A stretch of DNA of 64,000 bases from Flavobacterium tistrianum (GTDB lineage: Bacteria > Bacteroidota > Bacteroidia > Flavobacteriales > Flavobacteriaceae): positions 1-64,000 of the forward strand of contig NZ_QJRH01000067.1 in NCBI RefSeq assembly GCF_003254545.1, written 5' to 3'. Made by a program: the position numbers and the translations under genes. This document shows positions 1 through 64,000 of this stretch, in pieces. The number at the start of each line of letters is the position of its first letter. Positions within the stretch are counted from its first letter, which is position 1. The notes below the pieces were generated by a model. That model was not told where the DNA came from. It saw only the letters and a program-made list of their open reading frames with translations, and did not search any database.

Positions 1-3000
1 AATGCGGCAGGATGCGTATCAACATCAAACAATTTTACTGTTACCGTAAATCCTTTGCCGACAATAACGTTGGGCGCAACTACGGCGGTCTGTACAAGTT
101 CGAATGCGCAGAGTACAACATTGCCTTACAGTGGAGTTGCAAATTCGCCAACAACTTATAGTATAACCTGGAACGCGTCTCCTGCAAATAATTTTGTAGC
201 GGTTATCGATGCAGTTTTAGGTGCTAGCCCAATAAACATTGCAGTTCCAGCTGGAACATCTGCAGGCACCTATACAGGAATCTTAACGGTAAAAAATGCT
301 GATGGATGTATTTCGGCACCAAGTAATTTTACAGTGACGGTGAATCCATTGCCGTCAATCACACTTGGAACAGCGAGTGCGGTCTGTTTTAATGCTTCAG
401 CCCAAACTTCGAGTTTAAGCTATAGCGCCTCAACAAACTCGCCGACTTCTTACAGCATTGTCTGGAATGCTACTCCAGCAAATAGTTTTACAGATATTAC
501 AGATGCAGCTTTAACCGCCAGTCCTATAAGCATTGCAGTTCCGGCTGGGACTGCAGTAGGAACTTATACAGGAATATTAACAGTAAAAAATGCGAATGGC
601 TGTATTTCTACAGCAAGTAATTTCACAATAACAGTTAATCAAGCTCCAACAATTACTACATCAGGAAATTTAACTCCTGTTTGTCAAAATACATCAGCGC
701 AAACAGCTTCTTTACCATATTCCGCAACAAGTGGTACACCAATTAGCTATTCAATTGATTGGGCTGTGTTAAATGATCAAGGGACTACCGTTTTTTCTTT
801 TGATCCTGCTGGCGGAATTATCAATACTATTAATGTTCCTGCAAACACTGCCGTTGGAACTTACAGCGGTGTAATGACAATTTTTACATCAAACGGCTGT
901 CAAACAACACAAGCAATTTCTTTGACTATTAACGGTCTTCCAACTATAAACACATCAGGAGTCTTTACTCCAGTTTGTCAAAGTTTATCAGCTCAAACCA
1001 CTACTTTGAGTTATAGTTCAACCACAGGTTCTCCAATTAATTATGCTATTGACTGGGTTGCCTTAACAGATCAAGGAACTACACCATTTCCTTTTAGTTC
1101 GGGATCAGGAGACATTATAAATGTAAATGTGCCAGCAAATACAGCCTCAGGAACTTACAACGGAATAATGATCATTACAACTTCAGGCGGTTGTCAAGCA
1201 AGTCAAAATGTTTCTTTAACAGTAAATGCGGTTGCAGCTGCGCCAACAGCTTCTGTAACTCAATTGCCAACCTGTGTAAATAATACAGGTGTAATTACAG
1301 TCACTTCTCCAGCTTCAGGAACTGGATATACTTATAGTGTAGACGGAGTAGATTTTAGTAATACTTCTGGAGTATTTACAGGACTATCTTCTGGCGGTTA
1401 CAGTGTACAAGTAAGAAATAGTACATCAGGCTGTATATCAGCAGCAACACCGATTATGATAAATGCTTTTGTTACTAAAGCATGGAATGGAAGTGTTGAT
1501 GCCAATTGGGGAAATCCAGCAAATTGGACGCCCGCAAGTGTTCCTATTGCTTCTGATTGTGTAGATATTCCAAACGTAGGGGTTCATCCTGTTATCTCTG
1601 GAACTAATGCCAATTTTTTTGTCAGCAGATTAACAGTTGAGAATAATGGGTCTCTCGTTGTACAAGGCACAAATTCAATTACTGTAACAAATGAAGTAAA
1701 TGTACTGGGTAATGGAAGTTTAATTTTTGAAAACAATTCAAGCTTAGTTCAAATTAATGATGTAGATAATACAGGAAATATTACTTACAAAAGAAATACA
1801 ACACCAGTAAGACGTTATGATGTTACGTATTGGTCTTCGCCAGTAACTCGTGTGCCAGCTTTTACGTTACATGATTTATCGCCGAACACGCTTTGGGATA
1901 AATATCATAAATTCAATTCTGCAACTGAAAAATGGATACTAATTAGTAATGGCGCAGAAGAAATGGTGAAAGGAAATGGCTATAGTATTAGATCTCCTCA
2001 GTTCTATGATTTGAATTCGACTCAAATTTTCGGAGGCCAATTTATTGGAGTGCCAAATAACGGAACGATTATAGGACCGTCAGCTATAGCTGAAAAATTA
2101 GTTTTTCTAGGGAATCCATATCCTTCAGCAATGTATGCAGATCAATTTATTCATGACAATGCAGATCGTCTTTATGGGACATTGTATTTTTGGACACATA
2201 ATAGCCCTCCTACTTTAATTCCAGGAACCAATACCTTTACTTACACTAGCAGCGACTTTGCTTATTATAATTTATCTGGAAATATAGAAGTAGGTCAAAT
2301 GGAAGGAACAGGAGCAACAACTCCAGGAAATCAAAATGCCCCATCGGGATATATTGCTGCAGGACAAGGTTTTTTTGCTAAATCAAGAACAGGGCAGAAT
2401 CCTGTATATACAAATTCGATGAGAGTAGCTAGTAATAATACTCAGTTTTATAAATCTGCCAGTACAGCTCTTATTGAAAAACATCGCGTATGGCTGAATT
2501 TTACAAATACAGAAGGAGCTTTTAAACAATTACTAATTGGATATGTAACGGGAGCAACAAATTCTTTTGATTATAATTATGATGCAGTTACACTGAATGC
2601 AAATCCTTATGTTGATTTCTATAGTATAAATGAAGATAAAAAACTTGTCATTCAAGGTCGTGCAGTGCCTTTTGTTGTGAGCGATACAGTTCCTTTAGGA
2701 TATAAGTCTACTATTCCAGAAGGTAATTTCACAATTGCAATAGATCATACAGATGGAAATTTAAGCACTCAGAATATTTATCTGCAAGATAATGTAACAA
2801 ATACGATTCATAATCTTAAAACAGGAGGTTATACGTTTAGGTCAGCACCGGGAACTTTTCTTAATCGTTTTGTTTTACGTTATACAAATGGTGATGATGA
2901 TAAAGCGCTTGGCAATGAAGATTTTGAAAATCAAAACCAAAAAATTGTTGTTTCTGTTAAAGATAAAAATATCAAACTGCAATCTATTTCTGAACAAGAA

Positions 3001-3174
3001 AATCTTCAAGAAGTCACTATTTATGACATGGGAGGAAAACAGCTATATCTTAAAAAACAAATAGGAAGTAAAGAGTGGGTTATAACCAATTTTCAATCGG
3101 GACCTCAAGTTTTGCTCATCAAAATGACTTTAGATAACGGAAAAACAGTTACTCAAAAAATAGTATTCAGGTAA
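1..3174 (+). CDS. T9SS-secreted repeat adhesin-like protein (5' end outside window)
   Basis: The frame is open from base 1, so the true start lies upstream. The N-terminal part seen here is built from exact 98-codon (294 bp) Ig/PKD-like units at 52-345, 346-639, 640-933 and 934-1227, preceded by the end of another unit. Units 1-2 and 3-4 form two subtypes; each has a paired-Cys pattern with a VC near its start and a GC near its end. A non-repetitive beta-rich region follows. The last ~85 residues (from about 2914) look like a T9SS C-terminal sorting domain of the Flavobacterium type C kind, with a YDMGGKQLY motif and a VTQKIVF end. Role inferred: large cell-surface or secreted protein, possibly an adhesin. 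No catalytic domain was recognised. A strong terminator follows directly. Confidence 0.85.
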   Translation, partial: NAAGCVSTSNNFTVTVNPLPTITLGATTAVCTSSNAQSTTLPYSGVANSPTTYSITWNASPANNFVAVIDAVLGASPINIAVPAGTSAGTYTGILTVKNADGCISAPSNFTVTVNPLPSITLGTASAVCFNASAQTSSLSYSASTNSPTSYSIVWNATPANSFTDITDAALTASPISIAVPAGTAVGTYTGILTVKNANGCISTASNFTITVNQAPTITTSGNLTPVCQNTSAQTASLPYSATSGTPISYSIDWAVLNDQGTTVFSFDPAGGIINTINVPANTAVGTYSGVMTIFTSNGCQTTQAISLTINGLPTINTSGVFTPVCQSLSAQTTTLSYSSTTGSPINYAIDWVALTDQGTTPFPFSSGSGDIINVNVPANTASGTYNGIMIITTSGGCQASQNVSLTVNAVAAAPTASVTQLPTCVNNTGVITVTSPASGTGYTYSVDGVDFSNTSGVFTGLSSGGYSVQVRNSTSGCISAATPIMINAFVTKAWNGSVDANWGNPANWTPASVPIASDCVDIPNVGVHPVISGTNANFFVSRLTVENNGSLVVQGTNSITVTNEVNVLGNGSLIFENNSSLVQINDVDNTGNITYKRNTTPVRRYDVTYWSSPVTRVPAFTLHDLSPNTLWDKYHKFNSATEKWILISNGAEEMVKGNGYSIRSPQFYDLNSTQIFGGQFIGVPNNGTIIGPSAIAEKLVFLGNPYPSAMYADQFIHDNADRLYGTLYFWTHNSPPTLIPGTNTFTYTSSDFAYYNLSGNIEVGQMEGTGATTPGNQNAPSGYIAAGQGFFAKSRTGQNPVYTNSMRVASNNTQFYKSASTALIEKHRVWLNFTNTEGAFKQLLIGYVTGATNSFDYNYDAVTLNANPYVDFYSINEDKKLVIQGRAVPFVVSDTVPLGYKSTIPEGNFTIAIDHTDGNLSTQNIYLQDNVTNTIHNLKTGGYTFRSAPGTFLNRFVLRYTNGDDDKALGNEDFENQNQKIVVSVKDKNIKLQSISEQENLQEVTIYDMGGKQLYLKKQIGSKEWVITNFQSGPQVLLIKMTLDNGKTVTQKIVFR
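52..1227 (+). repeat. Four tandem 294-bp in-gene repeats
   Basis: Four consecutive units of exactly 294 bp (98 codons) start at 52, 346, 640 and 934 inside the adhesin gene. Units 1 and 2 share PLP-x-ITLG and GILTVKNA-x-GCIS signatures. Units 3 and 4 share a TSG..TPVCQ signature and an IDW motif. The alternating similarity points to stepwise duplication of blocks. Confidence 0.9.
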
Positions 3175-3181
3175 AATAAAA

Positions 3182-3214
3182 AAAGCGGTTGAGGGAAATC
3201 TCAACCGCTTTCTT
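3182..3214. terminator. Bidirectional Rho-independent terminator
   Basis: A 12-bp perfect stem (AAAGCGGTTGAG at 3182-3193 with its complement at 3200-3211) has a 6-nt loop, T-rich sequence on the + side and A-rich sequence before it. It sits between the convergent adhesin gene and the cupin gene and can serve both. Confidence 0.9.
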
Positions 3215-3215
3215 A

Positions 3216-4082
3216 TTAAAGTGCACGCTGTAAATTTTGATGTGTATCTTTAAGAGCTTTTTTGTTTTTATAGTCAATCCATTTTTGACCTTGAATTTTT
3301 CGCATCATAATATCAAAATGGCGCATAATAAAAACATTGTATGCCGCTTTAGATAAATTGACTATGTTTTTTGGAAAAGAGCGAAGACTCATCGAAAATC
3401 CTGGTGTTAAATATTTCATATAGTGCCAGTATCCTTCAGGCATGTATAGCATTTCACCATGCTTCAGGTTAGTAATATAGCCTTCAACATTTTTAAGTGC
3501 AGGAAATTTTTCGTAATCAGGATTATCAAAATCAATGTCTTCTCTTGAAATTAAAGCGTGAGGCACTTTATACATAAATTTCGACTGGCTAGGAGGAAAA
3601 ATCATGCATTGTTTTTCGCCATGGAAATGAAAATGAAGAATGTTTGAATAATCAATATCATAGTGCATAAAAACCTTCGAATTTTCTCCTCCAAAAAACA
3701 GCATCGGCATCTGCTTGACTAATTTTAAGCCAATATCGGGCCATAAGAAGTCGTTTTTTAAAGAAGGAACCTCTTTCATGAGATTATAAAGGAAAATACG
3801 GTAATTAGTAGGCTTTTCTTCTAATAAGTCAATATAATCACTCATCTTCATTGTGGTATGCGCCTCGTTAAATCCGTCTTCATGATTTACAGGTCTGTCA
3901 TCGTACAAAGGAACGATTGAATTTCCTGCGATTTCTTTTATATAAGATAATTTCCATTTGTTATAAGCTGGCCAGTCTTCGGTCAATTCTTCGATAACAA
4001 CAGGAATTTGTTTTTTTACATATTGGGAAACAAAATCTGCTTTAGAGATTTTTTTAACCCTTTCTATTTGTTTTAACTTCAT
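3216..4082 (-). CDS. Cupin-like / JmjC-type Fe(II)/2-oxoglutarate oxygenase-like protein
   Basis: This 288-residue protein has the layout of the cupin_8/JmjC-like family. An N-terminal segment carries IPVVIEELTEDWPAY, which resembles the 'pressing the cap' region of these enzymes. A metal site H140-x-D142 lies in MHYDIDYSN and a distal His (H220) in GYWHYM; K157 could bind 2-oxoglutarate. Family members hydroxylate proteins or small molecules in the cytoplasm, but the substrate here cannot be told. There is no signal peptide. It lies downstream of a membrane-protein gene on the same strand, but a terminator separates them, so it is probably transcribed alone. Confidence 0.8.
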   Translation of the reverse strand: MKLKQIERVKKISKADFVSQYVKKQIPVVIEELTEDWPAYNKWKLSYIKEIAGNSIVPLYDDRPVNHEDGFNEAHTTMKMSDYIDLLEEKPTNYRIFLYNLMKEVPSLKNDFLWPDIGLKLVKQMPMLFFGGENSKVFMHYDIDYSNILHFHFHGEKQCMIFPPSQSKFMYKVPHALISREDIDFDNPDYEKFPALKNVEGYITNLKHGEMLYMPEGYWHYMKYLTPGFSMSLRSFPKNIVNLSKAAYNVFIMRHFDIMMRKIQGQKWIDYKNKKALKDTHQNLQRAL

Positions 4083-4095
4083 TCTATTAAATAAA

Positions 4096-4128
4096 AAATT
4101 GCTTATAGCTCTGAGCTACAAGCAATTT
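4096..4128 (-). terminator. Rho-independent terminator of the small membrane protein gene
   Basis: An inverted repeat (AAATTGCTT / AAGCAATTT plus TAGCT / AGCTA, one A-C mismatch) forms a long stem with a CTG loop. On the minus strand it is followed by TTTTTTAT. It lies between the stop of the membrane-protein gene and the start of the cupin gene. Confidence 0.8.
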
Positions 4129-4191
4129 AAAAAAAAATGTTGAAATTTGCGAACTCTTTAGACTAATTTTTTAATCTAATCGATTTCAAAA

Positions 4192-4629
4192 TCAATCAGC
4201 TGCATATTTGTTATTCCAATACAGCATCATCATTAAAGTTACTATTACAGAAGAAGCGATTCCTTCAAACAATAGACAGATACAATAAGTTGGTACTGAT
4301 GGATTTCCTCCGAACATAAATGTTTCAGATAAAGTTCTAACATAAGCATCTCCGCCTCGGGCGTAACTATAAACTAATAAGCCAAAAACACTCATGCATA
4401 CACCAACCACAGAAGTCGTCATTGCAGAAATGGCATTAGATAAAAAATTGGTTTCCCCTTCATGGAGATTCATCTGCATGGTCCTATTAACACCGTAGAA
4501 TATAAAGAAAACGTTAAGTGTTCTCAAATAAAACAAATCGGCCAACCCCAATACATTCATTAATAAAAAATAAATGCCAATTCCGAGGAAAATCAAAAAC
4601 CCGTTGGTAATTTCTTTAGGTAGTTTCAT
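4192..4629 (-). CDS. Small multi-pass inner membrane protein, unknown function
   Basis: 145 residues with about four hydrophobic segments (roughly residues 9-30, 33-50, 67-92 and 112-138), joined by short loops containing NRTMQMNLHEGETN and a Gly-rich ARGGD stretch. There is no signal-peptide cleavage motif, so it is predicted to be integral to the cytoplasmic membrane. I do not recognise the family. It is on the same strand as ribF, whose stop lies 98 bases upstream of this start, so the two could be co-transcribed. A terminator follows. Length and composition are consistent with a real gene, and the next start and stop are well spaced. Confidence 0.65.
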   Translation of the reverse strand: MKLPKEITNGFLIFLGIGIYFLLMNVLGLADLFYLRTLNVFFIFYGVNRTMQMNLHEGETNFLSNAISAMTTSVVGVCMSVFGLLVYSYARGGDAYVRTLSETFMFGGNPSVPTYCICLLFEGIASSVIVTLMMMLYWNNKYAAD

Positions 4630-4727
4630 AGTGGTTATTTTTTAGAAGTTAATAGTAAATGTTTGAAAAACAGTCTTCTATCAAATTTACTAAAAAAATA
4701 GCTACGATGATTTAAAAACGGTAAAAA

Positions 4728-5675
4728 CTATGCAGTCTGGTTTTTTAAAGAAGAGTTTATAAAAGCTAAAGAATCGGTTTGATCTTGATTAATCTGAGCT
4801 TTTAAAGCATCTAACGAACCAAATTTTTGTTCTTCACGAATATAATGCAGTAAAGAAACTTCAATCTTCTGATCGTAAATGTCTTTGTCAAAATTGAACA
4901 AATGGACTTCAATAGTCTGTTTTTCACCATTAACTGTCGGATTGAAACCAATATTCATCATACCGTAAATAGTTTCTTCGTTTACAACAGCTCTTACAAC
5001 GTAAACACCAATTTTCGGTATTAGTTTATAATCTTCTTCAATGTGAATGTTTGCTGTTGGAAAACCAATTGTTCTTCCAAGCTGTTTTCCTTTTACAACT
5101 TTTCCGTTCAAGAAATAGCTATAACCTAAATATTCATTGGCCAAAGCCATATTGCCTTCATTTAAGGCTTTCCTAATTTTGGTCGAGCTCACCGAAACGT
5201 CTTGGATTTCTTCAGCAGAAATCTGCTCTACTTCAAATCCGTATTCTAATCCAAAAGCAATTAAATCATCAATATTTGCAGTTCTATTGCGGCCAAAACG
5301 ATGATCATGTCCAATAATAATTTTTTGAATCTGGAATTTTTCAACTAAAATCGTACGAACGAATTCCTCGGCAGTTAATCTTGAAAAACTTTCGTTAAAA
5401 GGATGAACAACTAGATTTTCTATACCAGTTGCTTCCAAAAGTTTTATTTTTTCATCAATAGTATTCAGCAATCTTATTTCCGATTTTTCTTGAAGAACCA
5501 TTCGCGGATGCGGAAAAAAGGTAAGTACTAAACTTTCATATTTTCCGTTTTCAGTATTTTGAGTAATTCGCTCAAGAATTTTTTTATGACCAATATGCAC
5601 GCCATCAAAGGTTCCAAGAGTTAAAATTGTTTTCTTGGTTGACTGAAAATCGTTTATAGAATGAAAGAGCTTCAA
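4728..5675 (-). CDS. ribF: Bifunctional riboflavin kinase / FAD synthetase
   Basis: RibF phosphorylates riboflavin to FMN and adenylylates FMN to FAD in the cytoplasm. The N-terminal FAD-synthetase half shows the nucleotide-binding GTFDGVHIGH (residues 21-30), FFPHP, GHDHRFG (122-128) and the SSTKIRKAL motif (163-171). The C-terminal riboflavin-kinase half shows GRTIGFPTAN (200-209), the GVY and MNIGFNPT strands and an EVHLF motif. At 315 residues it has the usual family length. The start ATG is followed by a typical RibF N-terminus (MKLFHSI). A TAAATTTG -7 element lies on the minus strand at 5704-5697, which gives a short 5' leader. Confidence 0.97.
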   Translation of the reverse strand: MKLFHSINDFQSTKKTILTLGTFDGVHIGHKKILERITQNTENGKYESLVLTFFPHPRMVLQEKSEIRLLNTIDEKIKLLEATGIENLVVHPFNESFSRLTAEEFVRTILVEKFQIQKIIIGHDHRFGRNRTANIDDLIAFGLEYGFEVEQISAEEIQDVSVSSTKIRKALNEGNMALANEYLGYSYFLNGKVVKGKQLGRTIGFPTANIHIEEDYKLIPKIGVYVVRAVVNEETIYGMMNIGFNPTVNGEKQTIEVHLFNFDKDIYDQKIEVSLLHYIREEQKFGSLDALKAQINQDQTDSLAFINSSLKNQTA

Positions 5676-5696
5676 AACAAATTATTTAAGATGCTG

Positions 5697-5704
5697 CAAA
5701 TTTA
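5697..5704 (-). promoter_or_regulatory. -7 element of ribF
   Basis: The minus strand reads TAAATTTG, an exact match to the Bacteroidota -7 consensus TAnnTTTG, 22 bases before the ribF start. No convincing -33 box was identified. Confidence 0.5.
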
Positions 5705-5867
5705 TACTATTCTCTTTTAAATTTAATGATATGTTAAATCGAATTTTATTGCATAATCTATCTTTTTGTAAAAATAAGACGACTCGTCGATTAAAAAACA
5801 ATAATTGCGATATAAATAATATGATTTCAAATTAATTGAAGTAATTTTGATTATATATTTTAAGAGT

Positions 5868-8537
5868 ATGAAAAAACAACTACTTTTTATTTTTTTAATT
5901 TTCTGTTCTGCAACAATGAATGCACAAGATGCTTTATGGCAGAAAGTAACTTCTTCATCGCTTTCTCGAAAAGCAGATGGCTTAAGTTCCAATAAATTAT
6001 ATTATAAATTAAATACAAGTCTTCTCAGCTCAAAGTTAGCTTCGGCATCAAATAAAACAGCAAAAAATACTTCATCGGAGATTACTATTCCAAATTCGGA
6101 TGGAATTTTAGAACGTTTTTCTGTTTGGGAATCTTCTAATTTTGATCCAGAATTACAAGCAAAATATCCAGAAATCAGGTCTTATGAAGGTCGCGGAATA
6201 GACGATAAAAATGCGAAAATACATTTTAGCGTTGCTCCCATCGGAATGCAGACTATGGTTTTTAGAACAGCAAAACCAACAGAATATATTGAACAAAATC
6301 CAGACAATAAGTCGGAATACGTTTTATTTAAATCGACAGACAATGCAGATTCACGAGCGCTTTTGAATTGTAAAACGATTAATTTGATTTCTGAAAATAA
6401 ATCTACAGCTACTGCGAGAACAACTTCTAATGCCAAACAATTTAAAACACTTAGATTGGCATTATCGTGTACGGGAGAATATACCGCTTTTTTTGGCGGA
6501 ACAAAAGCAGGAGCTTTGGCTGGAATGAATGCCACTTTAACTCGAGTAAATGGTATTTTTAATAGAGACCTTGCAGTACAGTTAATTTTAGTTGCAAATA
6601 ATGACGCTGTTGTTTATACAGACGCTTCTACAGATCCTTATTCTATTCCTAGTATAGGTGCCGCTGATAGTAATCCTACTTGGCCAAAAGAAGTGCAGAC
6701 AACGTTAACTAGTGTTATTGGCGAAGCCAATTACGACATCGGTCATTTGTTTGGAGGTTCTGGCGGCGGAGGGCTTGCAAGTTGTATTGGCTGTGTATGT
6801 GACAGTCCGACTCCTAGCAATTCTATTGGAAAGGGTAGTGCCTATACATCTCCTGCAGATGCGAAACCTCTGGGTGATAACTTTGACATTGATTTTGTTG
6901 CTCATGAAATGGGACACCAACTTGGTGCAACGCATACTTATTCGCATGCAAATGAAGGATTTGGAGCGTGTTACGAACCAGGAAGTGGTTCAACCATTAT
7001 GGGATATGCTGGAATAACAAATTATAATGTTCAGAGTCATTCAGATGATTATTTTGCTTATGCAAGTATTAGTCAAATACAGAGTGTTCTGGCAGGGAAA
7101 ACTTGTCCAGTATCTATACCTATAACAGATAATAATCCGCCTGTTATAAATGCGGGTTCAGATTATACAATTCCAATTAGTACGCCATTTATTTTGACAG
7201 GTACCGGTTCTGATCCTGAAGGAAATTCTATAACTTATACTTGGGAGCAATTTGATAGTGCCACTACAACTTTTGCAGGTAACAGTTTAACGTATCCTAC
7301 AAAACCAGATGGGCCGATGTTTAGATCTTTACCGCCAACAACTTCGCCTGTTCGTTACATGCCAGCTTTAAGTTCAGTGTTAAATAATCAATTGACGACA
7401 AGTTGGGAATCTGTTTCTTCTATTGCAAAAACAATGAATTTTACGCTTACCGGAAGAGACAATGCCGCTTTAGGAAAGGGTCAAACCAATACAGATGCTA
7501 TGATTGTAACTGTAACTGCCGCAGCTGGACCGTTTGCAGTAACTTCGCAAACAGACGATAATCTGGGGTGGGCAAAAGGATCTGCACAAATGATTACATG
7601 GAGTGTGAATAATACGAATACATTGCCAGGATCATCAAACGTAAATATTAAACTATCTGTAGATGGCGGAGTAACATTTCCAATTGTTTTAGCCAGCAAT
7701 ACTCCAAATGATGGTTCTGAAACGATATTAGTTCCAGAAATTGATGCTTCAACCAATTGCAGACTTTTGATAGAACCAGTTAATAATATTTATTATGCTA
7801 TAAATAGCAAACCATTTGCAGTAGGATATACAGTTTCAACATCTTGTTCATCTTATAATTTTGGTGGCGGATATTCTACCGATGTTAATGTCAATGTAAA
7901 TAAAACAGTTTCTGTACCTTCTTCGTCTGGATTAGTTTCGGATGTCAATGTTTCTGTAAATGTAACACATGCGAGATTTTCAGATCTGACTATGCAAATC
8001 ATAAGTCCAAGCGGAACAGTGGTGACTTTATTCAATAAAAACTGTGGAAGTACAAATTCAACTTTTGCTTTACAGTTTGACGATAGCGGAACAGCTTTGA
8101 ACTGTAATACAACTACTAGCCAAATTGTTATTCCTTCAACAGCTCTAGCTGCTTTTAATGGAGAAAACCCACAAGGAAATTGGACTTTTAGAGTTTTTGA
8201 TGACAAAGTAGGTTCTCTAGGAACAATAAATTCTGCATCAGTAAATATTTGCACTAAAACCTACACATTAGGAAATGAAGATTTTGAAAATGTCGATTTT
8301 GTTGCCTATCCAAATCCAAACAAAGGAACTTTTACAGTACAATTTGAAAGAGATTCAGTAAGCGAGATTAAAGTTTACGTTAATGATATTAATGGAAAAT
8401 ATGTTTACAATAGAACTTTTCAAGGTTCAGGATATTTTATTCAGGATATTCAATTGCCAGATGTGCCTTCAGGCCTTTATTTTGTAACGGTTACTGATGG
8501 TAACAGAAAAGAAGTGAAAAAAATATTGGTGAATTAA
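5868..8537 (+). CDS. Secreted reprolysin-like zinc metalloprotease with P-domain and T9SS sorting domain
   Basis: The start is set at ATG 5868, where a clear Sec signal peptide begins (MKKQLLFIFLIF, ending near MNAQ); an upstream in-frame TTG at 5847 would only disturb it. The protein has 889 residues. A metzincin catalytic domain covers about residues 185-400, with the extended zinc motif HEMGHQLGATH (H346, E347, H350, H356) and a downstream Met-turn (IMGYAG). Cys pairs lie near CIGCVC. An Ig-like region follows, then a proprotein-convertase P-like domain (about 657-795), then a T9SS type A sorting domain (about 803-889, YPNPNKGTF start and KKILVN end). Role inferred: protease exported by Sec then T9SS to the cell surface or medium. 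It is transcribed alone and converges on comF. Confidence 0.93.
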   Translation: MKKQLLFIFLIFCSATMNAQDALWQKVTSSSLSRKADGLSSNKLYYKLNTSLLSSKLASASNKTAKNTSSEITIPNSDGILERFSVWESSNFDPELQAKYPEIRSYEGRGIDDKNAKIHFSVAPIGMQTMVFRTAKPTEYIEQNPDNKSEYVLFKSTDNADSRALLNCKTINLISENKSTATARTTSNAKQFKTLRLALSCTGEYTAFFGGTKAGALAGMNATLTRVNGIFNRDLAVQLILVANNDAVVYTDASTDPYSIPSIGAADSNPTWPKEVQTTLTSVIGEANYDIGHLFGGSGGGGLASCIGCVCDSPTPSNSIGKGSAYTSPADAKPLGDNFDIDFVAHEMGHQLGATHTYSHANEGFGACYEPGSGSTIMGYAGITNYNVQSHSDDYFAYASISQIQSVLAGKTCPVSIPITDNNPPVINAGSDYTIPISTPFILTGTGSDPEGNSITYTWEQFDSATTTFAGNSLTYPTKPDGPMFRSLPPTTSPVRYMPALSSVLNNQLTTSWESVSSIAKTMNFTLTGRDNAALGKGQTNTDAMIVTVTAAAGPFAVTSQTDDNLGWAKGSAQMITWSVNNTNTLPGSSNVNIKLSVDGGVTFPIVLASNTPNDGSETILVPEIDASTNCRLLIEPVNNIYYAINSKPFAVGYTVSTSCSSYNFGGGYSTDVNVNVNKTVSVPSSSGLVSDVNVSVNVTHARFSDLTMQIISPSGTVVTLFNKNCGSTNSTFALQFDDSGTALNCNTTTSQIVIPSTALAAFNGENPQGNWTFRVFDDKVGSLGTINSASVNICTKTYTLGNEDFENVDFVAYPNPNKGTFTVQFERDSVSEIKVYVNDINGKYVYNRTFQGSGYFIQDIQLPDVPSGLYFVTVTDGNRKEVKKILVN

Positions 8538-8554
8538 TTTTTGAGCTTCAAAGG

Positions 8555-9235
8555 TTAATGTGCCATTGCCATACAGAGTATACTAATCTTAACGCCAGGT
8601 ATTTTCAGTAACGCTTTTGAACATGCTTCAAGTGTTGCTCCTGTTGTAAGTACGTCATCAACAATTAGGAAATGTTTGTTGTGATTAGATTCGCTGAATT
8701 TGACATCAAAAATGTTTTCAATATTCTCAGATCTTCCCAAAAGGTTTTTCTTGGATTGCGTTTTGGTATATAATTTTCGGATTAGAATATTTTCTACAAA
8801 AGGAATTTCAAAACCCGATGCAATTGCTTTCCCGAAAGTAGTTACCTGATTATAGCCTCGTTCCTTAAATTTTCTTTTATGGAGCGGAACGGGAATGACA
8901 GCGTCAAAAGGAATTTCTAATTGAAGTTCCTTTAAATCTTCCGCGTACCAATTTCCTAAAACAGCTCCGATTTCCTGATGCCCTTTATATTTTAAATTAT
9001 GGATTAATTCCTGAACCATTCCCTTTTTATTAAAATACAAAAAGGCTGATGCAAATTGAATATCAATTTTACCATAGAACTTTTTTACAGCTTCATTTTC
9101 GGGGTTTAAATGGTATTGGGTTAGAGGCATCTCATGTCTACAGATGGTACAAAAGACTTTTTCATTCTGAAGCAAAATAGAGTGGCATCCGCTACAGACT
9201 TTAGGGAAAAATAGGTTTATTAGATAATTAATCAC
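8555..9235 (-). CDS. comF: ComF family phosphoribosyltransferase-like protein
   Basis: A 226-residue protein with an N-terminal zinc finger (C14, C17, C29, C32) and a C-terminal type I PRTase fold. The PRPP-loop motif VDDVLTTGAT spans about residues 192-201, preceded by the ComF-typical PVPLHKRKFKERGYNQ and TQSKKNLLGR stretches. ComF proteins act in DNA uptake for natural transformation; whether this strain is competent is unknown. Length and domain order are normal. The gene converges on the metalloprotease gene with only 17 bases between the stops. A minus-strand TACTTTTG -7 element lies at 9263-9256. Confidence 0.9.
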   Translation of the reverse strand: MINYLINLFFPKVCSGCHSILLQNEKVFCTICRHEMPLTQYHLNPENEAVKKFYGKIDIQFASAFLYFNKKGMVQELIHNLKYKGHQEIGAVLGNWYAEDLKELQLEIPFDAVIPVPLHKRKFKERGYNQVTTFGKAIASGFEIPFVENILIRKLYTKTQSKKNLLGRSENIENIFDVKFSESNHNKHFLIVDDVLTTGATLEACSKALLKIPGVKISILCMAMAH

Positions 9236-9255
9236 AAAAAGAGAGATTTTATTTA

Positions 9256-9263
9256 CAAAAGTA
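9256..9263 (-). promoter_or_regulatory. -7 element of comF
   Basis: The minus strand reads TACTTTTG, matching TAnnTTTG, 21 bases upstream of the comF start codon. Confidence 0.45.
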
Positions 9264-9318
9264 ACAAAATCAAAGCTTCAATCTTTATAATTTTTCTTTT
9301 TTATATAGCTAGTTTTTA

Positions 9319-9326
9319 TATTTTTG
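9319..9326 (+). promoter_or_regulatory. -7 element of glyS
   Basis: TATTTTTG matches TAnnTTTG and ends only 7 bases before the glyS ATG at 9334, so the mRNA would be almost leaderless if this is the active promoter. Confidence 0.45.
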
Positions 9327-9333
9327 CATCACT

Positions 9334-10875
9334 ATGGCAAAACAAGAAGATATATTTAAGAATGTGGTTTCGCACGCAAAAGAGTACGGATTTATTTTTC
9401 CGTCAAGCGAAGTTTACGATGGTTTAAGTGCTGTATACGATTACGCACAAAACGGTGTCGAATTAAAAAAGAATATCCGTGAATATTGGTGGAAATCAAT
9501 GGTTCAGATGAATGAAAATATTGTCGGCCTTGATGCTGCAATATTGATGCATCCAACAACTTGGAAAGCTTCTGGTCACGTTGATGCTTTCAATGATCCA
9601 TTAATTGATAATAAAGATTCTAAAAAAAGATATAGAGCTGATGTTTTGGTTGAAGATTTTGCAGAAAAAATTCACCAAAAAGCTCAAAAAGAAATCGACA
9701 AAGCAAAAGCCCGTTTTGGCGATGCATTCAACGAACAAGAGTTTGTAACTACAAACGCTCGTGTAATTGAATATTTAGCTAAAGAAAAAGAAATCAGAGA
9801 GCGTTTAGGGCGTTCTTTGGGAGCTGGAGATTTAGCTGATGTTAAAGCTTTGATCGAAGAGCTTGAAATTGCTGATCCTGAAACTGGTTCTAAAAACTGG
9901 ACAGAGGTAAAACAATTTAACTTAATGTTCGGAACAAAATTGGGTGCATCTGCTGAAAATGCAATGGATTTATATTTGCGTCCAGAAACAGCTCAAGGTA
10001 TTTTTGTGAACTTCTTAAACGTTCAGAAATCTGGTCGTATGAAAGTTCCTTTTGGAATTGCTCAAACTGGTAAAGCGTTCAGAAATGAGATTGTGGCTAG
10101 ACAATTTATTTTCCGTATGCGCGAGTTCGAACAAATGGAAATGCAATTTTTTGTGCGTCCAGGAGAAGAAATGAAATCATACGAGTACTGGAAAGAAACT
10201 CGTTTAAAATGGCACTTATCTTTAGGATTAGGAAAAGAAAATTACCGTTTTCATGATCACGAGAAATTAGCACACTACGCAAATGCAGCAGCAGATATCG
10301 AATTTAATTTCCCATTCGGATTTAAAGAATTGGAAGGAATTCACTCTCGTACAGATTTTGACTTAAAAGCGCACGAAGAATATTCTGGAAGAAAATTACA
10401 ATATTTCGATCCTGAATTAAACGAAAACTATGTTCCTTACGTAGTAGAAACTTCAGTAGGTTTAGATCGTATGTTCTTGGCTGTTTTTGCAACTTCATTA
10501 AAAGAAGAAATATTAGAAGATGGTTCTACAAGAACAGTTTTAAAATTGCCAGCAGTTTTAGCGCCAACTAAAGCGGCAGTATTGCCATTAGTTAAAAAAG
10601 ATGGTTTACCAGAAGTGTCAAGAAAAATCATTGAAGATTTGAAATGGGATTTCAATGTGGCTTATGATGAAAAAGATGCTGTAGGGCGTCGTTACAGAAG
10701 ACAAGATGCTTTAGGAACGCCTTTCTGTATTACAGTAGATCATCAGACACTTGAAGACGAAACGGTAACGATTCGTCATAGAGATACAATGAAACAAGAT
10801 CGTGTAAAAATTGCTGAATTAAGAGGTATTATCGAAAACGAAGTTTCGATGAAAAACTGGTTAATGAAAATGTAA
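9334..10875 (+). CDS. glyS: Glycine--tRNA ligase (dimeric, class II)
   Basis: The 513-residue protein is the single-chain alpha2-type glycyl-tRNA synthetase that charges tRNA-Gly in the cytoplasm. Family signatures in order are an N-terminal HPTTWKASGHVDAF block, LRPETAQGIFVNF, motif 2 with GKAFRNEI and FRMREFEQMEMQFF, and motif 3 with SVGLDRMFLA. The C-terminal anticodon-binding domain contains AVLPLVKKDG and YDEKDAVGRRYRRQDA. Length is normal for the bacterial, archaeal and eukaryotic type form. It is a single transcription unit ending in a strong terminator at 10895-10929. Confidence 0.97.
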   Translation: MAKQEDIFKNVVSHAKEYGFIFPSSEVYDGLSAVYDYAQNGVELKKNIREYWWKSMVQMNENIVGLDAAILMHPTTWKASGHVDAFNDPLIDNKDSKKRYRADVLVEDFAEKIHQKAQKEIDKAKARFGDAFNEQEFVTTNARVIEYLAKEKEIRERLGRSLGAGDLADVKALIEELEIADPETGSKNWTEVKQFNLMFGTKLGASAENAMDLYLRPETAQGIFVNFLNVQKSGRMKVPFGIAQTGKAFRNEIVARQFIFRMREFEQMEMQFFVRPGEEMKSYEYWKETRLKWHLSLGLGKENYRFHDHEKLAHYANAAADIEFNFPFGFKELEGIHSRTDFDLKAHEEYSGRKLQYFDPELNENYVPYVVETSVGLDRMFLAVFATSLKEEILEDGSTRTVLKLPAVLAPTKAAVLPLVKKDGLPEVSRKIIEDLKWDFNVAYDEKDAVGRRYRRQDALGTPFCITVDHQTLEDETVTIRHRDTMKQDRVKIAELRGIIENEVSMKNWLMKM

Positions 10876-10894
10876 TCTTTACAGTTTATTATAG

Positions 10895-10929
10895 AAATCC
10901 CAAATTCCGTAAAGGAGTTTGGGATTTTT
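10895..10929 (+). terminator. Rho-independent terminator of glyS
   Basis: A 14-bp stem (AAATCCCAAATTCC with GGAGTTTGGGATTT, one wobble pair) has a GTAAA loop and a T tract at 10925-10929. The stem shares its CCCAAATTCC core with hairpins near 15303 and 54519. Confidence 0.9.
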
Positions 10930-11042
10930 GATTTTAAAAAGCAGGTATTTTATCGGCTTTTTTTGCATTTCATCCTTATGTATTAACATTTGTCTGTAAT
11001 ATGTTAACAATGAATTGCTTAGATTTTTTAATTGCGTAATTT

Positions 11043-11050
11043 TAAATTTG
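11043..11050 (+). promoter_or_regulatory. -7 element of the LytTR regulator gene
   Basis: TAAATTTG matches TAnnTTTG about 95 bases upstream of the TTG start. The rest of 10930-11145 holds nothing else that I recognise. Confidence 0.4.
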
Positions 11051-11145
11051 TATTACGATAAAGACCAATTTTTTTTCTTTACATAGCAATTAAGAGTATT
11101 TTTTTGATTATGATTGCGCCGTGAGAAAACCAACAAAACCTGAAA

Positions 11146-11964
11146 TTGAAAAAGTATTCGTATATTATAATTGATGATGATGCTGAGAGTATTTTGAAAA
11201 CCCAAACAACCGCTTCAGGTTTTTCAGAATTATCTTTTACGGGATCGGCATCAAATTTTCAGGACGGTTTAGAATTGGCTTTAGAAAACAAACCTGATTT
11301 GATTTTTTTAGAAATCGAACCCGAAAATATGTCAAGTCATTTGTCTTTGACTTTCATTAGCGAATTGCATCGTTTCTTTCAGGAAATTCCAAAAATTATT
11401 ATTACTGCAAATACAAAAGACAAAGCCTTTGATGCTATTCAATATGGCGTATTTGACTATCTTCTAAAACCCGTTGCACATATTGATCTGCTGAAAACTG
11501 TTTTGAAGCTTAAAAAGGCAAATTTTGAGGTAAAAGCAGCAAGTTCAACAGAAGAACAGACTTCAATTGTAATTGACAATGTCAATAACGTTACAATTCC
11601 TCAAAATATCGAAAAGCCATTAACCATTTGCATAAAATCATATGGAGATCATCGATATTTAAATGCCGAAGATATCTGTTATTTTCAAGCCGATAATAAC
11701 TCGACCGATATTTATTTAAACAATGGTGAAATGATTACGGCGTTTAGAACGTTGAAACATTTTGAAAGTGTTTTGGCGTATCCATTTATCCGTATTCATA
11801 ACAGTTATGTAATAAATCGAAATTATATTTCAAGGATTCATAGCGGAAACTCAATCTGTTACATAAAAAACTCCACAAAAAAGATTCCCTTTTCTAAAAC
11901 CTATCGAGCAAATATTGAGCAGATAATTTCCGATTTTGCAGCGGGAAATTATCTAGAAGTCTAA
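11146..11964 (+). CDS. LytTR-type response regulator with Glu at the phosphoacceptor site
   Basis: The only usable start is TTG 11146, because an in-frame stop occurs at 11122-11124 and no ATG or GTG intervenes. Residues 1-125 form a receiver domain with the acidic cluster D10-D12, a conserved Thr in IIITANTKD and K108 in LLKPV. The usual phospho-Asp after FL is Glu (E56, in IFLEIEPE), so phosphorylation is probably lost or mimicked. Residues ~165-265 form a LytTR DNA-binding domain (DICYFQADNNSTDIYL, IRIHNSYVINRNYI). Family members regulate transcription in the cytoplasm, usually with a LytS-like kinase, but no kinase gene adjoins it. It precedes a small secreted-protein gene by 180 bases. 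Confidence 0.88.
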   Translation: MKKYSYIIIDDDAESILKTQTTASGFSELSFTGSASNFQDGLELALENKPDLIFLEIEPENMSSHLSLTFISELHRFFQEIPKIIITANTKDKAFDAIQYGVFDYLLKPVAHIDLLKTVLKLKKANFEVKAASSTEEQTSIVIDNVNNVTIPQNIEKPLTICIKSYGDHRYLNAEDICYFQADNNSTDIYLNNGEMITAFRTLKHFESVLAYPFIRIHNSYVINRNYISRIHSGNSICYIKNSTKKIPFSKTYRANIEQIISDFAAGNYLEV

Positions 11965-12143
11965 AAATTAGACAATTACATGGATTTGCTATCCATTGAC
12001 TATCAATTGGGTACGATCTACCACAAACCCAATTTTTCGTATAAATTTTTTTTCAACCTGGTGTTAGTTTTACACTCTGATTCGCAAGTAAACAGCGGAT
12101 CTTTCTCCAAAAAAATTAAACAAACATTAAAAAACCTCAGGTC

Positions 12144-12416
12144 ATGAAAAAAACAGCTTTAACAATCGGATTATTTTCTTTAGTAGCAGTAGCAACTTCT
12201 TTTGCATCAACAGAAGTTCCAACATATTTAGCATCTAATGATTCTATTAAAATTATACCTCCGGTAGATGGTCCATCAACAACTGGTGGTGGTGCAGCAG
12301 GCGGAGTTATTAGAAAACATGATTTTCATGGAGTTGCTGAATCATTCCAAAAAAATAGCAATGCAAACTTTGCAAGTGTTAATCAAGTTTTAGGACACGA
12401 TAAAAAAGTAGACTAA
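12144..12416 (+). CDS. Small exported protein, unknown function
   Basis: A 90-residue protein with a Sec signal peptide (MKKTALTIGLFSLVAVATSFA, cleavage near FASTE). The mature part is polar, with a Gly-rich linker (TTGGGAAGG) and a His-containing KHDFHG motif. I do not recognise a domain. It lies between the LytTR regulator and the TPR histidine kinase and has its own terminator (12438-12466), so it is likely monocistronic. Its position suggests a possible target or partner of the neighbouring signalling genes, but nothing in the sequence proves this. Predicted location is the periplasm or outside. Confidence 0.7.
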   Translation: MKKTALTIGLFSLVAVATSFASTEVPTYLASNDSIKIIPPVDGPSTTGGGAAGGVIRKHDFHGVAESFQKNSNANFASVNQVLGHDKKVD

Positions 12417-12437
12417 AAGAAATAAAATTATATAATC

Positions 12438-12466
12438 AAAGCTGCCAAATTTTGGCAGCTTTTTTT
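12438..12466 (+). terminator. Rho-independent terminator
   Basis: A perfect stem AAAGCTGCCAAA / TTTGGCAGCTTT is followed by a run of seven or more T. It ends the small exported-protein gene. Confidence 0.9.
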
Positions 12467-12482
12467 GTGTCTATAGTTTTAC

Positions 12483-12490
12483 TATTTTTG
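12483..12490 (+). promoter_or_regulatory. -7 element of the TPR histidine kinase gene
   Basis: TATTTTTG matches TAnnTTTG, 20 bases upstream of the TTG start at 12510. A TTTG at 12464-12467 could be the -33 box with a 15-base spacer, which is short. Confidence 0.4.
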
Positions 12491-12509
12491 ATAAAATTCA
12501 AAGGCACAA

Positions 12510-14561
12510 TTGAAGAAGCTAAAAAAAATACTACTGTTTTTATTCTTTGTTGTATTGGCATGTACCAAGAAAACAGAAAATTTAGAGATGACTTCTTCTA
12601 AAGACAGCCTTCCTACTTATCTTACTTTAGCAAATGAGGATAAACTGCCTTTACAGATTAAACAAAAATACGTTCAGAAAGCATTAAATATCATTTTAGA
12701 ACAAAAAGATGATTCACTCAATAAAGTAAATCTTTTTAAGGTTGCTAATCGTTATTACAATATGAGCGATTGGAAAGCCTATCTTAAAACAACTAAATTA
12801 ATTTTAGAAAGGGCTCGCGCATCAAAAGATTCGGTACATATCGCAAAAGCCTATATTTATTTGGGTGATTACTATTTATCTCAATCTATTTCTGATAGTG
12901 CTTTTCTGAATTATTATAAAGCCGAAAAAACGTATCAGAAAATTAATGATCAATTAAATTTGGTCAAGACTTTTTTAAATAAAGCCAATCTGCAATATAA
13001 CGAAGGTGATTTTTTTGAAAGTGAAATAACCGTTTTTAAAGCTTTGAGTATTTTGAAAACGAAGCAGGATGTTAACGAATTGCTTTATGAAAGCTATAAT
13101 TTGTTAGGTATTCTCTACAATGAAAGAGAAGAATTTGCTAAAGCTTTAGAATTTCAGAATAAAGCCTTGAATATTTTGGATGATAAAAAAATCCCTTCAG
13201 ACTTTCAATATAAAGCAGCATCTTTAAATAACTTGGGTTATATTTATATGCGTATGGGGAATTATAAACGTGCCAAAGTTTTTTTTGAAAAAGGTCTCCA
13301 AGAAAAAAATCTCTTCATTAATAGATCCAGTTTGTATGCAATTTTACTTGATAATTTAGGATACGCTAAGTTGAAACTAAATGAACTCGATCAGATGCCG
13401 GAGCTGTTTTATAAATCTCTAAAAATTAGAGACAGTCTTGATCTTACTTCTGGAACGGTATCAAGTAAAATACACTTGTCAGAGTATTACGCTTTAAAAA
13501 AAGATACCTTTAGAGCAATTCAATTTTCAAAACAAGCTTTGACATTATCTCGTACATCTACAAGGATTGTAAATACTTTAGAAGCTCTTAAGCAAACCGC
13601 AGCAGTTGATCCCGAAAATGCTTCTCAATATTCTAAGGAATATATTGAACTTAACGAAAAAATGTTAAAAGCAGAACGCAAAATGGGAGAAAAATTCTCT
13701 CGCATCGAATACGAAACTAATGAAATTAAAGATCAGAACTCCAATCTTCAGGAAAAAAATAAAACCTTGATTTATGTATTTAGTATTTGTACATTGCTAG
13801 GGTTGTTTTTTTATGTTTATAAAACACAGCAGGCCAAAAATCGCGAGCTTCTTTTTAAACAACAACAGCAGATTGCAAACGAAGATATTTATAATTTGAT
13901 GATTTCGCAGCAGAACGAAATTGAACTTACGCGAATAAAAGAAAAGAAGAAAGTTGCTCAGGAATTGCATGATGGTGTTTTAGGGCGTATGTTTGGCATT
14001 CGGATAAGTTTGGATAGCCTGGATAAGTTAGATGAATCTGAAGCTATTGCTAAGAGAAAAAAATATCTTGACGAATTGAAAAATGTTGAACAGGATATTC
14101 GGGAAATTTCGCATGATTTGAATAGAGAAAAATCGGAATTAATTAATAATTTTGTTTCGATTTTGAATAAACTATTTGAAGATCAGAAGAATACATATAG
14201 TTCGAAATTGATTACTGTTTTTGATCCTGAGATTAAATGGGATTTAATAAGCAACATTGAAAAAATCAATTTATATAGAATTGTTCAGGAAGGACTTCAA
14301 AATTGTAATAAATATGCCAAGGCTGATATTATTAAAGTAGAGTTTAAAAATGAAAATGATAATCTAGTTTTAACCATTGAAGATGACGGAATTGGATTTA
14401 ATACCAATAAAACCAAAAACGGAATTGGTCTTAATAATATAGAATACAGAGCAACAGAGTGCAAAGGAACAGTTACCATAAATTCTGTAAAAGGAGAAGG
14501 AACCATTCTCACCATAAAAGTCCCAATAGAGCCAAATAATAACCTGCATAATGACATTTGA
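12510..14561 (+). CDS. TPR-containing lipoprotein-type sensor histidine kinase (HisKA_3 class)
   Basis: TTG 12510 starts a lipoprotein signal (MKKLKKILLFLFFVVLAC, lipobox LAC, C18). Residues ~40-390 are tetratricopeptide-like helices (repeated ALxxQNKALNILxD and NLGYIYxRMGNYxRA patterns). A transmembrane helix follows (~420-437), then a coiled coil, a HisKA_3 dimerisation domain with phospho-acceptor H487 in AQELHDG, and an HATPase_c domain with the N box (IVQEGLQNCNKYA), DDGIGF and GIGLNNI. A periplasmic TPR sensor thus drives a cytoplasmic NarL-class kinase. The last 11 bases overlap the response regulator gene, which is the likely partner. The stimulus is unknown. Having both a lipobox and a TM helix is seen in other Bacteroidota kinases of this type, or the signal may be uncleaved. 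Confidence 0.9.
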   Translation: MKKLKKILLFLFFVVLACTKKTENLEMTSSKDSLPTYLTLANEDKLPLQIKQKYVQKALNIILEQKDDSLNKVNLFKVANRYYNMSDWKAYLKTTKLILERARASKDSVHIAKAYIYLGDYYLSQSISDSAFLNYYKAEKTYQKINDQLNLVKTFLNKANLQYNEGDFFESEITVFKALSILKTKQDVNELLYESYNLLGILYNEREEFAKALEFQNKALNILDDKKIPSDFQYKAASLNNLGYIYMRMGNYKRAKVFFEKGLQEKNLFINRSSLYAILLDNLGYAKLKLNELDQMPELFYKSLKIRDSLDLTSGTVSSKIHLSEYYALKKDTFRAIQFSKQALTLSRTSTRIVNTLEALKQTAAVDPENASQYSKEYIELNEKMLKAERKMGEKFSRIEYETNEIKDQNSNLQEKNKTLIYVFSICTLLGLFFYVYKTQQAKNRELLFKQQQQIANEDIYNLMISQQNEIELTRIKEKKKVAQELHDGVLGRMFGIRISLDSLDKLDESEAIAKRKKYLDELKNVEQDIREISHDLNREKSELINNFVSILNKLFEDQKNTYSSKLITVFDPEIKWDLISNIEKINLYRIVQEGLQNCNKYAKADIIKVEFKNENDNLVLTIEDDGIGFNTNKTKNGIGLNNIEYRATECKGTVTINSVKGEGTILTIKVPIEPNNNLHNDI

Positions 14562-15249
14562 TTTAACAGCTTCAGTTCCACAATTAGTTAAAAAGAATAT
14601 TTTAATAGTAGATGACCATCCATTTATTATTGAAGGATATAAGAATGCTATAACTCGTTATAATCCAAAACAATATGAGTTTTTAATTTCCCAAGCGCAC
14701 GATTGTAGGTCAGGTTATGATATAATAGAAAATAATAACACAACTGATTTTGATATTGCTTTTTTGGATATCAGTATGCCGCCTTATGAAGAAAAAGAGA
14801 TTTTTTCTGGTGAAGATCTGGCAAAATTACTTTTGAAAAAAATGCCATCTTGCAAGATTATTCTTTTGACAATGTATACCGAATTGCTGAAAATTAAAAC
14901 CATTACCAGGTCAATTCAGCCCAACGGATTGATTATCAAAAATGATCTTACTTTTGACGAATTGCTTTTGGCTTTTGATAAAGTAATGAAAAATGAAAAG
15001 TACTACAGCCAGTCGGTTGTAAAAATGCTTAATCAGTCGACACATAATGCAATTGAAATTGATCAGTACGATAAACAGATATTAATTCATTTAGATATGG
15101 GAACTCCAATTCATGAAGTGCTGGAAAATATTCCAATTTCTTTAAATGCCATCGTGAAGCGAAAAAAGCATTTAATGGAATTGCTAAAAATAAAAAGTGG
15201 TTCCGATCACGAGTTAGTAAAAGAAGCAAAAAGCAAAGGGCTCTTTTAA
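14551..15249 (+). CDS. NarL-like response regulator
   Basis: ATG 14551 overlaps the kinase gene by 11 bases, which suggests translational coupling and a kinase-regulator pair. The receiver domain (about 14-140) has the acidic pair D21-D22 in IVDDHPF, phospho-acceptor D73 in AFLDISMPP, a Thr in LLTMYT and a Lys in LIIKNDL. The C-terminal part (~165-215) is a divergent LuxR/NarL-type helix-turn-helix (DKQILIHLDMG and NAIVKRKKHLMELL). The protein is 232 residues. Target genes are not visible from the sequence. A hairpin terminator region follows. Confidence 0.88.
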   Translation: MTFDLTASVPQLVKKNILIVDDHPFIIEGYKNAITRYNPKQYEFLISQAHDCRSGYDIIENNNTTDFDIAFLDISMPPYEEKEIFSGEDLAKLLLKKMPSCKIILLTMYTELLKIKTITRSIQPNGLIIKNDLTFDELLLAFDKVMKNEKYYSQSVVKMLNQSTHNAIEIDQYDKQILIHLDMGTPIHEVLENIPISLNAIVKRKKHLMELLKIKSGSDHELVKEAKSKGLF

Positions 15250-15302
15250 ATATAAAATTCCAATATTGAAATTCCAAATTCCAAAAAAAAGCAAAATAAA
15301 AA

Positions 15303-15351
15303 AAAATCCAAATTCCAATAATGACACGAGCATTGGAATTTGGAATTTTTA
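15303..15351. terminator. Bidirectional terminator between response regulator and thiL
   Basis: A 13-bp perfect stem TCCAAATTCCAAT (15307-15319) / ATTGGAATTTGGA (15332-15344) has a 12-base loop, A-rich sequence before and T-rich sequence after. Extra copies of the AATTCCAA word lie at 15256-15287. It separates convergent genes. Confidence 0.8.
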
Positions 15352-15371
15352 TTTTTTGAATTTTCTAAAAT

Positions 15372-16418
15372 TTATTCCGTCAAAGCATCCCATCCGCGGG
15401 CTTTTAAAGCAATTTTTGTATTGGCACGGGTTACAAGATGGATTCCTTCATTTTCTTCTGTCATATGTCCGATAACTGAGAAATTCGGATTTCCTTTTAT
15501 CTTATCGAAATCGTTAATATCAATCGTAAATAAAAGTTCGTAATCTTCACCGCCGTTTATGGCAACCGTTGTACTGTCGATATTAAATTCTTCGCAAGTA
15601 GAAATAAACTGCGGATCTAAAGGCAGTTTATCTTCATACAAATTACAGCCTACTTTTGATTGTTTGCAGATATGAATAATCTCAGAAGACAATCCGTCTG
15701 AAATATCGATCATTGCAGTTGGTTTTATATCTAAAGCATGAAGTAAAGTTCGAACATCTTTTCGTGCTTCAGGTTTCAATTGGCGTTCTACCAAATAAGT
15801 ATAAGGATCTAAATCGGGTTGATTGTTTGGGTTAACCTGGAAAACTTGTTTTTCGCGTTCCAAAACTTGCAATCCCATATATGCAGCACCAAGATCACCA
15901 GTTACAACTAATAAATCGGTTTTTTGAGCTCCGTTTCTGTAAACCAATTCATTTTCGTCAGCTTCTCCTATTGCAGTGATGCTAATAATTAATCCTTTTT
16001 GAGATGAGGTTGTGTCCCCACCGATAACATCAACTTTATATTCTTTTGCTGCATGTGTAATTCCTGCAAACAATTCTTCTAAAGCTTCAAGTGGGAAACG
16101 ATTAGAAACTGCAACCGAAACTGTAATTTGAGTCGGTTTTGCATTCATTGCACAAATGTCAGAAACATTTACTACAACCGCTTTATATCCTAAATGTTTC
16201 AAAGGCACGTAAGCCAAATCAAAATGAACTCCTTCAATTAATAAATCGGTAGAAACTACTACTTTTTTGTCTTTAAAATCAAGAACAGCAGCATCGTCGC
16301 CAATACTTTTTAAAGTCGATTCCTGAGTAACATCAAAATTTTTGGTTAAATGATCAATTAAACCGAATTCGCCCAATTGAGCTATGCTAGTTCTCTGCTG
16401 ATTTTTATCTTCTATCAT
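15372..16418 (-). CDS. thiL: Thiamine-monophosphate kinase
   Basis: ThiL phosphorylates thiamine monophosphate to thiamine diphosphate with ATP in the cytoplasm. The 348-residue sequence has the family order: GEFGLIDHL near the N-terminus, the Mg/ATP site in IGDDAAVLD, STDLLIEGVHFD, the VNVSDICAMNA motif, IGGDTTSS, VTGDLGAAYMGLQVL, AMIDISDGLSSEI and NGGEDYELLFTI. No other thiamine gene lies nearby. A minus-strand TAACTTTG -7 element lies at 16439-16432. The gene converges on the response regulator gene. Confidence 0.96.
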   Translation of the reverse strand: MIEDKNQQRTSIAQLGEFGLIDHLTKNFDVTQESTLKSIGDDAAVLDFKDKKVVVSTDLLIEGVHFDLAYVPLKHLGYKAVVVNVSDICAMNAKPTQITVSVAVSNRFPLEALEELFAGITHAAKEYKVDVIGGDTTSSQKGLIISITAIGEADENELVYRNGAQKTDLLVVTGDLGAAYMGLQVLEREKQVFQVNPNNQPDLDPYTYLVERQLKPEARKDVRTLLHALDIKPTAMIDISDGLSSEIIHICKQSKVGCNLYEDKLPLDPQFISTCEEFNIDSTTVAINGGEDYELLFTIDINDFDKIKGNPNFSVIGHMTEENEGIHLVTRANTKIALKARGWDALTE

Positions 16419-16431
16419 TTCTCTTAAGTTC

Positions 16432-16439
16432 CAAAGTTA
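16432..16439 (-). promoter_or_regulatory. -7 element of thiL
   Basis: The minus strand reads TAACTTTG (TAnnTTTG), 14 bases upstream of the start. A CAAA on the + strand at 16456-16459 could be the -33 box (TTTG on minus) with a 16-base spacer. Confidence 0.45.
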
Positions 16440-16470
16440 TAAAGGTGCAAAGGTACAAAGGATTTTTTTA

Positions 16471-16505
16471 AAGATGCTAAGATTCTAAGATACTAAGGTT
16501 CTAAG
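16471..16505. repeat. Decamer tandem repeat (CTTAGNAYCT family)
   Basis: About 3.5 imperfect 10-bp units with the word CTAAG every 10 bases. Related arrays occur at 18717-18751, 55752-55794 and 55861-55894. This one lies upstream of thiL. Confidence 0.7.
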
Positions 16506-16527
16506 TTTTTTACCCCCTGTTTATTCT

Positions 16528-16553
16528 GTAGAGACGCACTGCAGTGCGTCTAC
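16528..16553. repeat. REP-like palindrome (AGACGCACT family)
   Basis: A perfect 20-base palindrome (AGACGCACTGCAGTGCGTCT, 16532-16551) lies within GTAG..CTAC flanks. A degenerate second copy is at 39732-39756. It lies in the 263-base gap between thiL and the first DinB gene. Confidence 0.8.
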
Positions 16554-16643
16554 GCACAGTATTTCCGAATAGATTAAAAGAAAATTAAAAATAAATAAAA
16601 ATATTTTTTTTACTGCTGACAAACTGTTGTCACCAGCCCATTT

Positions 16644-16651
16644 TACTTTTG
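16644..16651 (+). promoter_or_regulatory. -7 element of the first DinB gene
   Basis: TACTTTTG matches TAnnTTTG, 30 bases before ATG 16682. A TTG at 16627-16629 lies 14 bases upstream. Confidence 0.45.
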
Positions 16652-16681
16652 AAGTATTAAAAATATTTAAACTTTAAAACC

Positions 16682-17161
16682 ATGAAAACATTAGAAGCAC
16701 AAGTTATTACTTCAGAAGATTTATTGAAACATTGGCAAGGTCACAGAGCACTTACACGTCGTTTAATTGAAATTTTTCCAGAGAAAGATTTCTTCGAATT
16801 TTCAATTGCCGGAATGAGACCTTTCTCAAAATTAGTGGATGAGCTTTTGGCCATTGCAGTTCCAGGTTTAAAAGGAATCGTAACGAAAGAAACTGCACCT
16901 TTTTCAGAAGGAACAGAAAAATTGATTTTTAAAGCGCAATATCTTGAAAAATGGGATGAAGCAACAGCAGAAATCAATAAATATTGGGAACAATTATCAG
17001 TTGAAGATTTTAGTGAAACTTTTAACCTTTTTGGACAATATGAATTTCCTGTAATTCAGAATATCTTATATTTTATCGATAATGAAGTACACCACCGCGG
17101 ACAAGCTTATGTGTATTTAAGAGCTTTAAATATCGAACCACCATTTTTCTGGGAAAGATAA
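16682..17161 (+). CDS. DinB-fold protein (putative metal-dependent hydrolase/transferase)
   Basis: A 159-residue four-helix-bundle protein of the DinB/YfiT-like superfamily. It shows an N-terminal LLKHWQGHRALTRRLIE helix and a C-terminal metal-site helix DNEVHHRGQAYVYLRALN with the typical H-H-RGQ pattern, ending in PPFFWER as in many Bacteroidota relatives. Family members bind a divalent metal and are often thiol-dependent S-transferases or stress proteins; the substrate here is unknown. A second DinB-like gene follows 49 bases downstream on the same strand, so they probably form an operon. Confidence 0.85.
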   Translation: MKTLEAQVITSEDLLKHWQGHRALTRRLIEIFPEKDFFEFSIAGMRPFSKLVDELLAIAVPGLKGIVTKETAPFSEGTEKLIFKAQYLEKWDEATAEINKYWEQLSVEDFSETFNLFGQYEFPVIQNILYFIDNEVHHRGQAYVYLRALNIEPPFFWER

Positions 17162-17209
17162 TTCGTAAATTTTTACTATCTTAATATCACATTCTAAAAA
17201 TCAACTGCT

Positions 17210-17707
17210 ATGAGTTTAAAAAAGATAATGTCCAATTTTGCAGATTACAATTTATGGGTAAACCAGCAATTTGTAAACTGGCTTTCGTCAAAGTCAGATG
17301 AATTGCTTAACGCAGAAGTGCAATCGAGTTTCTCTACTATCATGAAAACGCTAGATCATATTTGGTCTACAGAAGAATATTGGTTTTCTGTAATTTCTGA
17401 AAATGATATGGCAGAAAAGAAGCCTGAAAACGAATTGTCAAAAGATGAAATATTTGAAGGATTACTCAATTCATCTACAAGATTGAAACACCTTATCAAT
17501 TCATTGTCAGAAGAAGATTTGATGAAAGAAGTTAAAATTACAAATCCGTGGTTTGAATGCGAATTGCCTGTTTCAGATTATCTGCTGCAAGTTATTAATC
17601 ACGGAACGTATCACCGTGGACAGATTGTAACGATGGGAAGAAATATCGGAATCACAGATGCTTCCAACACAGATTACAATTTTTATAATGTGGTAAAACA
17701 GAAATAA
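17210..17707 (+). CDS. DinB-fold protein, second copy
   Basis: A 165-residue DinB superfamily protein. Metal-ligand candidates are in LDHIWSTEEYWF (first helix pair) and NHGTYHRGQIVTMGR (C-terminal helix), the usual three-His arrangement. It follows the previous DinB gene on the same strand but is distant from it in sequence, so this is a family pair rather than a recent duplication. Function is inferred from family only: a cytoplasmic metal- and possibly thiol-dependent enzyme. A shared bidirectional terminator separates it from the convergent WYL regulator gene. Confidence 0.87.
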   Translation: MSLKKIMSNFADYNLWVNQQFVNWLSSKSDELLNAEVQSSFSTIMKTLDHIWSTEEYWFSVISENDMAEKKPENELSKDEIFEGLLNSSTRLKHLINSLSEEDLMKEVKITNPWFECELPVSDYLLQVINHGTYHRGQIVTMGRNIGITDASNTDYNFYNVVKQK

Positions 17708-17710
17708 ATG

Positions 17711-17746
17711 AAAAACTCCTGTAGATAATTCTATCAGGAGTTTTTT
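17711..17746. terminator. Bidirectional Rho-independent terminator
   Basis: Stem AAAAACTCCTG (17711-17721) pairs with CAGGAGTTTTTT (17735-17746); an inner TAGA/TCTA pairing extends it. It separates the convergent DinB and WYL regulator genes. Confidence 0.9.
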
Positions 17747-18709
17747 CTATAAAAGCCTTTGCTTGTTGATTTCCAATAATTTCAGTACGTTGGTTTTTAG
17801 TATTTCTGGTTCCAGAATTTCTGCATAATCTCCAAACATCAAAAACCATCTCGGAAAAGCGTTATTAATATCTCTTGACATAAAAGTCATTTCGATTTTT
17901 TCATCATCTACATCTTTTTGCGAAATAAAGCCATGATATTTTCTTTCGGTTGCTAAATATCTCGCTATTTTTCGGTCAATTAAAAGACGAACTTTTGTTG
18001 TTGGATGCGTTTCTGTTTTGGTTAAATAGGTTTCCAAAGCGTCATGATCGATTGTAAAATCAACATCTGTTTTTTTAATTCCCTGAATTCTGTCGGTTCT
18101 AAACTGTCGGTAATCTTTTCGAAGATGGCAATATCCCAGAAAATACCAATTGTTATTGTCATGAAAAACTCCTACCGGTTCAAGATTACGTTCTGTAGTT
18201 TCATCTTTTTCAAAAGTTTTGTAGGTCAGGAGAATTTGTTTTTTCTCTGCAATTCCTTCAAATAGAACTGCCAAAGTATTGGGCGAATTATCATTAAACA
18301 TCGGTTCTGCATCTTGCATGACAATTCTAGATTCGATATTCGAAAGATAATCTTTGTCGTTACTTCTTAAAACTGCTTTCAGTTTATACATCGCCGACGC
18401 ATAATGTGTTCCCAAAGATGGATCGGTAAATTTTTGCATTAGTTTCTCGGCAGCAATAAAACTGCTCACTTCTTCACGTGTAAACATAACTGGTGGAAGA
18501 CGATAACCATCCATCAACGCGTAACCAACTCCAGCTTCACTATAAATAGGAACACCAGACGCTTCAAGAGTTCTGATATCTCGATAAATTGTTCTTAAAC
18601 TGCATTCAAAACGATCGGCCAATTCTTGTGCTTTTACAATTTTTTTAGATTGCAATTGAATAAGAATGGCTACAATTCTGTCAAATCGTTTTGGAGTTTC
18701 GTCGAGCAT
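17747..18709 (-). CDS. YafY-type WYL-domain transcriptional regulator
   Basis: A 320-residue regulator. The N-terminal winged helix (about residues 8-62) carries KRFDRIVAILIQLQSKK and the DeoR-like CSLRTIYRDIRTLEASG recognition region. A WYL domain spans ~140-215, with VGVFHDNNNWYFLGYCHLR (W-Y-L core) and FRTDRIQGIK, followed by a WCX C-terminal extension (~240-315). WYL proteins sense ligands such as nucleic acids or nucleotides and control stress or metabolic genes. Neighbours give no firm target; the two DinB genes converge on it. A decamer repeat array lies immediately upstream of its start. Confidence 0.92.
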   Translation of the reverse strand: MLDETPKRFDRIVAILIQLQSKKIVKAQELADRFECSLRTIYRDIRTLEASGVPIYSEAGVGYALMDGYRLPPVMFTREEVSSFIAAEKLMQKFTDPSLGTHYASAMYKLKAVLRSNDKDYLSNIESRIVMQDAEPMFNDNSPNTLAVLFEGIAEKKQILLTYKTFEKDETTERNLEPVGVFHDNNNWYFLGYCHLRKDYRQFRTDRIQGIKKTDVDFTIDHDALETYLTKTETHPTTKVRLLIDRKIARYLATERKYHGFISQKDVDDEKIEMTFMSRDINNAFPRWFLMFGDYAEILEPEILKTNVLKLLEINKQRLL

Positions 18710-18716
18710 TTTTTTT

Positions 18717-18751
18717 AAGATTCTAAGGTTCTGAGTTGCTGAGATTCTAAG
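18717..18751. repeat. Decamer tandem repeat (CTTAGNAYCT family)
   Basis: About 3.5 imperfect 10-bp units directly upstream of the WYL regulator start (18709), similar to arrays at 16471, 55752 and 55861. Confidence 0.65.
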
Positions 18752-18825
18752 CTTTTGTAGAGATTCAAAGATACAGTTTTTGGTATTTTTTTAAATATTT
18801 TTTAATTATTAAAATATGAAAAGGT

Positions 18826-18833
18826 ACTTTTGA
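18826..18833 (+). promoter_or_regulatory. -7 element upstream of the CxxC membrane protein gene
   Basis: TACTTTTG matches TAnnTTTG. It overlaps an alternative TTG start at 18830, which argues for the downstream ATG at 18875 as the real start. Confidence 0.45.
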
Positions 18834-18874
18834 AAGGTAATATAGAAACATTATTAAATTATAAAATATCTTAT

Positions 18875-19369
18875 ATGATTGATAACTACACTTTCAATGA
18901 ATATGAAAAAAGATTTGAACCAAAAGAAACCACATGTGCATATTGCGAAGAATCGCAAATAAAAAACATGAAAGATACTCACTTTGTAGCACTTTATGTT
19001 ACTAACGACCGTACTAATCTTATTGTGTATAGATCCGTAAAATATTCAAAATTATTAATTGGGATTCCAAGATGTGCATCGTGCAAAGAAATTCATGATA
19101 AATATGTGAGTAAATCCAGATTAATAACATGCATGATAGTTCCACTTTTATTGGGACTTTTGTTTTATTATATTTCGACTTTAGGCGTGTTTCTTTTCAT
19201 AGCAGGTTTTTTTTCCATTCTTTTTGGGGGATTTTATGGATCACATAAACTCACTCATTTTTTTGTAGCAAAAGAGAATATTTATAATTTACATGATGGT
19301 ACTGAAAATGATAGATTTATTCAGAATCTAATTTTGGATGGATGGTCTCTAAATCAGCCATCAGCATAA
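18875..19369 (+). CDS. Zinc-ribbon-like membrane protein, unknown function
   Basis: The start is taken as ATG 18875 because the in-frame TTG at 18830 lies inside a probable -7 element; the protein is then 164 residues. Two CxxC pairs (CAYC near residue 15 and CASC near residue 67) could bind one zinc in a cytosolic N-terminal part. Two adjacent hydrophobic segments (about 80-102 and 105-122) form a hairpin in the membrane, followed by a polar tail ending in DGWSLNQPSA. I do not recognise the family. A terminator separates it from the Lgt-like operon, so functional linkage to that unit is uncertain. Confidence 0.6.
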   Translation: MIDNYTFNEYEKRFEPKETTCAYCEESQIKNMKDTHFVALYVTNDRTNLIVYRSVKYSKLLIGIPRCASCKEIHDKYVSKSRLITCMIVPLLLGLLFYYISTLGVFLFIAGFFSILFGGFYGSHKLTHFFVAKENIYNLHDGTENDRFIQNLILDGWSLNQPSA

Positions 19370-19393
19370 TAAAACCAAAATTTATTGGAATAA

Positions 19394-19422
19394 AAAAGCT
19401 GTTCCAAATTGAAACAGCTTTT
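19394..19422 (+). terminator. Rho-independent terminator
   Basis: Stem AAAAGCTGTT (19394-19403) / AACAGCTTTT (19413-19422) follows the CxxC membrane protein gene, with a weak T-rich tail. Confidence 0.75.
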
Positions 19423-19498
19423 ACTTTATAAGTCAGAATGAGTTTAAACATTTTTTTGCATTTTTACAGAATTATAGTGTTAAATTTTAGAATATAGA

Positions 19499-20242
19499 AT
19501 GAAACTTCCTTTTGAGCCAGTTATTTTTGGTTATGAAATTAATATCCATTTAGTTTTAGAATATGTGGCATTTTTTTTAGGATATAAATATTATGTTTTT
19601 TTGAGAAAAAGAACCAATGATACTATTGTTTCTTCCAACAGATTGTCAATTATATTGGGTGCTGCAATTGGAGCTTTTTTAGGCTCTAGAATTATGGGTT
19701 TTCTGGAAAATCCTATTTTTCATTCTGATGCAAAAGCAATTTTAGACCTTTTCAATGCGAAGACCATTATGGGAGGATTGTTTGGCGGACTTTTGGGTGT
19801 TGAAATTGCAAAGAAAATCATTGGCGAAAAAGAGTCATCAGGTGATTTATTTACTTTTCCGATTATTCTAGGAATTTTTATAGGGAGAATCGGTTGTTTT
19901 TTATCTGGAACTAATGAGTTTACGTATGGAAAAAAAACGACTTTTTTTATGGGAATGAATCTTGGAGATAACGTTATGCGGCATCCAATTGCCTTATACG
20001 AATTACTTTTTCTGATTATTTTGTTTTATGTTTTGAAGAAACTAAAAACAAAAAATCTTAAAAACGGTTTGCTATTTCAATATTTTATGATCGCCTATTT
20101 TGCGTTTCGCTTTTTTGTAGAATTTTTAAAACCAAATTATTTCCTGATTTTTGGAATAAGTTCGATTCAGATTTTATGTTTGATTTGTCTGCTTTATTAT
20201 AACAAAACAATTTTAAATTTATTTGTAAAAAATGCCAGTTAG
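19499..20242 (+). CDS. Divergent Lgt-like (prolipoprotein diacylglyceryl transferase family) membrane protein
   Basis: A 247-residue protein with about seven hydrophobic segments. It keeps Lgt-family landmarks: a GRIGCFLSG motif (R130, the Lgt GRxGNF signature), RHPIALYE (161-168) and FRFFVEFLKP (R204). It departs at residues known to matter in Lgt: the Asn of GRxGNF is Cys133, and the SFHGG loop is replaced by IMGGLFGG, so the His is absent. Lgt transfers diacylglyceryl from phosphatidylglycerol to prolipoprotein Cys; this paralogue may act on a different acceptor or lipid. Its last 11 bases overlap the start of the radical SAM gene, so the two are translationally coupled. Being first in the unit, it sits directly before the Tes-like enzyme. 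Family assignment is fairly sure; activity is unknown. Confidence 0.8.
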   Translation: MKLPFEPVIFGYEINIHLVLEYVAFFLGYKYYVFLRKRTNDTIVSSNRLSIILGAAIGAFLGSRIMGFLENPIFHSDAKAILDLFNAKTIMGGLFGGLLGVEIAKKIIGEKESSGDLFTFPIILGIFIGRIGCFLSGTNEFTYGKKTTFFMGMNLGDNVMRHPIALYELLFLIILFYVLKKLKTKNLKNGLLFQYFMIAYFAFRFFVEFLKPNYFLIFGISSIQILCLICLLYYNKTILNLFVKNAS

Positions 20243-21623
20243 AAAATATACCTATTATGATTTTACATTAAGCCTTTGCCCAGAATGCTTAAAGAGAATT
20301 GATGCCAAAATTGTTTTTGAAGACGAGAATGTCTATATGCTTAAAAGATGTCCAGAACACGGAAGTTCTAAGGTTTTGATTGCCGACGATATTCAATATT
20401 ACAAGAATATCCGAAACTACAATAAACCATCCGAGATGCCGTATACTTTTAATACAAAAACCCATTACGGATGTCCGTACGATTGTGGTTTATGCCCAGA
20501 TCATGAACAGCATTCTTGCCTTACAGTTGTTGAGGTTACAGATCGTTGCAATCTGACGTGTCCAACTTGTTATGCAGGTTCATCACCTAGTTATGGCAGG
20601 CACAGAACTCTCGAAGAAATAAAAGCAATGCTCGATACGGTTGTTAAAAATGAAAAAGAACCAGACGTAGTGCAGATTAGTGGAGGTGAACCAACCATAC
20701 ATCCCGAATTTTTTGAAATTTTGGATTATGCAAAATCAATTCCGATAAAGCATTTGATGCTAAACACAAACGGAATTAAAATTGCAAAAGACAAAGAATT
20801 TGTTCAGCGACTAAAAAGCTATTCTCCAGACTTTGAAATTTATCTTCAATTTGATTCTTTTGAAGATAGTGTATTACAGGAATTGCGCGGAGCCGATTTA
20901 AGCGAAATACGAAAACAAGCTTTAGAAAATCTAAATGAAGTTAATTTATCTACCACTTTGGTTGTTACGCTTCAAAAAGGATTAAACGATCATGAAATAG
21001 GTAAAATTATTGAGTTTGCCTTAAAGCAAAAATGCGTTCGAGGAGTTACATTTCAGCCGACTCAAATTGCTGGCCGATTGGAGAATTTTAACTTAGAAAC
21101 CGATCGAATGACATTAACAGAAGTGAGAAGAAAAATTCTGGAGCAAACCAATGTTTTTAATTCAGATGATTTACTTCCAGTTCCTTGTAATCCCGATGCT
21201 TTAGTTATGGGTTATGCTTTGAAACTAGGAGACGAAGTTTTTCCACTGACACGATATATTAATCCGAACGATTTATTGGACAATAGTAAAAACACAATTA
21301 TTTACGAGCAAGATGAAGTACTTCGTGGCAAAATGATAGACTTGTTTAGTACGGGAAATTCTGTAGAAGTTGCACAGGAAAATCTGAAATCTATATTATG
21401 TTGTCTTCCTAATATTGATGCGCCAGAACTAGGTTATGATAACTTGTTTCGAATTATCATCATGCAGTTTATTGATGCCTATAATTTTGATGTGAGAGCA
21501 ATAAAAAAATCATGCGTGCATATTGTCAATAAGGATAATAAAATAATTCCGTTTGAAACAATGAATTTGTTTTACAGAGATGATAAAATAAAAAGACTAG
21601 AAGAATTAAGAACTAATATATAA
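20232..21623 (+). CDS. Radical SAM protein of the tetraether-lipid-synthase (Tes)-like family
   Basis: A 463-residue protein. The N-terminus has a rubredoxin-like or Zn-knuckle region (C16-x2-C19 and C40-P-E-H43). A second Cys set follows in YGCPYDCGLCPDHEQHSC (C81, C85, C88, C96), then the radical SAM motif C106-x3-C110-x2-C113 (DRCNLTCPTC) and SGGEPT for SAM binding. Further Cys occur late (VPCNPDA, ILCCLPN, KSC), giving sites for auxiliary Fe-S clusters. This order matches the archaeal Tes/MJ0619-type family, which joins lipid tails by C-C bond formation; bacterial members are mostly uncharacterised. It overlaps the Lgt-like gene by 11 bases and is followed after 5 bases by a small membrane-protein gene. 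Inference: it modifies acyl or lipid chains. The exact reaction is not shown by the sequence. Confidence 0.82.
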   Translation: MPVRKYTYYDFTLSLCPECLKRIDAKIVFEDENVYMLKRCPEHGSSKVLIADDIQYYKNIRNYNKPSEMPYTFNTKTHYGCPYDCGLCPDHEQHSCLTVVEVTDRCNLTCPTCYAGSSPSYGRHRTLEEIKAMLDTVVKNEKEPDVVQISGGEPTIHPEFFEILDYAKSIPIKHLMLNTNGIKIAKDKEFVQRLKSYSPDFEIYLQFDSFEDSVLQELRGADLSEIRKQALENLNEVNLSTTLVVTLQKGLNDHEIGKIIEFALKQKCVRGVTFQPTQIAGRLENFNLETDRMTLTEVRRKILEQTNVFNSDDLLPVPCNPDALVMGYALKLGDEVFPLTRYINPNDLLDNSKNTIIYEQDEVLRGKMIDLFSTGNSVEVAQENLKSILCCLPNIDAPELGYDNLFRIIIMQFIDAYNFDVRAIKKSCVHIVNKDNKIIPFETMNLFYRDDKIKRLEELRTNI

Positions 21624-21628
21624 AGCAT

Positions 21629-21826
21629 ATGACAGCACTGGAAGTAGGCAATTTAGGAGGTTTGGTCGCAATTTTTATAGCGATTATGGTGGGGCCGCCA
21701 ATTTTAATGGCAATTACCGGTTTTGCAATAAAGAAAAGCAACCCCAATGGAGCAAAAGTTTGTTTTATTATTGGAGCATTATACTTGCTTATTGGATTAG
21801 GAATATGCGGAACGCTTTTGTCTTAA
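21629..21826 (+). CDS. Small two-helix membrane protein
   Basis: 65 residues with two hydrophobic helices (about 8-31 and 43-63), separated by a short basic, Asn/Pro-containing loop (AIKKSNPNGAK). No family is recognised. It starts 5 bases after the stop of the radical SAM gene and is followed at once by a strong terminator, so it is the third gene of the Lgt-like / radical SAM unit. It could be a membrane anchor or small subunit for the upstream enzymes, but this is inference from position only. Confidence 0.7.
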   Translation: MTALEVGNLGGLVAIFIAIMVGPPILMAITGFAIKKSNPNGAKVCFIIGALYLLIGLGICGTLLS

Positions 21827-21827
21827 G

Positions 21828-21865
21828 AAAAAACCCAAATAAACAGAATTATTTGGGTTTTTTTT
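21828..21865 (+). terminator. Rho-independent terminator of the Lgt-like/radical SAM operon
   Basis: A 15-bp stem (21828-21842 with 21849-21863, core CCCAAATAA / TTATTTGGG) is followed by a long T tract. It may also act for the convergent beta-barrel gene. Confidence 0.92.
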
Positions 21866-21883
21866 GAGCATTTATAAAGTGAA

Positions 21884-22501
21884 TTAAAATCTATACAAAA
21901 CTCCAAATTGTGGCTGGTCGAAAATATTTTCAAATAAGTTGATATTTAATTGAAAAGTATCAGACGATGGACCATTTTCTGGAGAAACACTGTTGTAAGC
22001 CAAAACATTTGCTAAAACAAAAGTAACTGCGATATTTTTGGTTACGAAGTAATTTAGACCAACATTAATATCAGCTGTTAAGCTATTGTCCGTATCGCTT
22101 CCAACTTGTGGTATTTCAGTTTTGTTTCTTCCGTAACCTAAACCAAGTTCAGCATAAGTTTTAAAACGTTTTTTATCTAATTCTAAGAAATAGTAACGAG
22201 CAAAAGCTCCAATTCCGAAAACATTCGTTTTTACTTGAGTTGTTTCCACTTTGTTGCTTGAGTAATTTAGTTTAGCTCCAACAGCAAATTTATCATTTAG
22301 CAAATAGCCAAACTTTGGGCTAAAGCCATAATAGTCTGCGTCTCCGCCTGTACTAATTTTGATTGATCCTTCTAAAAACATATCGCCCTTTTGGAAAGTA
22401 ACGCCTTTTGCAGAATTCATTTCAGAGTCAACCTGGTCTTGTTGAGCATTTGCAAAACAGAATGTGAATAGTGCTAAAATAACAGAAAATTTGGTTTTCA
22501 T
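21884..22501 (-). CDS. Outer membrane beta-barrel protein (OmpA/PF13505-like)
   Basis: A 205-residue protein with a Sec signal peptide (MKTKFSVILALFTFCFANA, cleavage before QQD). Amphipathic strands follow and the sequence ends in aromatic FGVLYRF, as expected for a Bam-inserted barrel. Alternating segments such as YGFSPKFGYLLNDKFAVGA and TYAELGLGYGRN are typical of eight-stranded OmpA/OmpW-like barrels. No C-terminal peptidoglycan-binding domain is present. It is monocistronic, converging on the Lgt-like/radical SAM operon. The specific role is unknown; a structural or small-solute porin function is likely. Confidence 0.85.
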   Translation of the reverse strand: MKTKFSVILALFTFCFANAQQDQVDSEMNSAKGVTFQKGDMFLEGSIKISTGGDADYYGFSPKFGYLLNDKFAVGAKLNYSSNKVETTQVKTNVFGIGAFARYYFLELDKKRFKTYAELGLGYGRNKTEIPQVGSDTDNSLTADINVGLNYFVTKNIAVTFVLANVLAYNSVSPENGPSSDTFQLNINLFENIFDQPQFGVLYRF

Positions 22502-22653
22502 AGTCTTGTAATGTTAAAGTTGTAAGATTAAAAATACATTTTCTGTGTTAAAAAGGCTTTCGATTTGTTCGAATGGGTTAATATTGAATTTTTCGAGTTA
22601 ATAATCTGTCTTATTTGTAAGTTTTGACGTTGTAATTTTTAAACTTAAACAAT

Positions 22654-22684
22654 AAAAAACCCGACAACATAAGTCATCGGGTCT
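22654..22684 (-). terminator. Rho-independent terminator of lepA
   Basis: On the minus strand the arms ACCCGA and TCGGGT pair, with outer and inner extensions, and are followed by TTTTTTATTG. It lies 45 bases after the lepA stop. The remainder of 22502-22728 shows no gene. Confidence 0.8.
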
Positions 22685-22728
22685 AATCTATATTCTTGGT
22701 TCTTTACTCTTTTATCTGAAAAGAAAGT

Positions 22729-24525
22729 CTAGTCATTCAATTTCAAAACAGCCATAAATGCTTCTTGCGGAATTTCAACGTTTCCTACCTGACGCATACG
22801 TTTTTTACCTTTTTTCTGTTTTTCAAGAAGTTTACGCTTACGCGAAATATCTCCACCGTAACATTTTGCAGTAACGTCTTTACGAAGTGCTTTAATAGTT
22901 TCACGAGCGATAATCTTAGCTCCAATTGCAGCTTGAATCGGAATATCAAATTGCTGTCTTGGGATAAGTTCGCGTAGTTTTTCGGTCATTTTTTTACCGA
23001 TGTTGTAAGCATTATCTTCGTGAATCAATGCAGAAAGTGCATCAACAGTTTGTGCATTCAAAAGAACGTCCAATTTAACCAATTTCGAAGTTCTCATTCC
23101 AATAGGAGAGTAATCGAAAGAAGCATAACCTTTAGAAACTGTTTTTAAACGATCATAGAAATCGAATACAATTTCCGCCAATGGCATATCAAAGTTTAAC
23201 TCAACACGTTCTGTTGTTAAATAGGTTTGGTTGGTAATTAAACCACGTTTTTCGATACATAAACTCATTACGTTTCCAACGAAATCAGCTTTTGTAATGA
23301 TTGTTGCTTTAATAAAAGGCTCTTCAACTCTGTCCAATTTTGAAGGCTCTGGTAAATCTGATGGATTGTTTACAACGATTGGAGTTTCCGGATGTTTCTT
23401 AGTATACGCTAAGTACGAAACGTTAGGAACTGTAGTAATTACAGTCATATCGAACTCACGCTCTAAGCGTTCTTGGATAATTTCCATGTGAAGCATTCCT
23501 AAGAATCCGCAACGGAAACCAAATCCTAATGCCGCAGAACTTTCAGGAGTAAACACCAAAGATGCATCATTCAATTGTAATTTTTCCATCGAAGAACGTA
23601 AATCCTCGTAATCTTCAGTATCAACAGGATAAATACCTGCGAATACCATTGGTTTTACATCCTCAAAACCAGCAACCATATTTGTTGTAGGAACTTTTGC
23701 ATCTGTAATTGTATCACCCACTTTTACTTCGCGAGCTTCTTTAATTCCAGAAATCAAATACCCAACATCTCCCGCCGAAACTACATTTTTAGGGACTTGA
23801 TTTAATTTTAAAGTACCAATTTCGTCAGCAAAATATTCATTGTCAGTAGCCATGAATTTAATTTTCTGGCCTTTTTTGATTTCACCATTTACAACTCTAA
23901 AGATTACCTCAATTCCGCGGAAGGGATTGTAAACTGAGTCAAAGATCAAAGCTTGCAACGGTTCTTCCGGATCTCCTTTTGGAGCAGGGATTTTTTCGAT
24001 AATGGCAGCAAGAATGTTTTCTACACCAAAACCAGTTTTTCCTGAAGCATGAATAATATCTTCTAATTTACAACCAAGTAAATCGATAATATCATCACTA
24101 ACTTCTTCAGGGTTTGCACTTGGTAAATCAACTTTGTTTAAAACCGGAATGATTTCCAAGTCATTTTCAAGTGCTAAATATAAGTTTGAAATGGTTTGTG
24201 CTTGAATACTTTGCGCCGCATCAACAATCAACAAAGCTCCTTCGCAGGCAGCGATCGATCTTGAAACCTCGTATGAAAAGTCAACGTGACCAGGAGTATC
24301 AATTAAGTTTAAGATATATTCTTCACCCTTGTATTTGTATTCCATCTGAATGGCATGACTCTTAATGGTAATTCCACGCTCGCGCTCCAAGTCCATGTTG
24401 TCAAGCAATTGCGCTTTTTCTTCACGAGCTGTAACGGTTTGTGTCGCACTTAGTAATCGGTCTGCTAATGTACTCTTACCGTGGTCAATGTGTGCAATAA
24501 TGCAAAAATTACGTATCTTCTTCAT
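22729..24525 (-). CDS. lepA: Elongation factor 4 (LepA)
   Basis: A 598-residue translational GTPase that binds ribosomes and back-translocates or remodels stalled complexes. The G1 loop is at 11-19 (AHIDHGKST), followed by [12 protein letters not shown] (switch I), [12 protein letters not shown] (G3), NKVDLP (G4) and the LepA-specific C-terminal domain with [21 protein letters not shown]. Length and order are standard. A minus-strand TATCTTTG -7 element lies at 24623-24616, giving a leader of about 90 bases. The gene stands alone. Confidence 0.98.
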
Positions 24526-24615
24526 TTTAATATATCGGTTCTCTAATCGATTTTAAGTCTTTTTTTGGGAATAATCGGCTTTAAAACAATTGCTTTAAAG
24601 CATGTTATTAAGGCG

Positions 24616-24623
24616 CAAAGATA
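24616..24623 (-). promoter_or_regulatory. -7 element of lepA
   Basis: The minus strand reads TATCTTTG, a match to TAnnTTTG, about 90 bases upstream of the lepA start. Confidence 0.4.
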
Positions 24624-24688
24624 GCGCAAAGTTTTGGATTCTGGAATGGTGTTCTTAGATAGTTGAAAGATGTGAATTAAAATTCACG

Positions 24689-25390
24689 TTAAAATTCAAA
24701 ATTAAATCCTTTTTCAGTTAATTTTTTGTACATCTGATCATCAAATTTAAAAAGTTTGGCCGCTCTATGCGAAACATCTTTTTGTTTTTCATCTAGCTCT
24801 GTCAGGAGTTTCATGTGAAGAATTTTTCGTCTAAAATTTGATTTGTCCAATTCGATTCCAAGAATTTCTTCATATAAATGCATCAGCTGCAACAAAGTAA
24901 ACTTTTCAGGAAGAAGATTAAATCCTATTGGCGCCTGACGCACACGGTTTCGAAGCTGTGATAAACTGAAATTTAAAATTTCATTATGGTCAAAAATCAG
25001 CTCAGGAATTTCATTGATTTTATACCATTTTGCTTCAATAACACGTAAGCTGGCTTTTATATTATAATCTTCCCGATTGACCAAAGTGTAGTAGCCAATA
25101 GTGACAACACGCCTTTCTGGAACACGTTTCGGGTCTGTAAATGCTTTGAGCTGTTCGAGATAAATATTTTCAAGTCCGGTAAGTTCGTGCAAAATACGCT
25201 GTGCGGCATCATCGGCACTTTCCTCCAGCTGAAGCCATCCGCCAAGAAGTCCCCATTTTCCTTTACTTTCTCCTTGGGCATGCTGAACCAAGAGCACTTC
25301 AAGACTCTCTTTATTAAATCCGAAAAAGACACAATCGATTGTGATTCCGTCCACGGCTGGTTTGTGGTGGTTAGTAGTTATTTCTGCCAA
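24689..25390 (-). CDS. NrtR/AraR-like Nudix-fold transcriptional regulator, degenerate Nudix box (copy 2)
   Basis: 233 residues: an N-terminal Nudix fold (about 15-150) and a C-terminal winged-helix region (about 155-230, with RRKILHMKLLTELDEKQ). The Nudix box G51-x5-E57-x7-R65 continues I66-L67-H68-E69-L70, so two of the three catalytic Glu of REUxEE are hydrophobic; hydrolase activity is unlikely. In Bacteroidota, Nudix-fold regulators of this layout (for example the arabinose regulator AraR of Bacteroides thetaiotaomicron) bind sugars or metabolites. Its C-terminal half is close to the gene just upstream on the same strand, 33 bases away, so the pair is a tandem duplication and probably an operon. 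Divergent from a PUL, so it is the likely regulator of that PUL (inference). Confidence 0.85.
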   Translation of the reverse strand: MAEITTNHHKPAVDGITIDCVFFGFNKESLEVLLVQHAQGESKGKWGLLGGWLQLEESADDAAQRILHELTGLENIYLEQLKAFTDPKRVPERRVVTIGYYTLVNREDYNIKASLRVIEAKWYKINEIPELIFDHNEILNFSLSQLRNRVRQAPIGFNLLPEKFTLLQLMHLYEEILGIELDKSNFRRKILHMKLLTELDEKQKDVSHRAAKLFKFDDQMYKKLTEKGFNFEF

Positions 25391-25423
25391 TGTATTCTTG
25401 TCGTTATTAATTTGTATTGAAAA

Positions 25424-26161
25424 TCAGAATTCAAAATTGAATCCCTTTTCAGTTAATTGCTCATAAATTTCAGGATCAAATTTATATAGCTGAGCAGCTC
25501 TGTGCGAAACGTCTTGTTGTTTTTCGTCTAATGCCACCAAAAGTTTCATGTGCAGAATTTTTCGTCTAAAGTTGGGTTTGTCCATTTCAATTCCTAAAAT
25601 TTCTGCATACAATTGCATGAGTTGCAATAAAGTGAATTTTTCAGGAAGCAGATTAAATCCAATTGGTGCTTGACGAACTCTGCTTCGAAGATGTTTTATG
25701 CTGTACGCCAGAATTTCGTTATGATCATAAATCAAATCTGGAATACTGTCTATTTTATACCATTGTGCATCAGAAGCCGTAAAACCAGCCTTAATATTAT
25801 AATCTTCTCTTTTTACAAGAGCATAATAGCCAATTGTAATTACACGTCTCAGTGGGAAACGATCTGGATCTCCAAACGCTTTCAGTTGTTCCAAATATAT
25901 ATTGTCAAGACCTGTAAGTTCATTCAATAAACGATGAGCGGCATTGTCTGTGCTTTCTTTTTTATAAATCCATCCTCCTGGAAGTCCCCATTTTCCTTTA
26001 CTGATACCTTCAGCATGCTGCACCAAAAGCACTTCAAGACTGCCTTTGTCGAAACCAAAAATGACACAGTCAATCGTGATGGCATTCATCGCGCTGTTTT
26101 CATTTTTCTGAGCAGTTTTGTCTTCTACATTTTCAACCATATGTGAGATAAATTTTGACAA
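25424..26161 (-). CDS. NrtR/AraR-like Nudix-fold transcriptional regulator, degenerate Nudix box (copy 1)
   Basis: 245 residues with the same order as its paralogue: a polar N-terminal extension (~1-25), a Nudix fold and a C-terminal winged helix ending TEKGFNFEF. The Nudix box G63-x5-E69-x7-R77 continues L78-L79-N80-E81-L82, again losing two catalytic Glu, which supports a sensing rather than an enzymatic role. RVRQAPIGFNLLPEKFTLLQLM is nearly identical in both copies. It is first in the two-gene minus-strand unit, and its start faces the susC promoter region across about 600 bases, the usual place for a local PUL regulator. The ligand may be a pentose or a related metabolite (inference). 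Confidence 0.86.
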   Translation of the reverse strand: MSKFISHMVENVEDKTAQKNENSAMNAITIDCVIFGFDKGSLEVLLVQHAEGISKGKWGLPGGWIYKKESTDNAAHRLLNELTGLDNIYLEQLKAFGDPDRFPLRRVITIGYYALVKREDYNIKAGFTASDAQWYKIDSIPDLIYDHNEILAYSIKHLRSRVRQAPIGFNLLPEKFTLLQLMQLYAEILGIEMDKPNFRRKILHMKLLVALDEKQQDVSHRAAQLYKFDPEIYEQLTEKGFNFEF

Positions 26162-26414
26162 ATTAAATAAATAAAATCATTATTAGCCTTTTTGAAGGCC
26201 TTATATTTTTTTTAACGAAACAAAAAATTGACAATCAATGGTTTGGAAAATGCTTAAAAAGTTCTCGTTTTTAGATTGTTTTTTAAGTGTCTGAGTGTCA
26301 ATTTTATAAAATGTTGGTTTTTCTATATTTTTTATTTCAATTCTTATTTGGATTTTACAGCATTCATAAAAATGAATTATGATTTATTAGAATCGAAAAA
26401 AAATAACCCTAATA

Positions 26415-26447
26415 TTTTGTTAATACAGAAAATTTGTTTTACACTTG
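26415..26447 (+). promoter_or_regulatory. Candidate PUL promoter
   Basis: A TTTTG at 26415-26419 is followed after 20 bases by TACACTTG (26440-26447), one base from the TAnnTTTG consensus. The spacing fits Bacteroidota -33/-7 promoters. The -7 box overlaps the left arm of the inverted repeat at 26443-26489. Confidence 0.45.
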
Positions 26448-26489
26448 TAGTCAAATTTACCATAAGATAAATTCAAATTGACTATAAGT
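26443..26489. promoter_or_regulatory. Inverted repeat, candidate operator of the PUL
   Basis: The left arm ACTTGTAGTCAAATTT (26443-26458) and right arm AAATTGACTATAAGT (26475-26489) are inverted copies, differing by one substitution and one base. The left arm overlaps the candidate -7 box. It fits a dimeric repressor site, possibly for the divergent Nudix regulators. Confidence 0.5.
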
Positions 26490-26528
26490 AAAAAAGACAA
26501 AACTACACTTAACTTAAACTTACCACAA

Positions 26529-26732
26529 ATGTTTTTTCTAAAAATTGATTTAAATAGCTTTTTGATGAGATTACCATCATCAAATTCTGCCGAAAGAATC
26601 GATTTTGAAGTTTTAAAAATGCTTGTTTTTAAAACGCGTGTTTATAGTCAGCAAGCACTAAATGTTGGAAATGAGATTCAGGCCCTCATTTTTGGCATGA
26701 CCTGCTTGGGAAGTTTTTCCGGATTTCTCTAG
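26529..26732 (+). CDS. Possible small protein upstream of susC
   Basis: ATG 26529 opens a 67-residue frame (an in-frame TTG lies upstream at 26478). Its middle part (AERIDFEVLKMLVFKTR, then QQALNVGNEIQALIFG) has a balanced composition, unlike the low-complexity frames around it. The ATG is preceded by the word AACTTAAACTTA that also precedes the susC ATG. No family is recognised and there is no signal peptide. It may be a leader ORF of the PUL transcript or a chance frame. Confidence 0.3.
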   Translation: MFFLKIDLNSFLMRLPSSNSAERIDFEVLKMLVFKTRVYSQQALNVGNEIQALIFGMTCLGSFSGFL

Positions 26733-26777
26733 GGTAAAAAAACACTAACTATAACTTAAACTTAATCAATTCTTATT

Positions 26778-29700
26778 ATGAAAAGCAAAAATTGTATTAA
26801 AACAACAAAGCTTCCATATTTTATGGCGGTGCTGCTTAGCGTATTTATGATGCAGTTTGGATTTGCTCAAGAATCCAAAACTGTAAGCGGGACAATTACC
26901 TCTTCCGAAGATGGATTTGGAGTTCCAGGAGCAACTGTACAAGTACAGGGAACAAAATCGAGTACTGTTACCGATTTTGACGGAAAATATAAAGTCGAGG
27001 CTAAAGCAGGCGATGTTTTGGTAATCACTTTTGTGGGTTTCAAGTCGCAAAATATTACGGTTGGAACTCAAAAAGTAATCAATGCGGTTTTGCAGCCAGA
27101 AACTGCAGAGCTTAAAGAAATTGTAGTAATCGGTTACGGTACTCAAAAGAAGAAAGTAAATACTGCGGCAACTTCTTTGGTGTCAGGAAAAGACATTCAG
27201 CAAGTTGCGAGTCTTGATGTTGTAAATGCTTTACAAGGTCAAGCTTCTGGGGTTTCTGTAACTTCATCTTCTGGACAGCCAGGTGCGAATATGGTGGTAA
27301 ATATTCGTGGAGCAGGTACAGCAGGAAACAGCGATCCGCTTTATGTAGTTGATGGTGTAGTAGTAGATAACGGAATTGGATATCTTGATCCATCTGTTAT
27401 TGAAAGGGTAGACGTTTTAAAAGATGCTTCTGCAGCTTCTATCTACGGAGCAAGAGCGGCAAACGGAGTTATCTTGGTTACTACTAAAAAAGGAAAAGAT
27501 GGTAAAATGAATGTGTCTTTAAGTTCTTATACAGGTTTTCAGCAGATTGCTAAAAAACTGGATTTGATGAATACACAGGAATATACTACAATCATGAACG
27601 AAGCTCGTGTAAATTCTGGATATGCTCCATTATACACAAAAGAGCAAATTGCTTCATTTCCTGATCACGACTGGCAAAAAGATTTATTCAACGAAGGCGC
27701 AATGAAACAAAATCACTCTCTTTTGATTACGGGAGGTGACGAAAAATCTACTATTGCAACTGGTTTATCTTACTACGGACAAGAAGGTATGATTGGTGGA
27801 TCTACTAACCAATCTCAATACGATCGTGTTACTTTTACAGTAAACTCTACTTCTGAAGTTATTAAAGGATATTTGAAAATTGGTGAAAACTTCACTTTAT
27901 CAAACATCAAATCTAGCGGTGTTGCAGATGATGGTATTTATAGCAATGCGATTAGAGCTTTCTTAAACGCTGCTCCAATAGATCAGCCATATGACGAAAA
28001 TGGAGATTTTGCACGTTCTATTATTTCTCAAGATGTGAGTAACCCAGTTGGATCTTTATACTACAACAACTTCAATCAGACTAAAACAAATCGTTATGTA
28101 GGTAATATTTTTGCTGAATTAAAATTTGCAAAAGACTTTACTTTCAGAACTAGTTATGGTGTTGATATGACAGACAGCAATTACCGTTCTTTCAGACCAG
28201 TTTATTCGCTTTCTTCAAATGATAATAATACCGTTTCTAGCGTAACTCAAAGTGCTACAAAATCTTTAGGATGGATTTTTGAGAACACGCTTCAATACAA
28301 ATTCAACATAGCCGACGCTCATAATTTTGATGTATTAGTGGGTACTTCTGCTAAAAAGAATACTTCTGATTATATGGAAGGTCAAGGTAGAAACTTAATT
28401 TTTGATGATTTCGAACATGCTTATTTAGATAATGCAAAAGATCCAACATCAAATGTGGTAAAAGGAAATCGTAAAGATTATGCGATTCAGTCTTACTTCG
28501 GACGTTTATTGTACGATTATAACAATAAATACTTATTCTCTGCAACAGTTCGTCGTGACGGTTCATCAGAATTTGGTCCAGATAACAAATATGCTATTTT
28601 CCCATCGTTCTCTGCAGGATGGAATTTAGATAAAGAAGCTTTCTTCAAAGAAAACAAAGTTTTAAATACTTTCAAATTAAGAGCAAGCTGGGGACAAAAT
28701 GGTAATGACCAATTTGCAAGAAGGTTTGCTTATATGTCAACGGTTAACTCAACAGATAAAACATATCATTTTGGAACCGGCGACGAAACTTTATTAGTAG
28801 GTTCAAGTCCAGATCAATTAGCAAACCGTAACTTAAAATGGGAAACTTCAGAGCAGTTAGACTTAGGTTTTGATGCTACATTGTTTACCAACTTTACTTT
28901 AACTTTTGATTACTATGACAAGAAAACAAAAGATTGGTTAGTATTGGCGTCTATCCCAACTTATGCTGGAGCAACTGCGCCTTACATTAATGGTGGAGAC
29001 GTAAGCAACAAAGGTTTTGAAATTGGTTTGTCTTATCGCACGCGTTTTGGAAAAGATTGGAATTTTGCTATCAATGCAAACCTTTCTCGTAACCAAAACG
29101 AAGTGTTGAAAATTGCTAACAATGAAGGAATTATTCATGGAGAGTCAAACGTTTTATTCCAAGGTTTAGATGAGATGAACCGTGTTGAGGTTGGAAAACC
29201 AATGGGTTATTTCTACGGATTAAAAACAGACGGAATTTTCCAAAATGCTACTGAAGTTGCAGCAGGTGTTCAGCCAAATGCACAGCCTGGAGACGTTCGT
29301 TTCGTAGACTTAAATGGAGACGGAAAAATCGACGCAAACGATAAAACTCAAATTGGAGATCCAAACCCAGATATTAACTATGGTGTTAATTTAGAATTGT
29401 CATACAAAGCTTTTGATTTCTCTATCAATACTTACGGTATCGCAGGAGGACAAAACGTTTTTGGAGTTCACGATTACACACGTGCTTACACAAACAACAC
29501 TACAGAAGTGTTAGGCAGATGGACAACTGAAGGGACTTCTAACAGAATTCCAAGAGTAACTTACGGAACTGATGCAAACGGGAATTACACTAAATTCTCA
29601 GATTTATATATTCAGGATTCAGATTTCTTCAGAATTAAAAATGCTACAATCGGATGTGATTTAACGAAGCTGACAACAAAACTTAGTTTCTTCAGTAAAT

Positions 29701-29867
29701 TCAGATTATATGTTGCAGGAAATAACCTTTACACATTCACAAAGTACAAAGGAATGGATCCAGAAATTGGTTTCGGAAACGTAAACCAGTCTTGGGCTAA
29801 AGGAATTGATGTTGGATATTATCCTCAGCCAAGAACCTATTTGATGGGTCTGAATGTTAACTTTTAA
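26778..29867 (+). CDS. SusC/RagA-family TonB-dependent outer membrane transporter
   Basis: 1029 residues. A signal peptide ends near FGFAQ. A carboxypeptidase-regulatory-like domain follows (~37-110, VSGTITSSEDGFGVPGATV), then a TonB-box-like ELKEIVVIGYGTQKK and a plug (VDGVVVDNGIGYLDPSVIERVDVLKDASAASIYGARAANGVI, split here only for description). The rest is a long beta-barrel ending in LMGLNVNF. Such proteins pair with a SusD lipoprotein to import glycan oligosaccharides with TonB energy. The susD gene starts 12 bases downstream. It is the first large gene of a PUL and is likely controlled by the divergent Nudix regulators. Confidence 0.96.
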   Translation: MKSKNCIKTTKLPYFMAVLLSVFMMQFGFAQESKTVSGTITSSEDGFGVPGATVQVQGTKSSTVTDFDGKYKVEAKAGDVLVITFVGFKSQNITVGTQKVINAVLQPETAELKEIVVIGYGTQKKKVNTAATSLVSGKDIQQVASLDVVNALQGQASGVSVTSSSGQPGANMVVNIRGAGTAGNSDPLYVVDGVVVDNGIGYLDPSVIERVDVLKDASAASIYGARAANGVILVTTKKGKDGKMNVSLSSYTGFQQIAKKLDLMNTQEYTTIMNEARVNSGYAPLYTKEQIASFPDHDWQKDLFNEGAMKQNHSLLITGGDEKSTIATGLSYYGQEGMIGGSTNQSQYDRVTFTVNSTSEVIKGYLKIGENFTLSNIKSSGVADDGIYSNAIRAFLNAAPIDQPYDENGDFARSIISQDVSNPVGSLYYNNFNQTKTNRYVGNIFAELKFAKDFTFRTSYGVDMTDSNYRSFRPVYSLSSNDNNTVSSVTQSATKSLGWIFENTLQYKFNIADAHNFDVLVGTSAKKNTSDYMEGQGRNLIFDDFEHAYLDNAKDPTSNVVKGNRKDYAIQSYFGRLLYDYNNKYLFSATVRRDGSSEFGPDNKYAIFPSFSAGWNLDKEAFFKENKVLNTFKLRASWGQNGNDQFARRFAYMSTVNSTDKTYHFGTGDETLLVGSSPDQLANRNLKWETSEQLDLGFDATLFTNFTLTFDYYDKKTKDWLVLASIPTYAGATAPYINGGDVSNKGFEIGLSYRTRFGKDWNFAINANLSRNQNEVLKIANNEGIIHGESNVLFQGLDEMNRVEVGKPMGYFYGLKTDGIFQNATEVAAGVQPNAQPGDVRFVDLNGDGKIDANDKTQIGDPNPDINYGVNLELSYKAFDFSINTYGIAGGQNVFGVHDYTRAYTNNTTEVLGRWTTEGTSNRIPRVTYGTDANGNYTKFSDLYIQDSDFFRIKNATIGCDLTKLTTKLSFFSKFRLYVAGNNLYTFTKYKGMDPEIGFGNVNQSWAKGIDVGYYPQPRTYLMGLNVNF

Positions 29868-29879
29868 AATTTGAAAATC

Positions 29880-31460
29880 ATGAAAAGATATATAAAATTA
29901 TTTGCGCTTTCAAGCTTACTTACTTTAGGTGCTTGCTCACAGGATTTCTTGGAAAACGAACCATATACAGATAAAGTAACTGACAATTTTTATAAAACAC
30001 CTTCTGATGCTTTTGAAGGTCTTGTGGCAATTTATGATGTTTTGCAGCGTGAAGCTTACGGCGGACCTTTATTAATTAGTGAACAAGCTTCTGATGATTG
30101 CTTTGGAGGTTATGGTATTGCCGATGCTCAAACCGATATCGAATGGGATCGTTTCTTGTACGTTTCGGACAAAGATATGAACAAAGATGTTTGGTCAAAT
30201 GCTTATTTAGGAATTTACAGAGCTAATATTTTATTAGAAAACTTAGACAAAGTAAACTGGGGATCAGATACAGCTTTGAAAACTCGCTACGAAGCTGAGG
30301 CACGTTTCTTAAGAGCACATTTCCATTTTACAGCGGCTAAAATGTTTGGAGACATTATTCCATTAGATCATACAGTTACAACAAGTGAGTTCGAATTACC
30401 AAGACAAGCTCCAGAAGTTACGTATGCTTTAATAGCAAGCGATTTAAAATTTGCAGCAGATAATTTAGGTCCAGAAAACTACTCGCAAGCAGGAAATGCT
30501 AATTATGGGCGTATTACAAAATGGGCTGCAGAAGCATATTTGGCTAGAACATTCTTATTCTATACGGGAACATATGGCAAAGCAGATTTAGCTGGTGTGG
30601 TTTCTAAAGCTGAAGCAACTGCTTATATTAACGATGCAGTAAATAATAGCGGACATGGTTTAGTAGCTGATTTTGCTAATCTTTGGTTAGCAGCTTCTTT
30701 CGAAAATTTTGCTGGAGAAGATAATACAGAAATGGTTTGGGCAGTTCGTTTTAATGGTTCAGGAAAAGGAAACTGGGATCTTCACGAAGGAAACCGTTTC
30801 CAAGTAAATATTGCGCCGCGTGGAGGTTCAATTGGAAAATATGCAACAGGATGGGGAGGAGCAACAGTGAATCCTAAGTTGGTAGAATCTTACGAAGCTG
30901 GCGATACTAGAAAAGCAGCTTCATTTATTGACTATGCTGGTGAAGGTTTAAATTTTGATGCACAAGCTAGAGAACAACGCCAGTACACAGGATATTCTTG
31001 GAAAAAATATTGCCCAATTACAAATGCGGCTGGAACAGCTGTTGTAGAGGCAAACGGAGGAAATTTCCAAATTGACAACTACCAAGATTATGCGATTATT
31101 CGTTTCTCTGATGTGTTGTTAATGGCTGCGGAGTTGAATTTATCGTCTAACCCAGCTTTAGCGCAAGCAGATTTTGACAGAGTACGTGACCGTGCTTTTA
31201 AAAACACTACTCACAGAAAAACAGCTAGTATAGAAAACATCATGAAAGAGCGTCAGCTAGAATTGGCTCTTGAAGGACTTCGTTACTTCGACTTAATCAG
31301 ACAAGGAATGCCTGCCATGAAAGCTGCTATTGATAACACAACAGGTGGTTCTCAGTTTGCAGTTACTTTTAGAACAGAGACTCAAGGTTGGTTACCATTA
31401 CCGCAATCGCAGATCATTCTTTCAAATGGTACAATAACTCAAAACCCAGGCTGGAATTAA
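29880..31460 (+). CDS. SusD/RagB-family glycan-binding lipoprotein
   Basis: The start is ATG 29880, which yields a clean lipoprotein signal (lipobox LTLGAC, C19, followed by SQDFLENEP); an upstream TTG at 29871 is less likely. 526 residues with TPR-like helices typical of SusD (YRANILLENLDKVNW, EARFLRAHFHFTAAKMFGDIIP) and the conserved C-terminal RQLELALEGLRYFDLIRQG. It caps the SusC barrel at the cell surface and captures oligosaccharides. It begins 12 bases after susC and ends 11 bases before the next lipoprotein gene, so the three are one operon. Confidence 0.96.
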   Translation: MKRYIKLFALSSLLTLGACSQDFLENEPYTDKVTDNFYKTPSDAFEGLVAIYDVLQREAYGGPLLISEQASDDCFGGYGIADAQTDIEWDRFLYVSDKDMNKDVWSNAYLGIYRANILLENLDKVNWGSDTALKTRYEAEARFLRAHFHFTAAKMFGDIIPLDHTVTTSEFELPRQAPEVTYALIASDLKFAADNLGPENYSQAGNANYGRITKWAAEAYLARTFLFYTGTYGKADLAGVVSKAEATAYINDAVNNSGHGLVADFANLWLAASFENFAGEDNTEMVWAVRFNGSGKGNWDLHEGNRFQVNIAPRGGSIGKYATGWGGATVNPKLVESYEAGDTRKAASFIDYAGEGLNFDAQAREQRQYTGYSWKKYCPITNAAGTAVVEANGGNFQIDNYQDYAIIRFSDVLLMAAELNLSSNPALAQADFDRVRDRAFKNTTHRKTASIENIMKERQLELALEGLRYFDLIRQGMPAMKAAIDNTTGGSQFAVTFRTETQGWLPLPQSQIILSNGTITQNPGWN

Positions 31461-31471
31461 TTCAAAACAAA

Positions 31472-32332
31472 ATGACTATGAAACGTATATTATATATTTT
31501 AATAGCAGCTGTTACAATTGGTTCGCTGTTATTTTCTTGTGAGGCAATTGAGGATCGCGAAAGCCTTCCAGCAGTTACTTTAACACCAGAAACACTCAAG
31601 TTTTCTATCACGCAAGATGCTACAAATAAAAATCTTATAAATCTTAAAAGTGACGATCCGACTGTTATTCCATTTTGGAAATATGTAGACGCAGCAGGAA
31701 ATGAATTAGGACACTCTAACAAAAGCAGCGATCAAGTAGTTCTTCCTTTTGCAGGAAAATATACTATTTATTACACCGCTTATACAAGAGGAGGTTCTGT
31801 AGAAGCTCCTCCAGTTGTGGTTAATATTGCCGAAAATGACGAAACTTATTTTAGAGACCCAAAATGGCAAATGCTGACAAATGGTGTCGACGGAAAAACA
31901 TGGGTTTTAGATTTTACAGATCCTGTTGGATGGGCTGGTTTAGACTACCCAGCAACATCTGGTGATAACTGGAGCTGGTTGCCAGATTATGCAAGCAACT
32001 CTTGGGTAATGGCTAATAAAAATTGGGGAGAAATGTATTTTGATTTAAATGGAAATTACAATACATCGGTTACTCAAACAGCGATTGCAAACAACAATCA
32101 AACAACAAAAAAAGGAACCTATTCATTTGATATTGCAAAAAATAAATTGGTTTTTAACGGTGGAGTACAAATGCTTTACGGTGGAGACTATTATGGAGAC
32201 TGCAGCAACTGGATCAGTGTAAAAGTGGTTGAGCTTACAGCAACATCTTTAAGATTAGCAGTAGTGCGCGATCAGAGTAGAACTGGTGAAGGAGTTTGTC
32301 TAATTGTATTCCACTACAAGCCGAAATCGTAA
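31472..32332 (+). CDS. Surface glycan-binding-type lipoprotein (SusE-like position)
   Basis: The start is ATG 31472 (ATG 31478 is also possible). A lipoprotein signal with LLFSC (C23) is followed by acidic EAIED, compatible with surface export. An N-terminal PKD/Ig-like domain (~40-130) is followed by a domain with many aromatics (NGVDGKTWVLDF, DNWSWLPDY and NWISVKVVEL) that could form a carbohydrate-binding beta-sandwich. 286 residues. It follows susD by 11 bases, the usual place of a third PUL lipoprotein that binds the polysaccharide. The ligand is not determinable here. No enzyme motif was seen. Confidence 0.8.
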   Translation: MTMKRILYILIAAVTIGSLLFSCEAIEDRESLPAVTLTPETLKFSITQDATNKNLINLKSDDPTVIPFWKYVDAAGNELGHSNKSSDQVVLPFAGKYTIYYTAYTRGGSVEAPPVVVNIAENDETYFRDPKWQMLTNGVDGKTWVLDFTDPVGWAGLDYPATSGDNWSWLPDYASNSWVMANKNWGEMYFDLNGNYNTSVTQTAIANNNQTTKKGTYSFDIAKNKLVFNGGVQMLYGGDYYGDCSNWISVKVVELTATSLRLAVVRDQSRTGEGVCLIVFHYKPKS

Positions 32333-32468
32333 GTTAGTTAGTTTTGAAGTCTCAGTCCTAAAAGCATTCGTAATGTTCTTTAAGACTGAGACTTAAATTA
32401 TTTATGGAGAAATAAATGAAACCATTTTTTATTTCTATCTTCAAATTCCAAAAAAAATAAAAGTACCT

Positions 32469-34955
32469 ATGCATATTAGAAAAAACATAAAAAATATAAG
32501 TTTATGGGCAATCGCAGCAGGAGTTTTTTTCTTGAATTCCTGTTCTAAAAAAGGAGATGCATTTGTAAACCGAAAAGTTTCTTTTAATGCAGACTGGAGC
32601 TTTCATCTCAATGATAGCATTATTGATAAAGATACAATTGGGGCTTCAACAAAATGGAGAACTTTAGATGTGCCTCACGATTGGAGCATCGAAGGAAAAT
32701 TTGATGAAAAAAGTCCTGGCGGTTATGGCGGAGGATCTCTAAATGGAGGTTTAGGCTGGTACAAAAAAATATTTAAAGTCGCTGCAGAAGACAGTACAAA
32801 AATAACTTCAATCACTTTTGATGGCGTTTACAGAAACAGCGAAGTTTGGGTAAACGGACATTATTTAGGAAAACGTCCAAACGGATATATAGGTTTTCAA
32901 TATGATATGTCGCCATATTTAAATTACGGAGACAAAAACAACGAAATAATTGTTAAGGTTGACAATTCAAAACAACCCAATTCACGTTGGTATTCAGGTT
33001 CAGGAATTTTTAGAAATGTCTGGATCGAAACTACCGATAAACTTCATGTGGGACAATGGGGAACCTATATTACAACTCCAAAAGTTACGGCTGAAAAGGC
33101 TTCTATAAGTATTGAAACAACAATTAAAAATCAATACAAAGAAGGTAAAAAAGCAACTGTAACGATTACTATTTTTAAAGAAGACAAAAAAGTAACGTCG
33201 GTTACTCAAGATATAACAATCAACGCCAACGAAAATCAAATTCTGAATCAAGCAGCAGAAGTTGAAAATCCGATTTTATGGTCAGATGAAAAACCAGAAT
33301 TGTACACAGCAGTTACCGAAATTTCGCTTGACGATAAAATCATAGATCAATACAAAACCACTTTCGGAATCAGAGATTTTAAATTCGATTTGAACAAAGG
33401 TTTTATTTTGAATGGAAAACAAGTCAAAATAAAAGGAGTTTGCATGCACCACGATTTAGGGCCATTAGGTTCTGCAATTAACACGCGTGCGATCGAACGT
33501 CAGTTAGAGATTTTGAAAGAAATGGGTGTAAACGGAATCAGAACTTCTCATAATCCGCCTGCACCTGAACTTTTAGATCTTTGCGATAAAATGGGTTTCA
33601 TTGTTATGGATGAAGCTTTCGACATGTGGAAACAAAACAAAACCAAATATGATTATGCAAATGATTGGGATAAATGGCACAGAATAGATTTAGCTGATCA
33701 ACTTCGCCGTGACCGCAACCATCCAAGTATTTTTATGTGGAGTATCGGAAATGAAATTCCAGAACAATGGAGCGAAACAGGTGTTGAAATTGCCAAAGAA
33801 TTGGCGGCAATTACTCGCCAGTATGATAAAACGCGTCCGTTGACTGCAGGAATGAATCCGCCAGTGAATATGAATATTGATGAAGTGACGTTACAGTTTG
33901 AGAAAAAGAATGTTTCGATTAATCCGCTTGCTGGATCTGGAGTTTTAGATTTAATTGGATACAATTATGCACATCAAACATTTGAACATCATCTAGAAAA
34001 CTTCCCAAAAACTCCTTTCATTGCAACCGAAACTACTTCGGGTTTGCAGACAAGAGGTTATTATGACGCTGTTTCTGATACAATAAAAAAATGGCCAGTA
34101 AGATGGGATCTTAAATTTACTGAAGGAAATCCTGGAAATACAGTTTCAGCTTATGATCAAGTTCAAACTCCTTGGGGATCTACACACGAAGCAACTTGGA
34201 AAATCATTAAAAAACATAATTTCTTAGCAGGAATGTACGTTTGGACAGGTTTCGATTATATAGGAGAACCAACGCCATACGAATGGCCATCGGTAAGTTC
34301 ATATTTCGGAATTGTAGATTTAGCTGGTTTCCCGAAAGATGTGTATTATATGTACCAAAGCGAATGGACAGACAAAACCGTTCTTCACGTTTTTCCACAT
34401 TGGAATTGGAAAGCTGGACAAACGGTTGACGTTTGGGCATACTACAATAATGCAGATGAAGTGGAGCTTTTTGTAAACGGAAAATCAGTTGGGAAAAGAG
34501 CTAAAAAAGGAGACGATTTACACGTAATGTGGAGAGTTCCTTTTGAAGCAGGAACACTAAAAGCAGTTTCTCGCAAAGGCGGAAAAGTGGTTTTAGAAAA
34601 AGAAATCAAAACGGCTGGAAATCCTTCACAATTAAAATTGACTGCCGACAGAAGTACCATTAAAGCAGATAAAAATGATTTGTCATTTATCACAGTTGAT
34701 ATTTTAGATGATAAAGGAACGATTGCTCCAAATGCGAATAACGAAATTAATTTCTCTCTAAAAGGAAATGGAAAAATAGTAGGCGTCTGCAGCGGAGATC
34801 CTGTAAGCCACGAAGCGTACAAAGCAAATAAACATACGGCTTTGGCTGGTAAATGTTTGGTTATTGTACAATCAGGAGATAAATCAGGAAGATTGGAATT
34901 AACAGCAAAAGCAAACGGATTGAAACAATCCACGATTGTAATTACAACAGAATAA
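32469..34955 (+). CDS. GH2 beta-galactosidase-like glycosidase, lipoprotein
   Basis: 828 residues, with a lipoprotein signal (FFLNSC, C25). GH2 sugar-binding, Ig-like and TIM-barrel domains lie in order, followed by a DUF4982-like and an Ig-like C-terminal domain. The acid/base is E429 in WSIGNEIP and the nucleophile E521 in IATETTSG. NGIRTSHNPPAPE and VPHDWSIEG are typical of Bacteroidota GH2 beta-galactosidases. Expected role: removal of terminal beta-linked galactose (or a related sugar) in the periplasm or at the surface. It lies 136 bases after the SGBP gene and before the GH31 gene, in a run of debranching enzymes. Confidence 0.92.
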   Translation: MHIRKNIKNISLWAIAAGVFFLNSCSKKGDAFVNRKVSFNADWSFHLNDSIIDKDTIGASTKWRTLDVPHDWSIEGKFDEKSPGGYGGGSLNGGLGWYKKIFKVAAEDSTKITSITFDGVYRNSEVWVNGHYLGKRPNGYIGFQYDMSPYLNYGDKNNEIIVKVDNSKQPNSRWYSGSGIFRNVWIETTDKLHVGQWGTYITTPKVTAEKASISIETTIKNQYKEGKKATVTITIFKEDKKVTSVTQDITINANENQILNQAAEVENPILWSDEKPELYTAVTEISLDDKIIDQYKTTFGIRDFKFDLNKGFILNGKQVKIKGVCMHHDLGPLGSAINTRAIERQLEILKEMGVNGIRTSHNPPAPELLDLCDKMGFIVMDEAFDMWKQNKTKYDYANDWDKWHRIDLADQLRRDRNHPSIFMWSIGNEIPEQWSETGVEIAKELAAITRQYDKTRPLTAGMNPPVNMNIDEVTLQFEKKNVSINPLAGSGVLDLIGYNYAHQTFEHHLENFPKTPFIATETTSGLQTRGYYDAVSDTIKKWPVRWDLKFTEGNPGNTVSAYDQVQTPWGSTHEATWKIIKKHNFLAGMYVWTGFDYIGEPTPYEWPSVSSYFGIVDLAGFPKDVYYMYQSEWTDKTVLHVFPHWNWKAGQTVDVWAYYNNADEVELFVNGKSVGKRAKKGDDLHVMWRVPFEAGTLKAVSRKGGKVVLEKEIKTAGNPSQLKLTADRSTIKADKNDLSFITVDILDDKGTIAPNANNEINFSLKGNGKIVGVCSGDPVSHEAYKANKHTALAGKCLVIVQSGDKSGRLELTAKANGLKQSTIVITTE

Positions 34956-34975
34956 TTTTTAAAATTTTAAATATA

Positions 34976-35074
34976 GCCACAGATTAGAAGGATTAAAAAG
35001 ATTTCAATCTGCATGATCTGCAAAATCTGCGAGAGAAAAGAAAAAAAATCCTTTGAATCCTTTTAATCTGTGGC
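34976..35074. repeat. ~100-bp hairpin repeat, copy A (GCCACAGATTA family)
   Basis: Inverted ends GCCACAGATTAGAAGGATT and AATCCTTTTAATCTGTGGC enclose AT-rich sequence with ATCTGC words. It fills most of the gap between the GH2 and GH31 genes. Related copies lie at 37577-37685 and 39783-39886. Confidence 0.85.
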
Positions 35075-35097
35075 AAAAAAAAAATAAAAACTAACCC

Positions 35098-37497
35098 ATG
35101 AGAAACTCACAATTAACCGCATTAGTTTCTGCTTTTGTTTTGGGATTTCTAGCTGTGCCAAAAGCGACAGCACAAATTCAAAACGCAGATGTACTAAATG
35201 CGCCAATCGATATCAGTAAAGATTTTCAGAACTATCTGAATACTTTTTATTTCGCAGACGAACTAGCTTCTTTTGACCCAGCAACGGCAAAAGGAACGAT
35301 CAAATATTTGAGATACAATTATAAAACGCGTCAGGCTTTCAACAACATGATGATGAAACCAGATGTAGAAAAAGCAAATGAATTCCCAACAACAGAATAC
35401 GCGGAATCTCCTGTTCTGCCATTCGAAATTCAGTTTGTATCAGATAGAACAGTTCGTATCAAAACAACTTCTGGTCCGCAGTTTCATCCGCAAAAAGAAT
35501 CGTTGATGCTGGTTGATGGTGTTGCGCCAAATCATCCAGAATTATGGAAATATGCTAAAATCGAAGATGGTCACAGTTATACAAGCAAACACGGAAAAGT
35601 TGAAATCTTGACAAAACCTTGGCACGTAAAAATTTACGATGAAAAAGGAAAACTACTAACAAGCACACTTCACGATACCGATTTTAAAAATACCTATACG
35701 CCAACACTTCCGTTTTCTTATGTTCGCAGAAACAGCGATTATTCAAGAAGTATGGGTGCGGCTTTCAGCTTAGAACCAGACGAAAAAATATTTGGTTGCG
35801 GTGAATCTTTCACACAATTCAACAAACGCGGTTCAAAAGTAGTTTTATGGACAGATGATGCCAACGGAATCCAAAATGAAACGATGTATAAACCAATTCC
35901 GTTTTACATGAGTAGCCGTGGTTACGGCGTTTTCATGCACCATTCAACTCCAATTACGGTTGACTTCGGAAAATACTTTTCAAGTGCCAACGAAATGTAC
36001 ATTGGAGATGACGAAGCCGATTTGTTTTTCTTTATCGGAGAACCAAAAGATATTTTAGATCAATACACGAATTTGACTGGAAAGGCTGCAATGCCTCCGC
36101 TTTGGTCTTTCGGTTTTTGGATGAGCCGTATTACGTATTTCTCAGAAAAAGAAGGAAGAGACGTAGCAAGAGATTTACGTAAATACAAAATCCCAACCGA
36201 TGTGATTCACTTTGATACAGGCTGGTTTGATGTGGATTGGAGAAACAACTACGAGTTTGCAAAATCTCGTTTCCCAGACGCAACAAAAATGATGGCTGAT
36301 TTGAAAAAAGACGGTTTCCAGGTTTGTCTTTGGCAATTGCCTTATTTTACGCCAAAAAACACTTTGTTCCCTGAAATTATGGATAAAAACTTAGCCGTAA
36401 GAGACCGAAAAGGTAATCTTCCGTACGAAGATGCGGTTCTGGATTTCTCAAACCCTGAAACCATTTCTTGGTACCAAGGAAAATTGAAAAAGTTATTTGA
36501 TGAAGGCGTTGCGGTTTTTAAAGTTGATTTTGGAGAAGCAGCACCGCCAGATGGAATTTATCATTCTGGAAGAACAGGTTTTTATGAGCATAATTTATAT
36601 CCATTACGTTACAATAAAGCGGTTGCAGAAATCACTCAGAAAGAAAAAGGATATACTTTAATCTGGGCAAGAAGTACATGGGCTGGATCTCAGCGTTATC
36701 CTTTACATTGGGGAGGAGATTCCGAAACTAGCAACGGAGCAATGTCAGCAGAATTACGCGGCGGACTTTCATTAGGTCTTAGCGGATTCAGTTTCTGGAG
36801 TCATGATGTTGGAGGTTTCGCAACCAAATCTCCTGAGAATATTTATAGAAGATGGACGCCATTTGGAATGTTTACTTCACACGTAAGAAGCCACGGAGAA
36901 CCACCTCGCGAACCTTGGTTATACAGTAAAGAATTCTTAGAAGGATTTAGAAAAGCAGATAATATGCGTTACGAATTGATGCCATACATCTACGCTCAGG
37001 CGAAAGAAAGTTCTCAAAAAGGATTGCCAATGATGCGCGCTCTTTTTGTAGAATATCCAAATGATCCGGGAGCTTGGTTAGTGGATAATGAGTATTTATT
37101 TGGTTCAAGTATGTTGGTTGCACCACTTTTTGAAGAAGTTGAAGAAAGAGACGTTTACCTTCCAGAAGGAACTTGGATCGATTATCAAACTAAAAAAGTG
37201 TACCAATCTGGGTGGCATAAAATCAAAGCAGGTGAAGTGCCAATCGTAGTTTTAGTAAAAGACGGAACTGCAATTCCGCACATTGGTTTAGCACAATCAA
37301 CTAAAGATATGGATTGGAGCAAATTGACATTAAAAGTATTTGCAAGCGATAAAACCACTTCAGCAACAGCCAAAGTATTTTTACCAGAAGGTGATGCTGT
37401 TCAGGAAATAAAAGTGAACAAAAGCGGAAACAATTTCGACGTAACAGCAAATCCATTGAATGGAAAAACCACTTTTAAAACGGAGTGGGCAAAATAA
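35098..37497 (+). CDS. GH31 alpha-xylosidase-like glycosidase
   Basis: 799 residues, with a signal peptide ending near KATAQ. The GH31 order is seen: an N-terminal beta-sandwich, then a TIM barrel with FGFWMSRITYFSE, WFDVDWRNNYEF, the nucleophile D477 in FKVDFGE and the acid/base D541 in HWGGDSE, then C-terminal beta domains. The KVDFGE nucleophile context and the RSTWAGSQRYPLHWGGD stretch resemble YicI-type alpha-xylosidases, so release of alpha-xylose from xyloglucan-type side chains is likely; alpha-glucosidase activity cannot be excluded. Periplasmic. Flanked by two copies of the GCCACAGATTA repeat. Confidence 0.92.
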   Translation: MRNSQLTALVSAFVLGFLAVPKATAQIQNADVLNAPIDISKDFQNYLNTFYFADELASFDPATAKGTIKYLRYNYKTRQAFNNMMMKPDVEKANEFPTTEYAESPVLPFEIQFVSDRTVRIKTTSGPQFHPQKESLMLVDGVAPNHPELWKYAKIEDGHSYTSKHGKVEILTKPWHVKIYDEKGKLLTSTLHDTDFKNTYTPTLPFSYVRRNSDYSRSMGAAFSLEPDEKIFGCGESFTQFNKRGSKVVLWTDDANGIQNETMYKPIPFYMSSRGYGVFMHHSTPITVDFGKYFSSANEMYIGDDEADLFFFIGEPKDILDQYTNLTGKAAMPPLWSFGFWMSRITYFSEKEGRDVARDLRKYKIPTDVIHFDTGWFDVDWRNNYEFAKSRFPDATKMMADLKKDGFQVCLWQLPYFTPKNTLFPEIMDKNLAVRDRKGNLPYEDAVLDFSNPETISWYQGKLKKLFDEGVAVFKVDFGEAAPPDGIYHSGRTGFYEHNLYPLRYNKAVAEITQKEKGYTLIWARSTWAGSQRYPLHWGGDSETSNGAMSAELRGGLSLGLSGFSFWSHDVGGFATKSPENIYRRWTPFGMFTSHVRSHGEPPREPWLYSKEFLEGFRKADNMRYELMPYIYAQAKESSQKGLPMMRALFVEYPNDPGAWLVDNEYLFGSSMLVAPLFEEVEERDVYLPEGTWIDYQTKKVYQSGWHKIKAGEVPIVVLVKDGTAIPHIGLAQSTKDMDWSKLTLKVFASDKTTSATAKVFLPEGDAVQEIKVNKSGNNFDVTANPLNGKTTFKTEWAK

Positions 37498-37510
37498 AAT
37501 AAGTCTTCCG

Positions 37511-37565
37511 CTAATTGCACGAATTTCCACGAATTCAATTGGTGTTAATTTGTGTAATTCGTGGC
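37511..37565. repeat. Imperfect inverted repeat (CACGAATT family)
   Basis: GCACGAATTTCCACGAATT on the left and AATTTGTGTAATTCGTGGC on the right form an imperfect hairpin directly after the GH31 gene and before copy B of the GCCACAGATTA repeat. Confidence 0.6.
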
Positions 37566-37576
37566 GAAAAAATATA

Positions 37577-37685
37577 GCCACAGATTGAAAGGATTAAAAA
37601 GATTAGAATAAATCTGCAAAAATCTGTAGAATCTGTGTGAAAAAATCATAAAGAAAAATCCTTTTTAATCCTTTTAATCTGTGGC
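37577..37685. repeat. ~109-bp hairpin repeat, copy B (GCCACAGATTA family)
   Basis: GCCACAGATTGAAAGGATT at the left and AATCCTTTTAATCTGTGGC at the right form an inverted pair, with ATCTGC words between. It lies between the GH31 and GH97 genes. Confidence 0.85.
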
Positions 37686-37709
37686 AAATAAAATATAATA
37701 CCAAAAAAC

Positions 37710-39716
37710 ATGAAAAACTATCTAATTCTCCCGGCCGTACTGTTTTCGATAGCAGTTGGCTACAGTCAAAAAACGAATAACGCTTACGAACTGGCATCGC
37801 CAAACGGACAAAATAAAATCAAATTTGAGCTGGTAAAAAATGCTCCAAAATATGCCGTTTCTCACGGAAAGACTGAAGTAATTTCTCCGTCTGATATGGG
37901 ATTTGTATTGAAAGGAAATGAAGATTTAAGTTCAAACTTTGAAATAAAAGGAGCGAAGACTTCGACTTTTGACGAAACTTGGGAACAAGTTTGGGGAGAA
38001 AAGAAAAACATCAGAAATCACTACAATCAATTGGTAGTCGATTTACAGCAAAAAACAGGAAACAAAAGAAAATTACAGATTCAGTTTCGTGCTTTTAACG
38101 ATGGAGTAGCATTTAGATACGTTTATCCAAAACAAAATGTAAAAGACAGTATTTTCATCATGGATGAAAAAACGACTTTCAACTTAAAAGAAGATGGAAA
38201 AGCTTGGTGGATTCCTGCAAACCGACCAGACCGTGACGAATATTTATTTAAAGATGCGCCGGTAAGCACTTTAGATACTGTTTTGACTCCACTGACAATC
38301 GAAAGCAAAAGCGGATTAGCATTAAGTTTCCACGAAGCAAACTTATACGATTTTGCAAGCATGACTTTGGTAAACACAAAAGGAACAGAATTAAAATCGG
38401 ATTTGGTGCCTTGGGCTGATGGAATTAAAGTTCGTGTAAAAGATTCATTTACTTCTTCTTGGAGAACGATTCAGATTGGAGAAAATGCAGGTGAATTGAT
38501 TACTTCTTATTTGGTTTTAAACTTGAACGAACCAAATAAATTAAAAAATACAAATAGCTATTTCAAACCTTATAAATATTTAGGAATTTGGTGGGGAATG
38601 CATATCGGAAAATATACTTTCTGGGAAAGTGACAAACAAGGAGCAACAACAAAACACGCAGAAGAATATATCGATTTTACAGCAAAAGAAGGTTTCCACC
38701 ATTTATTAATTGAAGGATGGAACAAAGGTTGGACACCAGCTTGGTATGAAAACCGTATGCACATGTTTAGCTTCACGAAAAGTGCCGACAATTTCGACTT
38801 AGAAAAAGTGGTTGAATACGGAAAGAAAAAGAACATCGAATTAATCGGTTACCACGAAACAGGTTCAAACTTAATTAACTACTTAAAAGAAGTTGACGAA
38901 GGTTTCGCTTTATATAAAAAACTTGGAATTCACACCGTGAAAATTGGTCACGTTGGTTCTAAATTGAATATGAAACAAATGCACTTTGGGCAGTTTGGAG
39001 TAAATTATTTCAGATACATTTTAGAAAAAGCGGCGCAATATGACTTAGCGGTTTTATACCACGAATCGATTAAAGATACTGGAGAAAGAAGAACATATCC
39101 AAACATGGTTTCGAGAGAAGCAGCACGTGGACAAGAATATAACGCTTGGAGCGAAGGAAATCCGCCAAATCACTTAACGATTATTCCGTTTACAAGATTA
39201 CTTTCTGGTCCGATGGATTTTACACCTGGAATTTTCGATGTTGAGGTAAAACAAGGCTATCCAGGAAAAAGAATTCAGGGAACTGTGGGTCAGCAATTGG
39301 CATTGTACGTTACGATTTATTCTCCAATTCAAATGTTAGCTGATCTTCCTGAAAACTACGAAGGAAAACCAGCGTTGCAATTCTTAAAAGATGTTCCGAC
39401 AGATTGGGAAGACACTAAAATCTTAGAAGGAAAAATTGGCGAATACATTACAACTGCAAGAAAAGATAGAAATAGCGCTGATTGGTATTTAGGAGCTTTA
39501 ACAAATGAAAAACCAAGAAATGTAGAAGTTTCATTATCATTCTTAGATCCAAACGCGACTTACGAAGCACAAATTTATGTAGATGCAGAAGGAACAGATC
39601 AAAAACACAATCCAGAAGCAGTAGCAATTTCTAAGAAGACGGTAAAAGCTTCAGATAAATTGCAATTGAAATTAGGCGGTGCCGGCGGTGGAGCGGTTCG
39701 TTTTAAAAAATTATAA
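37710..39716 (+). CDS. GH97 glycosidase (alpha-glucosidase/alpha-galactosidase family)
   Basis: 668 residues, with a signal peptide ending near GYSQ. The GH97 N-terminal super-sandwich begins with ELASPNGQNKIKFEL. The TIM barrel has LIEGWNKGW (E335), YHESIKDTGERRTYPN (E452) and VSREAARGQEY (E470); a C-terminal beta domain follows. The Glu pair E452/E470 matches the inverting SusB-type layout, as opposed to the Asp nucleophile of retaining GH97 alpha-galactosidases. The substrate is therefore an alpha-glucoside or a related alpha-linked side chain, hydrolysed in the periplasm. It lies between copies B and C of the hairpin repeat. Confidence 0.92.
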   Translation: MKNYLILPAVLFSIAVGYSQKTNNAYELASPNGQNKIKFELVKNAPKYAVSHGKTEVISPSDMGFVLKGNEDLSSNFEIKGAKTSTFDETWEQVWGEKKNIRNHYNQLVVDLQQKTGNKRKLQIQFRAFNDGVAFRYVYPKQNVKDSIFIMDEKTTFNLKEDGKAWWIPANRPDRDEYLFKDAPVSTLDTVLTPLTIESKSGLALSFHEANLYDFASMTLVNTKGTELKSDLVPWADGIKVRVKDSFTSSWRTIQIGENAGELITSYLVLNLNEPNKLKNTNSYFKPYKYLGIWWGMHIGKYTFWESDKQGATTKHAEEYIDFTAKEGFHHLLIEGWNKGWTPAWYENRMHMFSFTKSADNFDLEKVVEYGKKKNIELIGYHETGSNLINYLKEVDEGFALYKKLGIHTVKIGHVGSKLNMKQMHFGQFGVNYFRYILEKAAQYDLAVLYHESIKDTGERRTYPNMVSREAARGQEYNAWSEGNPPNHLTIIPFTRLLSGPMDFTPGIFDVEVKQGYPGKRIQGTVGQQLALYVTIYSPIQMLADLPENYEGKPALQFLKDVPTDWEDTKILEGKIGEYITTARKDRNSADWYLGALTNEKPRNVEVSLSFLDPNATYEAQIYVDAEGTDQKHNPEAVAISKKTVKASDKLQLKLGGAGGGAVRFKKL

Positions 39717-39731
39717 TCCACAAAGATTTTT

Positions 39732-39756
39732 GTAGAGACTCACTTTAGTGCGTCTA
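39732..39756. repeat. Degenerate REP-like palindrome (AGACGCACT family)
   Basis: TGTAGAGACTCACTTTAGTGCG followed by TCTA is a decayed copy of the palindrome at 16528-16553. Confidence 0.65.
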
Positions 39757-39782
39757 ACATATAATAGAAAATAAAATATTTG

Positions 39783-39886
39783 GCCACAGATTAAAAGGAT
39801 TAAAAAGGATTTTTTTTCTTTTTTTTCCTCTCGCAGATTTGGCAGATTGTACAGATTTAATCTTTTTAATCCTTTTAATCTGTGGC
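39783..39886. repeat. ~104-bp hairpin repeat, copy C (GCCACAGATTA family)
   Basis: GCCACAGATTAAAAGGATT and AATCCTTTTAATCTGTGGC form a perfect inverted pair. A further fragment with ATCTGCTTGATCTGCTAAAT and a CCGATAGCTATCGG palindrome follows at 39918-39993. Together these fill the 305-base gap between GH97 and GH39. Confidence 0.85.
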
Positions 39887-40021
39887 ATATTTTTTTTATA
39901 GTTTAAAAAAGTAAAAAAATCTGCTTGATCTGCTAAATCTGCGAGAGGAAAAAAAAAGAAAAGAATCCTACTATCCCGATAGCTATCGGCAGTGGCAAAA
40001 AATAAACAAAACCATTTTCAA

Positions 40022-41578
40022 ATGAAAAAACTTTTAATAGCAGCAGTTTTATTTAGTTCAGTCCATTTGATGGCACAAAATCGAACGATAAAAGTTGATT
40101 ATAAAAAAGAAGCAGGAAAATTAAATACCATGTTCAAAGAATGCATCGGTGCGGGAAGAGCAAACGAAGGTCTTCGTGCAGATTGGCAGCAGCAATTGGC
40201 AATGGTAAAAAAAGAATGCGATTTTAAATACATTCGTTTTCATGGTTTATTGACAGATGATATGGCTGTTTATCGTGAAGACGAAAAAGGAAATCCAGAA
40301 TACAACTACCAATATGTGGATGTTTTGTTCGATTTTATTGTAAGTCTGAAAATGAAACCGTTTGTTGAATTAGGTTTTATGCCAAATGCATTAGCAAGCG
40401 GAAAAGAAACTATTTTTTGGTGGAAAGGGAACGTAACACCTCCAAAAGATTATAAAAAATGGGAAGATTTAATTAGAAATTTAACCCAGCATTTTAAAGA
40501 ACGTTACGGAGACGAAGAAGTAAAAACGTGGTATTTTGAAGTGTGGAACGAACCGAATTTATCGCCAGGATTTTGGAGCAGCACACAAGAAGAATATTAT
40601 AAATTATACGATTATGCAGCTCGCGGTGTAAAAGCAGTAAATCCAGCTTACAAAGTCGGCGGACCAGCAACAGCAGGTTCTGCTTGGGTTTCAGAAACTA
40701 TTGATTTTTGTGAGAAGAATAATGTTCCAATCGATTTTGTTTCGACTCATACTTATGGAGTAAAACACGGATATTTGGATGAATTCGGAACTTCGGGAAC
40801 GATATTAAATCAGGATGAATGGAGTGTAAGCGGCGAAATTATTCATTCAAGAAAATTGATTACGGAGTCGGCTAAACCAAATCTGGAATTGCATTATACA
40901 GAATGGAGCACGTCTTATACACCAGCAGATCCAATTCACGACAGTTATTATTCAGCAGCTTATATTTTGCAGAAAATAAAACAAGTTGGCAATGCCGCAA
41001 ACTCGATGTCGTATTGGGTTTTTACCGATATTTTTGAAGAAGCAGGGCCAAGATTTACTCCTTTTCACGGCGGTTTTGGATTATTGAATACGCAAGGAAT
41101 TAAAAAACCAGCTTATTTCTCTTATTATTTAATGAATAAATTGGGAGAAACGGAACTTCAAAATTCTGATAAAGCTTCTTGGACTTCTAAAAATGCGAAA
41201 GGAGATGTTCAGGTTTTGTTGTGGGATTTTACGAATACACATCCTGGCGATAAAGAACTGAATCAGACGTATTATGTTAAAGATCTTCCATCAAAAGAAA
41301 AAGGAAAAGTGAAAGTTGAAATTGACGGAATGCAAAAAGGTAAATATGTATTGGAGATTTACAAAGTGGGTTATAAAGTAAACGACGCTTACGCGGATTA
41401 TTTAGCAATGAATAAACCAAGTCAGCTAACACGTGAGCAAGTCAATTCAATAAAAAAGAAAAATAACGGCGCGCCGATTTCGACAGAAAAAATCACAATT
41501 GACGGAAAAGGAACTTTCAGCAAAGAATTCAAAATCAACGAAAATGATGTTTTTTTTCTTAATTTGATCAAACAATAA
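40022..41578 (+). CDS. GH39 beta-xylosidase-like glycosidase
   Basis: ATG 40022 begins a signal peptide (MKKLLIAAVLFSSVHLMAQ); an in-frame ATG at 39992 would add ten polar residues in front and is less likely. The mature TIM barrel matches GH39: KYIRFHGLLTDDMAVY, the acid/base E177 in FEVWNEPN and the nucleophile E294 in LHYTEWSTSY. 518 residues. GH39 members act mostly on beta-xylosides and some other beta-linked sugars. Within this PUL it would trim xylose from oligosaccharides in the periplasm. The GH3 gene follows 86 bases downstream. Confidence 0.9.
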   Translation: MKKLLIAAVLFSSVHLMAQNRTIKVDYKKEAGKLNTMFKECIGAGRANEGLRADWQQQLAMVKKECDFKYIRFHGLLTDDMAVYREDEKGNPEYNYQYVDVLFDFIVSLKMKPFVELGFMPNALASGKETIFWWKGNVTPPKDYKKWEDLIRNLTQHFKERYGDEEVKTWYFEVWNEPNLSPGFWSSTQEEYYKLYDYAARGVKAVNPAYKVGGPATAGSAWVSETIDFCEKNNVPIDFVSTHTYGVKHGYLDEFGTSGTILNQDEWSVSGEIIHSRKLITESAKPNLELHYTEWSTSYTPADPIHDSYYSAAYILQKIKQVGNAANSMSYWVFTDIFEEAGPRFTPFHGGFGLLNTQGIKKPAYFSYYLMNKLGETELQNSDKASWTSKNAKGDVQVLLWDFTNTHPGDKELNQTYYVKDLPSKEKGKVKVEIDGMQKGKYVLEIYKVGYKVNDAYADYLAMNKPSQLTREQVNSIKKKNNGAPISTEKITIDGKGTFSKEFKINENDVFFLNLIKQ

Positions 41579-41664
41579 AACCACAAATAATATAATTATT
41601 AACTGGATTTGAAGGCTATGTGTGAGGAATCAAAATCTTTAAATTCAAAAACACCTAACTATCT

Positions 41665-43902
41665 ATGAAAAACAAAATGATATTCCTTTCATCAGCCTTG
41701 GTTTTTGCATTCTTTACTTCTTGTAAAAATGATGCACAGACTTCAGCTCCAAATTCGACACAGACCGAAGAATACGTCGGAAAAGAAATAAGCACAGATC
41801 ATGACGCCGAAATCGACAAACTGATTTCGCAAATGACATTAGAAGAAAAAGTGGGAATGCTTCACGGGAACAGTATGTTTGCTAACGCAGGCGTAAAACG
41901 TTTAGGAATTCCAGAATTAAAAATGGCTGATGGTCCGTTGGGTGTTCGTGAGGAAATTTCAAGAGACAATTGGGCTCCGGCAGGATGGACAAACGATTTT
42001 GCAACTTATTATCCAGCTGGTGGCGCTTTGGCTGCAACTTGGAACGCAGAAATGGCACATACTTTTGGAACCAGTTTAGGAGAAGAATTACGTGCAAGAG
42101 ATAAAGACATGTTACTTTCGCCAGCGATCAATATGGTAAGAACACCGCTTGGAGGAAGAACTTACGAATATATGTCTGAAGATCCGTTTTTGAATAAAAA
42201 AATCACCGTGCCTTTGATTGTTGGTTTACAAGAAAAAGATGTAATGGCTTGTGTAAAACATTACGCAGCGAACAATCAGGAAACGAATCGTGATTTTGTC
42301 GATGTACAAATTGACGAGCGTACACTTCGCGAAATTTATCTTCCAGCTTTTGAAGCTTCTGTAAAAGAAGCAAAAGCGTATAGTATTATGGGCGCTTACA
42401 ACAAATTCAGAGGCGAATATTTATGTGAAAACGATTATATGCTGAATAAAATCCTTCGTGATGAATGGGGATTCAAAGGTGTAGTAGTTTCAGATTGGGC
42501 TGCGGTGCATTCTACAGCAAAATCGCTGAAAAGCGGTTTAGATATCGAAATGGGAACACCAAAACCTTTCAATGAATTTTTCTTAGCCGATAAATTAATT
42601 GCAGCGGTTAAATCTGGAGAGGTTTCAGAAAAAGAAATTGATCTTCATGTAAAACGTATTTTAAGAGTTTTATTCCAAGTGAAAGCAATGGGTGGAGGCG
42701 AGCGTGCAAAAGGAAGCATAGCAACCGAAGCACATTACCAAGATGCGTATAAAATTGCTGCAGAAGCAATTGTATTATTGAAAAACGAGAATAATGCGTT
42801 GCCTCTAAAATTAGACGGAGTTAAATCTATTGCGGTAATCGGAAACAACGCTACAAAGAAAAACGCTCTTGGCGGATTTGGTGCTGGAGTGAAAACAAAA
42901 AGAGAAGTTACACCTCTTGAAGGTCTTAAAAACAGACTTCCTTCTTCAATCAAAATCAATTACGCAGAAGGATATTTAGAGCGTTACGATAAAAAGAACA
43001 GAGGAAATTTAGGAAATATTACTGCGAATGGTCCAGTTACAATTGATGAACTAGATCCAGTAAAAGTTCAAGAAGCTGTTGATGCAGCTAAAAGCTCTGA
43101 TGTTGCAATTATTTTTGCAGGTTCAAACCGTGATTACGAAACAGAAGCTTCAGATAGAAGAGATTTGCATTTGCCTTTTGGACAAGAAGAATTAATCAAA
43201 AAAGTATTGGCTGTTAATCCAAAAACTATTGTAGTAATGGTTGCTGGAGCTCCATTTGATATTAATGAAGTAAGCAAAAAAACTTCTGCTTTAGTTTGGA
43301 GTTGGTTCAACGGATCTGAAGGAGGAAACGCTTTGGCAGATGTTATTTTAGGAAAAGTAAATCCGTCAGGAAAATTGCCTTGGACAATGCCAGTTGCTCT
43401 AAAAGATTCTCCTGCGCATGCCACAAACAGTTTCCCTGGAGACAAAACCGTAAATTATGCAGAAGGACTTTTAATTGGATACCGCTGGTTTGATACTAAA
43501 AATGTGGCACCATTATATCCTTTCGGTTACGGATTATCATACACAACTTTCACGCTTGATAATGCAAAAGCAAATAAAGATTCATATGCTCAAACTGATG
43601 TAATCGAGGTAACTGTAGACGTTAAAAACACAGGAAAAGTAGACGGAAAAGAAGTAGTTCAGTTATATACTTCAAAATCTGATTCTAAAATTACACGTGC
43701 AGCTCAGGAATTAAAAGGATTCAAAAAAGCAGATGTAAAAGCTGGAAGTTCAGAAAAAGTGACGATCAAAGTACCTGTTAAAGAATTGGCTTACTACGAT
43801 GTTGCTTCTAAAAAATGGACTGTTGAGCCAGGAAAATACACTATTAAACTTGGAACTTCTTCGAGAGACATCAAAAAAGAAATTCAGGTAACTGTTAAAT
43901 AA
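41665..43902 (+). CDS. GH3 beta-glucosidase/beta-xylosidase, lipoprotein
   Basis: 745 residues, with a lipoprotein signal (FAFFTSC, C20). The GH3 N-terminal TIM barrel contains KMADGPLGVRE, CVKHYAANNQETNR and the nucleophile D277 in VVVSDWAAVHS. The alpha/beta sandwich domain carries IFAGSNRDYETEASDR (the probable acid/base Glu region), and a fibronectin-type III C-terminal domain ends the chain. It removes terminal beta-glucose or beta-xylose from oligosaccharides; the two cannot be told apart here. A strong terminator follows at 43931, so it probably ends this transcript. Confidence 0.93.
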   Translation: MKNKMIFLSSALVFAFFTSCKNDAQTSAPNSTQTEEYVGKEISTDHDAEIDKLISQMTLEEKVGMLHGNSMFANAGVKRLGIPELKMADGPLGVREEISRDNWAPAGWTNDFATYYPAGGALAATWNAEMAHTFGTSLGEELRARDKDMLLSPAINMVRTPLGGRTYEYMSEDPFLNKKITVPLIVGLQEKDVMACVKHYAANNQETNRDFVDVQIDERTLREIYLPAFEASVKEAKAYSIMGAYNKFRGEYLCENDYMLNKILRDEWGFKGVVVSDWAAVHSTAKSLKSGLDIEMGTPKPFNEFFLADKLIAAVKSGEVSEKEIDLHVKRILRVLFQVKAMGGGERAKGSIATEAHYQDAYKIAAEAIVLLKNENNALPLKLDGVKSIAVIGNNATKKNALGGFGAGVKTKREVTPLEGLKNRLPSSIKINYAEGYLERYDKKNRGNLGNITANGPVTIDELDPVKVQEAVDAAKSSDVAIIFAGSNRDYETEASDRRDLHLPFGQEELIKKVLAVNPKTIVVMVAGAPFDINEVSKKTSALVWSWFNGSEGGNALADVILGKVNPSGKLPWTMPVALKDSPAHATNSFPGDKTVNYAEGLLIGYRWFDTKNVAPLYPFGYGLSYTTFTLDNAKANKDSYAQTDVIEVTVDVKNTGKVDGKEVVQLYTSKSDSKITRAAQELKGFKKADVKAGSSEKVTIKVPVKELAYYDVASKKWTVEPGKYTIKLGTSSRDIKKEIQVTVK

Positions 43903-43930
43903 ATATTTTTTTACTACAAATAACCACTTG

Positions 43931-43966
43931 ATCAACGCCAGCCCATAAAAAGCTGGCGTTGATTTT
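43931..43966 (+). terminator. Rho-independent terminator after GH3
   Basis: A 12-bp perfect stem ATCAACGCCAGC / GCTGGCGTTGAT has a 9-base loop and a TTT(T) tail. It suggests that the esterase and GH95 genes are transcribed separately. Confidence 0.9.
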
Positions 43967-44153
43967 AAAAACTTACGCTTAACTTAAACCAAACCAAATG
44001 AAACATAAGTTTTAAGCATTATAAGACGGATTAAAGTAAAAAAGAGTAGTCAAAACATGTTGTTGATATAAGAAATTTTAAGTCATTGTTTTAAAATGAT
44101 CTTAAGTTTACTTATGCCACTTATATCGTTTAAAAATAATTAAATTAGAAAAA

Positions 44154-46100
44154 ATGAAAAAGAGTATAATGTTTATTTTTCTGTTAATTAGTGTTTTAGC
44201 GAATGCTAATGTGAGAATGTCTTTAATATTCTCTGACGGAATGGTGCTCCAAAGAAACAAACAAATTCCGATTTGGGGTTTTGCGGATGCAAATGAAACT
44301 GTAGAAGTTCATTTCAACAAACAAATTAAGAAAACAATAGCCGATAAAAACGGAAAATGGACGGTAAATTTAAGTGCTGAAAAGGCCGGTGGACCATTCG
44401 AATTGATCATTATCGGAAAAAATAAAATCACAATCAAAAATGTTTTGGTTGGCGAAGTTTGGATTTGCAGCGGACAATCGAATATGGAATTTCAGGTTTT
44501 TAAAACGATGAATTCTGAAAAAGAAATCAGTAGTGCAGACTATCCAATGATTCGTCATTTTGGTGTTGCCCAAGATTTAAGCGGTACTCCAAAAGATGAT
44601 TTAAAACAAGGAAAATGGGAAGAAGCCAACAAAGAAAATGTAGGCAACTTTACTGCAGTTGGCTATTATTTCGCTAGAAAATTATATTCAGAGTTAAAAA
44701 TTCCAATCGGAATCATCAATACTTCTTGGGGCGGAACCAATGTGGAAACCTGGACAAGCCGTGAAGCTTTCGAAAACAGTCCCGATTTTAAAGCCATGAT
44801 TGCCGATGTTCCAACTGTAGATATCAATGCGATTTTTGAAACGTATAAAAAGTCAGTTTTAGACAATCTGAAAAAAGTGCAAGGTTTTGATGTTTCGATG
44901 GAAAACGAAGATCAATTTAAAAACCCAAATTTTCAAGACAAAAACTGGCCTGAAATAAAAGTGCCATCACTTTGGGAAAACCAACAAATCGGAAACATTG
45001 ATGGAATTGTTTGGATGAGAAAAACGATTGTTTTAACAGCAGAGCAAGCTAAAAAGGAAGCCACTTTACATTTAGCAAAAGTCGATGACGAAGATCAGAC
45101 ATTTATAAACGGCGTTCAAATTGGAACAAACAATCTTTGGGATGCCAAAAGAGCTTACAAAATTCCAGCTAATGTCTTAAAAGAAGGAACAAATGTAATT
45201 GCAGTAAGAATTACAGATTACAGCGGCGGTGGCGGAATCTACGGGGATTCAGCCGATTTAAAAATCGATTTTAAAGATTCAAATTTACCGTTAGAAGGAC
45301 TTTGGAAATTCAACGTTGTAAAAGTGAGAATCGAAGTTTCGCCAAACAGTTATCCGTCATTATTGTACAATGCGATGGTAAATCCGTTGGTTCCTTATGC
45401 AATGCAAGGCGTTTTATGGTATCAAGGCGAAGCGAATGTTTGGAGAGCGGCAGAGTACAAAAAATCATTTCCTTTAATGATTAACGATTGGAGAACGAAA
45501 TTCAAACAAGGAAATTTCCCTTTTTACTTTGTTCAGTTGTCGACTTTTGATGAGTTTGGAGGAAATAGTCAAAAAGGAAGCCGTTGGGCAGAACTTCGTG
45601 AAGCACAATCTGAAACCTTAAAATTACCAAACACAGGAATGGCCGTTACAACCGATATAGGAAATGCCAAAGACATTCACCCAACCAACAAACAAGATAT
45701 CGGATTACGTTTGGCGGCAATTGCGATGAATAATCTTTACGGCAAAAAACAAGTTCACAGCGGCCCAACTTATAAATCTCAAACAATAAAAGGAAACGAA
45801 ATTATTCTTATTTTCGACAACATCGGTAGCGGACTATCAACGCCAAATAACGATGAATTAAAAGGTTTCGAAATTGCAGGTTCAGACAAAGTTTTTCATT
45901 CCGCGAAAGCGATAATCAAAGACAATAAAATCATTGTTTCGAGTGATAAAGTTCAAAATCCTGTAGCAGTTCATTACGGTTGGGCAGATGACGATACAGC
46001 AATTAATCTTTTCAATAAAGAAAAATTTCCAGCGTCGCCATTCAGAACCGATAATTGGGAAATGATTACGGCAAATGAGAAATATAGAGTGAGTAAGTAA
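44154..46100 (+). CDS. Sialate O-acetylesterase-type SGNH carbohydrate esterase
   Basis: 648 residues, with a signal peptide (MKKSIMFIFLLISVLANA). The SGNH fold begins with SDGMVLQRNKQIPIWG and GEVWICSGQSNMEF, where S109 (GQS) is the likely nucleophile. A GH2-like jelly-roll insert (TLHLAKVDDEDQTFINGVQIG) splits the esterase, which resumes with GVLWYQGEANVWRA and ends with the D-x2-H region in DIGNAKDIHPTNKQDIG. In plant-glycan PULs such enzymes remove acetyl groups from xylan or xyloglucan rather than from sialic acid. Located in the periplasm. It has its own upstream region of ~190 bases after the GH3 terminator. Confidence 0.9.
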   Translation: MKKSIMFIFLLISVLANANVRMSLIFSDGMVLQRNKQIPIWGFADANETVEVHFNKQIKKTIADKNGKWTVNLSAEKAGGPFELIIIGKNKITIKNVLVGEVWICSGQSNMEFQVFKTMNSEKEISSADYPMIRHFGVAQDLSGTPKDDLKQGKWEEANKENVGNFTAVGYYFARKLYSELKIPIGIINTSWGGTNVETWTSREAFENSPDFKAMIADVPTVDINAIFETYKKSVLDNLKKVQGFDVSMENEDQFKNPNFQDKNWPEIKVPSLWENQQIGNIDGIVWMRKTIVLTAEQAKKEATLHLAKVDDEDQTFINGVQIGTNNLWDAKRAYKIPANVLKEGTNVIAVRITDYSGGGGIYGDSADLKIDFKDSNLPLEGLWKFNVVKVRIEVSPNSYPSLLYNAMVNPLVPYAMQGVLWYQGEANVWRAAEYKKSFPLMINDWRTKFKQGNFPFYFVQLSTFDEFGGNSQKGSRWAELREAQSETLKLPNTGMAVTTDIGNAKDIHPTNKQDIGLRLAAIAMNNLYGKKQVHSGPTYKSQTIKGNEIILIFDNIGSGLSTPNNDELKGFEIAGSDKVFHSAKAIIKDNKIIVSSDKVQNPVAVHYGWADDDTAINLFNKEKFPASPFRTDNWEMITANEKYRVSK

Positions 46101-46165
46101 GTTACTAGTTTTTAGTAATTAGCGATTAGCCATTCTTAAGAGATAAATAAAAGACAAAAATTAAT

Positions 46166-46253
46166 GTTCCATTAGGAACGTTTCATCGGTAGCAACGGAT
46201 GAAATCCGTTGATGAAAAAATAAGCGTCCCATAATAATGTTCCGTAGGAACAT
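46166..46253. repeat. Cluster of three short REP-like hairpins (GTTCC..GGAAC and CAACGGAT families)
   Basis: GTTCC-ATTA-GGAAC (46166-46179) is followed by the tail GTTTCATCGGTAG. CAACGGAT-GAA-ATCCGTTG lies at 46193-46211 and ATGTTCC-GTA-GGAACAT at 46237-46253. The first and third belong to the family also seen at 60967 and 61020. Confidence 0.8.
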
Positions 46254-46272
46254 CTGATTGATTATAGGTTTT

Positions 46273-46372
46273 TATCCTAACAGGTTTCCAAAACCTGTTA
46301 GGTATCACATAGATTTTTATTAGTTTTAGAATTCAATAAATACCTAACAGGTTTTGGAAACCTGTTAGGATA
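46273..46372. repeat. Inverted pair of 33-bp palindromic elements (CCTAACAGG family)
   Basis: CCTAACAGG..CCTGTTAGG hairpins at 46276-46302 and 46343-46369 are exact inverted copies over 33 bases including TAT/ATA flanks. Each is itself a hairpin. The pair ends 13 bases before the GH95 start. Confidence 0.88.
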
Positions 46373-46384
46373 AGATAACCAAAT

Positions 46385-48781
46385 ATGATAAAAAAAACAT
46401 TTCTCATCTTACTTCTCACGTTTTGTTACACAAACATTTCCGCGCAATCCAAAAATGTTTTGTGGTACAAACAGCCCGCAGAATTCTTTGAAGAATGCTT
46501 AGTTTTAGGAAACGGAAAAATGGGAGCAACTGTTTTTGGAGGCGCTAATTCTGATAAAATTTATCTGAATGATATTACGCTTTGGTCGGGCGAACCTGTA
46601 AATGCGAATATGAGCCCAGAAGCGTACAAAAATATTCCAGCCATTCGTGAAGCTTTAAACAAAGAGGATTATAAACTAGCAGAAGAACTCAATAAAAAAG
46701 TCCAGGGAAAAAACTCCGAATCTTATACGCCTTTAGGAACATTAGAAATCAATAATTCAGAGAAAGGAAAAGCGGTAAATTATCATCGCGAATTAGATCT
46801 TTCAAATGCTATTTCAAAAGTAAGTTACGAAATGGCGGGCATAAAATATACGCGAGAATATTTCGTATCGGCTCCAGATAAAATAATGATTATCAAATTG
46901 ACAGCCGATCAAAAAGGAGCTTTGAATTTTGACATTAATTTAAAAAGCCTTTTACAGTCAAATGTCGAAGTTAGAAATAATATTTTGGTATTGAGAGGTT
47001 CTGCGCCAATTCATGAAAATGCAGGATATAACGTTCCTCAAAAATATCTGAGTTTAAAAGAAAGAGGAACAAGATTTACAGGTTTAGTTCAAATCAAAAA
47101 GACAGATGGGAAGATTACGAGTTCAAGAGAATCATTGACTTTAACAGATGCAACCGAAGCGATAATCTTTGTTTCTGTAGCAACAAGTTTTAACGGTTTT
47201 GACAAAAATCCAGCATCAGAAGGTTTAGACGATGTATCGATCGCTTTGCAAAACCTGAATAATGCTTACGCAAAAGCATTCGATAAATTAAAAGAAAATC
47301 ATATTGCCGATTACCAAAAATTCTTCAATCGCGTCAATTTAGATTTAGGAAAAACAACCGCTCCAGATTTGCCAACGGACGAACGTTTATTGCGGTACGC
47401 TGACGGAAAAGAAGATAAAAACCTAGAAATTCTATATTTCAATTTCGGACGATATTTATTAATCAGTTCTTCAAGAACTTTGGGTGTTCCGGCCAATTTA
47501 CAAGGACTTTGGAATCCGTATGTCAATCCGCCTTGGAGCAGTAATTATACGATGAATATTAACTTGGAAGAAAATTATTGGCTGGCAGAAAACACCAATC
47601 TTTCCGAAATGCATTCGCCACTTTTGAGTTTCATTAAAAATCTTTCGGTAACAGGAAAAGTTACGGCGAAGACTTTTTATGGAGTAGATAAAGGCTGGGC
47701 GGCGGCTCATAATTCCGATATTTGGGCAATGACCAATCCGGTTGGACAGTTTGGAAAAGAGGAACCCATGTGGGCGTGCTGGCCAATGGCGCAAGCCTGG
47801 TTGAGTACTCATATTTGGGAACATTATATTTTTAGTCAAGATTTGAATTATTTGAAAAAAGAAGGTTATCCGTTAATGAAAGGCGCGGCCGAATTTTGTT
47901 TAGGTTGGTTGGTTGCCGATAAAAACGGAAACTTAATCACTTCGCCATCGACTTCGCCAGAAAACCAATATAAACTGGCAGATGGTTTTGTTGGAGCAAC
48001 GTTTTATGGCGGAACTGCAGATTTAGCTATGATTCGTGAATGTTTTGATAAAACCATAAGAGCTTCAAAAGTACTAAATACGGATGCTGGTTTCAGAAAA
48101 GAACTAGAAACAGCGCTTTCAAAACTGCATCCATATCAAATTGGAAAAAAAGGAAATCTTCAGGAATGGTATTTTGATTGGGATGATAATGAACCAAAAC
48201 ATCGTCATCAATCACACTTATTCGGACTTTTCCCTGGCGATCATATTACGCCTTTAAAAACTCCAGATTTAGCCGAAGCTTCAAAGAAAACATTAGAAAT
48301 AAAAGGAGACGAAACCACAGGTTGGTCAAAAGGATGGAGAATCAATCTTTGGGCACGACTTTGGGACGGAAATCGTGCTTATAAAATGTATCGAGAATTG
48401 CTTCGCTACGTAGATCCTGACGGAAAGAAAACAGACAAACCAAGAAGAGGAGGAGGAACGTACCCGAACTTATTTGACGCACATCCGCCATTTCAAATTG
48501 ACGGTAATTTTGGGGGTGCAGCAGCTATAGCTGAAATGTTACTTCAATCTGATGAAAATGAAATTCGATTATTGCCTGCTTTGCCCGACGCTTGGGCAGA
48601 AGGTTCTGTAAAAGGAATTTGTGCAAGAGGAGGATTTGAAATTGAAATGAGTTGGAATAATAAGAAGCTAGAAAAAATACTTGTTTCTTCTAAAAGTGGA
48701 GGAAAAACAACTTTGATTTTTGGCGATAAAAAACAAGAGATTGTTTTGAAAAAGGGAGAAAAGAAAGAAATCAATTTTTAA
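46385..48781 (+). CDS. GH95 alpha-L-fucosidase / alpha-L-galactosidase
   Basis: 798 residues, with a signal peptide (LLTFCYTNISAQ). The GH95 N-terminal domain begins WYKQPAEFFEECLVLGNGKMGATVFGG (given in two parts: the WYKQPA start and the NGKMGA motif), then NDITLWSGEP. The (alpha/alpha)6 barrel has LQGLWNPYVNPPWSSNYTMN, the family's catalytic-region HNSDIWAMTNPVG, and FDAHPPFQIDGNFGG. GH95 enzymes cleave terminal alpha-1,2-L-fucose or L-galactose, as on xyloglucan or complex xylans. Periplasmic. It closes the PUL; palindromic repeats lie on both sides. Confidence 0.95.
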   Translation: MIKKTFLILLLTFCYTNISAQSKNVLWYKQPAEFFEECLVLGNGKMGATVFGGANSDKIYLNDITLWSGEPVNANMSPEAYKNIPAIREALNKEDYKLAEELNKKVQGKNSESYTPLGTLEINNSEKGKAVNYHRELDLSNAISKVSYEMAGIKYTREYFVSAPDKIMIIKLTADQKGALNFDINLKSLLQSNVEVRNNILVLRGSAPIHENAGYNVPQKYLSLKERGTRFTGLVQIKKTDGKITSSRESLTLTDATEAIIFVSVATSFNGFDKNPASEGLDDVSIALQNLNNAYAKAFDKLKENHIADYQKFFNRVNLDLGKTTAPDLPTDERLLRYADGKEDKNLEILYFNFGRYLLISSSRTLGVPANLQGLWNPYVNPPWSSNYTMNINLEENYWLAENTNLSEMHSPLLSFIKNLSVTGKVTAKTFYGVDKGWAAAHNSDIWAMTNPVGQFGKEEPMWACWPMAQAWLSTHIWEHYIFSQDLNYLKKEGYPLMKGAAEFCLGWLVADKNGNLITSPSTSPENQYKLADGFVGATFYGGTADLAMIRECFDKTIRASKVLNTDAGFRKELETALSKLHPYQIGKKGNLQEWYFDWDDNEPKHRHQSHLFGLFPGDHITPLKTPDLAEASKKTLEIKGDETTGWSKGWRINLWARLWDGNRAYKMYRELLRYVDPDGKKTDKPRRGGGTYPNLFDAHPPFQIDGNFGGAAAIAEMLLQSDENEIRLLPALPDAWAEGSVKGICARGGFEIEMSWNNKKLEKILVSSKSGGKTTLIFGDKKQEIVLKKGEKKEINF

Positions 48782-48811
48782 AAAATAATATTTGATTTTA
48801 TAGGTGAGTAA

Positions 48812-48824
48812 GCTTCGGAGAAGC
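48812..48824. repeat. REP-like hairpin (GCTTC..GAAGC)
   Basis: GCTTC-GGA-GAAGC is followed by GAAATATTTAT. It resembles the GCTCC..GGAGC + GACATATAAAT elements 40 bases further on. Confidence 0.6.
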
Positions 48825-48860
48825 GAAATATTTATAGAATAAAATAAACATTTACAATAT

Positions 48861-48925
48861 AAAGCTCCAGCGGAGCGACATATAAATTATTTACAATTCA
48901 ATATGTCGCTCCGCTGGAGCTCTTT
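48861..48925. repeat. Inverted pair of REP-like elements (GCTCCAGCGGAGC family)
   Basis: Arms at 48861-48883 and 48901-48925 are inverted copies over more than 20 bases. Each contains an internal GCTCC/GGAGC hairpin. It lies between the convergent GH95 and cvpA genes and may double as a terminator. Confidence 0.85.
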
Positions 48926-48960
48926 ACATTCGGACGGTTTAATTATAAGCGATGCGATTA

Positions 48961-49506
48961 TTATTTTTCTGTCTGTTCTTTTTCGTCTTCAGGTTTCTCG
49001 GAATGTTCCTTTTTAAAAGTTTCGTACCATTCTTCAATAGAAGGATAAACAAAAGCAGCAACTTTTTTAACCGGATTATAAAAAATATAATTATCTAAAG
49101 TTTCTTTTTTTGCAAAAGTATTATTGAAATTGATTTTCTCAAACAGAGCAATAAAAATACTCAGAATTAAAATGGTTTTTAAAACTCTGAAAAAACCACC
49201 GCCAAGTTTATTCATCCAGCCTAACATGGCAAAATCGGCAATTCCAGTTAATATTTTTGCTAAGAAATAAACTCCAATAACGACCAGAATAAAAGTCAGG
49301 ATAAAAGCCGTAATTTGAATATTGGTTGGATTCCAAGAAACATGTTTTGAAATCCATTCTGTCATTAAAGAGGAAAATTTAATGGCAAGATAAATTCCCA
49401 ACAACAGGGAAATAAAAGAAGCAACTTCTACAAAAAGTCCATTTTTAATGCCTTTATACAAACTGTATCCTAAAAGCGCGGCAACGATAATATCAAAAAA
49501 ACTCAT
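48961..49506 (-). CDS. cvpA: CvpA family membrane protein
   Basis: 181 residues with four hydrophobic segments (about 5-22, 25-45, 63-88 and 103-122). The CvpA core shows FFDIIVAALLGYSLYKGIKNG at the N-terminus (given without the first two residues) and the GGGFFRVLKTILI region before helix 4. A Lys/Glu-rich cytosolic tail ends the chain. CvpA proteins are inner-membrane proteins linked to colicin V production and envelope or purine-related stress in other bacteria; the role here is unknown. It is divergent from a lipoprotein gene 50 bases away and convergent with GH95. Confidence 0.88.
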   Translation of the reverse strand: MSFFDIIVAALLGYSLYKGIKNGLFVEVASFISLLLGIYLAIKFSSLMTEWISKHVSWNPTNIQITAFILTFILVVIGVYFLAKILTGIADFAMLGWMNKLGGGFFRVLKTILILSIFIALFEKINFNNTFAKKETLDNYIFYNPVKKVAAFVYPSIEEWYETFKKEHSEKPEDEKEQTEK

Positions 49507-49534
49507 GGTAAGGTTATGAAAAGAATTATATTTC

Positions 49535-49542
49535 TATTTTTG
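49535..49542 (+). promoter_or_regulatory. -7 element of the 49557 lipoprotein gene
   Basis: TATTTTTG matches TAnnTTTG, 14 bases before ATG 49557. Confidence 0.4.
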
Positions 49543-49556
49543 TAAAAAACACCGCA

Positions 49557-50342
49557 ATGAGAAAAAACCTGTTAATCAAAATTTTAGCTGTTATATTATT
49601 TACATCTTGTTCAAACGACAACGGGGACAAAGATAATACAGTTGATCCAAAATTAATTCTGATAAAAAAAATAACTGAAACCATTTATTTTTCGAACAAT
49701 TCTGAAACACAAATATTAAATTTTTCATACGAAAATAATGTTTTAAAAAGTGTCACTTCGGGTAAAAACAGATCCGAATTTCTATATAACGGAGATAAAA
49801 TCAGTAAGGTAAATTATTTTGAAAATGAAATTGCAAGTGGTTTTACAACATTTAATTATAATGGAGATCTTTTAGAATATACTTTATCAGGAGTAAATCA
49901 AGATGAAAGAACTGAGTATTGGTATAAAAATGGAATTCTTAATTTACAAAAATCGGGCTATTTAACGGATGGAAATTTTATAGTTCAGAAACAATCAATA
50001 TATTCTTTCGATCAAAATAAAAATGCTACGGAAATTACAGAGAAATCATCTTTATTTGGCCCTGAAACAATTTCTAAAAGCAAATATTTTTATGATAATA
50101 AAAACAACCCGATGAAATTTATGAATAAATATTATCGACTTGTTTTTGAGACCGAAGGCTTTGACGGAATATATAATAATAATGTTACGTCAAAAGAATA
50201 TTATTATCCTGTTACAACTGAAACTCCTGTTTATTATAATTTTGAAATAACATATAATGCTGATGATTTTCCAATTGAAATAAAAAAGATTGCAAAGGCA
50301 AATAATTTTGTGATTTCAAAAACGGTTATCGAATATCAATAA
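49557..50342 (+). CDS. Lipoprotein with YD-like strand repeats, unknown function
   Basis: 261 residues. The lipoprotein signal ends in VILFTSC (C18) and is followed by SNDNGDKD, an acidic stretch compatible with surface localisation in Bacteroidota. The body is a series of beta-strand repeats of the type FSYENNVLKSVTSG, FLYNGDKISKVNYFEN and FNYNGDLLEYTLSG, which resemble DUF4595/YD-repeat-like sheets of Bacteroidota lipoproteins. No catalytic motif was seen. It is transcribed alone, divergent from cvpA. Function unknown; similar proteins are common and variable in this phylum. Confidence 0.75.
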   Translation: MRKNLLIKILAVILFTSCSNDNGDKDNTVDPKLILIKKITETIYFSNNSETQILNFSYENNVLKSVTSGKNRSEFLYNGDKISKVNYFENEIASGFTTFNYNGDLLEYTLSGVNQDERTEYWYKNGILNLQKSGYLTDGNFIVQKQSIYSFDQNKNATEITEKSSLFGPETISKSKYFYDNKNNPMKFMNKYYRLVFETEGFDGIYNNNVTSKEYYYPVTTETPVYYNFEITYNADDFPIEIKKIAKANNFVISKTVIEYQ

Positions 50343-50417
50343 ACAATAAGACTTCCTGTATTATTATTTTAAAATCCTATATTTTTTATTTTTGGTATGA
50401 TTGAAATTTGAACTCTG

Positions 50418-50425
50418 TATCTTTG
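50418..50425 (+). promoter_or_regulatory. -7 element upstream of the 50520 gene
   Basis: TATCTTTG matches TAnnTTTG about 95 bases upstream of ATG 50520. A TTTG at 50391-50394 could be the -33 box with a 23-base spacer. A TTAGATTGC/GCAATCTAA inverted repeat lies between it and the start. Confidence 0.4.
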
Positions 50426-50519
50426 CAAATCAAAATTTAGAGTTTAGATTGCGATTCTGCCCCTCAGAGTTGATTTTTAATCAGCAATCTAAAATCTACA
50501 ATCAAAAATCATAAATTAA

Positions 50520-50876
50520 ATGTCTAGAGATACACAATTAAAAGAGCGATGGGAAAAGCTCGTCGATATACTTTCCAATCAGTTTTCGCAAGGCGAAGAT
50601 TTAGATTTGGATGCCATAATTTACCTAATTGGAGTTCAGGAATACGGAAAAGTGCATCGCGAATATAAGAAAGATGAAAAACTGAACTTAATGCACATTG
50701 CCATTTGCCGGCTATTAGAACCATATGGATTTTACGAATTCGAATATTTTGATGAAGAAGGCTGGCCACACTACAAAATAAAAGAACAGTTGCCATCGTT
50801 AAAAGCAGGAGAACAATCGGTTTTAATGAAAGAAGCGATTGTGAGTTATTTTTTAGAAAGAAAACTTATTGAATAG
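50520..50876 (+). CDS. Conserved hypothetical cytoplasmic protein
   Basis: 118 residues, soluble, with no signal peptide. It contains LKERWEKLVDILSNQFSQG, then acidic LDLDAIIYLIGVQEYGKV and YGFYEFEYFDEEGWPHYK. Length and composition suggest a small globular alpha/beta protein of the type often found conserved in Flavobacteriia near core genes. I cannot assign a function. It precedes the zinc-ribbon protein and pheS on the same strand with gaps of about 75-85 bases, so it might be co-transcribed with one of them. Confidence 0.7.
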   Translation: MSRDTQLKERWEKLVDILSNQFSQGEDLDLDAIIYLIGVQEYGKVHREYKKDEKLNLMHIAICRLLEPYGFYEFEYFDEEGWPHYKIKEQLPSLKAGEQSVLMKEAIVSYFLERKLIE

Positions 50877-50951
50877 TTTTTCTTAATTTTTAGTCGCAGT
50901 CGCAGTTTGCAGTACTGAGACTGAAAACCGCGACTGAAAACTTGAAAAAAT

Positions 50952-51479
50952 ATGTGCAGATACGCAATGACATCTTATAAACCTCATTATGCTTGTTTTA
51001 ATTGTCGAAAGACATTTAAAAGAAGACTGATGGTGGATATAAAAAAAGGAGAAGCATCGGTTTTTGAAGCCAAATGTCCTCAATGTGGGGAGTTCATGGC
51101 TAATATGGGACTAGATTTTGAATCGCCTAAAAAAGACGATGTCAAAAAGTGGGAACATATTAAAAGTTTATTTTCTGTTGGCCTTACATTTCATTCTTGC
51201 GGTTGCAGCGGACCAGGGTATATTCCAAATTCAAAAGAAAAATTAATTGAGTATTTTGAAGGCATAAAAAAGACCTATCTTAAAAATATGGATTTTTGGC
51301 GTACCAGAATTGAACCTTCTACAAAACAGGAAAAAGAACGCGATTTAAATAAGAACTGGCATAAATTAAGCAGTATTTCTCCTAACTACAAAAAGGAAAT
51401 AGTAACCAATCAGGAAGGTTTAGATTATTGGCATCTAAAGATTAAACAAGTTGAAGAAAAGTTAAATCTGATAAAATAA
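50952..51479 (+). CDS. Zinc-ribbon protein, unknown function
   Basis: 175 residues (ATG at 50952; ATG 50967 would drop five residues). Two Cys pairs, CFNC near residue 15 and CPQCGE near residue 42, form a zinc-ribbon. A later HSCGCSGPGYIP motif adds Cys/His. The C-terminal half is charged and helical, with coiled-coil-like KIKQVEEKLNLIK at the end. No family name can be given; nucleic-acid or protein binding is possible. It lies between a conserved hypothetical gene and pheS on the same strand, flanked by spacer words such as GCGACTGA. Confidence 0.6.
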   Translation: MCRYAMTSYKPHYACFNCRKTFKRRLMVDIKKGEASVFEAKCPQCGEFMANMGLDFESPKKDDVKKWEHIKSLFSVGLTFHSCGCSGPGYIPNSKEKLIEYFEGIKKTYLKNMDFWRTRIEPSTKQEKERDLNKNWHKLSSISPNYKKEIVTNQEGLDYWHLKIKQVEEKLNLIK

Positions 51480-51533
51480 TTTACAGAAAACCTAAAACTG
51501 CGACTGAGACCGCACAGTTTCAACTAAAAACAC

Positions 51534-51541
51534 TAAATTTG
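51534..51541 (+). promoter_or_regulatory. -7 element of pheS
   Basis: TAAATTTG matches TAnnTTTG, 22 bases before ATG 51564. No clear -33 box. Confidence 0.5.
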
Positions 51542-51563
51542 TACTCTCAATTATCGAAGGAAA

Positions 51564-52583
51564 ATGATAGATAAGATAAAACAGCACATAGAGGAAGCTA
51601 AAGCCTTTAATGAGAAAAATAAAGAATCGTTAGAACAATTCCGTATTAAATATTTAGGAAGTAAAGGTTTGCTGAAAGAACTTTTTACTGAATTTAAAAA
51701 TATTCCAAACGACCAGAAAAAAGATTTTGGACAAGTAATCAATACTTTAAAAGCGGTTGCTGAAGAAAAAGTAAAGCAAATTCAGGAAGAGCTTGAAAGC
51801 AAAGAAGAGTCTAAAGGAGTTTTTGGAGATTTAACGCGTGCTGCAGAACCAGTAATTATTGGTTCGCGCCACCCAATTTCTATCGTTAAAAATCAGATTA
51901 TAGATATTTTTGCTAATATCGGATTCAACGTTTCTGAAGGTCCAGAAATCGAAGACGACTGGCATAACTTTACAGCATTAAACCTACCAGAATATCACCC
52001 AGCGCGTGATATGCAGGATACGTTTTTCATTCAGACTAATCCTGATGTGTTGTTGCGTACGCATACATCATCTGTTCAGGTGCGTTATATGGAAAATCAT
52101 AAACCGCCAATTCGTACGATTTCTCCAGGACGCGTTTTCCGTAATGAGGCTATTTCATCTCGTTCGCACTGTATTTTCCATCAAGTGGAAGGATTGTACA
52201 TTGACAAAGATGTGTCTTTTGCCGATTTGAAACAGACATTGCTTTATTTCACTAAAGAAATGTTCGGAAAATCTAAGATTCGTCTTCGTCCGTCTTATTT
52301 CCCATTTACAGAGCCAAGTGCCGAAATTGATATTTATTGGGGTCTAAAAACAGAAACGGATTACCGTATCACAAAAGGAACAGGTTGGTTAGAAATTGGA
52401 GGTTGCGGAATGGTAGATCCAAACGTTTTGAAAAACTGTGATATCAATCCAGATGAATACAACGGATTTGCGTTCGGAATGGGAGTAGAGCGTATTGCGA
52501 TGCTTTTATACCAAATTGGCGATATTCGTATGTTCTACGAAAATGATGTTCGTTTCTTAGAGCAGTTTAAAGCAAATATATAA
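51564..52583 (+). CDS. pheS: Phenylalanine--tRNA ligase, alpha subunit
   Basis: 339 residues. The N-terminal coiled coil starts with MIDKIKQHIEEAKAFNEKN and has IKYLGSKGLLKELF. The class II catalytic core follows with FNVSEGPEIEDDWHNF, motif 2 (GRVFRNEAISSRSHCIFHQ), FFPFTEPSAE-like PSYFPFTEPSAEID, and motif 3 (GFAFGMGVERIAMLLYQIGD). It charges tRNA-Phe with PheT, which is not in this window. Normal length. A perfect 17-bp inverted repeat follows the stop. Confidence 0.97.
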   Translation: MIDKIKQHIEEAKAFNEKNKESLEQFRIKYLGSKGLLKELFTEFKNIPNDQKKDFGQVINTLKAVAEEKVKQIQEELESKEESKGVFGDLTRAAEPVIIGSRHPISIVKNQIIDIFANIGFNVSEGPEIEDDWHNFTALNLPEYHPARDMQDTFFIQTNPDVLLRTHTSSVQVRYMENHKPPIRTISPGRVFRNEAISSRSHCIFHQVEGLYIDKDVSFADLKQTLLYFTKEMFGKSKIRLRPSYFPFTEPSAEIDIYWGLKTETDYRITKGTGWLEIGGCGMVDPNVLKNCDINPDEYNGFAFGMGVERIAMLLYQIGDIRMFYENDVRFLEQFKANI

Positions 52584-52602
52584 TTTAAGTCATAAAGTTG
52601 TA

Positions 52603-52650
52603 AAGTCGAAAGTCAAAAGTCTCAGAGTAATGGCTTTTGACTTTCGACTT
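52603..52650. repeat. Perfect 17-bp inverted repeat after pheS
   Basis: AAGTCGAAAGTCAAAAG (52603-52619) and CTTTTGACTTTCGACTT (52634-52650) form a hairpin with a 14-base loop between pheS and the next gene. It lacks a strong T tract, so it may be an attenuating or RNA-stabilising hairpin or a dispersed repeat. Confidence 0.75.
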
Positions 52651-52674
52651 TCGACTTTAAAACTTTTGACTCAT

Positions 52675-53082
52675 ATGAAAAAAGATATAATAATTCCAGA
52701 AGTAGAAAACGTGTTTCTTGCCGCAGTGCAGGAATGGAGTGACGATTTTATGGAAAAAGTGTGGTACGCTTATTTAGTAAATGATAGTGATTTTAACTTA
52801 GACAGCGTTATGGTCGTTTCAAAAGCATTTGGAACTATTGATGGCGAAATGAAAAAAACATCGATCTTGCGTCATGCATTTGTTGAGGTTCCTTCGGTTT
52901 CTGTTGTAAAGATAGAATTGGTAGAAAAGAGCCTTTTAGCGCTTAATAACGAGTTTATGGTGACTTTCTTCATCGGAAATACTTTGTATGATAAGAAGTT
53001 TATTTTTAAAGCCAATTCGCTTGACGAAAACAATACGGAAGAAGTGCCGATTTTGTTTGTTGAAGGGATTATGGTGAAGTAG
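52675..53082 (+). CDS. Conserved hypothetical protein downstream of pheS
   Basis: The start is ATG 52675 (upstream in-frame sequence at 52630 lies inside the hairpin and is not credible). 135 residues, soluble. It begins MKKDIIIPEVENVFLAAVQE and contains YAYLVNDSDFNLDSVMVVSKAFG and RHAFVEVPSVSVVKIELVEK, with a beta-rich pattern. No enzyme motif was seen. Proteins of this kind are found next to core genes in Flavobacteriia; function unknown. It ends before a bidirectional terminator shared with gpsA. Confidence 0.72.
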   Translation: MKKDIIIPEVENVFLAAVQEWSDDFMEKVWYAYLVNDSDFNLDSVMVVSKAFGTIDGEMKKTSILRHAFVEVPSVSVVKIELVEKSLLALNNEFMVTFFIGNTLYDKKFIFKANSLDENNTEEVPILFVEGIMVK

Positions 53083-53133
53083 TAAAAAGAGACAAGAAGC
53101 AAGAGACAAGAGTTTTTTCTAATGCAGATAAAA

Positions 53134-53170
53134 AAAGAGCCAAGCTGAATTTCAGTCTTGGCTCTTTCTT
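53134..53170. terminator. Bidirectional Rho-independent terminator
   Basis: An 11-bp perfect stem AAAGAGCCAAG (53134-53144) / CTTGGCTCTTT (53157-53167) has A-rich and T-rich flanks. It separates the convergent 52675 gene and gpsA. AAGAGACAAG-type repeats flank it on both sides. Confidence 0.9.
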
Positions 53171-53233
53171 GTTTATTCTATTTAAGTGGAATATATAGTC
53201 TTTTCTCTTGTTTCTTGCATCTTTTAACTAAAT

Positions 53234-54229
53234 CTAATCCAAAGACTCAGTCAATTTCTTGAAAACCGTTTTGGCGTCTTTTCCTTCATATAAAACAGCA
53301 TAAACAGCGTCTATAATTGGTGTTTTTGCTCCGTAGCCTTGATTTAGTTTATAAGCACTTTTTGTTGCGTAATACCCTTCGGCAACCATGCTCATTTCCA
53401 TCATGGCACTTTTTACAGTATATCCTTTACCGATCATATTTCCGAACATTCTATTTCTAGAGAAAACAGAATATCCTGTAACCAGCAAATCGCCTAAATA
53501 AGCTGAATCGTTAATGTTACGTTTCATTTTATGCACTTTTCTGATGAATTTCTTCATTTCGCGAATAGCATTACTCATTAAAACCGATTGGAAGTTATCG
53601 CCATAACCTAAACCGTGGGCAATTCCGGCAGCAATAGAGTAAATGTTTTTCAGCATCGCAGCATATTCAGTTCCGATAATGTCGTCTGAAATTTTGGCTT
53701 TGATATAATTTCCTGAAAGCGATTTTGCTACAGTACAAGCTTTTTCTGGATCACCGCACGCAATTGTTAAGTAAGAAAGTCTTTCTAAGGCAACTTCCTC
53801 TGCGTGGCAAGGTCCTGTAATAACTCCAATGTTGTAATATGGAATGTCGTATTGAATGTGAAAATGCTCGCCGACGATTAAACTCGTTTCGGGAACAATT
53901 CCTTTAATAGCAGAAAAAATGATTTTATCTGATAAAGAAACCGTCATATTTTTTAACTCGGCATCCAAGAAAGCTGATGGAATGGCAAAAATGATGTAAT
54001 CTGCATATTCTATCGCTTCGTTTATATTGCTTGTCAGTTTAAGTTTGTTGGTGTCAAATTCAACAGAACTTAAATAGTTCGGATTGTGTTTGTATTTCTG
54101 AAGATGTTCAATTGCAGACTCATTACGCATATACCACGCAATTTCTGAAAGATTCACACATAGCATTTTGGCAATTGCCGTTGCCCAACTTCCTCCTCCA
54201 ATTACTGCAAATTTTAACTTTTCGCTCAT
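53234..54229 (-). CDS. gpsA: NAD(P)H-dependent glycerol-3-phosphate dehydrogenase
   Basis: The start is ATG at 54229 on the minus strand; an upstream in-frame TTG at 54250 overlaps the -7 promoter element and is rejected. 331 residues. The Rossmann loop is GGGSWATA (11-18), followed by IFAIPSAFL, SAIKGIVPETS (catalytic Lys), GPCHAEEVA, TEYAAMLKNIYSIAAGI and the GLGYGDNF region. It reduces dihydroxyacetone phosphate to sn-glycerol-3-phosphate for phospholipid synthesis. It is transcribed alone and converges on the 52675 gene. Confidence 0.96.
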   Translation of the reverse strand: MSEKLKFAVIGGGSWATAIAKMLCVNLSEIAWYMRNESAIEHLQKYKHNPNYLSSVEFDTNKLKLTSNINEAIEYADYIIFAIPSAFLDAELKNMTVSLSDKIIFSAIKGIVPETSLIVGEHFHIQYDIPYYNIGVITGPCHAEEVALERLSYLTIACGDPEKACTVAKSLSGNYIKAKISDDIIGTEYAAMLKNIYSIAAGIAHGLGYGDNFQSVLMSNAIREMKKFIRKVHKMKRNINDSAYLGDLLVTGYSVFSRNRMFGNMIGKGYTVKSAMMEMSMVAEGYYATKSAYKLNQGYGAKTPIIDAVYAVLYEGKDAKTVFKKLTESLD

Positions 54230-54247
54230 TATTTTATTAATTTGAAA

Positions 54248-54280
54248 CAAAAGTACTTAATAATGTGCTAATAAAGCAAA
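54248..54280 (-). promoter_or_regulatory. gpsA promoter (-33/-7)
   Basis: On the minus strand TTTG (54280-54277), a 21-base spacer and TACTTTTG (54255-54248) match the Bacteroidota consensus at both boxes. It lies 18 bases upstream of the chosen start codon. Confidence 0.65.
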
Positions 54281-54464
54281 ATCTGCTTTAAGAAATTTTG
54301 AAAGAGCTCTTTAATTGCAATACTTTCAAGAAGTTTAAGAGTAAAATATTTTTTTAAAATGCGATACAATAAAAAATAATCACCTTCCGTTATAATAGTT
54401 TATAAATTAGAATTTTAATGAATTTAAAAAAAATTGAGTTAGTTAGTTTTGTTTTAGTATTTTG

Positions 54465-54505
54465 AAAAGGCGTTCCTAAACTTGTTAAGAACGCCTTTTT
54501 TATTA
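54465..54505. terminator. Hairpin terminator (AAAAGGCGTTC)
   Basis: An 11-bp perfect stem AAAAGGCGTTC / GAACGCCTTTT carries a T tract on the + side and TTTTC on the minus side. No + strand gene ends here, so it probably serves the minus-strand alcohol dehydrogenase transcript as a second terminator. Confidence 0.7.
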
Positions 54506-54518
54506 AATTCCCATTTCT

Positions 54519-54564
54519 AAATCCCAAATTCCAAAATTTTAAAAAACCTTGGAATTTGGGATTT
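54519..54564 (-). terminator. Hairpin after the alcohol dehydrogenase gene (CCCAAATTCC family)
   Basis: A 16-bp perfect stem AAATCCCAAATTCCAA / TTGGAATTTGGGATTT lies just after the minus-strand stop at 54585. The stem core is shared with the terminators at 10895 and 15303. Confidence 0.75.
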
Positions 54565-54584
54565 AAAAAATTTGGAATTTTTAT

Positions 54585-55742
54585 TTAATATGAAAGCTCA
54601 ACAATTGATTTTACTTTGTCTAAAGTTACCAATTGATTTTCTCCTAAACCTTTCCAGCCTCTTTCGTCGAAACGTTTTACAATAAAATCTGCTGTGTTAG
54701 AATAGTCTTCTGTATATTGGGAAAGTTTAGTGTCCATTCCCATTGTATGGAAAAATTCAACCGTTTTGTTGATGGCTTCTTTAGCTACTTCTTCGTCAGA
54801 ACCTGTTAAGTTGAAGATTCTTCTTCCGTATTGTGCTAATTTTGCTTTTTTAGTTTCGAACATTACATGGTACAAACTTGGCCCAATTATCGCCAAAGTT
54901 CTAGCATGATCAATTTCGTAAAGTGCTGTCAATTCGTGACCAATCATATGAGTTGCCCAGTCGCTTGGAACACCTTTTTGAATTAATCCGTTTAAAGCCA
55001 TTGTACAGCTCCACATAAAATTGGAAGCCAAAGTATAATCGGTTGGGTTTTGTACAACGCCAGGTCCAACTTCAATTAAAGTCTGTAAAATTCCTTCGGC
55101 AATTCTATCCTGAAGAAAAGCATCGGTCGGATACGTTAAATATTGCTCCATAACGTGTGTGTAAGCATCTACAACACCATTTTCGATTTGTCTTTTTGGT
55201 AAAGAAGAAATTACAGTCGGGTCACAAATAGAGAATTTCGGAAACAAAGCGCTTCCGCCAGAAGATAATTTTTCCTGAGTTGCCTCAATTGTTACCACAT
55301 ATCCAGAATTCATTTCACTTCCTGTTGCAGGTAGCGTTAAAACAGTTCCGAATGGCATTGCATTTTCTTTAATTAAAATTCTTTTTTGAAGAATGTCAAT
55401 TGGATTTCCTTCAAAATTAACAGCTGCCGAAATAAATTTAACGCCATCAATTACAGATCCGCCACCAACAGCCAAAATAAAGTCGATTTTTTCTGCTTTG
55501 ATCACATCAACCGCTTTCATTAGAGTTTCAAATCTCGGATTTGGTTCAATTCCGCCAAATTCTACAATTTCAAAACCTTTTAAGTTAGCAATCACCTGAT
55601 CGTAGATTCCATTTTTAAAAATGCTTCCACCGCCGTAAGCCAAAAGAATTTTTGCATTTTTTGGAACTAAAGTTGAAAGTTTTTCAATTTGTCCTTTCCC
55701 GAAAACTAAGTTTGTCGGATTGTATAATTCGAAGTTTAACAT
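54585..55742 (-). CDS. Iron-containing alcohol dehydrogenase (YqhD/BdhA-like)
   Basis: 385 residues of the type III (Fe-ADH) family. The cofactor-binding GGGSVIDGVK motif lies at about 93-102, preceded by AYGGGSIFKNG. The metal-binding core shows GVVDAYTHVMEQYL and MIGHELTALYEIDHARTL. GIEPNPRFETLMKAV is characteristic of NADPH-dependent YqhD-like broad aldehyde reductases. Expected role: reduction of short aldehydes in the cytoplasm, in detoxification or fermentation. It lies on the same strand as a periplasmic DJ-1/PfpI gene, and both diverge from a LysR regulator. A decamer repeat array lies just upstream of its start. Confidence 0.92.
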   Translation of the reverse strand: MLNFELYNPTNLVFGKGQIEKLSTLVPKNAKILLAYGGGSIFKNGIYDQVIANLKGFEIVEFGGIEPNPRFETLMKAVDVIKAEKIDFILAVGGGSVIDGVKFISAAVNFEGNPIDILQKRILIKENAMPFGTVLTLPATGSEMNSGYVVTIEATQEKLSSGGSALFPKFSICDPTVISSLPKRQIENGVVDAYTHVMEQYLTYPTDAFLQDRIAEGILQTLIEVGPGVVQNPTDYTLASNFMWSCTMALNGLIQKGVPSDWATHMIGHELTALYEIDHARTLAIIGPSLYHVMFETKKAKLAQYGRRIFNLTGSDEEVAKEAINKTVEFFHTMGMDTKLSQYTEDYSNTADFIVKRFDERGWKGLGENQLVTLDKVKSIVELSY

Positions 55743-55751
55743 ATTTTTTTT

Positions 55752-55794
55752 AAGGTTCTAAGATGCTAAGGTTCTGAGGTTCTGAGGTTCTGAG
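55752..55794. repeat. Decamer tandem repeat (CTTAGNAYCT family)
   Basis: About four imperfect 10-bp units directly upstream of the alcohol dehydrogenase start. An inverted related array lies at 55861-55894, so the pair could form a long imperfect hairpin in the inter-gene transcript. Confidence 0.7.
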
Positions 55795-55860
55795 TCTTTT
55801 AGCATCGGGTTAATTTTATTCTTTTAATTATTTAATAAAGTCTAAGTTGCTAAAAGAAAA

Positions 55861-55894
55861 CTTAGTCCTTAGCAACTTAGTATCTTAGCATCTT
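55861..55894. repeat. Decamer tandem repeat, inverted array
   Basis: CTTAG words at ~10-base spacing directly abut the stop of the DJ-1/PfpI gene at 55895. Inverted relative to 55752-55794. Confidence 0.65.
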
Positions 55895-56656
55895 TTATTT
55901 CAATTTCTTTAATAATTTATCGGCTACGAGTTTTGATGACGCTGGATTTTGACCTGTAATTAAAAGTCCGTCTTCAACAGCATAAGGTTGCCAGTTTGGG
56001 CCTTTAGAAAAAATTCCGCCGTTTGAAGCTAAAGCATCTTCCAATAAAAACGGAACTACTTTAGTTAAACCGACCGCTTCTTCTTCGTCATTAGTAAATC
56101 CGGTTATTTTTTTGCCTTTTACTAAATATTCTCCATTTACTTTTACATTTTTCAAAACAGCAGGAGCGTGACATACAAATGCTACTGGTTTATTGTGCGT
56201 ATAAAATGATTCGATTAAGGCGATAGAACTTCTGTTTTCTACCAAATCCCAAAGTGGGCCGTGGCCTCCTGGATAAAATACAGCATCGTAATCTTTTTGG
56301 TTAACTGTCGAAAGTTTTAAAGTGTTTTTTAATTTCTCTTGTAAAACCTTGTCAGCGTCAAAACGTTTTGTGTCTTCGGTTGCCGAAGCTGGATCGGCAC
56401 TTTTTGGATCAATCGGCGGCTGGCCTCCAAGCGGAGAAGCGATTGCGATTTCTACTCCCTGATCTAATAATTCATAATATGGTGCAGCAAATTCTTCTGA
56501 CCAGAATCCTGTTTTTTCTCCTGTATTGCCCAGTTTATCATTGCTGGTTACAACAAATAATACTTTTTTCATACTCTTCTTGTTTGATTTTTGAGCTTCA
56601 GCTGAAATGCCTACAGCTGTAAATGCAGTTATTGCGAATAGTGCTATTTTCTTCAT
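55895..56656 (-). CDS. Exported DJ-1/PfpI family protein (type 1 glutamine amidotransferase-like)
   Basis: 253 residues, with a Sec signal peptide (MKKIALFAITAFTAVGISAEA, cleavage near EAQ). The DJ-1/PfpI fold shows KKVLFVVTSNDKLGNTGEKTG, FWSEEFAAPYYEL (the candidate acidic partner Glu), FYPGGHGPLWDL (127-138) and the nucleophile C162 in FVCHAPAVL, with H163 beside it. Relatives include Hsp31-like glyoxalase III and chaperones. Export to the periplasm is inferred from the signal; an internal Met near residue 29 would give a cytosolic form. It lies with an alcohol dehydrogenase gene, divergent from a LysR gene, suggesting aldehyde or electrophile stress. Confidence 0.86.
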   Translation of the reverse strand: MKKIALFAITAFTAVGISAEAQKSNKKSMKKVLFVVTSNDKLGNTGEKTGFWSEEFAAPYYELLDQGVEIAIASPLGGQPPIDPKSADPASATEDTKRFDADKVLQEKLKNTLKLSTVNQKDYDAVFYPGGHGPLWDLVENRSSIALIESFYTHNKPVAFVCHAPAVLKNVKVNGEYLVKGKKITGFTNDEEEAVGLTKVVPFLLEDALASNGGIFSKGPNWQPYAVEDGLLITGQNPASSKLVADKLLKKLK

Positions 56657-56742
56657 AAATATTAAATTTTGAACAAATTTACGGCGAATGTGATATCAGT
56701 AAAAATAAAATAAACTATGTTTGTTATAAATAAATTTATGTC

Positions 56743-57648
56743 ATGGTAAATCTAGAATGGTACAGAACTTTTAAGGCAGTTTACAAAAACGGTAATTTTT
56801 CAGTGGCTGCGAAGGAATTATTTATGAGTCAGCCTGCGGTTAGTCAGCAGATTTCAATGCTTGAGGCGCACGTTGGAAATAAATTATTTAACCGGAAATC
56901 AAAAGGTGTTGAACCAACCGAATACGCTAAGTTACTGAATAATTTGATTATAGACGCTCTTGACAGGCTAGAAAGTGTCGAAACCAGTTTCAGAGCTAAA
57001 GCAGAAGATGCTAATCGATTAATTTCTGTTGGAATCTCAAAACATCTTTTTGACTGTGTTGGCAATCTTTTAATTTCAAAGTTTGATTTAATCGATTTTA
57101 CTTTTGCAGAAAACGACGAACTTTTTGCTTTGGTAGATGCTAAAAAACTTGACTTTGCCATTACAACCAAAAGATTTGACACTTTTGATACTACTTATGA
57201 AATTGTTGGAAAAATAAAACTGATTTTAGTTGCTCCAACAAGTTTAGATATAACAGAGTTCCGCCAAAGATTAAAAGCAGATAATTATACCGAAATTGAA
57301 CAATGGCTCAATGCACAAAAATGGTACAGTCACGATGCGAGAATTCCGCATATAAAATTATTCTGGTTGCATGCCTTCAATAAAAAAAGACCTTCGATGG
57401 TACCCAATTACATTATCCCTTCAGAATCTGAAATGCTGAGACTTTTAGCTAAAAATGAAGGAATTGCTGCCACTTGGAATTGCAACGCTAGAAATTATAT
57501 TAAAGAAAATAAATTGCAGCTAGTTTGGAATAGCTTTCATGTTCCAGAAGAGTTTGTGTATTTGTTAGCGCCAAAAAATAATAACGTAAAGTCGTTTTTT
57601 GATATTATTGAGAAGGAGTTAAAGCTGTTTTTTGGAAATAGATTATGA
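56743..57648 (+). CDS. LysR-family transcriptional regulator
   Basis: 301 residues. The N-terminal winged helix-turn-helix (about 5-64) shows FKAVYKNGNFSVAAKELF, SQPAVSQQISMLEAHVG and LFNRKSKGVEPT. A linker helix and a shorter, divergent effector domain follow. LysR regulators usually bind the region shared with a divergent gene. Here the divergent DJ-1/PfpI gene starts 86 bases away, followed by the alcohol dehydrogenase, so control of those genes is likely (inference). A PKD lipoprotein gene follows 68 bases downstream but need not belong to it. Confidence 0.92.
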   Translation: MVNLEWYRTFKAVYKNGNFSVAAKELFMSQPAVSQQISMLEAHVGNKLFNRKSKGVEPTEYAKLLNNLIIDALDRLESVETSFRAKAEDANRLISVGISKHLFDCVGNLLISKFDLIDFTFAENDELFALVDAKKLDFAITTKRFDTFDTTYEIVGKIKLILVAPTSLDITEFRQRLKADNYTEIEQWLNAQKWYSHDARIPHIKLFWLHAFNKKRPSMVPNYIIPSESEMLRLLAKNEGIAATWNCNARNYIKENKLQLVWNSFHVPEEFVYLLAPKNNNVKSFFDIIEKELKLFFGNRL

Positions 57649-57716
57649 TTTTGATCATTTGTTCTTAAAGCATAAAAGAGTAATTTTGATAAACAACCAC
57701 TAAAAAATTTCCGATT

Positions 57717-58085
57717 ATGAAAAAGATTATGCCTATTTTGATGTTTCCTATGTTGTTTTTTGCCATTATTTCTTGCAGTAAAAGTGACGATGAAGCAATT
57801 GTAGATTGTTTTGGAGACTCAATATTAACAGAATTAAAGCATTCGGCAGATGGAACAAATTCGAAAATAATTAATTACTCCATACAATACAGTGGAAGCA
57901 ATACGGTAACTTCTGTAAAATGGGCTTTTGGCGATGGAAAAACAGAAACCATAAATACTTTGACCGGTGCTGTATCGCATACTTATAGTGCCGCAGGAAC
58001 TTTTGAAGTAAAAGCGGATGTAACGCTAAAAAAAGACGGTGGAAGTTGTACTGTTAGCCCAAAGAAAAGTGTAACGGTCAACTAA
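57717..58085 (+). CDS. Small PKD-domain lipoprotein
   Basis: 122 residues. The lipoprotein signal has FFAIISC (C20) followed by SKSDDE, an acidic stretch compatible with surface export. Residues ~35-122 form one PKD domain with the typical VTSVKWAFGDGKTET and SHTYSAAGTFEVKADV signatures. PKD domains mediate protein or carbohydrate contacts outside the cell. No enzymatic domain is present. A perfect 20-bp inverted repeat follows, which may end its transcript. Partner genes are not evident. Confidence 0.78.
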   Translation: MKKIMPILMFPMLFFAIISCSKSDDEAIVDCFGDSILTELKHSADGTNSKIINYSIQYSGSNTVTSVKWAFGDGKTETINTLTGAVSHTYSAAGTFEVKADVTLKKDGGSCTVSPKKSVTVN

Positions 58086-58106
58086 AACACTGCTTATAAA
58101 AATAGT

Positions 58107-58166
58107 AATGAGGATCAACTTTGTAAATTTATTGCGCAAGCATAGATTACAAAGTTGATCCTCATT
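58107..58166 (+). terminator. Perfect 20-bp inverted repeat after the PKD lipoprotein gene
   Basis: Arms AATGAGGATCAACTTTGTAA (58107-58126) and its exact complement (58147-58166) leave a 20-base loop. There is no strong T tract; the TATATTTG that follows is a -7 element. A terminator or structural spacer is likely. Confidence 0.65.
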
Positions 58167-58169
58167 CGT

Positions 58170-58177
58170 TATATTTG
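58170..58177 (+). promoter_or_regulatory. -7 element of the Nudix regulator gene
   Basis: TATATTTG matches TAnnTTTG, 19 bases upstream of ATG 58197. No well-placed -33 box. Confidence 0.5.
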
Positions 58178-58196
58178 TTTGATAGGATTGAGGATT

Positions 58197-58889
58197 ATGG
58201 AAAAATTACAAAATATTAGGATTGCTGTAGATGCGATTGTTTTTGGATATAAAAACAATGGTTTATATGTGCTGTTGATTGAGCAGAAATTTGGTTCGGC
58301 AGATAAATATTGGGCATTGCCAGGAGGTTTGGTTCAAAATGATGAATCTTTGAGCGATGCCGTAATACGCGAATTGCATGAAGAAACAAATGTACAGTTG
58401 ACTTTTATGGAACAATTGTACACTTTTGGAGATGATATTTATAGAGATTCTAGAAACCGCGTAATTTCGGTCGCATATTATGCTTTAGTCGATGCTTCAA
58501 ACTTAGAAATTAAAGCCGATACAGATGCGGAAAGAGTGCAATGGTTTAAAATAGATGAGATTCCGTCTTTGGCCTTTGACCATAATTTAATCTTAAAAAA
58601 AGGAATAGAAAGACTTAAAGCCAAATTAACATATGAACCAATTGGTTTCGATTTGCTTCCCGAAGAATTTTTGTTTTCAGATCTTGAAAACCTTTACTGC
58701 ACCATTTTAGAAAAAGAAATCGACCGTCGAAATTTCAGAAAAAAAATACTCAGTTACGGTATTTTAGAAGAAACTGAAAAATTTTCACCCATTAAAACAG
58801 GTCGTCCAGCAAAACTTTTTAAGTTCAATAAGTTGAAATATAATGAGTTAATTCAAAAAGGATTTCACTTCGAAATAAAGTTTGCGTAA
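58197..58889 (+). CDS. NrtR-like Nudix-domain regulator with intact Nudix box
   Basis: The start is ATG 58197 (upstream in-frame sequence lies in the hairpin). 230 residues: a Nudix fold (~5-140) and a C-terminal winged helix (~145-225, RRNFRKKILSYGILEETEK). Unlike the two PUL regulators, its Nudix box is intact: G44-x5-E50-x7-R58-E59-L60-H61-E62-E63, with Asn65 in place of the usual Gly. NrtR-type regulators sense ADP-ribose or related NAD metabolites and repress NAD genes. The next genes are a PRPP-synthetase homologue and ADP-ribose and nicotinamide enzymes, and two matching 21-bp palindromes lie at its 3' end, so local NAD control is very plausible. Residual ADP-ribose hydrolysis is possible. 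Confidence 0.88.
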   Translation: MEKLQNIRIAVDAIVFGYKNNGLYVLLIEQKFGSADKYWALPGGLVQNDESLSDAVIRELHEETNVQLTFMEQLYTFGDDIYRDSRNRVISVAYYALVDASNLEIKADTDAERVQWFKIDEIPSLAFDHNLILKKGIERLKAKLTYEPIGFDLLPEEFLFSDLENLYCTILEKEIDRRNFRKKILSYGILEETEKFSPIKTGRPAKLFKFNKLKYNELIQKGFHFEIKFA

Positions 58890-58901
58890 TTTTTACACAA
58901 A
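58881..58901. promoter_or_regulatory. Operator 1 (candidate NrtR-type site)
   Basis: TTTGCGT-AATTTTT-ACACAAA: 7-base inverted arms with a 7-base spacer and one mismatch. It overlaps the last codons of the Nudix regulator gene and lies upstream of the -33 box. The centre is 52 bases from operator 2. Confidence 0.65.
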
Positions 58902-58905
58902 ATAA

Positions 58906-58936
58906 ATTGTTTATTCAAAATTAAATTCTACATTTG
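58906..58936 (+). promoter_or_regulatory. Promoter of the NAD/ADP-ribose operon
   Basis: ATTG (58906-58909), a 19-base spacer and an exact TAnnTTTG box (TACATTTG, 58929-58936). Operator 2 overlaps the -7 box and operator 1 lies just upstream, a classic repression layout. Confidence 0.7.
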
Positions 58937-58953
58937 CGTAAAATTAACGCAAA
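58933..58953. promoter_or_regulatory. Operator 2 (candidate NrtR-type site)
   Basis: TTTGCGT-AAAATTA-ACGCAAA: perfect 7-base inverted arms with a 7-base spacer, overlapping the -7 box and ending 10 bases before the start codon of the PRPP-synthetase-like gene. Confidence 0.75.
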
Positions 58954-58963
58954 CTAAAAAGCT

Positions 58964-59797
58964 ATGATACTAAATCTCGACTCAAAATTCGCTCCATTTC
59001 AAAATCAGGAAGAAATCAAATTTCAAAGTTTTACATTTTCTGGAGGTGAACCTCACATTAAAATTGCACCAGATTTTGATCCAAATAGAAAAGTGACTAT
59101 TACACACCGATTAAATTCATTCAACGATTTAGGATTGTTATGCGTTACTGTTGATGCGTTACGCAGAATGGACGTTAAGATTATCGATCTTTTTATTCCG
59201 TACTTTCCAGCTGCGAGACAAGATCGTGTTATGATTCCTGGTGAGCCTTTGTCTGTAAAAGTGTATGCTGATATTATAAATGCGATGCAATTGAACAAAG
59301 TTTTTGTTTTTGATGCGCATTCTGAAGTTACTCCGGCTTTGTTGAATAATAGCACTGTAATTCCGAATTATACTTTTATAAAAGCAGTTTTAGAAAATAT
59401 CGGAAATGATGTAAAACTAATTTCTCCAGATGGTGGCGCTTTGAAAAAAATCTACAAAGTTTCTGAGTTTCTGGGCGGAGTTGAGGTGGTAGAATGCAGT
59501 AAAAGCCGTGATGTAAAAACTGGAAAACTATCTGGCTTCAAAGTTTACAATGATGATTTGCAGGGAATGGATTGTTTAATCGTTGATGATATCTGCGATG
59601 GAGGAGGAACTTTCGTAGGATTAGCAGAAGAATTGAAAAAGAAAAACGCTGGTAAATTATACTTAGCAGTAAGCCACGGAATTTTCAATAAAGGGTTTGA
59701 AGTTTTAAACTGCTTTGATGGAATTTTTACCACAAATTCTTTTAAAGATTTCGAAGGTGAAAGTGTTAAGGTAATTGGATTGGATCAATTAGTTTAA
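58964..59797 (+). CDS. Short PRPP-synthetase-like protein (ribose-phosphate pyrophosphokinase family)
   Basis: 277 residues, shorter than the ~310-320 of standard Prs. It keeps the RQDR motif (85-88), a His in FVFDAHSE (H119), SPDGGALKK and the PRPP-binding loop VDDICDGGGT (207-216). Standard features are altered: the usual TGGT of the loop is GGGT, and the KRR catalytic loop reads SKSRD. It may make PRPP for the nicotinamide phosphoribosyltransferase at the end of the locus. Alternatively it may act on ADP-ribose like the Prs-like enzyme of the phage NARP1 pathway; the abundance of ADP-ribose enzymes around it makes this worth testing. It is first after the operator-flanked promoter. Confidence 0.85.
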   Translation: MILNLDSKFAPFQNQEEIKFQSFTFSGGEPHIKIAPDFDPNRKVTITHRLNSFNDLGLLCVTVDALRRMDVKIIDLFIPYFPAARQDRVMIPGEPLSVKVYADIINAMQLNKVFVFDAHSEVTPALLNNSTVIPNYTFIKAVLENIGNDVKLISPDGGALKKIYKVSEFLGGVEVVECSKSRDVKTGKLSGFKVYNDDLQGMDCLIVDDICDGGGTFVGLAEELKKKNAGKLYLAVSHGIFNKGFEVLNCFDGIFTTNSFKDFEGESVKVIGLDQLV

Positions 59798-59799
59798 AA

Positions 59800-59905
59800 G
59801 TTTCAAGTTTCAGGTTTCAAGTTCTCAGTGTAACGTAAATCTGAAACGAAAAAAATGTTAACTGTTTCAAGTTGAGCGAAAAACCTGAAACTTTAAACTT
59901 GAAAC
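59800..59905. repeat. Imperfect inverted repeat (GTTTCAAG family)
   Basis: GTTTCAAGTTTCAGGTTT (59800-59817) and its complement with a 7-base insertion (59881-59905) flank the spacer between the PRPP-synthetase-like and NADAR genes. Confidence 0.65.
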
Positions 59906-59921
59906 CAAAAACACTAACAAA

Positions 59922-60449
59922 ATGAAATACAATATAGATACTATAGCTCCAGAAAGTAAATTTTTGTTTTTCTGGGGACATCAGCCAAGCAAAGACGGAA
60001 CGGTTACTAAAACTTGTTTCAGCCAATGGTGGTTAAGTTCTTTTGAAGTGGAAGGTGTGATTTACAAAACAGCCGAACATTGGATGATGGCAAAAAAGGC
60101 AGAATTGTTTAAAGATCAGGAGATTTTAGAAAAGATCATAAAATGTAATTCACCTGCTGAAGCCAAAAAATTAGGCCGTAAAGTGAGAAATTACGATGAT
60201 ACAATCTGGTTGGAAAACCGATTTGAAATTGTAAAAGAAGGAAACTTTCACAAATTCGATCAAAATCAAGATTTGAAAACTTTTCTGTTAAGCACAAACG
60301 ACAGGATTATTGTAGAAGCAAGTCCCGTAGATTCAATCTGGGGAATCGGAATGGCAAGCGATCATACAGATGCTTTAAATCCTGAAAAATGGAAAGGTTT
60401 GAATCTTTTAGGTTTTGCTTTGATGGAGATTAGGGATGAATTGAGATAA
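59922..60449 (+). CDS. NADAR-domain protein (YbiA-like)
   Basis: 175 residues covering one NADAR domain (DUF1768/YbiA family). Signatures are FFWGHQPSKDG, SQWWLSSFEVEG, TAEHWMMAKKAELF (the family's E-x-W-M-M core), IKCNSPAEAKKLGRKVRNYD and WGIGMASDHTDA. NADAR proteins hydrolyse N-glycosidic bonds; some remove ADP-ribose from guanine in DNA as antitoxins to DarT1-like toxins, others (YbiA) act on riboflavin intermediates. Its neighbours (macrodomain 10 bases downstream, Nudix, KptA, NAMPT) favour an ADP-ribose role. No toxin gene is seen nearby. Cytosolic. Confidence 0.9.
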   Translation: MKYNIDTIAPESKFLFFWGHQPSKDGTVTKTCFSQWWLSSFEVEGVIYKTAEHWMMAKKAELFKDQEILEKIIKCNSPAEAKKLGRKVRNYDDTIWLENRFEIVKEGNFHKFDQNQDLKTFLLSTNDRIIVEASPVDSIWGIGMASDHTDALNPEKWKGLNLLGFALMEIRDELR

Positions 60450-60459
60450 ACTTTGAAAG

Positions 60460-60990
60460 ATGGAAATTGAACTTCTTAAAGCGGATATAACAGAAATTGA
60501 AGTTGATGCAATTGTTAATGCAGCCAATACTTCTTTATTGGGTGGAGGCGGAGTTGACGGAGCGATTCACAGAAAGGGAGGGAAATCAATTTTAGAGGAA
60601 TGTATCCAGATTCGTAATAAGCAAGGAGGATGTAAAACTGGTGAAGCGGTTATAACAACGGCGGGAAATCTGCTTTCAAAATATGTTATTCATACAGTCG
60701 GTCCGGTTTGGAATGGAGATAAAGAAGAAAAATCTAAGTTATTAGCTGATTGCTATACGAATAGTTTGAATTTAGCCATTCAAAAAGGAATTAAATCTAT
60801 TGCTTTCCCGAATATAAGTACTGGAATTTATCATTTTCCAAAAGATAAAGCAGCAGAAATTGCAGTAAGAACTGTAAAAGATTTTGATAAATCAGATGAA
60901 ATAGAAAAGGTAATATTTGTCTGTTTCGATGATGAAAATTACAAGATTTACAAAAGCCTTTTGTTAATGTTCCAGCGGAACATTTCATAG
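60460..60990 (+). CDS. Macrodomain protein (ADP-ribose/O-acetyl-ADP-ribose deacetylase-like)
   Basis: 176 residues, a single MacroD-type domain: [20 protein letters not shown] (N20-A-A-N and the Gly-rich loop 28-32) and the second phosphate loop [12 protein letters not shown]. Family members hydrolyse O-acetyl-ADP-ribose, ADP-ribose-1''-phosphate or mono-ADP-ribosyl links. It starts 10 bases after the NADAR stop, a likely pair. Its last seven codons and stop are formed by an intruding REP-like hairpin (60967-60983), so the C-terminal tail FQRNIS is of repeat origin. Confidence 0.92.
60967..60983. repeat. REP-like hairpin inside the macrodomain 3' end
   Basis: ATGTTCC-AGC-GGAACAT with the tail TTCATAGATAG. 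It encodes the final residues of the macrodomain protein; the stop codon TAG falls in the tail. Confidence 0.8.
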
Positions 60991-61019
60991 ATAGAAAAAA
61001 TGTGGATTTGGTTGAGTTT

Positions 61020-61036
61020 ACGTTCCGTAGGAACGT
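61020..61036. repeat. REP-like hairpin (GTTCC..GGAAC family)
   Basis: ACGTTCC-GTA-GGAACGT with the tail TTGATCAACAG, in the same orientation as and 53 bases from the copy at 60967. Confidence 0.8.
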
Positions 61037-61066
61037 TTGATCAACAGAATAATAATTAAAAAAATA

Positions 61067-61088
61067 AACACAATCACGTTATTGTGTT
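61067..61088. promoter_or_regulatory. Inverted repeat before the DUF4291 gene
   Basis: AACACAAT-CACGTT-ATTGTGTT: perfect 8-base arms with a 6-base spacer, 8 bases before ATG 61097. It could be an operator or a translational hairpin. The ACACAA half resembles one arm of operator 1. Confidence 0.5.
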
Positions 61089-61096
61089 CTAATAAA

Positions 61097-61744
61097 ATGA
61101 AAATAGAATTAAAAAAATATAGCGAGCAATTAGAAGAATGGCCAAAATCAGGTCATCATATAATGGCTCAGTATGATGATGAAAAAATAATAGTATATCA
61201 ATCGTATCGGAAAGAAATCGGTGAATTTGCCGTAAAAAATCAGTTTTTTGGAGGTGCTTTTAGTCTTGATAGAATGACGTGGATTAAACCTAACTTTCTT
61301 TGGATGATGTACAGAAATGGATGGGGAACTAAAGAAGGACAAGAAGTTGTTTTGGCAATTCATCTAAAAAGAGAGGCATTTGAGAAATATCTTCAAAACG
61401 CAGTTTATTCTTCTTATAATGCAGATTTAAACATGAGTTATGAAGAATGGCAAACAGAAGTGAAAACATCTTCAGTGCGTTTGCAGTGGGATCCAGATCA
61501 CGATCCCTACGGAGGAAAATTAGAAAGAAGGGCAATTCAGATCGGTTTGCGAGATGAATTTACAAGATCGTACTCCAAAGAAGATATTTTGTTAATCGAA
61601 GACATTTCTGATTTTGTAAAAGAGCAATATGAATTTGTTCAAAAAAGAGAATTGGAAAAATTATTGATTCCTGCTGAAAAGCCTCTTGTCTTTCGAGATT
61701 CAGAATTGAATAAAAAACTAAAAATTTCTGTAAATCATGAATGA
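61097..61744 (+). CDS. DUF4291 family protein
   Basis: The start is ATG 61097 (an upstream in-frame stretch from 61037 is mostly repeat-derived). 215 residues matching the DUF4291 family: IVYQSYRKEIGEFAVKNQFF, FGGAFSLDRMTWIKPNFLWM and MMYRNGWGTKEGQEVVLAIH are its hallmarks. A basic, aromatic centre suggests nucleotide or nucleic-acid binding; the function is not established. It overlaps kptA by 8 bases and belongs to the kptA / phosphatase / NAMPT operon. Cytosolic. Confidence 0.85.
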   Translation: MKIELKKYSEQLEEWPKSGHHIMAQYDDEKIIVYQSYRKEIGEFAVKNQFFGGAFSLDRMTWIKPNFLWMMYRNGWGTKEGQEVVLAIHLKREAFEKYLQNAVYSSYNADLNMSYEEWQTEVKTSSVRLQWDPDHDPYGGKLERRAIQIGLRDEFTRSYSKEDILLIEDISDFVKEQYEFVQKRELEKLLIPAEKPLVFRDSELNKKLKISVNHE

Positions 61745-62285
61745 AAATATAGCAAAGAGCGTCAGCAAGTTTTTAAGTTTGGTGCTCAGACATTCGCCAG
61801 AAAAAATCGGATTAAAATTAGATGAAAACGGTTGGGCAGATGTCAATGAATTAATAGAAAAATGTACTAAAAAAGGGAATCGTCTCGATGCCGAACTTTT
61901 AGATTACGTAGTAGAAAATAATGATAAAAAGCGGTTCGCTTATAACGAAGATAAATCTAAAATCCGTGCAAGTCAGGGACATTCGATTTCGGTTGAATTA
62001 AATTTAGCAGAAACAGAACCTTCAGAATATCTGTATCACGGAACCGTTGGAAAATTCATGGAAAACATTCAAAAAGAAGGATTGAAAAAAATGAACCGTC
62101 AGCATGTGCATCTTTCCAAAGACAAAGAAACCGCAACCAAAGTGGGAAGCAGAAGAGGAGTTCCGCAGATTCTGACCGTTAGAAGCGGCGCCATGCATAG
62201 AGACGGATTTAAATTTTATTTATCCGAAAACAATGTTTGGTTGACAGATGAAGTTCCAGCAAAGTATATCGAGTTTAAATCATGA
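61737..62285 (+). CDS. kptA: RNA 2'-phosphotransferase (KptA/Tpt1)
   Basis: 182 residues. KptA/Tpt1 transfers an internal 2'-phosphate from RNA to NAD+, giving nicotinamide and ADP-ribose-1'',2''-cyclic phosphate. The N-terminal lobe has SKFLSLVLRHSPEKIGL (R18, H19) and NGWADVNELI; RASQGHS (R77) and the NAD-binding lobe with YLYHGT, HVHLSKD and GSRRGVPQ (R139/R140) follow, matching the Arg-His-Arg-Arg set of the yeast enzyme. It overlaps DUF4291 by 8 bases and the phosphatase by 4. Its by-products are substrates for macrodomain-type enzymes and for NAD salvage, fitting the locus. Confidence 0.95.
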   Translation: MNENIAKSVSKFLSLVLRHSPEKIGLKLDENGWADVNELIEKCTKKGNRLDAELLDYVVENNDKKRFAYNEDKSKIRASQGHSISVELNLAETEPSEYLYHGTVGKFMENIQKEGLKKMNRQHVHLSKDKETATKVGSRRGVPQILTVRSGAMHRDGFKFYLSENNVWLTDEVPAKYIEFKS

Positions 62286-63013
62286 AAAGAACCTTAGTTT
62301 TTGGAGACATTCATGGCGGATTAAAAGCTTTGATTCAGTTATTGGAAAGAATTGATTATACAGAAAATGACCGATTTATTTTTCTAGGAGATTATGTCGA
62401 CGGTTGGAGCGAATCTAAACAGTTAATTGATTTTCTTATGGATTTATCTCAAAAACAGGAATGTATTTTTATAAAAGGAAATCATGATGCCTGGTGTCTG
62501 GAATGGTTGGAGAATGATGTTGTAAACGATATTTGGTTTTTGCACGGAGGAAAATCGACTATAGAAAGTTATGAGGGAATTGATTCTTCTCAAAAACAAA
62601 AACATCGTGATTTTTTCAATTCAATGAAGGATTACTTTGTAGACGAAAATAATAATTTGTTCATCCACGCTGGTTTTTCATCGATGCATGGTCCAAAAAA
62701 AGAACATTACAAAACCAATTATTCGTGGGATAGAACGTTGTGGGAAATGGCTTTGACAATGGATAAAAGAATTCAAAAAGATTCACTTTCATATCCAAAA
62801 CGATTACTGCTTTTTAATGAAATTTATATTGGTCACACGCCAACGCTTCATTATGATGTCGAAATTCCGATGCAAGGCTGTAATGTTTGGAATATCGATA
62901 CTGGAGCTGGTTTTTACGGAAAATTGACTTGTTTGGATGTTGAAACGAAAGTTTTTTGGCAGAGCGATGCTGTACAGACATTTTATCCAAATGAAAAAGG
63001 AAGAAATAAATAG
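62282..63013 (+). CDS. Calcineurin-like metallophosphoesterase
   Basis: 243 residues with metallophosphoesterase motifs: GDIHG (8-12), GDYVDGWSES (36-45), GNHD (66-69), a later FIHAGFSS and IGHTPT, supplying the two-metal site. Similar to Ser/Thr phosphatase/ApaH-type proteins. It overlaps kptA by 4 bases (ATGA), so translation is coupled. In this context it might remove phosphate from RNA ends or from ADP-ribose phosphates released after KptA, but the substrate is not shown by the sequence. The next frame starts 2 bases after its stop. Confidence 0.9.
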   Translation: MKRTLVFGDIHGGLKALIQLLERIDYTENDRFIFLGDYVDGWSESKQLIDFLMDLSQKQECIFIKGNHDAWCLEWLENDVVNDIWFLHGGKSTIESYEGIDSSQKQKHRDFFNSMKDYFVDENNNLFIHAGFSSMHGPKKEHYKTNYSWDRTLWEMALTMDKRIQKDSLSYPKRLLLFNEIYIGHTPTLHYDVEIPMQGCNVWNIDTGAGFYGKLTCLDVETKVFWQSDAVQTFYPNEKGRNK

Positions 63014-63015
63014 TC

Positions 63016-64000
63016 ATGAAGAAAATTTATAAAGCACCAGAAGAAATTCCCTTGCAAATTGATTTAAAAACCATTTTCTTAGCAGGTTCTATAGAGATGG
63101 ATAAAGCGGTTGATTGGCAGAAAAAATGCGAAGAATTACTGCAAGATCAATTTGTTGTTTTTAATCCAAGAAGAAATGAATGGGATAGCAGCTGGTCACA
63201 AACTATAGAAAATATTCATTTTAAGGAACAAGTAGATTGGGAACTTGATGCACTTGAAAAAGCAGATATTATTATTATGTATTTTGCAGACAATACAATG
63301 TCACCAATATCGTTGCTAGAGTTTGGACTCTATGCGCAATCGAATAAAATGAAAGTAGTTGTCGAAGAGAATTTCTGGCGAAAAGGCAATATCGATATTG
63401 TTTGCGAAAGATATTCGGTACAACAATTTAAAACATTAGAAGAGTTAATTCAGAATTTATTAAATAGAAAATATATGAACCCACTATTATTAACCGACGG
63501 TTACAAAGTTGACCACAGAAGACAATACCCAGACGGAACAACATTAGTATATTCTAACTGGACACCTCGTAAATCTAGATTAGAAGAAGTTGATGAAGTT
63601 GTATTTTTCGGATTGCAGTATTTCATTAAAAAATATATTATTCATGACTTTGAAGAGTATTTCTTTAAAAAGTCAAAAGAAGAAGTTGTAGCAAAATACG
63701 CTCGCAGAATCAATAATTATTTGGGCGAAAACCAAGTTGGAACTAAACATATTGAAGATTTACACGATTTAGGATACATTCCGATGGTTTTTAAAGCTTT
63801 GCCAGAAGGAGCAAGTGTGCCGTTGAGAGTGCCAATGTTTACTATGTATAATACTATTCCAGAGTTTTTCTGGCTGACAAATTATTTCGAAACTTTACTA
63901 TCTGCTGTAATCTGGCTTCCTTGTAACTCAGCTACAATTGCAAAAGAGTATAGAAAAGTTTTAGATAAATATGCAGACCAGACTTCATCTGTTCCAGAAT
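63016..64000 (+). CDS. Nucleoside 2-deoxyribosyltransferase-like domain fused in frame to nicotinamide phosphoribosyltransferase (3' end outside window)
   Basis: I translated the frame from ATG 63016 to the window end and found no stop. Residues 1-153 form a nucleoside 2-deoxyribosyltransferase-like domain: IFLAGSIEMDKAVDWQ, VFNPRRNEW, ADIIIMYFADNTMSP and the candidate nucleophile Glu in SLLEFGLYA. From M154 (ATG 63475) the chain matches nicotinamide phosphoribosyltransferase (NAMPT/NadV): LLLTDGYKVDHRRQYPDGT, VVFFGLQYFIKKYI, ALPEGASVP and FWLTNYFETLLSAVIW. NAMPT makes NMN from nicotinamide and PRPP. Either the product is a bifunctional fusion or translation also starts at ATG 63475. It begins 2 bases after the phosphatase stop. 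Confidence 0.88.
   Translation, partial: MKKIYKAPEEIPLQIDLKTIFLAGSIEMDKAVDWQKKCEELLQDQFVVFNPRRNEWDSSWSQTIENIHFKEQVDWELDALEKADIIIMYFADNTMSPISLLEFGLYAQSNKMKVVVEENFWRKGNIDIVCERYSVQQFKTLEELIQNLLNRKYMNPLLLTDGYKVDHRRQYPDGTTLVYSNWTPRKSRLEEVDEVVFFGLQYFIKKYIIHDFEEYFFKKSKEEVVAKYARRINNYLGENQVGTKHIEDLHDLGYIPMVFKALPEGASVPLRVPMFTMYNTIPEFFWLTNYFETLLSAVIWLPCNSATIAKEYRKVLDKYADQTSSVPE

What the first reader, a model, noticed from the sequence alone, without database searches (positions are those of the whole stretch)
19499..21826. Lgt-like transferase coupled to a Tes-like radical SAM enzyme: candidate new lipid-modification system
Seen: three genes on one strand, the first two overlapping by 11 bases, the third 5 bases on, closed by a 15-bp terminator. 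Gene 1 is an Lgt-family membrane protein that lost the Asn of GRxGNF (Cys133) and the SFHGG His. Gene 2 has the Cys layout of the tetraether lipid synthase (Tes) family: an N-terminal zinc or rubredoxin-like site, CxxxCxxC at C81-C88, and radical SAM Cys C106/C110/C113. Gene 3 is a 65-residue two-helix membrane peptide. Known: Lgt moves diacylglyceryl groups; Tes joins lipid tails by C-C bonds in archaea. Inference: together they may build or cross-link a special membrane lipid or lipid-modified product. I know of no described bacterial system with this trio.
Basis: partly seen in the sequence, partly recalled or inferred. Interest (0 to 1): 0.85.

Follow-up and report, generated by a model that had tools for sequence, protein, structure and literature searches.

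The report
Lgt-like, Tes-like and cysteine-peptide operon
A small bacterial operon joins a relative of the enzyme that attaches lipids to proteins, a relative of the enzyme that welds archaeal lipid tails together, and a tiny membrane protein ending in a conserved cysteine; the three travel together in distant bacteria, and what they make is unknown.

Summary
Window 19499-21826 encodes an Lgt-fold membrane protein (g1), a Tes-related radical SAM enzyme (g2) and a 65-residue two-helix peptide (g3). The trio is conserved: in 394 sampled Bacteroidota genomes g2's family scores in 31, all 31 hold g1's subfamily (29 adjacent, 2 on other contigs), and one genome has g1 alone. An Actinomycetota version lies on two Mycobacterium plasmids and in Nonomuraea.

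Operon peptides of different lineages share little but a last helix and a cysteine 1-14 residues from the C-terminus (26 of 26 picked by position), mostly predicted on the periplasmic face, where Lgt works. It is not a lipobox (0 of 113 and 0 of 26).

Neither enzyme is its namesake: g1 lost Lgt's His103 and Asn146 (now an invariant Cys) but keeps Arg143, Glu202, Tyr235 and Arg239; g2 misses the Tes and TrsS cut-offs and has other C-terminal cysteines.

Best guess (0.38): g1 lipidates the peptide's cysteine with a lipid tailored by g2. Function is inferred, not shown. Six searches of the held library found no description.

The parts
19499..20242 (+). g1: Lgt-fold membrane protein, 247 aa, GRxGC subfamily
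   Evidence: Pfam LGT E 3e-24; NCBIfam lgt 59.5 bits, below cut-off 118.9; AlphaFold2 model (pLDDT 72) matches only E. coli Lgt 5AZB at E<=0.001 in the PDB
19895..19897 (+). g1 Cys133 codon, in place of Lgt Asn146
   Evidence: invariant in 11 of 11 divergent members and 32 of 32 close ones; GRxGC also in L127, L130, L131, L147
20232..21623 (+). g2: Tes/TrsS-related radical SAM enzyme, 463 aa
   Evidence: Pfam Radical_SAM E 4e-28 and Zn_ribbon_HMPTM E 8e-21; profile match to Tes 7TOL E 5.5e-95, profile positions 12-456
20277..20360 (+). g2 rubredoxin-type site C16-X2-C19-X20-C40-X2-H43
   Evidence: same spacing as Tes C9X2C12X20C33X2H36 (PMC9433317 passages); Cys invariant in 13 of 13, His in 12 of 13
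20472..20513 (+). g2 N-terminal auxiliary cluster motif C81, C85, C88 with H91/H94
   Evidence: invariant in 13 of 13 Bacteroidota members; absent in the four actinobacterial-type members
20547..20570 (+). g2 radical SAM motif C106-X3-C110-X2-C113
   Evidence: present in all 23 rows
21186..21515 (+). g2 C-terminal cysteines C319, C390, C391, C428 (M411 lies at the place of Tes Met439)
   Evidence: C427 and C442, present in both Tes-type rows, are Ser and Glu here
21629..21826 (+). g3: 65-aa two-helix membrane peptide with near-terminal cysteine
   Evidence: family found in 80 of 80 related loci, 51 with one, 26 with two and 3 with three copies
21806..21808 (+). g3 Cys60 codon (LGICG, 5 residues before the end)
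   Evidence: 113 of 113 similarity-selected members have it
21828..21863 (+). terminator-like inverted repeat, 15-nt arms
   Evidence: not listed by the consensus scan

Best explanation
A three-part membrane modification system. g3 is a small hairpin peptide (N- and C-terminus outside, basic loop inside) whose near-terminal cysteine sits at the outer end of its last helix. g1, an Lgt paralogue that still has the residues binding the diacylglyceryl/phosphate part of phosphatidylglycerol, transfers a glyceryl-lipid to that cysteine. g2, in the cytoplasm, acts on the lipid tails by radical chemistry of the Tes type (C-C coupling of two tail ends, or attachment of sulfur to a tail carbon), so that the peptide ends up carrying, or bridging, an unusual lipid. 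SHOWN: gene content, conserved association, conserved cysteines, folds and metal-site motifs. INFERRED: topology (positive-inside), peptide as substrate, lipid as g2's substrate, order of steps.
For: Association: 31 of 31 g2 genomes have the g1 subfamily, 29 of 31 adjacent, 2 on separate contigs; 1 genome g1-only; 0 g2-only; n=394 (Fisher p 3e-45, which ignores kinship). The two split cases and the shuffled gene orders (peptide between g1 and g2 in L115, L117, L125, L138; g1 downstream of g2 in L121, L122, L135) argue against mere inherited synteny. Peptide: picked by position only, 26 of 26 peptides of divergent lineages have the cysteine 1-14 residues from the end, mostly with Gly or Ser at -2 (21 of 26). 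The last helix is preceded by net positive charge in 24 of the 30 peptides (0 in four, -1 in two), tails are near neutral, so the cysteine is mostly predicted outside, the side on which Lgt modifies its substrates (PMC8689077 passages). g1 keeps Lgt R143, E202, Y235, R239 as R130, E168, Y200, R204, invariant in 11 of 11, residues placed around the lipid donor in Lgt (PMC4728403 and PMC8689077 passages). g2: Tes is the only full-length PDB relative; Tes binds two lipids and gave a sulfur-bearing lipid intermediate (PMC9433317 passages). Control: 0 of 12 loci of other Lgt-type or other g2-like genes have an adjacent small two-helix ORF.
Against: No lipid, peptide or mutant data. g1 lacks His103 (proposed base, essential in E. 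coli) and Asn146, so the Lgt reaction may be lost. The cysteine is not in a lipobox: 0 of 113 and 0 of 26 strict; 1 of 26 if Gly is allowed at -2. g2 is nearer to TrsS (343 bits), of unknown chemistry, than to Tes (306 bits) and lacks two C-terminal cysteines seen in both Tes-type rows. Cytoplasmic g2 and an outside cysteine lie on opposite sides. GRxGC also occurs in Lgt-like proteins without g2 (L134, L139, L140, L144). Six of 106 position-picked small ORFs in the close set lack the cysteine. In G034 (L113, L133) I found no peptide.
Confidence: 0.38

Rival explanations
1. Peptide-maturation (RiPP-like) system: g2 modifies the small peptide itself (for example a crosslink or thioether at the near-terminal cysteine), and g1 is a membrane partner that binds, anchors or lipidates the product.
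For: Tandem, fast-evolving small peptides with one fixed cysteine beside a radical SAM enzyme, 1-3 copies per locus; several radical SAM peptide maturases are weaker structural neighbours (SkfB 6EFN, SuiB 5V1T).
Against: g2 has no SPASM or precursor-recognition domain hit (Pfam lists Radical_SAM, Zn ribbon, Fer4_12 and a sub-threshold hit); no protease or exporter recurs next to it in the loci I read; the cysteine is mostly predicted outside while g2 is cytoplasmic.
Confidence: 0.22
2. Membrane-lipid synthase: g2 joins or alters lipid tails as Tes does, g1 handles the head group of the product, and the peptides are structural helpers; the peptide cysteine is not lipidated.
For: g2's match to Tes, shared rubredoxin and N-terminal cluster motifs, g1's retained lipid-binding residues; bacterial Tes homologues were proposed as lipid couplers, untested (PMC8941075 and PMC11868695 passages).
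Against: Bacteroidota members of the Tes family proper (L145, 494 bits; L146, 442 bits, just under the cut-off) have no Lgt-like gene beside them; the invariant peptide cysteine is unexplained; the C-terminal cluster cysteines differ.
Confidence: 0.2
3. Thiol-redox or metal-handling membrane complex: the cysteines of g1 (Cys133) and of the peptide form a redox or metal site that g2 assembles or modifies; lipids are not substrates.
For: Two invariant cysteines in membrane partners; a DUF4395 membrane protein with conserved cysteines in L121 (Pfam E 4.8e-11) and look-alikes with the same C-terminal cysteine pattern in L122 and L135; the g2-like genes of L126 and L129 lie near CcdA, a disulfide oxidoreductase or peroxiredoxins.
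Against: Extra cysteine proteins occur in only one branch; g1 keeps lipid-binding residues of Lgt.
Confidence: 0.12
4. Genes merely co-inherited by chance or as genomic neighbours, without shared function.
For: Patchy distribution (24 of 296; 25 of 149 in the genus) and probable transfer could carry neighbours along.
Against: Co-occurrence survives separation onto different contigs and changes of gene order, across Bacteroidota and Actinomycetota.
Confidence: 0.03

Closest known systems
Lgt, prolipoprotein diacylglyceryl transferase (PF01790; E. coli 5AZB/5AZC)
   Same: fold (E 1.6e-6), RHPxxLYE, and residues equivalent to R143, E202, Y235, R239
   Different: His103 is Met/Val, Asn146 is Cys, below the curated lgt cut-off (59.5 of 118.9 bits); no lipobox in the partner peptide; the genome has two other Lgt-type genes that keep the His and Asn
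Tes / GDGT-MAS, tetraether lipid synthase (7TOL/7TOM, NF045702)
   Same: full-length alignment, best fold match, rubredoxin and N-terminal cluster motifs, Met at the Met439 place in 11 of 13 rows
   Different: 306 bits against a cut-off of 450; Tyr459 is Ile431; C-terminal cysteines differ; linked to Lgt-like gene and peptide
TrsS, radical SAM (seleno)protein (NF045646)
   Same: best NCBIfam score of g2, 343 bits over residues 12-450
   Different: below its cut-off of 490; function undescribed in the one library paper that names it (a table row). Two g2-like genes that also score best, below cut-off, against TrsS (L126, L129) have a methyltransferase neighbour and no annotated Lgt-like gene
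Radical SAM RiPP maturation systems (SkfB, SuiB and others)
   Same: radical SAM enzyme beside small, variable, often tandem peptides
   Different: peptides are membrane hairpins; no SPASM hit; partner is an Lgt-fold protein

Membership tests
Lgt (prolipoprotein diacylglyceryl transferase) | Pfam LGT domain above gathering score | tested here: met
   86.1 bits against 24.9
Lgt (prolipoprotein diacylglyceryl transferase) | curated equivalog score | tested here: not met
   TIGR00544 59.5 of 118.9; NF000778 43.3 of 334
Lgt (prolipoprotein diacylglyceryl transferase) | His103 of the HGG motif and Asn146 of GRxGN | tested here: not met
   Met91 and Cys133 in the window protein; Cys in 11 of 11, no His at the HGG place
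Lgt (prolipoprotein diacylglyceryl transferase) | lipid-donor residues R143, E202, Y235, R239 | tested here: met
   R130, E168, Y200, R204 invariant in 11 of 11
Lgt (prolipoprotein diacylglyceryl transferase) | substrate with lipobox [LVI][ASTVI][GAS]C | tested here: not met
   for the operon peptides: 0 of 113 and 0 of 26; other substrates not searched
Lgt (prolipoprotein diacylglyceryl transferase) | diacylglyceryl transfer activity | not testable with these tools
   needs biochemistry
Tes tetraether lipid synthase | curated equivalog score | tested here: not met
   NF045702 305.8 of 450
Tes tetraether lipid synthase | CX3CX2C radical SAM, rubredoxin-type CX2CX20CX2H, N-terminal CX3CX2C plus His | tested here: met
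   not kept in the actinobacterial type for the N-terminal cluster
Tes tetraether lipid synthase | C-terminal cluster cysteines and strictly conserved Met439 and Tyr459 | tested here: not met
   Met kept (M411), Tyr459 is Ile431, Cys at 427 and 442 missing; Y459F/L and M439A Tes variants were still active (PMC9433317 passages), so this weighs on membership more than on chemistry
Tes tetraether lipid synthase | fold | tested here: met
   7TOL E 7.4e-29, TM 0.62 (query), from a model of mean pLDDT 62
Tes tetraether lipid synthase | C-C coupling of lipid tails | not testable with these tools
   needs lipid analysis
TrsS radical SAM (seleno)protein | curated equivalog score | tested here: not met
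   NF045646 342.9 of 490
TrsS radical SAM (seleno)protein | genomic context of genuine TrsS | not tested
   no sequence above the TrsS cut-off was fetched; L126 and L129 score 336 and 339 bits
RiPP system with radical SAM/SPASM maturase | SPASM domain in the maturase | tested here: not met
   no SPASM family among the four Pfam hits at E<=1
RiPP system with radical SAM/SPASM maturase | modified precursor peptide | not testable with these tools
   needs mass spectrometry

The most novel reading that the evidence does not exclude
A previously undescribed bacterial protein-lipidation system: hairpin membrane peptides are lipidated at a C-terminal cysteine (a bacterial counterpart in position, not in chemistry, of eukaryotic C-terminal prenylation) by an Lgt paralogue, using a lipid whose tails are coupled or thiolated by a Tes-like radical SAM enzyme, so that a peptide may be tied covalently to a membrane-spanning or cross-linked lipid. 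One branch (L122) even holds an ICMT-type methyltransferase gene in the cluster.
Probability: 0.2. Interest if true: 0.92.

Novelty: categorically new. Interest (0 to 1): 0.74.

Why it matters
The Tes/TrsS-type radical SAM proteins of bacteria have no tested substrate in the papers I saw (PMC8941075 and PMC11868695 passages: lipid role proposed, unconfirmed). This system ties one such clade to an Lgt-fold protein and to a peptide with an obvious, single, testable cysteine, which turns an open question into a mass-spectrometry experiment. If the lipidation reading holds, it would add a C-terminal route to bacterial lipoproteins, hitherto N-terminal at the lipobox cysteine (PMC8689077 passages). 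It would also warn against reading Tes homologues in bacterial genomes as proof of tetraether-type lipids. 'Categorically new' refers to the system as a unit: each part is a divergent member of a known superfamily, each tested family membership failed on a defining feature, and the function is inferred.

Tried and rejected
Rejected: g1 as the housekeeping Lgt (two other Lgt-type genes keep the His and Asn). Rejected: g2 as a genuine Tes or TrsS (scores below cut-off). Rejected: a classical lipobox in g3. Rejected: a defence system (PADLOC gives only weak viperin matches of the shared radical SAM core, E 3e-13). Rejected: Cys133 as unique to this system (GRxGC also in L134, L139, L140, L144). 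Rejected: paralogues of g3 elsewhere in the window's genome (one hit only, itself, at E<=10).

Led nowhere: viral contigs (104 pattern matches, none a relative); papers on TrsS (one paper, a table row); PMC10470005 (only a reference to Tes); PMC8939145 and PMC7641849 (the words occur in unrelated passages). The g2 model is mediocre (mean pLDDT 62), so I drew no metal-site geometry from it.

Weak points of my counts. The bit-score limits (640 and 246) were set after seeing the gaps in the lists; the tool scored at most 4 and 6 candidates per genome, so misses are possible. At my limits the 394 genomes leave out G096, which holds the actinobacterial-type pair (242 and 102 bits), and G066 and G306, which hold Tes-type genes. 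In one search I dropped two of 28 ORFs as spurious: L125 3698-3934 (antisense to a longer ORF, no Cys) and L134 3894-4160 (g1-only locus, Cys present). The control ORFs far from the genes are not rare in cysteine: 12 of 41 have one in the last 15 residues and 6 of 41 the loose motif; two of the 12 are displaced system peptides in L082. The position rule misses real peptides in L131, L135, L130 and L147, which I found by reading; one search's table of 30 was chosen partly with the cysteine in view. Fisher's p ignores kinship.
Full report
OBSERVATION. A perfect 15-nt inverted repeat with a T-run follows, though the consensus scan does not list it. The Cys pattern of g2 and the losses in g1 are as described. 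The nearest named relatives of g2 are Flavobacterium (98-99% identity).

g1. Pfam LGT E 3e-24, but far below the curated lgt scores. Aligned to E. coli Lgt, the equivalents of R143, E202, Y235 and R239 are R130, E168, Y200 and R204, invariant in 11 of 11 divergent members; E243 is E208 (Glu or Asp). His103 is Met or Val and Asn146 is Cys133, also invariant in 11 of 11 and in 32 of 32 close members. Passages of PMC4728403 and PMC8689077 state that H103 mutants fail to complement, that N146A loses all activity, and that R143 and R239 surround the donor lipid. An AlphaFold2 model (pLDDT 72) matches one PDB entry at E<=0.001, Lgt 5AZB. The same genome has two other Lgt-type genes (228 and 202 Pfam bits) that keep the His and the Asn, so g1 is not the housekeeping enzyme.

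g2. In NCBIfam it scores 343 bits with TrsS (cut-off 490) and 306 with Tes (cut-off 450). A 13-row profile aligns to Tes 7TOL along its length (E 5.5e-95), and 7TOL is the best fold match of a mediocre model (pLDDT 62; E 7.4e-29). It has the Tes rubredoxin spacing and N-terminal cluster motif and a Met at the place of Tes Met439 in 11 of 13 rows, but Ile at Tyr459 and a different set of C-terminal cysteines. Bacteroidota also hold Tes-type genes (L145 494 bits; L146 442 bits) without an Lgt-like neighbour. In a 23-row tree the four rows without an Lgt link fall on one side of a branch with support 90/85, i.e. suggestive of one Lgt-linked clade, not proof; several long branches make it unsure.

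CONSERVED ASSOCIATION. All 80 genome-contig loci kept by the tool (80 best of 566; nearly all Flavobacteriaceae) have g1 and g3 relatives; in 78 of 80 the gap g1-g2 is at most 425 bases, in L079 and L074 it is 1.6 and 5.5 kb. In 394 Bacteroidota genomes, g2 at >=640 bits occurs in 31 and g1 at >=246 bits in 32: 31 both, 1 g1-only (G017), 0 g2-only, 362 neither (Fisher p 3e-45, kinship ignored, limits set after seeing the lists). In 29 of 31 the two lie within 1.2 kb on one strand; in G034 and G268 they are on different contigs. Gene order varies: the peptide lies between g1 and g2 in L115, L117, L125, L138, and g1 follows g2 in L121, L122, L135. A diverged form lies in G096, on plasmids of Mycobacterium branderi and M. 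avium and in Nonomuraea gerenzanensis: Lgt-like GRxGC, one or two small membrane proteins, radical SAM. Of ten plasmid-collection records hit with g2, the four that also match g1 carry the pair. Distribution is patchy: 24 of 296 genomes at E<=1e-60, 25 of 149 in the genus, in groups of 95-99%, 79-87% and 68-69% identity to the window, which suggests transfer or repeated loss.

THE PEPTIDE. g3 relatives occur in 80 of 80 related loci, 51 with one, 26 with two, 3 with three copies; 113 of 113 (window included; selected by similarity) have a cysteine 3-10 residues from the end, with Gly at -2 in 112. In other lineages similarity fades, so I picked small ORFs by position only: 28 in 22 loci, 27 with a cysteine in the last 15 residues; two were spurious, leaving 26 of 26. 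Tails differ (LGICGTLLS in the window, IGFSTCVMV in L111, AGICTGLNP in L130) but the cysteine stays. Counting by eye as well, 24 of 26 radical SAM loci of the divergent set (L109-L125, L127, L128, L130, L131, L135-L138, L147) have such a peptide; L113 has none that I found and L123 ends at the contig edge. In the close set, 100 of 106 position-picked small ORFs have the cysteine; of the six without, four stand beside a copy that has it and two (L048, L057) are an extra protein between g1 and g2. Control ORFs far away: 12 of 41 with a cysteine in the last 15, 6 of 41 with the loose motif. Control loci: 0 of 12 (8 other Lgt-type, 4 other g2-like) have an adjacent small two-helix ORF, though the rule is strict and misses three real cases, L131, L135 and L147. 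The stretch before the last helix is net positive in 24 of the 30 peptides (0 in L116_4691, L136_5875 and both of L137; -1 in L111 and L118), so most cysteines are predicted outside. The motif is not a lipobox (0 of 113, 0 of 26): the small residue is at -2, not -1.

MECHANISM. I think the peptide is the substrate and its cysteine the acceptor of a glyceryl-lipid from g1, with g2 tailoring lipid tails (0.38). The retained donor-lipid residues of g1 and the side of the cysteine support the first half; the kinship to Tes supports the second. Against: the lost His103/Asn146, the absent lipobox, g2's closer score to TrsS, its different C-terminal cysteines, and the opposite membrane sides. Rivals are peptide maturation (0.22), a lipid synthase with helper peptides (0.20), a thiol or metal complex (0.12) and chance linkage (0.03); the rest is 'something else'.

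NOVELTY. Searches of the held library gave no description of this combination; preprints and most subscription papers are not held. Zeng et al. (PMC8941075, passages) and the Black Sea study (PMC11868695, passages) mention bacterial Tes homologues as possible brGDGT enzymes, untested; I saw no mention of Lgt or small peptides in those passages.

Noticed in passing
L121, L122, L135 (genomes G121, G156, G362): A DUF4395 membrane protein (Pfam E 4.8e-11 in L121; same C-terminal cysteine pattern in L122 and L135) sits in the cluster; L122 also has an ICMT-type methyltransferase (Pfam E 4.3e-13).
   Followed up: partly
L145 (G066), L146 (G306): Tes-type radical SAM genes (494 and 442 bits against a cut-off of 450) in Bacteroidota genomes without an Lgt-like neighbour: possible bacterial tetraether-type lipid makers.
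   Followed up: partly
L127, L130 (Mycobacterium plasmids), L147 (Nonomuraea): Actinobacterial version of the system with paired peptides ending CTGLNP or CTGINP; the radical SAM protein lacks the N-terminal cluster cysteines.
   Followed up: yes
L082 12173-12361 and 12374-12574: Two peptide copies lie 4.6 kb downstream of a third copy that follows the radical SAM gene, as if the array had been split.
   Followed up: no
L074 1-483 and 4086-4250: g1 match far upstream of g2 plus a short second match, perhaps a displaced or broken gene.
   Followed up: no
L134 (G017), L139, L140, L144: Lgt-like proteins with GRxGC and no radical SAM partner: other Lgt-fold families of unknown function.
   Followed up: partly
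window 18830-19369 (+): 179-aa ORF upstream with two CxxC pairs and hydrophobic segments, no Pfam hit over cut-off; separated from g1 by 129 bases.
   Followed up: no
window 24689-25390 and 25424-26161 (-): Two similar neighbouring ORFs that look like NUDIX-type regulators (by eye, no search).
   Followed up: no
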